Part shown: positions 1 through 30,003 of the stretch, one piece after another
How the letters are laid out: each line of letters starts with the position of its first letter
Numbering within the stretch: position 1 is the first letter of the stretch
Virus record (IMG/VR): IMGVR_UViG_3300043775_004301
Span: 1-30,003 of that record
Reading direction: 5' to 3' (one strand)
DNA length: 30,003 nucleotides
Origin: a virus
Notes under the pieces: model-generated
Databases searched by the model: none
What the model saw: the letters and a program-made list of their open reading frames with translations, nothing else
What the model was told of the DNA's origin: nothing
Position numbers and translations under genes: made by a program

Positions 1-340
1 CAACTGAAGAAATAGCAACTGCTCCGCTATATCCTTTTCTATCATGAAGTTCAATATCTTTATAGTATCTCAAATCAAAAGTGAAATAATCCTCAAATAC
101 TGGCACAACTGCTTCTAGATGCAATCTTCGGTTAGTTGACCAATTACTTCTAAAAGTGAACTGCCAATGACAATAAGCGTCCTGTTCTGGTTCGTCCATA
201 GATACAGACAAATCTTTCCAACATCCAGAATACCTTCCATCCGTATACCACATGTATTCAAAATGATGAAAGTTAAATTCTCGGAGTTGCTCTTGAATCT
301 TTTCTGCTTTGTTGAACAGTCTAATCGTTTCAGCTTTCAT
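1..340 (-). CDS. Hypothetical protein, N-terminal part (runs off window start)
   Basis: Reading the minus strand from an ATG at 340 gives 113 codons without a stop up to the window edge, so the C-terminus is missing. The protein begins MKAETIRLFNKAEKIQEQL and is rich in aromatic residues (FHHFEYMWYTDGRYSGCW, later FEDYFTFDLRYYKDIELHD). That composition suggests a small soluble alpha/beta protein. I do not recognise the family. It sits at the end of a run of short same-strand genes, with only two bases between its start and the stop of the upstream gene (343-543), so it is probably co-transcribed. No Shine-Dalgarno sequence is visible. Confidence 0.7.
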   Translation of the reverse strand, partial: MKAETIRLFNKAEKIQEQLREFNFHHFEYMWYTDGRYSGCWKDLSVSMDEPEQDAYCHWQFTFRSNWSTNRRLHLEAVVPVFEDYFTFDLRYYKDIELHDRKGYSGAVAISSV

Positions 341-342
341 TA

Positions 343-543
343 TTAATCATTTAAAAATTGTTTTAAATCCCAGCCATATACCCCGCGATCACCCTTTTCT
401 ATCATAGGACATGTTTTCCCTCTCATAAAAATATCCCAATGCGGATGAATATCAGAAGGTATTATAGAAAGAATTTCGCTTTCTTTTATTGCTTCGTTTT
501 TTGAAAGTTCTCTTAATTGTTTAATCCATTTAAGTGTTTTCAT
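343..543 (-). CDS. Hypothetical protein, 66 aa
   Basis: A 66-residue, lysine- and isoleucine-rich soluble protein starting MKTLKWIKQLRELSKNEAI. No membrane segment, Cys cluster or known motif is visible. The C-terminal part (GVYGWDLKQFLND) looks like a short amphipathic helix. It is support for a real gene that it fits tightly between neighbours on the same strand (13 bases after the upstream gene, 2 bases before the next). Function unknown. Confidence 0.6.
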   Translation of the reverse strand: MKTLKWIKQLRELSKNEAIKESEILSIIPSDIHPHWDIFMRGKTCPMIEKGDRGVYGWDLKQFLND

Positions 544-556
544 ATTTCAGCTTTCA

Positions 557-769
557 TTAGGAAAAGTACAAGTCGTATGGATAACGTTGTCCTTGGTCAT
601 CAACAAGAATCATCTTCCATGTTGGTGGATCAGTTTCTTGTCTCTCAACGGAAACGTCAACAATATTAAATTGAGGTTGTTGCACTTCTTCAACCACATC
701 ATCAACAATTGCTGTTACAGTAGGTCTTGCCGCTTTTACTTGAATTGGAAGTTTGCTATACATAAGCAA
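557..769 (-). CDS. Hypothetical protein, 70 aa
   Basis: A 70-residue acidic protein with many valines (VTAIVDDVVEEVQQPQFNIV) and a C-terminal segment DDQGQRYPYDLYFS. It looks like a small beta-rich soluble protein. No family is recognised. The start could be either of the two closely spaced methionines (MLMYSK). It lies five bases after the stop of 775-1221 on the same strand, which supports one transcript. Confidence 0.6.
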   Translation of the reverse strand: MLMYSKLPIQVKAARPTVTAIVDDVVEEVQQPQFNIVDVSVERQETDPPTWKMILVDDQGQRYPYDLYFS

Positions 770-774
770 CTACA

Positions 775-1221
775 TTATATAGTGTCGATATTGCACTTGG
801 AATGTTTTACTGTGATGGTATCAAGGCCGAGTGTAAACGGCTCTTTATCATTATACGCAGGCGGGAATGCAGTGTCGAGATCAGGTTCATACGAACTCAT
901 ATCTAGCATCGGACTAAACTCTCCAAAGTCAGTCGATAATAATGTCTCTGCTGGATTATTGAACATGGTATCATTTTGTACCATATCCTCGTACGTCTTT
1001 TTGAACGCTTGCAAATAATGTGTGAAGTCATCAACTTCATCATAACAGTTGTAAATGTAGTCAAAGAGAAACTCTTCACCTTCTTTGTTCAGCTTTAAAC
1101 TATAAGCAAGCTTATCAAAGTATGATGTTTGTACTTCTTCAAGCTCGTTTATAAAAACCTTAGCTTTGTGTATAGCATCCTCTGGATGCATTCCTTCCGG
1201 CGTATATGTATTGTTGTTCAT
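775..1221 (-). CDS. Hypothetical acidic protein, 148 aa
   Basis: I place the start at 1221 (MNNNTYTPEGMHPEDAIHK) and not at the further-upstream in-frame ATG at 1263. The ATG at 1221 overlaps the TGA of the upstream gene (1218-1220) as ATGA, the coupling used repeatedly in this cluster. The product is acidic. Its N-terminal half is helical (AKVFINELEEVQTSYFDKL, then EEFLFDYIYNCYDEVDDF) and its C-terminal part is low in charge and rich in Pro and Asp. No catalytic motif or membrane segment is visible. Function unknown. Confidence 0.65.
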   Translation of the reverse strand: MNNNTYTPEGMHPEDAIHKAKVFINELEEVQTSYFDKLAYSLKLNKEGEEFLFDYIYNCYDEVDDFTHYLQAFKKTYEDMVQNDTMFNNPAETLLSTDFGEFSPMLDMSSYEPDLDTAFPPAYNDKEPFTLGLDTITVKHSKCNIDTI

Positions 1222-1412
1222 TTTTTCGTATTTAAAAGTCCTTGAATTTGTTCTACAGACCAATCTTTTTGGATTGCAGTCTGTATAATTTCACTTTTTT
1301 GTTTTGCTATCATATATGTTATATACTCTGATATACACATCCCAGCAAGCAATGTTATGACAATAGCAACAACACCTATTATTACCCAGTCAGGGCCATT
1401 TCTTTGTTCCAT
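1218..1412 (-). CDS. Small single-pass membrane protein, 64 aa
   Basis: The 64-residue product has one clear hydrophobic segment at about residues 9-30 (VIIGVVAIVITLLAGMCI), preceded by a short N-terminus (MEQRNGPD) and followed by a charged tail (AKQKSEIIQTAIQKDWSVE). The tail resembles a small helical domain. This is the shape of small phage membrane proteins that act early in infection, but no specific role can be assigned. Its stop overlaps the start of the next gene (ATGA), so the two are probably translationally coupled. Confidence 0.65.
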   Translation of the reverse strand: MEQRNGPDWVIIGVVAIVITLLAGMCISEYITYMIAKQKSEIIQTAIQKDWSVEQIQGLLNTKK

Positions 1413-1421
1413 AAAAAAAGT

Positions 1422-1907
1422 TTATTTATTCTCAATATTTTTTGCATCTTTCTCCTGCCAGTATTTCTCTGTAGAATCTTCACAGGCTTTGTAACCGTCT
1501 TTTCTTGCTTGTTCGTAACATAGAGTTCTGTACCAACCACCTCTTTGACAAACCGCTCCGTGTTCACCCGTTACCTCACATGTTCTACCAGAGGCCTCCT
1601 CTGCACTGCTGATGATATTATCAACAATGCGGTTCTCTACATCATTTCCACCATGTACCCCGGTATAAAATCTAAGAGTACCATATTTCTCTTTAATTTG
1701 ATGCGCTACAACCTGAACCTCTCTACCATCTTTTGAGCATACATCACATAGATATTGAAGCTTCTCCATGCATTTATCGAGAAGATTATACCAGCCATCA
1801 TCACACTCCATGCCCCATGCCATGCAAGTCTTCATCATATCACCTTTATAATCACGAAGGATCTTAGGGTATTTCTCTACAAGCTTAAGTTCGAGTTGTT
1901 CGTTCAT
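1422..1907 (-). CDS. Conserved phage protein with Cys pairs, 161 aa
   Basis: The N-terminal half is helical (NEQLELKLVEKYPKILRDY). The middle has a block of the type I associate with a widespread phage hypothetical family: KEKYGTLRFY, followed by a helix ending ISSAEEASGRTCEVTG and a W-x3-LC motif (GGWYRTLCYEQARKDGYK). Cysteines occur as CDVC near residue 54 and around CEVTGEHGAVC and TLC, which would suit a small metal site, although the spacing is not a canonical zinc ribbon. The function of the family is unknown to me. A shorter frame at 1382-1567 overlaps it and is a shadow. Confidence 0.7.
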   Translation of the reverse strand: MNEQLELKLVEKYPKILRDYKGDMMKTCMAWGMECDDGWYNLLDKCMEKLQYLCDVCSKDGREVQVVAHQIKEKYGTLRFYTGVHGGNDVENRIVDNIISSAEEASGRTCEVTGEHGAVCQRGGWYRTLCYEQARKDGYKACEDSTEKYWQEKDAKNIENK

Positions 1908-1945
1908 ATGTCTATAATATTCTATCGTTCTGTATTAATCAACTA

Positions 1946-2260
1946 TCAAAAACCATCGAAATTGCTTTTTATCATATCCTCCGCAGAACATTCATGCCAG
2001 TAATTATTCTGATAATTCCAATGTCTTGAATCATAAATTTGTAGGCTTATTTCACGGCAGAACATATTTAAGGAAAACAAAATACCAGCATGATCTTCTT
2101 TATGGCTTATTTTAAATTCAAAGCAAAAGATGTGATAATTACTATAATTGCCTTCAATTTCAAGATGCTTATATTTTGATAATCTTTTATGAAAAGAAAA
2201 ATACTTGTCCCATTTGTTTCCTTTTCTTAAGAAGTTAATGATAGAAAAATTAATGTACAT
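1946..2260 (-). CDS. Conserved hypothetical protein, 104 aa
   Basis: An aromatic-rich protein of 104 residues. The segment KISHKEDHAGILFSLNMFCR, followed by EISLQIYDSRHWNYQN, resembles a recurring bacterial and phage hypothetical family with the pattern DHAG...F.....DxRHW. I recall that family only by sequence, not by function. No membrane helix or catalytic motif is evident. It is followed within one base by the gene at 2262 upstream on the same strand, consistent with an operon. Confidence 0.6.
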   Translation of the reverse strand: MYINFSIINFLRKGNKWDKYFSFHKRLSKYKHLEIEGNYSNYHIFCFEFKISHKEDHAGILFSLNMFCREISLQIYDSRHWNYQNNYWHECSAEDMIKSNFDGF

Positions 2261-2261
2261 A

Positions 2262-2474
2262 TTATCTTCTTAAGATAAAAGCTGTAAAATTAAGAAGGTC
2301 ATCTTTCTTAGCATCTTGATACCGGCCATAATACCATGGTCTTTCATACGGACCTGAAACTTCAATTTGCTCTGCAGCTACCGGTATTGTATAATCACCT
2401 TCATATCCATCAACAAGTACCAACATCTCCGGATCCTGTGTATTTAATTTTTCTATTAATTCTTTTACTTTCAT
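2262..2474 (-). CDS. Small conserved phage protein (VKELIEKL / VDGYEG type), 70 aa
   Basis: The product begins MKVKELIEKLNTQDPEMLVL and continues VDGYEGDYTIPVAAEQIEV. This arrangement, with an N-terminal helix, DPEM.V.VDGYEG and then a beta strand, is common among small phage and bacterial hypothetical proteins. No biochemical role is known to me. The start at 2474 overlaps the TGA of the upstream gene (2471-2473) as ATGA, which fixes the start and implies coupled translation. Confidence 0.7.
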   Translation of the reverse strand: MKVKELIEKLNTQDPEMLVLVDGYEGDYTIPVAAEQIEVSGPYERPWYYGRYQDAKKDDLLNFTAFILRR

Positions 2475-2767
2475 TTCTTTTTTCGTTTTTCTTTTTTTAC
2501 GGTCAATGGTTTCTCCACACCAAGCGTTCTATTCATCAACAATTCTACATCATCGATTGTAACACCCATACATTCAGTAATCCCTATAATATGATCAATT
2601 ACGTCTTTATATAAATCATATACAAATGCATCATCTTCTATATACTTTCGAAATTCATTGGAATCAACAAGCGTACGAAGAGCTTTTGAATGTTTATGAA
2701 TTTGTCCTATATGCGATGTAAAGATATCTATGAGTTGATTGCCTGAAGATGCTTTGTGTTCTTTCAT
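2471..2767 (-). CDS. Hypothetical helical protein with basic tail, 98 aa
   Basis: A mostly helical 98-residue protein. Its C-terminus is strongly basic (PLTVKKEKRKKK), which could contact nucleic acid, but no fold is recognised. The centre (IEDDAFVYDLYKDVIDHI) is acidic and helical. The leader before the ATG at 2767 is AT-rich and shows no Shine-Dalgarno sequence. A 19-base gap separates this start from the oppositely oriented small ORF at 2787-2894. Confidence 0.6.
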   Translation of the reverse strand: MKEHKASSGNQLIDIFTSHIGQIHKHSKALRTLVDSNEFRKYIEDDAFVYDLYKDVIDHIIGITECMGVTIDDVELLMNRTLGVEKPLTVKKEKRKKK

Positions 2768-2786
2768 TGTTTTAATAAATAATTAT

Positions 2787-2894
2787 ATGGAAAAAATTAA
2801 AGAAAAAATTATTGATTTTATTGCTAAGTATCCAAAATTTACGATATTTTTCGGCGGGTTTATTTCTGGTTATCTTATAAGAGCTCTATTCTAA
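2787..2894 (+). CDS. Small membrane protein, 35 aa (plus strand inside a minus cluster)
   Basis: In the gap between two minus-strand genes the plus strand encodes 35 residues: a charged N-terminus (MEKIKEKIIDFIAKYPK) followed by a hydrophobic helix (FTIFFGGFISGYLIRALF). An amphipathic start, a YPKF turn and a Gly-rich membrane helix are typical of tiny phage membrane proteins. The frame fills the gap almost exactly and overlaps the stop of the convergent gene at 2886 by nine bases. The orientation is against all neighbours, so the call rests on composition alone and could be wrong. Confidence 0.45.
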   Translation: MEKIKEKIIDFIAKYPKFTIFFGGFISGYLIRALF

Positions 2895-3518
2895 TTTATA
2901 AGGCTTTTCTACTACAACATAATAGCTTCCAGCTACTTCTGATACTTTAGTAGTACTTCCTTTTGGAAGCGGTTCTTTTTTAAAAGATCTATCAACAATC
3001 TTCCAAACTTGTTCGAAGTTCTTTTCTTTAATTGCCTTTTCGATTGATGCTTGGTTTCTCTGTGGTATTCTAAATACCATCATTGGCGACCAGTAGCCAT
3101 TATGATCTCCTTTAATCTTTGGAATCGGTATATCACTAAACTGTATAGCTCCATCACCTGAAACGTCGCAAATTCTTCTAATTCCGTTATTGCTTTTATA
3201 GTGCTGATATTGTTCAATTGTTTTCTTAATTTCCCATGCAACTGTCCCGTCTTTCAATTTTTCTTGACCGACACCATAATATGCATTTCTATTCTTCATT
3301 AACTCATCGTCTTTATGGAAAACAACAGTCCTAACAAAACTTTCTATTGTTTCACCATCAATATAAGTAAGGCCTTTGTCCCAAAACGCAGCGTCCATTG
3401 CAAACTTAATTTGACCAGAGCGTAGCCGGGTATAGACCTCTAAAGCTGTAGTAAGAGTAGAAAGATGTCTTTCATCGAATTCAATAGAAACGGTTTCAGT
3501 TTTATTTTGTTTTTTCAT
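2886..3518 (-). CDS. Hypothetical protein, 210 aa
   Basis: The N-terminal third resembles a phage family with an FDERHLSTLTTALEVYTRL-type helix followed by a short Gly-Gln turn (RSGQIKFAMDAAFW). I know this only as a hypothetical family. The middle contains ICDVSGDGAIQFSDIPIPKI and a strand-rich stretch (GYWSPMMVFRIPQRNQ). The C-terminus carries strands VSEVAGSYYVVVEKPYKLE. No catalytic motif is evident. The start at 3518 lies inside the 3' end of the upstream gene (3502-3714), a 17-base overlap. Confidence 0.65.
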   Translation of the reverse strand: MKKQNKTETVSIEFDERHLSTLTTALEVYTRLRSGQIKFAMDAAFWDKGLTYIDGETIESFVRTVVFHKDDELMKNRNAYYGVGQEKLKDGTVAWEIKKTIEQYQHYKSNNGIRRICDVSGDGAIQFSDIPIPKIKGDHNGYWSPMMVFRIPQRNQASIEKAIKEKNFEQVWKIVDRSFKKEPLPKGSTTKVSEVAGSYYVVVEKPYKLE

Positions 3519-3714
3519 CTGTAATATCGAATGTTGCGTTTTTGTATACGTTAATTTGATCGGTGCGAAAATGCATTATTTTACCGCCCTCTTCTAGAGC
3601 AACAGCCCAAATATCATTTTCAAATGCTCCAGAATTTGTAGCATATATTGCATGACCGCCTCCTAATGGTGTTATTACGGGTATTGGGGTAAAGAATTGG
3701 AGCATACCGCTCAT
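3502..3714 (-). CDS. Hypothetical protein, 70 aa
   Basis: The product reads MSGMLQFFTPIPVITPLGGG then HAIYATNSGAFENDIWAVAL, a compact beta-rich pattern (V.TPLG.G.AIY ... D.WAV.L..GG). It resembles small phage proteins with an SH3-like or beta-barrel fold, but no function is known to me. The ATG at 3714 overlaps the TGA of the upstream gene (3711-3713) as ATGA, which supports the start and implies coupling. Confidence 0.65.
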   Translation of the reverse strand: MSGMLQFFTPIPVITPLGGGHAIYATNSGAFENDIWAVALEEGGKIMHFRTDQINVYKNATFDITDEKTK

Positions 3715-4304
3715 TCTATTTTATATATAAATATGCGTACTCTATCAAGACATCTTGACACCGATAGTAAAATGCGACTTATCCGCCAGCAGCACCACGA
3801 CCAGCCTGTATATTTTTTGACAATACGCAGTACTCTCTTAACCCCACTCTGTTCTTTTTGCATGCGTTCGATAATATCTTTGGCATTATTTTTATATTTA
3901 CCAAATTCAACAAGTGAGATTTTATCGAGTTTACCATATGTATAGAAAGCATCATAGTCGATAAAGAAGTCATTGTCTTCATCGAATTTTTCGTAACAAT
4001 AAAAGCGTACGGTGCCATGAAAATTATCTTGCGGTACAAGCTCTTGCTTCTTAATAATTACATCTTTAAATAGTTGCCAAGTCTTTGGCTTTTGCTTTTT
4101 TCTCTCCTCGTCAGTCCATGCAATATATTCACGCTCTATTACTGTTTCAAATAACGAACCATCTTCTTCGATAACATACTCTGAAAGACAATTATCGAAA
4201 CTTTTTGTCTGGTGTTCTATCTCTTTCCAATTAATATCTAGATGCTTTACTTCTTCAGGCAGAGGCAAATCTCGTTTTACCTTTATCGAATCATACATTC
4301 CCAT
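3711..4304 (-). CDS. Conserved phage protein (MGMYDSIKV type), 197 aa
   Basis: The start MGMYDSIKVKRDLPLPEEVK matches a very common phage hypothetical family (MGMYD.v.v..pLP), followed by HQTKSFDNCLSEYVIEEDG, the family's QTK...L..Y.I..DG pattern. The middle has beta strands (GTVRFYCYEKFDED) and an aromatic block. The C-terminal 45 residues change character to Trp/Arg/Leu-rich (YTGWSWCCWRISRILLSVSR), resembling an amphipathic or membrane-associated helix. I considered a frameshift there, but no alternative frame continues the family, so I treat the ORF as intact. Function unknown. Confidence 0.7.
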   Translation of the reverse strand: MGMYDSIKVKRDLPLPEEVKHLDINWKEIEHQTKSFDNCLSEYVIEEDGSLFETVIEREYIAWTDEERKKQKPKTWQLFKDVIIKKQELVPQDNFHGTVRFYCYEKFDEDNDFFIDYDAFYTYGKLDKISLVEFGKYKNNAKDIIERMQKEQSGVKRVLRIVKKYTGWSWCCWRISRILLSVSRCLDRVRIFIYKIE

Positions 4305-4308
4305 AATA

Positions 4309-4572
4309 TTATATATCTGTTAATTGATTAAGCGCTCTTCCGAGTGCGATTTGATTCCCCATCTTACGGTCCCATGTTTCTTTCTCTGAGCATCTAGCAG
4401 CACCGGTAGCGGTATTACCCTCTGGTGTTGTAATGGTAATAAATGTAACACCACCCTTAGGCAGAAAGACGCGAACACTGCCATTGAGTCTCTGTTGGTA
4501 CACTACAGGACGATCATGTAATACTTGGACACGATACCCTTTTTTGCGCAATTCAGCAATAGAATAGTTCAT
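4309..4572 (-). CDS. Hypothetical protein, 87 aa
   Basis: I place the start at 4572 (MNYSIAELRKKGYRVQVLHD), because the ATG overlaps the TGA of the small membrane gene upstream (4569-4571) as ATGA. The longer frame to 4629 would run back through that gene. The N-terminus resembles SIAELRKKGYRV segments in small phage proteins. The central part is beta-rich (GSVRVFLPKGGVTFITITT) and a helical C-terminus follows. No motif gives a function. Confidence 0.65.
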   Translation of the reverse strand: MNYSIAELRKKGYRVQVLHDRPVVYQQRLNGSVRVFLPKGGVTFITITTPEGNTATGAARCSEKETWDRKMGNQIALGRALNQLTDI

Positions 4573-4688
4573 AAGAAGATAATACCTGCAATAATAAAGA
4601 GTGCAATAAAAAATATACACACAATCCATTTAGGGTGGAAGACATAAACACCTATTAAAAAGTTCGCTATATATTCTATATATTTCAT
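4569..4688 (-). CDS. Very small membrane protein, 39 aa
   Basis: This 39-codon gene fills the gap between the LysM gene and the gene at 4309. The product starts MKYIEYIANFLIGVYVFHPK and ends with a hydrophobic helix (WIVCIFFIALFIIAGIIFL), so one or two membrane passes are likely. The TGA at 4569-4571 overlaps the ATG of the downstream gene, the coupling seen throughout this cluster, which is the best evidence that it is real. Function unknown; it could be an envelope or superinfection factor, but nothing in the sequence decides. Confidence 0.55.
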   Translation of the reverse strand: MKYIEYIANFLIGVYVFHPKWIVCIFFIALFIIAGIIFL

Positions 4689-4691
4689 ATT

Positions 4692-5153
4692 TTAAAAAAA
4701 CTTTAACTTTTGCCCTGCTGTCAATTTATTAACATCTGTTATATTGTTGAGTCGTTGTAATTTAATAGGATCAAGCTTATATTTCTTTACAATACTGTAG
4801 AATGTATCACCAGGCATAACAACATATTCCTTAGTAAGAACGCTTGTTGTCTTAACTTGTGATACTTTTTTATGCGGCCAGTCATCTGCATTTGTTTGCT
4901 TAGGTATTGGCGTAGGTATTGGCCTTGCATCCGGCACACCAACATATACAGGAGCTGGCTCTTCCAAGGCCTTTTTATCCCCTTCAACTTGCTGCTTCTT
5001 TTCTTCTTTTGCCTTTAAAGCAAGTACAGGTGATGCAGCAAAGCCAACACCTATGAGTGCGTGTATAGCAAACGCAACCCAAAATGCTGTCTTGAAGCTA
5101 ATAGATGTAGGCTTAAGCTCATCGGGGATTTCTGGAACATTATGTGGTTTCAT
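4692..5153 (-). CDS. Membrane-anchored LysM-domain protein, 153 aa
   Basis: The order is: short cytoplasmic N-terminus, one membrane helix at about residues 22-46 (FKTAFWVAFAIHALIGVGFA), a charged Lys/Glu linker, a Pro-rich spacer (VPDARPIPTPIPKQ), and a C-terminal LysM domain at about 108-153 (EYVVMPGDTFYSIVKKYKLD, then LNNITDVNKLTAGQKL). LysM domains bind N-acetylglucosamine polymers such as peptidoglycan, so the protein probably sits in the inner membrane with its LysM domain on the cell wall. No lytic catalytic domain is present. The start could be 5153 (one base after the upstream stop) or 5165. With the adjacent lipoprotein gene it may form an envelope pair, possibly acting at lysis or assembly (inference). 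Confidence 0.8.
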   Translation of the reverse strand: MKPHNVPEIPDELKPTSISFKTAFWVAFAIHALIGVGFAASPVLALKAKEEKKQQVEGDKKALEEPAPVYVGVPDARPIPTPIPKQTNADDWPHKKVSQVKTTSVLTKEYVVMPGDTFYSIVKKYKLDPIKLQRLNNITDVNKLTAGQKLKFF

Positions 5154-5154
5154 A

Positions 5155-5436
5155 TTAGTTAGCATAATAAGCTGCTTGCATTTTTTTGTATATTTTTCTC
5201 GTAATCTCTTTACCGAGATCGGTAACTGTCGGGTCTTCCTCTACAACATATATAGGTCTTACAGAGCGCACTACTGCTGCAGGACGCATGACGGTGTAAG
5301 GTGCGTATTGTGGTACCGTTGCCGGTCTATACTCACCAACACTATAATAGTTAATGGTGTGTTTGACTTTGCTGCCTGTAGTACAGCCTGTTAATGAAAG
5401 CAACACTACTGCTGTTGCTATTTTTATTACTTTCAT
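5155..5436 (-). CDS. Small lipoprotein, 93 aa
   Basis: I place the start at 5436, where MKVIKIATAVVLLSLTGCTT forms a complete lipoprotein signal: Lys-rich start, hydrophobic stretch and lipobox LTGC with the acylated Cys at residue 18. An upstream in-frame ATG at 5496 would add 20 residues in front of the signal and run into the tRNA-Glu gene. The mature part is rich in Tyr, Pro and Val (YRPATVPQYAPYTVMRPAAV) and ends in a helix (LGKEITRKIYKKMQAAYYAN). It probably sits at an outer membrane or the outer face of the inner membrane. It lies directly upstream of the LysM membrane protein. It is too long and not Pro-rich enough to be called a classical Rz1 o-spanin. Confidence 0.75.
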   Translation of the reverse strand: MKVIKIATAVVLLSLTGCTTGSKVKHTINYYSVGEYRPATVPQYAPYTVMRPAAVVRSVRPIYVVEEDPTVTDLGKEITRKIYKKMQAAYYAN

Positions 5437-5493
5437 AGTACCGAAGAATAATTGATTATGATTGGAACGGCAAGATCTTTTTTTAAAATAAAT

Positions 5494-5565
5494 CACTCTC
5501 GCGGAGACTCGAACTCCGACTAGCAGGATGAAAACCTACTGTGCTGACCGTTACACTACGAGAGC
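5494..5565 (-). tRNA. tRNA-Glu (anticodon TTC)
   Basis: The minus strand folds as a full cloverleaf: acceptor GCTCTCG with CGAGAGT (first pair G-T), anticodon stem GTAGG/CCTGC around loop TTTTCAT giving anticodon TTC, and T arm CGGAG-TTCGAGT-CTCCG. The discriminator is G and no CCA is encoded. TTC reads GAA and GAG codons, which are abundant in this AT-rich genome. It lies between the lipoprotein gene and the block containing the E1-like genes. Confidence 0.9.
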
Positions 5566-5571
5566 ATAATC

Positions 5572-5754
5572 TTATTTATCGTGCTTATAAAACTGATTAT
5601 AATGCTGGTTATCAAAATAATCACCCACATTATACTGCACCCATATATCCTTTTCAATATCTAATTCTGTCAATCCGCCGTCATTATCTTCTACGATAAA
5701 TGTGTACCACTGCAAAGGCCAAAACCCCCATTTGTCTTTATGTATTATTTTCAT
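5572..5754 (-). CDS. Hypothetical protein, 60 aa
   Basis: I place the start at 5754 (MKIIHKDKWGFWPLQWYTFI), because the longer frame to 5811 runs into the end of the E1 beta gene. The product is a small acidic, Trp-rich protein with strand-like segments (WYTFIVEDNDGGLTELDIE). No motif is recognised. It is the last gene of the E1/ThyX/ligase block and is followed six bases later by tRNA-Glu. Confidence 0.6.
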   Translation of the reverse strand: MKIIHKDKWGFWPLQWYTFIVEDNDGGLTELDIEKDIWVQYNVGDYFDNQHYNQFYKHDK

Positions 5755-5761
5755 TTTGAAA

Positions 5762-6334
5762 TTATTCGATCTCGAGTGCACGTCTAGGGTACCACTCTGG
5801 ATCATAAGCATCCGCCCATTCTATAATAATAGATGAGACTCCATCCTGTCTTTCATAAGCTCGTTTATAAGCAGGTAAAATCATATCAGTATCATCAAGA
5901 CGTACAACATCGATGTTCGGGCACATTAAACGAAATACCTCTGTATAGTCACCAACGTGCTGCGGCCCGGGGTTAAGAGGTGAGATAGAACCTATTGCAG
6001 TCCTCACTATTACCTTCGGTAGATTCCTGCTTGAGGGTAACATCGCTTTCAGTTTATCGAGATGATTAACTATTTGATTAGTTCCAAGTAAGAGAAAATT
6101 CCATCTAGGGAAAATACTAATCGGTACTGTACCATTCATAGCCATTCCAATAGTCATACCCATCTGCATATCTTCACACACGGGCATCTCCCATAACTTT
6201 TCATCAGGCAGATGTTTTACAGTGTTTGATAAGGCGGTACCGGGGTAACTTACGGTTTGCCCGAGAAATAAAGTATGTTCTTGTTCATTAAGCCATGTCA
6301 TAGCTCCACAAAGTTCTTCAAAGTAGTTTTTCAT
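5762..6334 (-). CDS. Thiamine-diphosphate enzyme, E1 beta-like pyrimidine-binding subunit, 190 aa
   Basis: The sequence matches the N-terminal (pyrimidine-binding) domain of 2-oxoacid dehydrogenase E1 beta subunits. It has PVCEDMQMGMTIGMAMNGTV with the catalytic Glu (E54) that activates the cofactor, then the family's W.F......I.NHL block, then VIVRTAIG, GPQHVGDYTEVF (H126) and PNIDVVRLDD. Cellular E1 beta is about 325 residues. This one stops after the first domain and lacks the C-terminal transketolase domain that normally docks on E2. With the alpha gene upstream (six bases between) it would form a minimal heterodimer. Expected chemistry is decarboxylation of a 2-oxoacid, but substrate and acceptor cannot be read from the sequence. 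Confidence 0.8.
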   Translation of the reverse strand: MKNYFEELCGAMTWLNEQEHTLFLGQTVSYPGTALSNTVKHLPDEKLWEMPVCEDMQMGMTIGMAMNGTVPISIFPRWNFLLLGTNQIVNHLDKLKAMLPSSRNLPKVIVRTAIGSISPLNPGPQHVGDYTEVFRLMCPNIDVVRLDDTDMILPAYKRAYERQDGVSSIIIEWADAYDPEWYPRRALEIE

Positions 6335-6340
6335 AAAAAA

Positions 6341-6958
6341 TTAAAATTGTATACGCTCGCCAACACCGCTATGCGGGTATTTCGAACAATACGAAAAATA
6401 AATAATTTTATCCTTCTCTGTCAAATTTTCCCGCTCGTGCGTTAATTTGGTGGTATTCCATATCTTTCGGGTATCTGTACATACTGAACGGTAATTGTCC
6501 TCAATAATAAATGTAATGGGCAGATCATGCTGCATAGCGTATTTCCAATTTTCGTGAAAACACCCCGTCTCTGCTGTCATCTCTCCAACAAAGCACCAAA
6601 CGTGATTGGTTTGGTGCTTGCGTTTTATATCAAAAGCTATACCGTTTGCAATGGGTATATTACCACCAACGATAGCAGAAGAAAAAAAGCGGTGCTCCGG
6701 AAAGCATAAAGAGATAGACTTACAATTATGAATATCGTGTATAATTTGTTTACGTGGGATACCTTTAAGCAAACATTTGTAATGACTTCTCCAGGTACAA
6801 AGAACCCAATCGTCTTTTTTTACATGTTTAAAAATATCAATAAGCTGTTGTTCGTTACCATTATCGAGATGTATAGGTGCACGAATACGCTTTTCACGAA
6901 AATGATCGCATACTTCTGTTTCAAAAGATTTCAATTCCTGTACTGTGTATTCAGTCAT
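6341..6958 (-). CDS. Thiamine-diphosphate enzyme, E1 alpha-like diphosphate-binding subunit, 205 aa
   Basis: It matches E1 alpha of pyruvate/acetoin-type dehydrogenases: WVLCTWRSHYKCLLKG near residues 51-66 (R57, H59), SSAIVGGNIPIANGIAFDIK at about 93-112, then the cofactor motif region from G125 to N155. The usual GDG of the Mg-diphosphate motif reads GEM (D to E at 126) and the final Asn pair reads DN, so metal binding may be altered. Length is 205 against about 320-370 in cellular enzymes; the C-terminal part after the motif is short. The start at 6958 overlaps the TGA of thyX (ATGA). The gene sits with a beta partner, so the pair is probably functional; which reaction it catalyses is unknown. 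Confidence 0.8.
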   Translation of the reverse strand: MTEYTVQELKSFETEVCDHFREKRIRAPIHLDNGNEQQLIDIFKHVKKDDWVLCTWRSHYKCLLKGIPRKQIIHDIHNCKSISLCFPEHRFFSSAIVGGNIPIANGIAFDIKRKHQTNHVWCFVGEMTAETGCFHENWKYAMQHDLPITFIIEDNYRSVCTDTRKIWNTTKLTHERENLTEKDKIIYFSYCSKYPHSGVGERIQF

Positions 6959-7644
6959 AAAATAAGTTTATTTTTTCTCCACGATTCTAATGTATATTTA
7001 AAAGGGTGACCAGTAATGTTTTCTACTATAATTAACATATCATTTGCTATTTCTCTTATTTCTTTTTGAGCATGTTCGCTATTGCGTAATTTTTGGAAAT
7101 TTGCAAAACTGCGCATATTAAACATTATATCAGCTTGTATCTGACTATTATATGTTTTGAAAAATCTGGCAGATTCTTTTGCTCTCTTTCTTCCAAGAAT
7201 TGGTTCTAAATCTTTGATACAAGCATGATAATAAGAATTTCCAAGGTGTGTATAAACTTCTAATAATTTTTGCCAATCTAATCCTGGATCGACACCTTCC
7301 ATAGTGTTTGGTAAGGAATTAATCTCTATACCCTTCCAATCTTCAGGTAGATATGTCTTGTCTTCCTTTAGTTCTTTATACCTAGCTGATTCAGCATTTA
7401 TATTTGCCATTCGATGTTTGAGTAAGTGTATGTGAGATGCGATATCACAATTCACAAGAAAATGCACCATACCCTTTTCAAATGGCGTTTCATGGCCATT
7501 TGACCAGAGCTGTTCAATTAACTTGGGAATTCTCTTGCGCTTATCACAATCTAGCTCTCTCGATGTACTCGTCCACGCGGAGCATGCTATTATTTCATCT
7601 GAACCATAATAACCTAATAGTTCAACAGTATTTTTCATATACAT
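6955..7644 (-). CDS. thyX: Flavin-dependent thymidylate synthase ThyX
   Basis: ThyX converts dUMP to dTMP using methylene-tetrahydrofolate, FAD and NADPH. The signature is present as KHRMANINAESARY at residues 76-89 (family R-H-R-x7-S, here with Lys in the first position), with GHETPFEKG at 50-58 and a C-terminal substrate-binding helix around FQKLRNSEHAQKEIREIA. Length (229 aa) is normal. The first codon could be 7644 (MYMKN) or 7638. The ATG at 7644 directly follows the TGA of the RNA ligase gene. With NrdA and NrdB further along it supplies dTTP for phage DNA replication. Confidence 0.95.
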   Translation of the reverse strand: MYMKNTVELLGYYGSDEIIACSAWTSTSRELDCDKRKRIPKLIEQLWSNGHETPFEKGMVHFLVNCDIASHIHLLKHRMANINAESARYKELKEDKTYLPEDWKGIEINSLPNTMEGVDPGLDWQKLLEVYTHLGNSYYHACIKDLEPILGRKRAKESARFFKTYNSQIQADIMFNMRSFANFQKLRNSEHAQKEIREIANDMLIIVENITGHPFKYTLESWRKNKLIL

Positions 7645-8724
7645 TCATAAATTATGTTCTATTAATTTTATCCATTGTTGTTTAGTAATTTCTTTATTAT
7701 CCAAAATAGCAAAAGCATAACTAGAATTTTTATTGTAATTTCTTTTTATCATTACAGCTTGTTCTTTTCTGGTTTCAACCTTTCGTATATCATGCACCAT
7801 TTCAAGGATAACGTCAATATATTTTTTTGCTTTTTCACCAGCTTCGCATATTTTTTCTATTTCGCTTTTTAATTGAACAGCTATCTCATAATCAAATTCT
7901 GTCTCGATTACCGCATAAAAGTCTTTTGCAAAAGGCATTCCCTTTTCAATATAGAATTCAATAAGATTATTGGTTGAACTTAGCTGTGATTTAACACGAT
8001 GAATAAAACAATACCAATCAGATTTTAATTTAATTCTATTTTGATTTTTGTTGTAAGAAATTACAATTCCTTCTTTACCTTTCCAATTCTTAATGTGTTG
8101 TGCAATTTCAGAAAGTTTTGTTGTGCTGCTAAAAGTAAAAGTTTGAGGAGTTTGTATTGGTCCTAGTTGTCTCCAAATACCGGTCATTTCCGAAGACGAA
8201 ATAACCGTCATGTTGCTTTTGTTTATTCCTCCAAGCAAATAAAAATCTACTTCTTTTGGTCTTACGACAATTACATTATTAGGGGTAACAAGTTCAAAAA
8301 GAAGTGTAACATGTGGATTCTCTTTTAAGAATTCAACAATCTTCGGATACTTTTGCGGAAGCAACTCAAAGTCTGAAGCGTTATTCTGTGTGGCATATGT
8401 AACTGTACCTCTCGTTCTCATAGAGAACTGATTATTGACATAATCGCAAATTACAAGAGTGCCATCTACTTTGTCAACAAATCGCCAATCATTATAATCA
8501 TCCAAGCTCGGATAACATTCTGGCTTTTCTCCAAAGTTAAAAAATTTTGGCCATCCAGAAGACAAAACATTTCCTTCTTTATCTACAACTAAAGAGCGAA
8601 AGAATAAGTTATTGTTATTCCACTTTGCGTCCATCTGAGGTGTTATTAAATAACATTCCAATCCACAAAACGTATTTGGAACTATATTAAAATACCCCTC
8701 TTCTATTGGAAGATGAACTTTCAT
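7645..8724 (-). CDS. rnlA: RNA ligase, T4 Rnl1 (RnlA)-like
   Basis: ATP-dependent RNA ligase of the T4 Rnl1 type, which seals 5'-phosphate and 3'-hydroxyl RNA ends, in T4 to repair a cleaved tRNA. Motif I is KVDGTL with the adenylated Lys at 85. Upstream is the family's PKFFNFGE block (59-66) after FFRSLVVD. Motif III is LLFELVTP (E144), motif IV is KEGIVISY (217-224) and motif V is IKLKSDWY (231-238). The length (359 aa) is close to T4 Rnl1 (374 aa). No polynucleotide kinase/phosphatase gene is in the window. A second ligase of another family is encoded at 15952-16965. The start follows directly on the stop of the AAA ATPase gene. Confidence 0.88.
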   Translation of the reverse strand: MKVHLPIEEGYFNIVPNTFCGLECYLITPQMDAKWNNNNLFFRSLVVDKEGNVLSSGWPKFFNFGEKPECYPSLDDYNDWRFVDKVDGTLVICDYVNNQFSMRTRGTVTYATQNNASDFELLPQKYPKIVEFLKENPHVTLLFELVTPNNVIVVRPKEVDFYLLGGINKSNMTVISSSEMTGIWRQLGPIQTPQTFTFSSTTKLSEIAQHIKNWKGKEGIVISYNKNQNRIKLKSDWYCFIHRVKSQLSSTNNLIEFYIEKGMPFAKDFYAVIETEFDYEIAVQLKSEIEKICEAGEKAKKYIDVILEMVHDIRKVETRKEQAVMIKRNYNKNSSYAFAILDNKEITKQQWIKLIEHNL

Positions 8725-9732
8725 TTAAAATCCCATTCTCGATGTATTAAAATCGGAAGAAGAAGGTTTTAAATCGAGTAAATTACGAATGCGTTTTATG
8801 GTTTTCTCAAATGGATTACCAAGACATTTAACAGAGATTACAAGCTCGGTCATAGCTGCAAACGTAAAGTTATCGGTTGCATCAACCCACTTCTTCGCCT
8901 CTGTATCACTGATCTTGAGCTTCTGTGTGAAATAAAACAAACGCATATCCGGCTCCGGATAACTAATCTTCACAACACGGTCAAATCGACGCGGTCTACC
9001 AATAAGACGTTTATCAAGTTTCTCGGGGTAATTGGTAGTAGCGATATTGAGGACATGGTCAATAGAATCTTCTCCATCAAGAAGGGTCAGAAGATGTGAG
9101 TCTCCGAACCTATCTACAATAGCATCGATATCTTCAAACAGACATACAATATCACGTTTAGGCTCAATCCTCGAAAAATACTTCAACCCTTCTTGTACTG
9201 TAGAGGGGTGAGTGTCACAAATAAACACTATACCACCTTTCTCCACAATTTTTTGTGTTATCTGTTTTATAAGAACCGTCTTACCGGTTCCTGGAGGACC
9301 ATAAAACATATAGCCTCGTCTCTGCAGGTAACCATGCTCTTCAAATACGCTACGCTTTTTCCAGAAGTTCTGGATTTCTCCGATAACGTCCTCAATTAAT
9401 TCATCTCTGAATGTTAACCACTCATCAGATTTTATCGGCGCCGGCTCAAAGAGTGGGAGACCGGTATCGGTTTTATGTATCTTGTACACACCCGGGCTTA
9501 ACTTTTTTACTGTCCTACCACAAGGTAAAAAGGCATCACCTTGTTGTGAGTATTGAATGTATTTTGTATTATACCGTGTAAGATCGTCTTTTTTTGCGCT
9601 TCCACTCGACCCCCCACCTGTCATCTCACGCTCAAAAGCATCCTCTTCATCTTCATCTTGTTCATACATATCTGACTCAACGCCACTTCCAAAATCATCT
9701 AATGTACCTTCGTCTTTTTTTGCTCTAAACAT
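8725..9732 (-). CDS. AAA ATPase, BCS1-like core
   Basis: A single AAA+ module follows an acidic, low-complexity N-terminus (residues 1-50, including YEQDEDEEDAFERE and a GGGSSGS linker). Walker A is GPPGTGKT at 145-152, Walker B is VCLFEDID at 196-203, sensor 1 is ATTN at 231-234, and the arginine-finger region is RLIGRPRRFDR at 242-252. The GRPRRFD sequence is typical of BCS1-like and proteasomal-type AAA proteins, which form hexamers that remodel or translocate proteins. No protease or membrane domain is attached. Its place between RNA ligase and metallophosphatase genes does not reveal a substrate. No Shine-Dalgarno sequence is visible upstream of the ATG. Confidence 0.85.
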   Translation of the reverse strand: MFRAKKDEGTLDDFGSGVESDMYEQDEDEEDAFEREMTGGGSSGSAKKDDLTRYNTKYIQYSQQGDAFLPCGRTVKKLSPGVYKIHKTDTGLPLFEPAPIKSDEWLTFRDELIEDVIGEIQNFWKKRSVFEEHGYLQRRGYMFYGPPGTGKTVLIKQITQKIVEKGGIVFICDTHPSTVQEGLKYFSRIEPKRDIVCLFEDIDAIVDRFGDSHLLTLLDGEDSIDHVLNIATTNYPEKLDKRLIGRPRRFDRVVKISYPEPDMRLFYFTQKLKISDTEAKKWVDATDNFTFAAMTELVISVKCLGNPFEKTIKRIRNLLDLKPSSSDFNTSRMGF

Positions 9733-9748
9733 ATTAACAAATATTATA

Positions 9749-9768
9749 GTATAATAAAATTATTATAC
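9749..9768. other. AT-only inverted repeat between two minus genes
   Basis: GTATAATAA-AA-TTATTATAC is a perfect 20-base palindrome in the 46-base gap between the metallophosphatase stop and the AAA ATPase start. It contains almost no G or C and has no following T-run, so it is a weak terminator at best. It could equally be a protein-binding site or the AT-rich promoter region for the AAA ATPase gene. Confidence 0.35.
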
Positions 9769-9778
9769 AACTTCAAAG

Positions 9779-10471
9779 TTATGGAGACATCCACATCTCG
9801 TTGATACCGAGAAGCTTATGCTTGCAACCATTTATTTCTTCTGTCCAGCTTGAATGAAAATGGCCGTACAGATGTAAGGACGGTTTACAGAGTTTAAATA
9901 TTTCATCCATTATTGCTCTTTCATCAGTAAGATCTTCAAGCAAATAAGCATCTTCTCTTGCCCACCCATATACCATTTCATTAAACTGTTGTGGAAAGCA
10001 CCAAGAAGGGGCAGTATGTGTTACAAGAATATCTACCTCCTGACATTTGTCTTTATTAAAATTGACAGCTTCATCTTCCCAATAAGAAATACCTTCTTTT
10101 CTACCTGTTCTATCTATCGATGTTGCACCGCCTATAAATTGTATGCGCTTGGAACCGTAATTACTAACCGTATAATCCTCAATTAATTCGAAATTATCTA
10201 AACATACACGCTGACTACCTGTAAAATAAGAAGGGTCGTCATGGTTACCGCGTATACCATAAAAATTAATGTTATTCTGTCTGAACTGCTTATCAAGTAA
10301 ATCGCATGTCGCCATGTCTTTACTCGGATAAAATCCTATTCCAAGATCGCCAACAGATATAATGTTAGTATTTGATATTTTCCCTTTGTTTATTGAGTGA
10401 AGAATTTCGTTCCAACTACCGTGATTGTCGCCGACGTACAACAGCGGTTTTTCTGCATCGAGAATAAGCAT
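9779..10471 (-). CDS. Calcineurin-like metallophosphatase, 230 aa
   Basis: All five metal-binding motifs of the calcineurin-like superfamily are in order: GDNHGSW (14-20, an N for the usual x in GDxHG), GDLG (41-44), GNHDD (about 75-79), VTHTAPSW and the terminal GHFHSSW. The spacing and length fit a compact single-domain phosphoesterase acting on a nucleotide, nucleic acid or phosphoprotein; the substrate cannot be deduced. It precedes the AAA ATPase on the same strand. A second, unrelated-looking member with an HTH domain is at 11910-13013. Confidence 0.85.
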   Translation of the reverse strand: MLILDAEKPLLYVGDNHGSWNEILHSINKGKISNTNIISVGDLGIGFYPSKDMATCDLLDKQFRQNNINFYGIRGNHDDPSYFTGSQRVCLDNFELIEDYTVSNYGSKRIQFIGGATSIDRTGRKEGISYWEDEAVNFNKDKCQEVDILVTHTAPSWCFPQQFNEMVYGWAREDAYLLEDLTDERAIMDEIFKLCKPSLHLYGHFHSSWTEEINGCKHKLLGINEMWMSP

Positions 10472-10485
10472 TCAGATATTATATA

Positions 10486-11106
10486 TTATTCGTTCTGGAA
10501 TTCCACAAGATCACCTTTGAGTTTAAGGCCTGCAATGTTCTCAGTATCGAGAATAAAGTTACGAATTTTTGTAGATTTGAATCCAAGCTTCTTTTTGAGG
10601 TCTTCTTTAGCTTTGGTAATCTCACCAACAGGCCCTTTCTTCGGTGTAACTGCTGGTGTGATTTCTTCATATTTAACAGGGAAACCGAAAATGTGAATTT
10701 TGTTATTTGTTGTATTCACCATGACGCCTTGACCGAGCTTGGTATAAGGCTGCTGTGCTACTTTGCGCTCTTTTGGGTTCAGAATAGCTTCCTTTGCTTG
10801 TGTCTCAAGCTCGGTCTCTGGCTGATAATCACGAAGCATCTGCATATCTTCTTCTTTAGCGCGCTTATAGTCAACGTTGAAATTGACGGTGTAGATGCCT
10901 GAACCACCAGTGGTTTTTGATTTATAATAAAAAGAACCGAACGTTGCACCTTTGCTCAGATAGTCTTTCAAGAGCGCAATGAGGTCTTGTGTATTAGTGC
11001 CTTGCTGAATATTGCCTTGCTGCTGCCCATCTTGAGGTTGCTGCGATGCGTCATCTTCGTTAATGTTGATGTATTTGTTGACGAGTTGATCAAATGTGGT
11101 ATTCAT
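10486..11106 (-). CDS. Hypothetical protein, possible virion-internal protein, 206 aa
   Basis: No family is recognised. I prefer the ATG at 11106 (MNTTFDQLVNKYININEDD) over 11115, because a perfect TATAAATA box ends at 11116 and the other such boxes here lie 4-13 bases before the start. The N-terminus (F..L...Y.xINE) vaguely resembles the capsid-targeting and cleavage pattern of T4 internal proteins. Then comes a Gln-rich linker (residues about 20-40), a helix (LIALLKDYLSKGATFGSFYY), a strand-rich middle (GSGIYTVNFNVDYKRA) and a C-terminal part with many Lys (AKEDLKKKLGFKSTKIRNFI). The promoter and composition suggest a late, possibly structural protein. Confidence 0.6.
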   Translation of the reverse strand: MNTTFDQLVNKYININEDDASQQPQDGQQQGNIQQGTNTQDLIALLKDYLSKGATFGSFYYKSKTTGGSGIYTVNFNVDYKRAKEEDMQMLRDYQPETELETQAKEAILNPKERKVAQQPYTKLGQGVMVNTTNNKIHIFGFPVKYEEITPAVTPKKGPVGEITKAKEDLKKKLGFKSTKIRNFILDTENIAGLKLKGDLVEFQNE

Positions 11107-11899
11107 ATTCTTCATTATTTATAGTGGAAAGTAACCATTCATGCAACGTATTTTTTTCAAAATAAAGAGGGTTATTTTTAATAAACGTGACGATACCGGG
11201 GTTGTCGTATAAAAATTGCTCGTAGTTATATGTGTTTTTCTGAAATGTACACCAATGTGTTAAATTTATTTCAAAAAAACGATTAATCTTATCTATTGCA
11301 TTACCCAATTCATTATAATGTAGATATAGACATCTTTTTCTGTGCTTAGCTGCTAAAGTTTTTATATTTTCAAAAAAATAATACTTCTTTAATACATTGT
11401 TAGCAAGTAAGGTGGTTTCATCGCTACCTAAAAAAATACGCTCAGCCTTTTCACGCTTCATATATGTACCGGTTCTTTTTGCATGCGCGTGGGAATACAT
11501 ATATTCAATATTATCTCTATCTAAAACAATAATCCTATCTATATATTTTATTATATTGTCGAGAATGGACCAATCTTGTTGTCTGTCTTTAAAAAAGAGT
11601 TGATCTGGTGTTATTTTAAATCCTACAACACCTATATTACTTTCTCTTTCTCGCTCTTCAAGTTGATGAAATAACTTATAAAAAAATTGCAATTTATCTG
11701 TATTACATAATTTTTGCAATTCAAGAGCGTCTTTAATTTCACTTAACGAGGTAGTTTCACAAAGGGCTTTATATCCATTGTAAGGCCGCATTAAATCTGC
11801 ACCCATGAATACCTGTGATTTATTATCACCAGTATTCATACTATCAACGAAGTACAGAGTACCGTGTCTTTCCAAAGAAAATAATATAAACCTTACCAC
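11090..11899 (-). CDS. Sulfotransferase-like protein, 269 aa
   Basis: The N-terminus FILFSLERHGTLYFVDSMN fits the PAPS 5'-phosphosulfate loop of Stf0/carbohydrate sulfotransferases (R-S-G-T-x-Y-L-V type). Further along, GVVGFKITPDQLFFKD and DRIIVLDRDNIEYMYSHAHA match the 3'-phosphate-binding region (R.N....vS...A), followed by KRTGTY. Such enzymes move sulfate from PAPS to sugars or other hydroxyls. The C-terminal part is less conserved. The frame opens with GTG at 11899; a TTAAATA box (11907-11913) lies seven bases upstream, inside the end of the HTH-phosphatase gene. Acceptor unknown: virion glycan or host surface are both possible. Confidence 0.55.
   Translation of the reverse strand: MVRFILFSLERHGTLYFVDSMNTGDNKSQVFMGADLMRPYNGYKALCETTSLSEIKDALELQKLCNTDKLQFFYKLFHQLEERERESNIGVVGFKITPDQLFFKDRQQDWSILDNIIKYIDRIIVLDRDNIEYMYSHAHAKRTGTYMKREKAERIFLGSDETTLLANNVLKKYYFFENIKTLAAKHRKRCLYLHYNELGNAIDKINRFFEINLTHWCTFQKNTYNYEQFLYDNPGIVTFIKNNPLYFEKNTLHEWLLSTINNEEYEYHI
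11116..11123 (-). promoter_or_regulatory. T4-like late promoter box TATAAATA
   Basis: The minus strand reads TATAAATA exactly, nine bases before the ATG at 11106. It lies within the 3' end of the sulfotransferase gene, so it would drive the 206-residue gene separately. In T4 this is the sequence recognised by the gp55/gp33/gp45 late system. Confidence 0.5.
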
Positions 11900-11909
11900 C
11901 TACATATAT

Positions 11910-13013
11910 TTAACTAACTTTCAACGTTTTTCCGAGTGTTGACACCGCAGCCTTTTTATTCGATATAATAACCGTCTCAACTGCAAAATTGATATCGTTA
12001 TAATTTACAATGGAGAATGCATTCTGCCAATTTGCAGCTGAAGCATAAAGCGGCTTGAGATTACATGCACAACCATTTTCATATACACGTATAATCCGTT
12101 CCTCTTGTGTACCGATGGAGGGGATGCGCTGTGTTGTCATACCGACGCGGTGTGTATGATTACACATAATTGAGGTAAACCATTTCTCAAAAAGACCGCG
12201 AGCGGAGTATCCACCATGCCGACGAACGACATCACCGTGCATAACAATAAACCCTGGTACTACCTCTACATAGTCAACAAGTTCGACCCTACTCCACGAG
12301 GCATGCGGCAAGAAGACATTATTATATGACAAACTATCCCTCACCTCCGGTATATCTGCAATCTCGCCGATCCTATCACTCAGATACCTCCACCATCTTC
12401 CTTCTGTACCATCTCCAGAGTGGTTAGAATTTGTTTCATAAATTTTTGCTTGATAGGGTGCAGTAATGTCATGAAGTTGTTTAAGGAATTTATGATATGC
12501 TTCACGCTCTCTGAGTAGAGAGTGTGTATGACGGACGTCTTTAGGATACCGGCTAACAGCAAACATGTCAAGGGTATCACCATTCAAAATAACAGTAGAA
12601 GGCTTTATTTCTTTTACAGTTTGAAGAAAAATATCTAATACATCCCAGTCTTCAGTACCAAAGTGTGCATCACCTAGGACAAGTGCATATTTATTAGGTG
12701 TTTCGTGCACCTTAGGCTTAGGTGGTGCATCATAGCGAATCGGTGCAAGCTGTTGAATGAAATCTTTTAAATCATCAATAGCATCTTCACTTGCACTACT
12801 AATAGGCTTAATGTAAGGAGTCGGTGGAACATATCCTACAATAGCCTCTTGCTCTTCGATATCACCATGCATGTGTGCTGGTCTACGTCTATCCATAACC
12901 CAATCCCAGACCGTAGAGGGCTTGGAGTCGAGAATTGCGGCGATCTCTTTAAAACTACAACCTTCACGGCGCAGTTCTTTTGCTTGCTGTACTTTTGTTG
13001 TATGGTCTGTCAT
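11910..13013 (-). CDS. HTH-containing calcineurin-like phosphoesterase, 367 aa
   Basis: Two parts are visible. Residues 1-45 form a helix-turn-helix of the resolvase/HTH-23 type (AKELRREGCSFKEIAAILDS, then KPSTVWDWV), often used to bind DNA. After a linker, residues about 108-300 carry metallophosphoesterase motifs: GDAHFG (114-119), NGDTLD (144-149), NSNHSGDG (about 195-202, in place of GNH[DE]), MHGD and CNHTHR (in place of GHTH). The changes at the third and fifth motifs keep the His residues, so metal binding is plausible. This architecture suggests a DNA-associated nuclease or phosphatase. The gene has an AT-rich leader without Shine-Dalgarno; its last bases overlap the promoter box of the sulfotransferase gene. 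Confidence 0.82.
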   Translation of the reverse strand: MTDHTTKVQQAKELRREGCSFKEIAAILDSKPSTVWDWVMDRRRPAHMHGDIEEQEAIVGYVPPTPYIKPISSASEDAIDDLKDFIQQLAPIRYDAPPKPKVHETPNKYALVLGDAHFGTEDWDVLDIFLQTVKEIKPSTVILNGDTLDMFAVSRYPKDVRHTHSLLREREAYHKFLKQLHDITAPYQAKIYETNSNHSGDGTEGRWWRYLSDRIGEIADIPEVRDSLSYNNVFLPHASWSRVELVDYVEVVPGFIVMHGDVVRRHGGYSARGLFEKWFTSIMCNHTHRVGMTTQRIPSIGTQEERIIRVYENGCACNLKPLYASAANWQNAFSIVNYNDINFAVETVIISNKKAAVSTLGKTLKVS

Positions 13014-13057
13014 ATGTTTAAGGTGATATTATTTTATAAATGCAGGTAATCAACTTT

Positions 13058-13183
13058 TTATTGATTTACAGCTGTAAAAAAAGCTGCATAAGTGATAACC
13101 GCAGTAAAGGAAAGAAGTATTACCCAGCTGATAGCTTCTATAAGGAGTGGTGTTTTATTTTCTTTATCGGTATTTGATTTCAT
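13058..13183 (-). CDS. Small membrane protein, 41 aa
   Basis: I use the ATG at 13183 (MKSNTDKENKTPLLIEAISW), since the longer frame to 13279 is formed by the tRNA-Tyr gene read as protein. A charged N-terminus of 15 residues is followed by one hydrophobic helix (VILLSFTAVITYAAFFTAV). This is a typical small phage membrane protein. Function unknown. It lies between tRNA-Tyr and the phosphoesterase gene on the same strand. Confidence 0.55.
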   Translation of the reverse strand: MKSNTDKENKTPLLIEAISWVILLSFTAVITYAAFFTAVNQ

Positions 13184-13195
13184 AAAAATAATAAA

Positions 13196-13281
13196 TGGTG
13201 GGTGTGGATGGATTCGAACCAACTCAACCAAAGGTAACAGATTTACAGTCTGCTGCGACTCTCCAGCTTCGCCGCACACCC
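13196..13281 (-). tRNA. tRNA-Tyr (anticodon GTA), CCA encoded
   Basis: The minus strand forms acceptor GGGTGTG/CACACCC, an anticodon loop CTGTAAA (anticodon GTA), a long variable arm as expected for bacterial tRNA-Tyr, T arm with GTTCGAATC, discriminator A and an encoded CCA at 13196-13198. It is separated by four bases from the next tRNA. Confidence 0.92.
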
Positions 13282-13285
13282 GAAT

Positions 13286-13372
13286 TGGTAGCAGAGGCGG
13301 GATTTGAACCCGCGAGGCCGAAAGGCGGGAGGTTATGAGCCTCCTGAGATACCAGACTTCTCACACTCTGCA
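13286..13372 (-). tRNA. tRNA with CAT anticodon but class II (long variable arm) shape
   Basis: The minus strand gives acceptor TGCAGAG/CTCTGCT (position 1-72 is a T-T mismatch), D stem TGAG/CTCA with GG in the loop, anticodon stem GGAGG/CCTCC around CTCATAA (anticodon CAT), a 14-base variable region with stem GCC-TTTC-GGC, T arm GCGGG-TTCAAAT-CCCGC, discriminator A, and encoded CCA (13286-13288). A CAT anticodon normally belongs to Met or Ile2 tRNAs, which have a short variable loop. Long variable arms belong to Leu, Ser and Tyr. A search tool would probably call it tRNA-Met; its body looks more Leu-like. Confidence 0.8.
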
Positions 13373-13388
13373 GTTTATATACATTATA

Positions 13389-13550
13389 TTAATGGCTGTC
13401 GTGATGATAATCAAGTTTATTTTCAAGAAATAAATTCACAGCATCTTCATTAGCCATTCTTTCAAGATCTTTTATATCCAAATCTCTTTCTTTTTTGCAA
13501 CCTACTACGCATATTGCAAGATAAATCATTAAAACCATTAAAAATTTCAT
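13389..13550 (-). CDS. Small lipoprotein, 53 aa
   Basis: This short gene begins MKFLMVLMIYLAICVVGCKK: a hydrophobic signal with lipobox VVGC, acylated Cys at residue 18. The mature part is a short charged helix (ERDLDIKDLERMANEDAVN) ending in a His-rich tail (YHHDSH), which could bind metal. The ATG at 13550 overlaps the TGA of the metallopeptidase gene (13547-13549) as ATGA, so the two are translationally coupled. Possible roles are immunity, envelope modification or lysis; the sequence does not decide. Confidence 0.65.
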   Translation of the reverse strand: MKFLMVLMIYLAICVVGCKKERDLDIKDLERMANEDAVNLFLENKLDYHHDSH

Positions 13551-14431
13551 AGATACACAAAATCTAGATTATTCTCTTTAAAGAATTTTTTCGCTTGCTC
13601 TTTCATCTCTTGCGATAGAGCTACCATTTTAAGTTGATACTCACGGCGTAGCTCTGGATTCTTACTTAAGACCTCAAAAAATTCATATCTATGTGATAGG
13701 GGTGCTGGTAGTGGTAATTCTTTATGTTTTAAATAATTCTCTGGCGGTGTTGTTGCAAATACTTCTATGCTTTTTAAAAATGTTTCAAGCTTTATTGTAT
13801 AATAGCGAATTACATTCTCTGTTTTACCTCTTTTTATCTCATTATCTATAATATTTAAATGCTCTTTAAATGTCTCGCGTATTTGTGCAACGAGGCCACC
13901 GATCGTGACTTCTCTCTCCATCGGCTCACTGTAATATGCAGTCTTTCTTTTCGGTCCGAATCTCTTTGCAGTTACAGCTCGCGAGTATGCTGTAGACATT
14001 TTCTTATAATGCTGCACGGCATGTAATGTTTCATGCGTTAAGGTTTCATGAATATATTTCGATGATTCGTATTTTAAATTATCATGATACAGATAAATCT
14101 CGCTCTCTTCATCAAAATATACACCGCCGTCAGGACCTTGGTTATTAAAGATCACAAACACGTTAATTATACGCTTTTCATCAGTAGATCTATCTTTAAT
14201 ATTTATTGCACCAAGAAAATCGTATCTTGGCTTTATAGTCTTTGAAATAGGGGTGATATTGAGTCTAGGGTAGAGAGATGTACTGAGAGGCTCTGTTGTT
14301 TTTTGTATTTGTTCAGGCGTCATTCTTTGCATTTTTTTGACATATTTAGCCGTCAAGGCATCAACCTGTTTTTGCTCTGTTTTATTGAGAGCGAGCACGC
14401 GTTTTTCAACAAAAAATTCTTTAAATTTCAT
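13547..14431 (-). CDS. HEXXH metallopeptidase with capsid-targeting-like N-terminus, 294 aa
   Basis: The zinc site is HETLH at residues 133-137 (THETLHAVQHYKK), preceded by a second HET. A likely third ligand is in YYSEPMEREV (E172), a pattern seen in phage-type minimal metallopeptidases. The N-terminus MKFKEFFVEKR resembles the T4 capsid-targeting sequence MKTYQEFIAE, with FVE as a possible prohead-protease site. This suggests packaging in the capsid and delivery with the DNA. The flanks (residues 15-60 and 180-294) are helical and unrecognised. A CTAAATATTA box lies seven bases upstream of the ATG in the divergent region. The target protein is unknown. Confidence 0.75.
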   Translation of the reverse strand: MKFKEFFVEKRVLALNKTEQKQVDALTAKYVKKMQRMTPEQIQKTTEPLSTSLYPRLNITPISKTIKPRYDFLGAINIKDRSTDEKRIINVFVIFNNQGPDGGVYFDEESEIYLYHDNLKYESSKYIHETLTHETLHAVQHYKKMSTAYSRAVTAKRFGPKRKTAYYSEPMEREVTIGGLVAQIRETFKEHLNIIDNEIKRGKTENVIRYYTIKLETFLKSIEVFATTPPENYLKHKELPLPAPLSHRYEFFEVLSKNPELRREYQLKMVALSQEMKEQAKKFFKENNLDFVYL

Positions 14432-14435
14432 CTAT

Positions 14436-14445
14436 TAATATTTAG
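14436..14445 (-). promoter_or_regulatory. Late-promoter-like box CTAAATATTA for the metallopeptidase gene
   Basis: On the minus strand CTAAATATTA has its TAAATA core seven bases before the ATG at 14431. The same ten bases occur before the tail-fibre gene (20723-20732), and a near copy lies before the gene at 20805. It shares the TAAATA core of TATAAATA, so I read it as a variant late promoter. Confidence 0.4.
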
Positions 14446-14458
14446 TTATTGTTAAAGG

Positions 14459-14466
14459 TATAAATA
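14459..14466 (+). promoter_or_regulatory. T4-like late promoter box TATAAATA
   Basis: A perfect TATAAATA lies ten bases before the ATG at 14477 in the short divergent region between the metallopeptidase and phosphoribosyltransferase-like genes. The predicted leader is only a few bases long. Confidence 0.55.
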
Positions 14467-14476
14467 TATTTACAGT

Positions 14477-15583
14477 ATGCGGAACTTCAAGAATTATTTT
14501 TTTACTGAAAATGTCTATCTCGATAAAACTGCCGGTAAACTCGTTTACAAATTACCTTTAGATCAAAATAAAAAGCTCGGTGAAGCCGATGATAATGAGC
14601 AACTTGTAGCAAAGGAAGTAATGCTCAATACTACAATTCGCGGTCAAATGTCGACATTTATACCTTCTAAAACTAATAAGTTGTTTATCGGATACGATGT
14701 TTTTACAACAAAAGAAGCTAACGGTAAAGATATACGTAACAGTGTTTACGCTACAGTGAAAGGTACAGCGAACGCTTTAAGAGGAAAAGAATATGAGAAG
14801 AAATTTCAGGCTATGCCAGAAAATGATTATAATATGTTAATAGAGAGGGCTGTTGATGCATTTGTCAGTAAAGAGAGTGTACCTTACGATTTTATTCTCT
14901 ACCCTTCAAGCCGTTCGTCGAACGCTCAAGATATAGCAAATCTAATTAATACAAAATTAAAGCAAAAATTGTCAACAGGTGTCACCGGGCAGCGTGCACA
15001 GAGTGCTGTAGTACAAGAAATACCAAAAAAGCCTATAACACAGGAGTCTATAAAAGAAGTCGTACAGATTGAAAAACTCGTAAATAACGTTCTCGCAGGC
15101 ATAGAGAGCCATGCAGGTGTAAAGTTATCTAGCAATTCAAAAAATGAAATTAAAGATCTCTTAGTAAAAACGCTTGTTGACTTTCTTACAAACAAAGTCA
15201 GTAAATTCACAGCTGATGATAAATATTCAACCTCATCACATTTAAAACCTGTACCCAATAGCACAATATTTGATGATGCTATAAAGTTATTAAATGAACC
15301 AGGGGTTATACCGGAACTTGAAAATAAAATTGCAAACTTCTCTGTAAGTGGTCATCTTGATAGCTACTGCGACTCACACTTTGAATTAACTGATCTTAAA
15401 ACCCAGCTCAGTCAATATGACAGAGATGGTAAAAAGAGAGCATGGATTGGTAAGACACGCATCCTGATTGTAGATGATAATATTAATAGTGGTGATATGT
15501 ACAAGCAAATTGCACCACTAGGTGATATGTTACGTAACTGCGACTTTTTCTTTCTTATGAAAGATATGAAATATAAAGTCTAG
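14477..15583 (+). CDS. Phosphoribosyltransferase-like protein with capsid-targeting-like N-terminus, 368 aa
   Basis: The C-terminal part carries a type I phosphoribosyltransferase signature, RILIVDDNINSGDMYKQI at about 328-345 (family: four hydrophobics, DD, then T/S-G), preceded by LKTQLSQYDRDGKKRAW, like the region before this loop in ComF proteins. An earlier strand, YDFILYPSSRSSNAQDIANL (137-156), corresponds to the first part of the fold. Between them lies an insertion of about 130 helical residues. The N-terminus MRNFKNYFFTENV resembles the T4 capsid-targeting sequence (MKTYQEFIAE), with FTE as a possible cleavage site. A virion-packaged enzyme acting on PRPP-related substrates or nucleotides is suggested. 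The TG of the usual DDxxxTG is SG. Confidence 0.6.
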   Translation: MRNFKNYFFTENVYLDKTAGKLVYKLPLDQNKKLGEADDNEQLVAKEVMLNTTIRGQMSTFIPSKTNKLFIGYDVFTTKEANGKDIRNSVYATVKGTANALRGKEYEKKFQAMPENDYNMLIERAVDAFVSKESVPYDFILYPSSRSSNAQDIANLINTKLKQKLSTGVTGQRAQSAVVQEIPKKPITQESIKEVVQIEKLVNNVLAGIESHAGVKLSSNSKNEIKDLLVKTLVDFLTNKVSKFTADDKYSTSSHLKPVPNSTIFDDAIKLLNEPGVIPELENKIANFSVSGHLDSYCDSHFELTDLKTQLSQYDRDGKKRAWIGKTRILIVDDNINSGDMYKQIAPLGDMLRNCDFFFLMKDMKYKV

Positions 15584-15774
15584 CCTAGTTGTTGAAGCAG
15601 TTCTTGTATTTCTTTATCTACATCCTCTAGCTCTCTTTCAATATCGAGCATTTCTTTCATAAGAACATTACACTCCGCGGGATACATCTTATAAACATCA
15701 AGAACACTATCCATATTACTTTTATTGCGCTCCTTCATATCATCTAGCTCTTGCATTTCTTTATAGATATTCAT
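15580..15774 (-). CDS. Hypothetical coiled-coil protein, 64 aa
   Basis: A short, strongly charged helical protein: MNIYKEMQELDDMKERNKSN and, at the C-terminus, DIERELEDVDKEIQELLQQL, with heptad-like spacing. Its stop overlaps the stop of the convergent gene 14477-15583 by four bases. The ATG at 15774 overlaps the TGA of the upstream gene (15771-15773). Probably a small oligomeric factor; function unknown. Confidence 0.65.
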   Translation of the reverse strand: MNIYKEMQELDDMKERNKSNMDSVLDVYKMYPAECNVLMKEMLDIERELEDVDKEIQELLQQLG

Positions 15775-15950
15775 CGGATAACTTTCATTCCACCTGTTTC
15801 GAGATTAGTGACTTTATACATTGTGTTTGTATTTGGATAATATTTGCTGTATTTTGCATGATATGCTCTAACTTCATCTTTAGTTCTGAAGGGTGATAGC
15901 ATCACTTCATACCATGCCGTTTCGTTTTCTTTTCTCTCTAGTTTATACAT
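15771..15950 (-). CDS. Small hypothetical protein, 59 aa
   Basis: The frame between the RNA ligase and the coiled-coil gene encodes MYKLERKENETAWYEVMLSP then FRTKDEVRAYHAKYSKYYPN and a short strand ending ETGGMKVIR. It looks like a compact alpha/beta domain. It is bounded by the ligase stop one base upstream and by an ATGA overlap with the next gene, which is good support that the gene is real. No family is recognised. Confidence 0.6.
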   Translation of the reverse strand: MYKLERKENETAWYEVMLSPFRTKDEVRAYHAKYSKYYPNTNTMYKVTNLETGGMKVIR

Positions 15951-15951
15951 G

Positions 15952-16965
15952 TCAGTCTTTATAGTTTCTATTGATTAACTTGAATCCCAACGGGCGACGA
16001 GATGCAAAAGATCTAATATATGAAGACGGTCTAACTACAATTCCTTCTCCGACTTCACCACTACCATATCTCTGTGTATCTGCCAACTCTTGGAGTTTCT
16101 GTAATGGATTCTCCCATACTTTTACAGTAGATGCAACCTCTAATTTTGAGATTAAAGGAACAACATCGCATTCAAGTTCATTTTTACAAAAGTCTGCCAT
16201 CATATCATATGTCATATATGCCTGTCCCACTTTTATTTGAAATACAAATATTTTTACATCTACGAGTTTTAATGTATTTCTTTGTATTCCGTTTCCGCAC
16301 ATTTCACCTTGAATAACGCCCGACCAACTAGCTGGTATTTTTAATTTTCTAGCGCATCTCCAGAATGTAGATTTTTCGGTATCTTTCTTGGAAAGATTTC
16401 TGCTACATACTTGCGTTATTTCTCCATCTTTTACAGCGATAGTTATACTACTACCATCTAATTTTTGTGTGATTGTAATTGTTGGATCTTGTTCTAGAAC
16501 TTGTTTGACCATTTCTGGATCATTCAACCCATTGTCTTCGTCTGTTTTAGACGCAAGATGAGTTGGAAATTCTCCTTCATTTTCACCAGAAAGATTTGCA
16601 GGAAGTTCTTTTATGTATTTTTTAATACCAAGCAATGTTGTTAAATCTTCTCCTATAACAGTAGTTTCTGTAAATTGATCTGGAAATTCACTTAATGATA
16701 TTACTAGCCCTGACGAAAACTCTCCACGCAATTTAATATTTTTAATTCTAATCGGTTTGTCTGGATTTTTTTGATCTTTTAAAAATTCTGCCCAATGATA
16801 AGGCGGAACAATGGTATCAATTGTAATGAAGACGACTTTATCACCCTCCTTGTGAATTCCTTTTTTAACAATAGTTTGCCATCCGAGCACTTCTGCAATG
16901 TCAAGGGAATCAGCATTTGGGTGGCTACGTATATTTTTGATTATTTCAATAGATGCGAGCTTCAT
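15952..16965 (-). CDS. RNA ligase, DRB0094 (TIGR02306) family
   Basis: An ATP-dependent ligase of the DRB0094 family, which seals nicked RNA or RNA/DNA junctions. The N-terminal domain has the family's SHPNADSLDIAEVLGWQTIV and EGDKVVFITIDTIVP. The catalytic domain follows with motif I QKLDGSS (Lys near residue 168), motif III GVIQGEMCGNGIQ, motif IV VGEGIVVRP and motif V GFKLINRNY near the end. Length (337 aa) is normal. The frame extends to a GTG at 16971, but the ATG at 16965 (MKLASIEIIKNIRSHPNADS) gives the usual start. A TAAATA box is not visible, so it may be early or middle. It is distinct from the Rnl1-type ligase at 7645-8724. Confidence 0.88.
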   Translation of the reverse strand: MKLASIEIIKNIRSHPNADSLDIAEVLGWQTIVKKGIHKEGDKVVFITIDTIVPPYHWAEFLKDQKNPDKPIRIKNIKLRGEFSSGLVISLSEFPDQFTETTVIGEDLTTLLGIKKYIKELPANLSGENEGEFPTHLASKTDEDNGLNDPEMVKQVLEQDPTITITQKLDGSSITIAVKDGEITQVCSRNLSKKDTEKSTFWRCARKLKIPASWSGVIQGEMCGNGIQRNTLKLVDVKIFVFQIKVGQAYMTYDMMADFCKNELECDVVPLISKLEVASTVKVWENPLQKLQELADTQRYGSGEVGEGIVVRPSSYIRSFASRRPLGFKLINRNYKD

Positions 16966-17005
16966 ACTCACATATCATATATACTAGCACAAAAGAGAGC
17001 AAGTA

Positions 17006-20000
17006 TTATTTTGCTTTTAATATTTCAATCTCTGCTTTGAGCTCTTTGATGCTAGAAACGAGGAGAGGTATCATCTTGATATAGTCAAGGCTAAGATAAC
17101 CATTATCCCGCTCAAGTATTGCTTCTGGCAATATCTCACGGACTTCCTGAGCTAATAACCCAACATCATGACCTCTTCTTGTACAAATACTATCGTCAAC
17201 TTCTTTCCAGTCAAAACGATAAGCTTCGATCTTTTGAAGTTTCTCTAGTGAATTGTTGAGAACAACTTTATTTTCTTTTAATCTACTATCAGATACGTAA
17301 TATGCAACAACATCACCTGTTGAGCGTAATGTAGATCCGGTAATAATAGCACCAGCTATATTACCGGTACCTGCGTTTATATTATTATTATTTGTGGTGA
17401 TCGCTCCACTTGAGATGGCTCCACAACCGATAGCATCACAAGATAAATCGCCGGTCCCCATAGTGATATTACCGTTTGTAGTATTCACAGAGGTGCAGGT
17501 AATACCCGTGGCGTTGAATGTACCGTTAACATTTAATTTGAATGTACCGGGTGTGGTAGTTCCGATACCCACATCGCCTGATGAGGTAACAAAAATTCTT
17601 ACAACACTACTTGTAGCGATGCTTGCAGAGTCAGCTACAGGATCAAAAAAGATATATTCATCTTGTTCTGCGTTTGAGAAATACCCGCTTTGAGACATTA
17701 CATTACCTGTTGCATATATATTTCCACTAACAGTTAATTTTTGCCCTGGTGAAGCTGTACCTATACCAACATTAGTTCCATTATCAAATATTTGTGAATC
17801 AGTTAACGCAGATGAGCTTGACCATTTTGGCACATAATTTGTGGTACCAGATCCGCTAACAATACCACCTGCAACACCAGACCATGCACCGGAGTTGATG
17901 GTTCTTCGCTGTACTGTTCCATTAGCATCAACAACAAGAACTGTATCTGTCGCGCCAGCATTTATGGTACCGATTGTTGCTGTACCAGATGCATAGATAT
18001 TACCACCTATTCTTACACGGTCTGTTGTGTTCGGCGCTGTACCAAAACCGAAGTTACCTGTAGAATTCATCTCCATACGAGACGACGCTGCAACTAAATC
18101 AAGAATTCTGAGATTAGGTGTAGCAGTATTGCCGTATACGTCAATACCATACATACTGCCGTTGTCAGTAGATCTACCGAAATCAATCTGACCACCCTCA
18201 GAGCCTGTGTCGTTCCGCGAAGCTTTTATAGTACCACCAACATTAAGCTTGGCATTTGCAGATGGTGCTATGCCGACACCAACATATGTTCCATTATCTT
18301 GTATAATAGAATCTGTAATTGTATCAGCATCTGACCATTTTGTAACATAGTTGGTTGTTCCTGTACCGTTTACTACACCTGTTGTAGTATTCCATGTACT
18401 GCTATTTATAGTTCTCTTTTCTACTGTACCGCTTGCATTTACAACAAGTACGGTATCAGTAGTGCCGGTATTAATAGTATCGATTGTTGCAGTACCTGAA
18501 GTTCTAAAAGTACCGTTTACATGAAGCCTTGATGTTGGTGTTGATGTACCGATACCGACATTTGCGTTTGTACCTGGTGAAAGAACAATATGACCTGATC
18601 CATCGTTTATTTCATTTGTAATTGTAAAGTAATTTTGAGCTGCGTTCCCAAACCCTGTCCATGCTTTTCTGCCTGCCGCCACACCATCCGGGAACCATCC
18701 AATATAAGTATGATCTGTACCAACGAGTTTTAGAGTTTCCGCATTAGCTGTAAATCGTCCATCACCTGCTACATCGAGCTTTGTTCCAGCTGTTTGAACA
18801 CCTATGCCGACGTTACCATTGGCAAGAATTCTTATACCGTTACTTTGATTTGACCACGGCGCTATTAAAAGATTGCCGGTATTTATGGTACTTTCTGAGA
18901 AAATAATTCCTTTATCACAATCTGCAGCTAGAGGATTCCAACTACCGGCGCCGAGTGATACATGGTGCTGCATCCAACCGCATGAGCCGGTAACGTATAT
19001 TTCAGCACTTGAATCATTAGTATTGAGACCATCAACATGTAACCTACCTTGCGGACTATCAACACCGATACCAACATTACCACCATTCTTAACAATAAGA
19101 GCTGTAGTACCATCATCTACAAATCTTGCAACATCAGTAGCACCTTTCTGCTCAACATAGAGAGCAAGATCAGAGCCTGCATTTATGATCTGCATTGAGC
19201 TTGTACCGGTAATGAGTGTATCAAGACGAGAATAGGTACCGAGAGCGGTGAGGTTACCGACGATAGTAAGATCACCATCGATGATCATGTTATCGTTTGT
19301 ACGCAGTTCATTAGCTGCTGAACGGTATAAATTAGTATCATAATTTGCGTCATTGCTACCAAATAATATACCATTAGTTGCACTACTATCTGCTATTTTA
19401 GCTATACCGCGTATGACCGTTTGATCTGTATTAGCATCACCGAGGGTCGTATTACCAGCAACTTTAAAGTTATCATCAGTTGTTAGTTCATTAGCTGCAG
19501 AGCGATACAAATTTGTATCGTAATTAGCATCTCCACTTCCAAACAATATACCATTACCTGCGCTGCTATCAGCAATCTTTGTAATGCCTCTTATTACAGT
19601 CTGGTCTGTATTAGCATCACCTAATGTGGTATTACCGAGAACGTTTAATGTTGTGCCAGCTACAAAAGCGTCATTAGTTCTAAGAGTATCAGCAGCACCA
19701 CGAAATAAAACAGTATCTGTACCGCCGGCACCATTTGAAAATCTAATACCGTTTGCTTCTGTTGTACAATTAATTACTAAATTACCGTTTATTGTTGTTG
19801 TATCTGCACAGGTATCACCGAGTGTAGTGTTACCTGCGACACTAAAATCACCAGTAATACTCATTCCGCCACCTACTTCAAATGCATCATCGGTTCTTAA
19901 AATATCTGCTGATTTGCGGTAGAGGTTTACATCATAGTTTGCATCACCACTACCAAATAAAATACCATTAGTCGAGCTACTATCAGCAATCTTTGTAATA

Positions 20001-20716
20001 CCTCTAATTACTGTCTGATCTGTATTCGCATCACCTAGCCGTGTGCTACTACCGACTTCAAAATTATCATCAGTCTTTAGAGTATCTGCTGCGCTGCGAT
20101 AAAGATTAGTATCATAAGTACCTGATCCGTTAGAAAATTTAATACCGTTTGCTACCGTACTACAATTAATATTAAGTGTACCATTAATAGTTGTAGTATC
20201 TGTGCAGGCATCACCGAGCGTAGTATTCGCTCTAACATAAAGATCATCATCTGTTTGCAATGTATTAGCAGCTCCACGATAGAGATTCGTATCACCGCCC
20301 ATTATGATAGCATCAACAGCATTTATTGCATTTGGCATCTTAATCGGACCAGCGTTAATGGTTATTCCATCGTTCGCTGTTGTACCAAGAACTGTATCAC
20401 CGAAAGACGTTAAGCTATTACCGACAGTTGCATCATTACCTACTACGAGATTATTATCGATAAAAGCATCACGCGATGCACTCAAACTACCTTGTATTGA
20501 AACTTCATAATTGGGATTACTTGCCTGTACACCCACCCTATGACCAGCATATATATTATATGATGCACTTAAGCTACCAACAATATGGAAGTCACCTTTA
20601 AACGGTTCTTCTGGAGATGCCAAAGGATCGATAGCAGAATCAGGGTACCCCGTAGTAGGTAACGTGTGGTGATTTTTTCTATGTAATTTGTTGTGAAATC
20701 TTGCGTTGTCAGCCAT
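17006..20716 (-). CDS. Tail fibre/tailspike with C-terminal S74 intramolecular chaperone, 1236 aa
   Basis: A long, Gly/Thr/Asn-rich beta-repeat protein. Residues 1-140 form the head (PFKGDFHIVGSLSASYNIYA). Residues 143-471 carry five repeats of about 60 residues, alternating two types. Residues about 500-1000 hold GNVGIGxxSPxxxLxVxG fibre modules and two copies of the GTTNYVxKW...DNGTxVGxG unit. Residues 1142-1236 (17006-17293) are a Peptidase_S74 chaperone: SDSRLKENKVVLNNSLEKLQ, AYRFDWKEV, GLLAQEVREILPEAI, DYIKMIPLLVSSIKEL. In this family the domain trimerises the fibre and then cleaves itself off at the Ser before DSRLKEN. It would recognise the host surface. A CTAAATATTA box lies before the ATG. 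Confidence 0.9.
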   Translation of the reverse strand: MADNARFHNKLHRKNHHTLPTTGYPDSAIDPLASPEEPFKGDFHIVGSLSASYNIYAGHRVGVQASNPNYEVSIQGSLSASRDAFIDNNLVVGNDATVGNSLTSFGDTVLGTTANDGITINAGPIKMPNAINAVDAIIMGGDTNLYRGAANTLQTDDDLYVRANTTLGDACTDTTTINGTLNINCSTVANGIKFSNGSGTYDTNLYRSAADTLKTDDNFEVGSSTRLGDANTDQTVIRGITKIADSSSTNGILFGSGDANYDVNLYRKSADILRTDDAFEVGGGMSITGDFSVAGNTTLGDTCADTTTINGNLVINCTTEANGIRFSNGAGGTDTVLFRGAADTLRTNDAFVAGTTLNVLGNTTLGDANTDQTVIRGITKIADSSAGNGILFGSGDANYDTNLYRSAANELTTDDNFKVAGNTTLGDANTDQTVIRGIAKIADSSATNGILFGSNDANYDTNLYRSAANELRTNDNMIIDGDLTIVGNLTALGTYSRLDTLITGTSSMQIINAGSDLALYVEQKGATDVARFVDDGTTALIVKNGGNVGIGVDSPQGRLHVDGLNTNDSSAEIYVTGSCGWMQHHVSLGAGSWNPLAADCDKGIIFSESTINTGNLLIAPWSNQSNGIRILANGNVGIGVQTAGTKLDVAGDGRFTANAETLKLVGTDHTYIGWFPDGVAAGRKAWTGFGNAAQNYFTITNEINDGSGHIVLSPGTNANVGIGTSTPTSRLHVNGTFRTSGTATIDTINTGTTDTVLVVNASGTVEKRTINSSTWNTTTGVVNGTGTTNYVTKWSDADTITDSIIQDNGTYVGVGIAPSANAKLNVGGTIKASRNDTGSEGGQIDFGRSTDNGSMYGIDVYGNTATPNLRILDLVAASSRMEMNSTGNFGFGTAPNTTDRVRIGGNIYASGTATIGTINAGATDTVLVVDANGTVQRRTINSGAWSGVAGGIVSGSGTTNYVPKWSSSSALTDSQIFDNGTNVGIGTASPGQKLTVSGNIYATGNVMSQSGYFSNAEQDEYIFFDPVADSASIATSSVVRIFVTSSGDVGIGTTTPGTFKLNVNGTFNATGITCTSVNTTNGNITMGTGDLSCDAIGCGAISSGAITTNNNNINAGTGNIAGAIITGSTLRSTGDVVAYYVSDSRLKENKVVLNNSLEKLQKIEAYRFDWKEVDDSICTRRGHDVGLLAQEVREILPEAILERDNGYLSLDYIKMIPLLVSSIKELKAEIEILKAK
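19304..20290 (-). repeat. In-gene tandem repeats of about 60 residues in the tail fibre
   Basis: Five units span residues 143-471. Type A has the core TTTINGxLxINC then ANGIxFSNG. Type B has TDQTVIRGI then KIADSS and NGILFG. Both end with a DxNLYRSAA or related segment and a TDDxF joint. At DNA level the type B copies around 19385-19445, 19565-19625 and 19975-20040 are close to identical, which would let units be gained or lost by recombination. Confidence 0.85.
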
Positions 20717-20722
20717 ATACAG

Positions 20723-20732
20723 TAATATTTAG
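20723..20732 (-). promoter_or_regulatory. Late-promoter-like box CTAAATATTA for the tail fibre
   Basis: The same ten bases as at 14436-14445, with the TAAATA core nine bases before the fibre ATG at 20716. A tail fibre is a late gene in T4-like phages, which supports the reading as a late promoter. Confidence 0.45.
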
Positions 20733-20788
20733 GTATCTGGTAAATACTTATTCATATCGTAGTTTTTTAAAAGCTGGAAGAGAAAAAT

Positions 20789-20796
20789 TGTAAATA
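20789..20796 (+). promoter_or_regulatory. Late-promoter-like box TGTAAATA
   Basis: TGTAAATA (7 of 8 against TATAAATA), followed by TTAG, lies eight bases before the ATG at 20805. It is divergent from the tail-fibre box at 20723-20732. Confidence 0.4.
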
Positions 20797-20804
20797 TTAG
20801 TATA

Positions 20805-21929
20805 ATGGAACAGAACAATTTAAAGCTTACAACAGATGAATTACAAAAATACCATACTATTTTTGGCTTTGATACAACTAATAAGATTGCTGCACAAGCC
20901 ATTGATATCATTTATTGGTTTATAATTTTTGTAGCTTATTGCTTTGCTTTTCACGCACTCGATACTATTCTCATATCGTGGAACTGGTTACTAGTAGGTC
21001 TTGCTAGTTTTGCAGTTGTTGGTTTGCCGTATTGTGTAAAAATTATCTTATTTGGGCGTAAGGAATTTCCGCTAAAAGCTGCAATACTGTGCTTATTTTT
21101 GAGTTTATTACCTACTATCTTTGATTTTGCAGGGTTTTATTCAGAGACAGGGTTAGTAGATAGCCTTAATATCAGTAAAAAGACGGCCATAGAGTCACTT
21201 GGCTATTTTGAAGCAGAAAGTAAAAAAGCTGCACAAAAAGAAAAAACACAAATAGCAGAACTTGAGCGAGCAAAAATTAAGAATATTGAGGTAGAGTTAA
21301 GTAAGTCTATTTTAACTGTAAACAAGCAAATCGATGAAGCTAATCAAAAGATTATTGATGAGAAGACTGGTGTACGTTCTAAACTAACATCTGGAAAGCC
21401 AGGCGAGGGACCGAGAACAAAAGAGCTTGAAGCAGATGTGAGGAAGTTGCAGGCTCAAAGCGAACTCGAGACAAGAACACAAAAAGAAAACACCGAAAAA
21501 GGAATAGAAGTGTTGAGACAAGATACAGCTTCAAAGATCGAAAATATAGATGCTTCTGTAAGATTGTTAGATGAAAAAGTTATTGAGACAAAAAAGATAA
21601 TAAACAACGCAAAGACATTTACAGATCTTGAAACTGCTGTAATAGATGCAAATAGCTTAATGTCATCGATAGCATCAAATCTCAGCATTAAATTTATACC
21701 TGTGGAGATTATTGGATCAGCAAATATTTTAAGACTCTCTTTTGAGTCATTACTACGTTTTGAAGTTACAGCGGTTGTATGTTTATTACTCGCTTTATTA
21801 ATGGAGATAGGTGATATAGTGATAGTATTTGTGATCAGGTATGAAAAGCCAAAAGCTGTGCCGAAAATTATCTCTAAAAATACCAGCTATAAAGAGAAGC
21901 TATTCACTAAAACATACGAAGGCTATTGA
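20805..21929 (+). CDS. Multi-pass membrane protein with long periplasmic or cytoplasmic coiled coil, 374 aa
   Basis: Three hydrophobic segments are near the N-terminus (about residues 31-50, 59-82 and 88-110). A long charged coiled coil follows from about 125 to 300 (AESKKAAQKEKTQIAELERA, KEIDEANQK-type heptads), with a short Gly-Pro break (SGKPGEGPRTKE). A fourth hydrophobic segment lies at about 328-350 (EVTAVVCLLLALLMEIGDIV), and the tail is basic. The layout recalls DUF4407-type membrane proteins, whose function is not established. A TGTAAATA box suggests late expression. A role in virion assembly at the membrane or in lysis control is possible; nothing in the sequence decides. The gene overlaps the stop of the convergent gene by seven bases. 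Confidence 0.7.
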   Translation: MEQNNLKLTTDELQKYHTIFGFDTTNKIAAQAIDIIYWFIIFVAYCFAFHALDTILISWNWLLVGLASFAVVGLPYCVKIILFGRKEFPLKAAILCLFLSLLPTIFDFAGFYSETGLVDSLNISKKTAIESLGYFEAESKKAAQKEKTQIAELERAKIKNIEVELSKSILTVNKQIDEANQKIIDEKTGVRSKLTSGKPGEGPRTKELEADVRKLQAQSELETRTQKENTEKGIEVLRQDTASKIENIDASVRLLDEKVIETKKIINNAKTFTDLETAVIDANSLMSSIASNLSIKFIPVEIIGSANILRLSFESLLRFEVTAVVCLLLALLMEIGDIVIVFVIRYEKPKAVPKIISKNTSYKEKLFTKTYEGY

Positions 21930-22429
21930 CTGTATTTTTTTGAAAATTTCTTTGCGTTACATATGCAATGCTCAGCATACATACAATTATCACATACACG
22001 ACCACTGTTGAGATATATATCCGGTCTCATACAGGCTCCTTTAGTCATATCTTCAATATAAGCCCTACGTGAACTATATGTAGGTGGTGGTTTAGGTGTG
22101 TATTGAAAGTTAACAAGATCTTGTGTAGTTTCTTCTTTTTTTGGCTTCTTTAGAAGCTTGAGCCGTGCAAGTACATCATAGTTTATCGTAAATGGTGTTT
22201 TGTCTTTTGGGAGAAGTCTCTGCTGTACAACTTCCGGCTTCACGCGTTGTTTGAGCAATTTTTTAGCCTCGCGATCCACATAATGCTTTTTGTATGCTTC
22301 AAGTGATCCGTACTTGCTAATACCTTTTTGTATTGTATTCTTTGATATGCGTTTTTCCATACCAGAAACTACGCAAGCCAGGACCGCGCTTTTTATTTTT
22401 TCTGTATTTTGTACTCGTTTTTTTGTCAC
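21923..22429 (-). CDS. Hypothetical basic protein with C-terminal Cys cluster, 169 aa
   Basis: A Lys/Arg-rich protein: a helical N-terminal half (TEKIKSAVLACVVSGMEKRI, GSLEAYKKHYVDREAKKLL) looks DNA- or RNA-binding. After a Pro-rich linker (YTPKPPPTYSS) the C-terminus has a Cys/His cluster, CDNCMYAEHCICN, that could hold zinc. The start is uncertain. The frame extends to an ATG at 22483, but those first 18 residues are hydrophobic and unlike the rest; a GTG at 22427-22429 (reading VTKKRVQNTEK) looks better. The family is not recognised with confidence. Confidence 0.65.
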   Translation of the reverse strand: MTKKRVQNTEKIKSAVLACVVSGMEKRISKNTIQKGISKYGSLEAYKKHYVDREAKKLLKQRVKPEVVQQRLLPKDKTPFTINYDVLARLKLLKKPKKEETTQDLVNFQYTPKPPPTYSSRRAYIEDMTKGACMRPDIYLNSGRVCDNCMYAEHCICNAKKFSKKYSQ

Positions 22430-22516
22430 AACTATTTGTATGTTATAACTTGTACTTATATTTGCAAGGAATAAGAATATCACGTTGCAATGTTTTTAAT
22501 TGTTTTTATATTATTA

Positions 22517-22699
22517 ATGATGTCAAAAATGTCACCAAAAAATATTGAAAAACTAATTAAAAAGGGTAGGCTCATTCCTTTGATTAAAGAGGAAAATAAT
22601 AAATTCTATCTTATTGGTTATACTCGTAAAGGTACGAGCCGCAAAAGCGATAAGTTAATGCTTCCGCAACCTGAACTTCTTCAAACACCACAAATATGA
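22517..22699 (+). CDS. Hypothetical protein, about 60 aa
   Basis: The product reads MMSKMSPKNIEKLIKKGRLI then PLIKEENNKFYLIGYTRKGT, a small basic alpha/beta protein. An earlier in-frame ATG at 22490 would add ten hydrophobic residues and is less likely. Its stop overlaps the ATG of the next gene (ATGA at 22696-22699), which supports it as real and coupled. Function unknown. Confidence 0.6.
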   Translation: MMSKMSPKNIEKLIKKGRLIPLIKEENNKFYLIGYTRKGTSRKSDKLMLPQPELLQTPQI

Positions 22700-22842
22700 G
22701 TGCTGGAAAAGGTGATAAGCCAAGACCTGTTGATAAGAAGCAGTTTGATAAAAACTTCGAACAGATCAATTGGCAGGAAAAGAAACGAGATGTCTCGAAT
22801 GAAAAATGTAAGGGTGGAAAGACTAGCTTCGTTTATAAATAA
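22696..22842 (+). CDS. Conserved small phage protein (GKGDKPRPVDKKQFDKN type), 48 aa
   Basis: The product starts MSAGKGDKPRPVDKKQFDKN followed by FEQINW. This GKGDxPRPxxxxxFxxNxxxIxW pattern is one of the most widely seen small hypothetical proteins in phages, so the gene is real despite its size. It is basic and has a KCKGGKTSF tail. Function unknown. The ATG overlaps the stop of the upstream gene (ATGA). Its last codons and stop (Tyr-Lys-stop) form the TATAAATA box of the next gene. Confidence 0.85.
   Translation: MSAGKGDKPRPVDKKQFDKNFEQINWQEKKRDVSNEKCKGGKTSFVYK
22834..22841 (+). promoter_or_regulatory. T4-like late promoter box TATAAATA at the end of the preceding gene
   Basis: A perfect TATAAATA overlaps the last two codons and stop of the 48-residue gene and lies 13 bases before the ATG at 22855. 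Its double use as coding sequence makes chance possible. Confidence 0.4.
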
Positions 22843-22854
22843 GAAATAATTTCT

Positions 22855-24081
22855 ATGAGTGTTAAAATTGCAATGATAGGTTGCGGTAAGCTCGGTCGGT
22901 CGTGTGGTGAAGTTATGAGCAAGATGCATGATGTTGTAGGTTTTGATATAAACCCGCATACAAGTTGCAGCTTCCCGTGTACTAGAAGTATACAGGAGGC
23001 AATAACAGATCGTGATATAATCTTTATTGCAGTACCTACACCGCACAATAAAGAATATGGTGGAGAAAAACCAACACATCACCTACCACCAAAGGATTTT
23101 GACTATACCGCTGTAAAAAGTGTAGTGAGTGAAATTAATAAGTTTGTTAAGAAAAAGCAAACAGTGGTACTCATATCAACGGTCTTGCCTGGAACTGTTA
23201 GAAGAGAGATTGCACCATTATTGACAAAAACCTGTCTTATATATAATCCGTATCTCATCGCAATTGATTCTGTGAGAGAAGATCTTATCGATCCTGATTG
23301 CCTCATTATTGGTGTCGAGACAGGGAAATGTACATTACAAGTAAAACGTTTAATAGAATTTTACAATAGCTTTATAATCAAAAAAAATGTACCAGTAAAC
23401 ATCGGTACATGGGAAGAAGCGGAGTCAATTAAAATATTTTATAATACATTTATTTCGTTTAAGCTTGCGTTTGTAAACATGATACAAGATGTTGCAGAGT
23501 ATGTTGGTAATATGAATGTCGATGTTGTTACTACAGCACTCAAGACTTCAACTAAGCGCATTGTGAGTCAACGGTATATGAATGCAGGGATGGGTGACGG
23601 TGGTGCATGTCACCCGAGAGATAATATCGCTCTTAGATTTTTGTCACAAAAAGCAAAACTTGGGTATGATTTTTTTCAAAATATTGTCATCACAAGAGAT
23701 AAGCAGGCAAAAAATATTGCAGAATTTGTAACACGTGTTGCAATACAGCATAACAACGATGTCGTAATGCATGGCATTTCTTACAAGCCGAATACTTGCT
23801 ACACAGATGGTAGCTACAGTCTTTTAATAAAGTCATTTTTGGAAAAAAATAACATTCGTACATGTGTTATTGATCCGTATGTACATCAGTGTGATGCAGT
23901 ACAATATGATATACACTCTCGTAAACCACACATTATTTTTCTATCACATTCCATTAAGATAGATAAAGATTTATTCTGTGTATTTCCGAAAAACAGTATA
24001 ATAATTGACCCGTGGCGCACATTTAAGAGTAAGCGGTATAAAGTATTACAATATGGCAACACAAAAAACAAACGCATTTGA
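22855..24081 (+). CDS. UDP-glucose/GDP-mannose dehydrogenase family protein, 408 aa
   Basis: An NAD-dependent nucleotide-sugar dehydrogenase, which oxidises the sugar C6 twice to the uronate. The N-terminal Rossmann motif is GCGKLG (9-14) with D31 for the NAD ribose. Next come AVPTP (59-63), STVLPGT (108-114), the EAESIKIFYNTF block (E188 to F199, with Lys193 and Asn197), and the catalytic Cys in GDGGACHPRDN (C252). A C-terminal dehydrogenase domain follows (MHGISYKPNT, then VIDPYVHQ). All key residues are kept. It could alter host or virion polysaccharides. The end overlaps the oxygenase start by 29 bases. Confidence 0.88.
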   Translation: MSVKIAMIGCGKLGRSCGEVMSKMHDVVGFDINPHTSCSFPCTRSIQEAITDRDIIFIAVPTPHNKEYGGEKPTHHLPPKDFDYTAVKSVVSEINKFVKKKQTVVLISTVLPGTVRREIAPLLTKTCLIYNPYLIAIDSVREDLIDPDCLIIGVETGKCTLQVKRLIEFYNSFIIKKNVPVNIGTWEEAESIKIFYNTFISFKLAFVNMIQDVAEYVGNMNVDVVTTALKTSTKRIVSQRYMNAGMGDGGACHPRDNIALRFLSQKAKLGYDFFQNIVITRDKQAKNIAEFVTRVAIQHNNDVVMHGISYKPNTCYTDGSYSLLIKSFLEKNNIRTCVIDPYVHQCDAVQYDIHSRKPHIIFLSHSIKIDKDLFCVFPKNSIIIDPWRTFKSKRYKVLQYGNTKNKRI

Positions 24082-24766
24082 TGATCCGGTTGCAATACGG
24101 GAACATATTATAGATCGTGTATGTGATATCTCTATCTATAAAACACCATATCCCCACGCAATAATTGATAATTTCTTTCCAGACGATATAGTACGTAAAA
24201 TAGATAATTTTTTTCCATGTGTTGCACAATCAGTGTTTGATAGCGTTGATGAAACTAAAGAGCAAAAAAGATATAGACGTAGTTTTTTTGGCAATGATAC
24301 TGATAAGACATCACTCGAGCGCACGTTAGATGAAGTTTATAATGTCGAATTACTAAAGTTCTTTCTTGAGAAGTTTGATATACAGTATAATACTAATTAT
24401 GCATGGGGTATACAGTATGTATGGGATTATAGTGTAAGAGGGCACAACGCTTTACCGCCACATGTTGATCAGCCATCAAAAGTTCTGTCGTTTGTTCATT
24501 ACTTCCCAATAACCTGTATAGAGAACGGTAAGCCAAAAGTATTAGAAATACCCGGTACTGATATTCTCGTACAAAATACAGACGGAACATTTGCAGAACA
24601 CACATGCGTAGAAGCAAAGAGAAATAGATGTTTAATTTTTGAAAAAAGTACAAAGTCATGGCACGCAGTAAAGGAAACAAAGACACCGCGACGTACAATT
24701 ACTGCATTTATAATTGATAAACGTGTCACAGGAGGTAAAAATGGATCCTTTCTGTATCTAAAATAG
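24053..24766 (+). CDS. 2-oxoglutarate/Fe(II)-dependent oxygenase, 237 aa
   Basis: The start is at 24053 (MATQKTNAFDDPVAIREHII), since the frame's earlier ATG at 24005 lies well within the dehydrogenase gene. The fold is prolyl-hydroxylase-like: YPHAIIDNFFPDDIVRKI (33-50) is the usual opening, the iron ligands are H137 and D139 in PPHVDQP and H204 in SWHAV, and the 2-oxoglutarate-binding Arg is in PRRTITAFI (213/214). The substrate could be a protein, a sugar or a nucleotide. Such enzymes are common in marine T4-like phages. It overlaps the dehydrogenase gene, so the two are coupled and may act on the same product (inference). Confidence 0.85.
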   Translation: MATQKTNAFDDPVAIREHIIDRVCDISIYKTPYPHAIIDNFFPDDIVRKIDNFFPCVAQSVFDSVDETKEQKRYRRSFFGNDTDKTSLERTLDEVYNVELLKFFLEKFDIQYNTNYAWGIQYVWDYSVRGHNALPPHVDQPSKVLSFVHYFPITCIENGKPKVLEIPGTDILVQNTDGTFAEHTCVEAKRNRCLIFEKSTKSWHAVKETKTPRRTITAFIIDKRVTGGKNGSFLYLK

Positions 24767-24797
24767 ATATACAAGACAGATATTCTACTTGTTTTTC

Positions 24798-24827
24798 TTG
24801 ACTTTTAAAAATATGCATATACATTTA
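24798..24827 (+). promoter_or_regulatory. Candidate Bacteroidota-type promoter for the tRNA pair
   Basis: TTG at 24798-24800 is followed by 19 bases and TACATTTA (24820-24827). This resembles the Bacteroidota -33/-7 pair (TTG, N19-20, TAnnTTTG) and ends nine bases before the tRNA-Val. The same region also reads TTGACT, like a sigma70 -35, but the -10 at normal spacing is poor. Confidence 0.35.
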
Positions 24828-24835
24828 TTGCGATT

Positions 24836-24911
24836 GCACGAGTAGCTTAGTGGCTAAAGCAGTAGATTTACATTCTACCTACCGGGGGTTCGAGTCCCTC
24901 CTCGTGTACCA
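24836..24911 (+). tRNA. tRNA-Val (anticodon TAC), CCA encoded
   Basis: Acceptor GCACGAG/CTCGTGT (first pair G-T), anticodon stem GTAGA/TCTAC around TTTACAT (anticodon TAC), a T arm with TTCGAGT, discriminator A and encoded CCA at 24909-24911. It would read GTA and other GTN codons. Confidence 0.92.
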
Positions 24912-24915
24912 TATA

Positions 24916-24988
24916 GGGGGTATAGCTCAGTTGGTAGAGCGCCAGCTTTGCAAGCTGGATGTCAGGGGTTCGAATCCCCTTGCCTCCA
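24916..24988 (+). tRNA. tRNA-Ala (anticodon TGC)
   Basis: Acceptor GGGGGTA/TGCCTCC, D arm with AGCTCAGTTGGTAGAGC, anticodon stem CCAGC/GCTGG around TTTGCAA (anticodon TGC), T arm AGGGG-TTCGAAT-CCCCT, discriminator A. No CCA is encoded, unlike the tRNA-Val four bases upstream. Confidence 0.95.
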
Positions 24989-24998
24989 TTTTATTTAA

Positions 24999-25166
24999 AT
25001 GAAAACTAATTTCTACAAATTTTTAATATTATTTTTTTATTATATAGGGGATTTTTTTTCGAAAATCCCTTTAGAGGTCTCGTACGCTATTTATCAAAAA
25101 TGCATGAATCTCTCCGTAAAATTTGATGATAAATTAGGTTCTTTTTGGTGGTGGAAAAAACCATGA
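24999..25166 (+). CDS. Small conserved phage membrane protein (YYIGDFFSK type), 55 aa
   Basis: The product MKTNFYKFLILFFYYIGDFF then SKIPLEVSYAIYQKCMNLSV ends in KLGSFWWWKKP. The order of hydrophobic helix, IGD, S, short amphipathic helix with YxxYxxxMxxSxxxxD and Trp-rich end is a recurring small phage protein shape. It would lie in the inner membrane. The gene fills most of the gap between tRNA-Ala and nrdB. A hairpin inside it (25048-25069) is therefore not a terminator. Function unknown. The remaining 60 bases before nrdB are AT-rich and show nothing I can name. Confidence 0.65.
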   Translation: MKTNFYKFLILFFYYIGDFFSKIPLEVSYAIYQKCMNLSVKFDDKLGSFWWWKKP

Positions 25167-25226
25167 TATTTTTTCTTTTTGTAGTGTGATTCCTTTGAGG
25201 GTTCCATTAAATTATATTAGCAACTT

Positions 25227-26198
25227 ATGATATTCGACGAACAAATCTCCCGTAAGCCAAATCTTTACCCATGGACGGAAGAGTTCATAGAAGCAATGCA
25301 TAATGGTTTTTGGACTGATAAAGAGTTTTCCTTTAAATCTGATGTACAGCAGTTTAAGGTAAAATTAACAGATCAGGAAAGGGAGATCGTAATTCGTACA
25401 CTTACAGCCATTGGTCAAATTGAGGTAGCAGTAAAGACATTTTGGGCGAAACTCGGAGAAAATTTACCACACCCCTCTTTACAGGATCTCGGTTATGTAA
25501 TGGCTAATATTGAAGTTATTCATAATAGTGCATATGAGCGCCTTATATCGACACTAGGTCTTGAAAACGTATTTGAAGAGAATCTAAAGCTTGATTGGAT
25601 ACAAGGGAGAGTAAAATACCTCAAAAAATATACACACAAATATTATAAGGACAGTAAAAAACAATACCTCTATGCTCTCATCCTTTTCACTCTCTTCGTT
25701 GAGAACGTCTCGTTATTTTCGCAGTTCTATGTCATAAACTGGTTTGCACGCTATAAAAATGTTTTAAAGGACACCGATCAACAGGTCAAATATACACGCA
25801 ACGAAGAGAACATACACGCTCTCGTTGGTATTAAAATTATTAATACTATACGCGAGGAATACCCTGACTTATTTGATCAGGACCTTGTTGATAGAATATT
25901 ACATGAAGCTAAAGAAGCATACGACTCAGAATCCAAAATTATTGATTGGATGGTTAATGGAATACAGGAAGAAGGCTTGAGTGCGGCTATACTAAAAGAG
26001 TTTGTAAAAAATAGAATAAATGAGTCATTAGCTCAAATAAAACTCCCAACCGCATTTGATGTTGATAAAGATACTCTAACATCTACAAAGTGGTTTGAGG
26101 AAGAGCTACTCGGTAATAATATGACAGATTTCTTTCATAGCAGACCTGTAGAATATTCAAAGAAAAATCAATCCTTCTCTGAGGATGATTTATTCTAA
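25227..26198 (+). CDS. nrdB: Class I ribonucleotide reductase small subunit NrdB
   Basis: NrdB holds the di-iron/tyrosyl radical that starts reduction of ribonucleotides by NrdA. The ligands are readable: E66 (AIGQIEVAVKTFW, in place of the Asp in E. coli), E96 and H99 (NIEVIHNSAY), E159 (FVEN), E194 and H197 (NEENIH). The radical Tyr is Y103, four residues after H99, as in the canonical enzyme. The C-terminal tail (SFSEDDLF) is the usual NrdA-docking peptide ending in acidic residues and Phe. Length is 323. The leader is AT-rich without Shine-Dalgarno or a TAAATA box, which suits early or middle expression. Confidence 0.95.
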   Translation: MIFDEQISRKPNLYPWTEEFIEAMHNGFWTDKEFSFKSDVQQFKVKLTDQEREIVIRTLTAIGQIEVAVKTFWAKLGENLPHPSLQDLGYVMANIEVIHNSAYERLISTLGLENVFEENLKLDWIQGRVKYLKKYTHKYYKDSKKQYLYALILFTLFVENVSLFSQFYVINWFARYKNVLKDTDQQVKYTRNEENIHALVGIKIINTIREEYPDLFDQDLVDRILHEAKEAYDSESKIIDWMVNGIQEEGLSAAILKEFVKNRINESLAQIKLPTAFDVDKDTLTSTKWFEEELLGNNMTDFFHSRPVEYSKKNQSFSEDDLF

Positions 26199-26219
26199 TT
26201 TCTGTTGTTAACAGAAATT
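26197..26219 (+). other. Perfect hairpin between nrdB and nrdA
   Basis: AATTTCTGTT-GTT-AACAGAAATT gives a 10-base-pair stem that begins in the nrdB stop codon (26196-26198). The T-rich run (26232-26238) is 12 bases away, so it is not a standard terminator. It may slow read-through or protect the nrdB mRNA end, letting the two subunits be made in different amounts. Confidence 0.45.
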
Positions 26220-26240
26220 TAGCATATATACTTTTTTTAT

Positions 26241-27899
26241 ATGATGAACAAGGACATTTATTGGCTAAACAAAGATTCACGTAAATTTCTCGAACGTGGG
26301 TATTTGTTAGAGGGTGAGACGGCAGAGCAGCGAATTAGAGATATTGCTGAAGCAGCAGAGGGATATCTTAAAATAAAAGGCTTTGCTGATAAGTTCGAAG
26401 ATTATATGCATCGAGGCTTCTACTCTTTAGCGAGCCCTATTTGGAGTAACTTCGGTCGTAAGCGTGGTCTACCTATTTCGTGCTTCGGTTCTTATATCTG
26501 TGATACTCTAGAATGTATCATGCATAAGGTTGCTGAGGTTGGTGTCATGACAGCAGGTGGTGGTGGTACATCAGCATATTTTGGAGCATTACGTGGTCGT
26601 GGTGTACCTATCTCATCAGGTGGCGAATCGACAGGATCTGTTCACTTTATGGAGCTTTATAATAAGCTTATGAATGTTGTATCACAGGGTAATGTACGGA
26701 GAGGTTCGTTTGCTGCGTATCTCCCGGTTGATCATCCAGATATTGAAGAGTTCTTGAAGATTCGTTCAGAAGGTAATGAGATTCAAGATCTGTCAATCGG
26801 CGTTTGTGTGTCAGATGAATGGATGAAGAAGATGATTGATGGTGATAAGGAGACACGCCGCATATGGGGTCTTATTATCAAAAAGCGTTTCGAATCAGGG
26901 TACCCTTATATCTTCTTTTCTGATAATGCCAACAACCAAGCTCCACAGATCTATAAAGATAAGGGGTTAAGAATTAACAACAGTAATCTTTGTTCAGAAA
27001 TTTTCTTGAGTAATTCAGAAGAGGAATCTTTTGTATGTGACCTCTCGTCGATGAATTTAGAGAAGTGGGAAGATTGGAAGGATACAGATGCAGTAGAGAC
27101 GATAATATATTTTCTCGATGCCGTAATGTCTGAATTCATAGAAAAGACAGAAGGTGTACGCTTTATGGAAGCTCCTCGTAAGTTCGCAATTAACCAGAGA
27201 GCTCTCGGTCTTGGTGTATTAGGTTGGCATTCCCTACTGCAAGCAATGATGGTTGGGTTTGAATCGATGGAAGCAAAGATGTTAAACAATCAAATCTGGA
27301 AGACGATTAGAGACAGAGCAGATAAAGCTACATATGAATTAGCTAAGATTTTTGGGGAAGCTCCTATATACAAAGATTCAAAAGATAAAAGAAGAAATAC
27401 TACTACTCTAGCAGTCGCGCCTACAACATCTAGCTCTTTTATTCTTGGTCAAGTATCTCCGAGTATAGAGCCTTTAAATTCTAACTACTTCGTTAAAGAC
27501 TTAGCTAAAGGCAAATTTACTTTCAAAAACCCTTATCTTAAAAAAATATTAAAAGAAAAAGGTAAAGATGATGATGAGACGTGGAAATCAATTCTCATCA
27601 AAGGCGGAAGTGTACAACATCTCGATTTCTTTACACACGAAGAAAAAGACGTATTTAAAACATTTGGTGAAATCACACAGAAAGAAATTATCATTCAAGC
27701 TGCTGCACGTCAAAAATATATTGATCAAGGACAATCCCTCAACTTAATGATACCGCCTAATACTAAACCTAAGGAAGTTAATGAACTTATGATCTTCGCC
27801 TGGGAGCAAGGCATTAAATCGCTTTACTATCAGCGAAGTGCAAATCCTGCACAGGAATTAGCGCGCTCCATTATGACGTGTAAATCTTGTGAAGGATAA
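26241..27899 (+). CDS. nrdA: Class I ribonucleotide reductase large subunit NrdA (compact)
   Basis: NrdA reduces ribonucleotides to deoxyribonucleotides. Active-site residues are all present: C81 (ISCFGSY) and C266 (FVCDLSSMNL) as the redox pair, N249, C251 and E253 in NSNLCSEIF (C251 is the thiyl radical), Y529-Y530 (SLYYQRS) on the radical path, and the C-terminal shuttle cysteines C547 and C550 (TCKSCEG). At 552 residues it is about 200 shorter than E. coli or T4 NrdA and lacks the N-terminal ATP-cone, so allosteric activity control by ATP/dATP should be absent. The first two codons are both ATG. Confidence 0.95.
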   Translation: MMNKDIYWLNKDSRKFLERGYLLEGETAEQRIRDIAEAAEGYLKIKGFADKFEDYMHRGFYSLASPIWSNFGRKRGLPISCFGSYICDTLECIMHKVAEVGVMTAGGGGTSAYFGALRGRGVPISSGGESTGSVHFMELYNKLMNVVSQGNVRRGSFAAYLPVDHPDIEEFLKIRSEGNEIQDLSIGVCVSDEWMKKMIDGDKETRRIWGLIIKKRFESGYPYIFFSDNANNQAPQIYKDKGLRINNSNLCSEIFLSNSEEESFVCDLSSMNLEKWEDWKDTDAVETIIYFLDAVMSEFIEKTEGVRFMEAPRKFAINQRALGLGVLGWHSLLQAMMVGFESMEAKMLNNQIWKTIRDRADKATYELAKIFGEAPIYKDSKDKRRNTTTLAVAPTTSSSFILGQVSPSIEPLNSNYFVKDLAKGKFTFKNPYLKKILKEKGKDDDETWKSILIKGGSVQHLDFFTHEEKDVFKTFGEITQKEIIIQAAARQKYIDQGQSLNLMIPPNTKPKEVNELMIFAWEQGIKSLYYQRSANPAQELARSIMTCKSCEG

Positions 27900-27919
27900 T
27901 ATAAAAAAGGGCCTGTTAA

Positions 27920-27927
27920 AATAAATA
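27920..27927 (+). promoter_or_regulatory. Late-promoter-like box AATAAATA
   Basis: AATAAATA (7 of 8 against TATAAATA) lies four bases before the ATG at 27932. It would separate late expression of the structural gene from nrdA. Confidence 0.4.
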
Positions 27928-27931
27928 ATTA

Positions 27932-29077
27932 ATGCTAAATACTTCTGTGAATATAAAACGCATACTTCTTGATGAACGTGTAGAAATGAACGTAGTGGTT
28001 GACCCCCTAATGGAGAGCACTATATACTGCAGACCATTTGAGGAAGATGTTCATAACGTAAGTGCGTTTACTGTAAAAGGGCAAGAATTCGTCCACAACT
28101 ACGTAACGAGTTCTGATAATCAAAAGTATATTGTTACTAATATCATTACTGAAGATGGTGATGTACATGAGGATGTTTGCTTCAAAGTTGTTGTAGTTGA
28201 AGATGGTACCTTGCCGGTGAGTGTTGTGAATTTACGCAAGGCAAAAGATACCTCTAGACAGGAAGTATTAAATGAGAAAGTTACCGTGACAACACCGGTC
28301 GTAATGACAGAGCAGAGCGGTGAGGTCGTTCTACTTGAAAGAGTTAGAGAGTATAAAAAAGATCTGCTTACTGAGTTTCTTACTTTTTCTCAAGTACAGC
28401 AAAAGCATGTTGCGGAGAGTTTAAATGAATTAAAGGAAAACGTTAACAACTATGTTGAAAAAGCTGTAGCGAAACTTACAAGGGAGTCTGTTGATGAAGT
28501 ATTGCATGGTAATAGCAATATAGCTGCAGAATTAGAAGAGAAATTTAAAGAATACGGTGAAATTATTGAAGAGCATGTTATTACAACAAGAGATGAGATG
28601 GTAGAAAACATTACTAATCAACTCTCTACACATGAAAAGAAATTAATTGAGAGTATTAAGCCACGTATCGAAAAAACTGCTATAGATATTTTGAAAGAAA
28701 AGGTAGAGAGTATTGAGCGGTTGCTTACGCTTGATAAGCGCGTAGAGAAGCTTATTATTGAAAATACTGCATTGCAGCAATCTGTTGCACAATTAACAGG
28801 TGAAAGACAATCACTCAAAACACTTGTAGAAAGTGCGAAATCATACACTGATGCACAAGTATCAAGGGCGTCAAGAGATGCTGAATACTATGCGCGTAGA
28901 ATACTTGATCTTGGTGGTGGCGGGGGTTCAGTAGCAGCACAATATGCACGGGGTGGTGTGATGGACGGTGATTTGACTATTAACGGTAATATTCTTAGTG
29001 GTGGTAATAACCTCGTTAATGTATTTGCCGGCGAAGGTGGCGGTGATGATAACCCGATTAACGCAGGGGAATATTAA
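27932..29077 (+). CDS. Coiled-coil structural protein, likely fibre or baseplate component, 381 aa
   Basis: The first 120 residues are strand-rich (VDPLMESTIYCRPFEEDVHN, QKYIVTNIITEDGDVHEDV) and may form an attachment domain. Residues about 130-310 are a long coiled coil (KHVAESLNELKENVNNYVEK, LTLDKRVEKLIIENTALQQS). The end is Gly-rich (GGGGGSVAAQ) and closes with DGDLTINGNILSGGNNLVNV, the N-terminal style of a fibre repeat module. Such a protein could be a trimeric fibre shaft or adaptor. It precedes a fibre gene by 56 bases on the same strand and has an AATAAATA box. Exact position in the virion is not visible. Confidence 0.7.
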   Translation: MLNTSVNIKRILLDERVEMNVVVDPLMESTIYCRPFEEDVHNVSAFTVKGQEFVHNYVTSSDNQKYIVTNIITEDGDVHEDVCFKVVVVEDGTLPVSVVNLRKAKDTSRQEVLNEKVTVTTPVVMTEQSGEVVLLERVREYKKDLLTEFLTFSQVQQKHVAESLNELKENVNNYVEKAVAKLTRESVDEVLHGNSNIAAELEEKFKEYGEIIEEHVITTRDEMVENITNQLSTHEKKLIESIKPRIEKTAIDILKEKVESIERLLTLDKRVEKLIIENTALQQSVAQLTGERQSLKTLVESAKSYTDAQVSRASRDAEYYARRILDLGGGGGSVAAQYARGGVMDGDLTINGNILSGGNNLVNVFAGEGGGDDNPINAGEY

Positions 29078-29116
29078 TTTTTGTAGCAGCGCTATAAACA
29101 AATTAACAATGTTTGA

Positions 29117-29124
29117 TATAAATA
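29117..29124 (+). promoter_or_regulatory. T4-like late promoter box TATAAATA
   Basis: A perfect TATAAATA lies nine bases before the ATG at 29134, in the 56-base gap after the coiled-coil protein gene. It is the only long gap in this region and matches the spacing of the other boxes. Confidence 0.6.
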
Positions 29125-29133
29125 TATGTGTCT

Positions 29134-30003
29134 ATGTCCAAGAACATTATAAGAATCAAACGTCGTATTGTCGGTGATCCCGGTTCACCTACCAGTCTCC
29201 TAAATGGTGAATTAGCTTACAACGAAGTAAATCACGTACTTTATTACGGTGCTTCAGCTAGTATAGAGGCTATCGCTGGTAGGGGTATGTTTGTTGATCG
29301 TGTTACTAATCAGACTATTTCTGGTGAGAAAACATTTGAAGATAAAGCATTTTTTAATGATGACGTAGATATATTACAAAATACTACAATTTACGGTAAT
29401 CTTTCCGTTCTCGGAGATATTACAACAATTGATACGTTTTTGTTAACTACGAGTGCAGTTGAGATACAAAACAGTGGTACCGGTCCTGCATTAAAAGCTA
29501 CGCAAACCGGGAATCAAGACATAGCAATATTTTATGATGATACAGACTGTGCTCTATCGATTAAAGATGGTGGTAATGTAGGTGTCGGTACATTTACTCC
29601 TAATGAGGCACTTACAGTTATTGGTAGTATTTCTGCAACTGATGCTTTAACAATAGAAGGTGTTACTAACTTAAATTCTTCACTTAACGTTGAGGGTGCT
29701 ACCGTTATTAATAATACATTAAATGTTACTGATGCTGCAACATTTGCCTCATCCGTCTCAGCACAAGGTGCTTTAACAATAGAAGGTGTATCTACACTTA
29801 ATGGCGCTGTGACTATTAATAATACATTAAACGTTACTGATGCTGTTGACTTTGATTCAACATTAAATGTAGATGGCAGCACAACTATCAATGACACGTT
29901 AAGTGTTACAGGTGCCGTTGACTTTGATTCAACATTGGACGTTGTTGGTGCTACGACTCTTCAATCAACATTGGACGTAGATGGAAGCACTACTATTAAT
30001 AAT
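29134..30003 (+). CDS. Second tail-fibre protein, N-terminal part (runs off window end)
   Basis: The frame opens at 29134 and is still open at the window end (290 codons). The product starts MSKNIIRIKRRIVGDPGSPT then SLLNGELAYNEVNHVLYYG, the common N-terminal opening of phage fibres. Next comes a module shared with the first fibre: EIQNSGTGPALKATQ, FYDDTDCALSIKDGGNVGVG and EALTVIGSI. After that there are repeats of the type VDGSTTIN(N/D)TLxVTxA. The repeats are beta-strand-rich and Thr/Asn/Val-rich. A GTG two codons upstream is also in frame. It is probably a distal fibre or receptor-binding subunit. The C-terminus and any chaperone domain are outside the window. Confidence 0.85.
   Translation, partial: MSKNIIRIKRRIVGDPGSPTSLLNGELAYNEVNHVLYYGASASIEAIAGRGMFVDRVTNQTISGEKTFEDKAFFNDDVDILQNTTIYGNLSVLGDITTIDTFLLTTSAVEIQNSGTGPALKATQTGNQDIAIFYDDTDCALSIKDGGNVGVGTFTPNEALTVIGSISATDALTIEGVTNLNSSLNVEGATVINNTLNVTDAATFASSVSAQGALTIEGVSTLNGAVTINNTLNVTDAVDFDSTLNVDGSTTINDTLSVTGAVDFDSTLDVVGATTLQSTLDVDGSTTINN

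Follow-up and report, generated by a model that had tools for sequence, protein, structure and literature searches.

The 30,003 nucleotides analyzed here, hereafter the window (positions 1 to 30,003 of IMG/VR virus record IMGVR_UViG_3300043775_004301), carry two adjacent genes that resemble the E1 alpha and E1 beta subunits of 2-oxoacid dehydrogenases in strongly shortened form, and the question raised by this locus is what reaction so reduced a thiamine diphosphate (ThDP) enzyme might catalyze for a virus. The open reading frames of 205 and 190 aa, in which a sequence-only reading had recognized E1 alpha and E1 beta, were matched in Pfam by E1_dh (2.8e-14, profile positions 4-179 of 300) and Transket_pyr (1.7e-8), respectively, in agreement with that reading. 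The profile searches it had proposed also place both genes in a single family, PHROG 34187, with alpha corresponding to the first half of the profile (6.1e-48, positions 4-198 of 405) and beta to the second (6.5e-21, positions 239-400 of 405). The C-terminal domain (TKC) with which E1 beta docks on E2 had been described as absent, and rightly: beta stops at 190 aa and has no Transketolase_C match in the Pfam search. The pair is a split, E1-derived ThDP enzyme composed of the PP and PYR modules only, without TKC.

Alpha and beta lie 6 nt apart in window coordinates (Table 1), and the stop codon of thyX overlaps the start codon of alpha by 4 nt (ATGA); thyX and alpha are probably co-transcribed. 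A promoter scan of the pair's region gave a score about 2 standard deviations above shuffles, an uninformative margin. Both genes recur, 100% identical at the DNA level, in a second contig (L005). Among other features, the window holds five tRNA genes (Glu, Tyr, Met, Val, and Ala; 5493-5566, 13196-13372, and 24836-24988), that for tRNA-Glu being directly downstream of the pair, as well as two distinct RNA ligases (7645-8724 and 15952-16971), one of the phrog_562 type and one of the PF09414 type with a PHA02142 OB-fold.

Table 1. Positions of the gene pair, its upstream neighbor, and a nucleotide-sugar gene in the window.
Feature	Position	Strand	Basis
Alpha subunit, PP (diphosphate-binding) module, 205 aa	6341..6958	(-)	Pfam E1_dh, PHROG 34187, AlphaFold2, VIA-align
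Beta subunit, PYR (aminopyrimidine-binding) module, 190 aa, without TKC	5762..6334	(-)	Pfam Transket_pyr, PHROG 34187
thyX, upstream neighbor of alpha	6955..7644	(-)	Thy1 2e-30
UDP-glucose/GDP-mannose dehydrogenase-like gene	22855..24081	(+)	PF03721 5.6e-18, PF00984 1.1e-15

A single-protein search of viral contigs with the window's alpha returned the same virus only, and alignments were therefore needed as queries. Alignment-based scans of viral contigs then yielded at least 564 relatives by beta and at least 265 by alpha, and bacterial and archaeal assemblies, most of them MAGs, supplied 11 family loci. Leaving aside the window's own locus, the two modules occur together in 92 of 94 loci, with contig ends accounting for the remaining two, and in 80 of 80 loci of a second, beta-derived set, although these counts are over loci from contigs of which many are related to each other and hence non-independent. 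In relatives the genes are adjacent, 1-9 kb apart, or fused, and their distance matrices are closely correlated (mirror-tree r 0.88 for 56 sequences, against a maximum of 0.22 in 2000 permutations). When full-length E1s are included in the trees, the short family, whose betas have a median length of 181 aa, forms a single clade on a long stem (support 100/99 and 100/100), within which the window belongs to a clade of 11 rows (support 100/96). The pair thus represents a deep, monophyletic, and widespread viral family that is mostly unannotated.

The earlier reading, which named no described phage enzyme of this shape, is incomplete here, given PHROG 34187, its sequenced cyanophage members, and the at least 564 viral matches. 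The known members are single-chain fusions of about 400 aa from cyanophages S-SM2 and P-TIM68, located inside LPS-like clusters and annotated as "transketolase central region-containing protein"; S-SM2 is among the genomes with LPS gene clusters in a 2010 cyanophage paper (PMC3037559). No paper on this phage ThDP family turned up in literature searches. The split form is also present in a 735-kb phage. In four loci (L028, 10481-12223; L029; L078, 5214-6989; and L081), beta is fused to an extra domain of about 400 aa, for a total of 580-591 aa; this domain has no Pfam match, is joined by blastp clustering to a large phage family, and may be glycosyltransferase-like. A conserved protein of about 136 aa, likewise with no Pfam match, recurs near the pair in 34 loci (e.g., L006, 1171-1572, and L081, 5746-6156). 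L006 further contains, in the same phage sugar cluster as its short pair, a second, longer split ThDP pair (7215-8932; 277 + 303 aa) with a Transketolase_C domain, which has a long branch and could not be placed in the joint tree.

Structure prediction, another proposal of the sequence-only reading, bore it out for alpha, which models well (AlphaFold2 pLDDT 94.0, pTM 0.90) with a PP fold like that of E1 alpha, superposing on human PDH E1 alpha with Z 20.3 and rmsd 2.2 over 196 residues (VIA-align). Alpha H196 is invariant in 85/85 sequences and, judged from the ends of the alignment ranges only (model residue 200 = human 267, 198 = BCKD 293, 197 = Bacillus 272), appears to coincide with the catalytic histidine of E1 alpha (human His263, BCKD His291, Bacillus His271). 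Much of the E1 alpha helical region is lost in the short family, and the model suggests that alpha is not simply cut off, its last strand being kept after internal deletions. The description of two truncated single-module subunits therefore applies insofar as both are reduced to their cofactor modules, but not to the manner in which alpha was shortened, as the last strand and H196 are kept. For the alpha/beta dimer, the fused homologue L095 served as a natural stand-in; its model (pLDDT 91.6, pTM 0.93) can be superposed as one body on residues 4-523 of E. coli transketolase (354 residues, rmsd 3.3 A, Z 20.5), and both modules are therefore in the transketolase arrangement, with TKC alone missing.

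Catalytic residues are conserved, and in beta E54, the catalytic Glu correctly reported as kept, is invariant in 79/79 relatives together with R77, F80, H91, and H126. Window alpha carries H30, H59, and H196 and a metal site of G125-E126-M127 and N155, so that GEM...E-D-N is read where ThDP enzymes have GDG...N(N). Across the family the motif is GDM in 75/85 and GDG in 7/85, with N155 in 84/85; GEM is also seen in L087 and, within the second set, in 6 of 69 relatives with a readable motif, including L107/L217. Because it is recurrent in relatives, including the closest one among the matches listed, GEM is regarded as a tolerated natural variant: the substitution for GDG had been read correctly, but in a family whose norm is GDM it would not amount to a lost motif. 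Chance or misannotated reading frames are ruled out by conservation, co-inheritance, and the structure model.

What the family does is suggested mainly by its neighbors. SDR/epimerase genes are found in 80 relative loci and RmlC-like epimerases in 62; in 42/64 loci of a large aquatic clade, the gene immediately preceding alpha is RmlC, mostly with a 4-nt overlap. All ten other members of the window's clade (10/10) have near the pair a DegT-family protein, which is read as a ColD/RfbH-type sugar 3-dehydrase. At the PLP position, full-length DegT-family neighbors with a readable motif have His, or in a few cases Gln or Leu, and not Lys. A review gives His in place of the PLP-binding Lys as diagnostic of 3-dehydratases, the enzymes that produce 3,6-dideoxy-4-keto sugars (PMC8987622). 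Against the PDB, the 3-dehydrase neighbor matched ColD best (1.7e-50, versus 3e-35 for the best aminotransferase). Neighboring DegT proteins in A. oryzae keep Lys, and the motif test therefore discriminates; true aminotransferases in L105 read Lys. An aminotransferase reading of the DegT neighbors is ruled out by the His motif.

The association was also found in contigs that had not been used in forming the idea: of 40 new contigs nearest the window's beta, 37 carry a 3-dehydrase, with His in all 30 sequences read and beta within 1.5 kb in 19 of these 30, while a 3-dehydrase protein is present in 65 of 50,697 phage records. The arrangement varies over the family. Only 4/64 loci of the large clade have a 3-dehydrase within the flanks, and the fused clade, with a GDG or GDA motif, has a zinc alcohol dehydrogenase upstream in place of the 3-dehydrase. 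L217, the closest relative among the matches listed, encodes an HddA-like kinase, an HldE-II-like nucleotidyltransferase, a 4,6-dehydratase-like SDR, glycosyltransferases, and two B12 radical SAM proteins; no 3-dehydrase is present in its 17.8-kb contig. B12-binding radical SAM proteins, scoring as HpnJ-like and AprD4-like, are repeated neighbors of the pair within the window's clade (L217, 8960-10504 and 15737-17122; L007, 7896-9440).

A cellular parallel is provided by Azospirillum plasmids, on which full-length E1 alpha, full-length E1 beta, and a His-type 3-dehydrase are consecutive; an SDR lies nearby, and no E2 is listed. Among full-length betas, the equivalent of beta R77 is Arg in 4/4 that have a link to sugar or antibiotic clusters and Phe or Tyr in 5/5 E2-linked ones; in a fifth, divergent full-length beta, that of the second L006 pair, Arg is one position off.

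Taken with the retained chemistry and the lack of a lipoyl partner, the NDP-4-keto-deoxysugar neighbors lead us to read the pair as a minimal AviB1/B2-like carboligase that adds an acyl branch to an NDP-4-keto-deoxysugar, a reading to which we give a probability of roughly 60%. The more general proposition of a carboligase in unusual-sugar synthesis is highly probable, and a 4-keto-deoxysugar as the acceptor stands at about even odds. Alpha would bind the diphosphate and Mg2+ as the PP module, and beta would serve as the PYR module, in which E54 would activate the aminopyrimidine, with ThDP held between the two as in transketolase and E1. With TKC gone and the helical region of E1 alpha largely lost, the acyl group would not be handed over to a lipoyl E2; carbon-carbon ligation in activated-sugar biosynthesis probably takes place instead. 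Most likely, a 2-oxoacid such as pyruvate would be decarboxylated by the pair and the two-carbon acyl anion directed to the ketone of the NDP-4-keto-deoxysugar; the product would be a branched sugar destined for a glycan that the phage encodes. This branching would resemble the reaction proposed for YerE and for enzymes of the AviB1/AviB2 type. We infer the donor, the acceptor, and the same role for the copy in the window.

The E1 ancestry of the pair also invites the suggestion, made in the sequence-only reading, of a minimal 2-oxoacid decarboxylase or of a protein acting as a decoy for, or stealing from, the host dehydrogenase complex, and decarboxylation would in any case be the first half-reaction. 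This is nonetheless very improbable: the TKC/E2-docking domain is missing, the E1 GSMH loop histidine is lost in the phage family, the sugar-cluster context of relatives is consistent, and E2 (PF00198) was detected in 0/24 viral records (the window and 23 related ones) by a search that was positive in 10 control genomes. The earlier observation that the window lacks an E2 gene is thereby upheld and extended, whereas the diversion of a host complex that had been built on it finds no support; of the other proposal, a minimal decarboxylase or aldehyde-transfer enzyme, the aldehyde transfer comes close to the reading preferred here, and a stand-alone decarboxylase is disfavored. Scores of the window pair against curated E1 models fall far below their cut-offs (TIGR03182, 90 bits versus 394; NF006667, 34 versus 321), as do those against the transketolase model NF004559 (19-33 bits versus 488). 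A central-carbon auxiliary gene was rejected, there being no TKC and no E2 in the 24 viral records. A sulfopyruvate or phosphonopyruvate decarboxylase is excluded as the wrong Pfam lineage; window alpha scores 19.4 bits against TPP_enzyme_C, below the 21.9 cut-off, and window beta has no TPP_enzyme_N match in Pfam.

Rather unlikely, though less so than a decarboxylase or decoy, is a transketolase-type ketol transferase, which would move a two-carbon ketol between sugar phosphates to form an unusual C7-C9 ketose that HddA/HldE-like kinases would phosphorylate after its isomerization and before its activation to an NDP-sugar. The HddA-like kinases, HddC- or HldE-like nucleotidyltransferases, and phosphoheptose isomerase or cupin genes beside the pair would suit such a pathway, as would the PP-PYR layout and the kept alpha His residues and beta H126, which we take to be positions common to E1 and transketolase. 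However, the pair is associated with a 3-dehydrase and RmlC, which act after NDP activation, its sequence is nearer E1 than transketolase, and sedoheptulose-7-phosphate is already made by cells. The window itself poses a separate problem, since its pair adjoins thyX outside any sugar cluster and no 3-dehydrase occurs in its 30 kb. The lack of an adjoining cluster, the GEM motif, and several other substitutions at conserved sites could point to a relic or moonlighting remnant that has left its sugar cluster and whose metal motif has drifted, but both frames are intact, every catalytic His and Glu is retained, alpha models very well, and relatives with intact clusters (L087, L217) have GEM too, which makes a relic distinctly improbable. 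Only one clear nucleotide-sugar gene was found in the window, the dehydrogenase-like gene of Table 1; it lies 16 kb from the pair and is a possible pathway partner; homologues about 50% identical to it are present in viral loci L037 and L038, both of which also have the pair. This gene overlaps a 2OG-Fe(II) oxygenase gene (22855-24766 together).

As the pair usually lies among unusual-sugar genes, the acyl-branching carboligase favored here would most likely serve rare surface sugar branches or skeletons and not central metabolism. It may even be, tentatively and at somewhat less than even odds, that many aquatic phages carry the smallest known PP-PYR carboligase and combine it with a ColD-type dehydrase or an RmlC-type epimerase to produce branched or higher-carbon sugars of their own, which would decorate virions, DNA, or the infected cell. 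An odd truncated gene pair has in this way become a large viral enzyme family with a testable reaction. Confirmation of that reaction would provide a minimal ThDP scaffold for tertiary alcohols, remove a likely misreading of these genes as central-carbon auxiliary metabolic genes, and point to phages as makers of rare branched sugars; if the proposal is true, phages would have a route of their own to sugars resembling yersiniose.

Several known systems resemble the pair in part. Sulfopyruvate decarboxylase ComD/ComE also combines a small PYR subunit with a separate small PP subunit and has no third domain, but belongs to a different ThDP lineage. Transketolase, including a split-gene transketolase (6yak), has the same PP-then-PYR order and arrangement, from which the phage pair differs in lacking TKC and in its E1-like sequence, and the cyanophage proteins of PHROG 34187 (S-SM2, P-TIM68) are the fused form of the same family. 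YerE, the ThDP flavoenzyme of yersiniose formation, acts on a CDP-3,6-dideoxy-4-keto sugar (PMC12247030); this substrate is a 3-dehydrase product, and the same pairing of ThDP enzyme and 3-dehydrase is found in the phage relatives, although YerE is a decarboxylase-superfamily protein and the phage pair is E1-derived. The two-subunit, E1-like (alphaKADH2) sugar-branching carboligases comprise AviB1/AviB2, Pau11/Pau12, EvdU5/EvdS3, and KbDH-alpha/beta (PMC12247030, PMC4425429, PMC10338323), the role of AviB1/AviB2 and Pau11/Pau12 being assigned by genetics and proposal (PMC4425429) and KbDH using pyruvate and keto-pyran surrogates as substrates in vitro (PMC12247030). Like the phage family, they are E1 alpha/beta-like pairs without E2/E3, in their case in deoxysugar pathways; an E1-like pair without E2 likewise stands beside keto-deoxysugar enzymes in relatives of the window's clade, while the window fragment is without a 3-dehydrase. 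They are full length (Pau11 325 and Pau12 345 aa), whereas TKC and E1 alpha helices are missing from the phage family, in which the metal motif reads GDM, the two chains are fused in some members, and the sequences group in a deep clade of their own. Beta R77 and alpha P28 are common to the phage family and to the full-length pairs that bacteria encode next to a His-type 3-dehydrase. The phage family would be related to the E1-type sugar-branching carboligases, though devoid of TKC and widespread in viruses.
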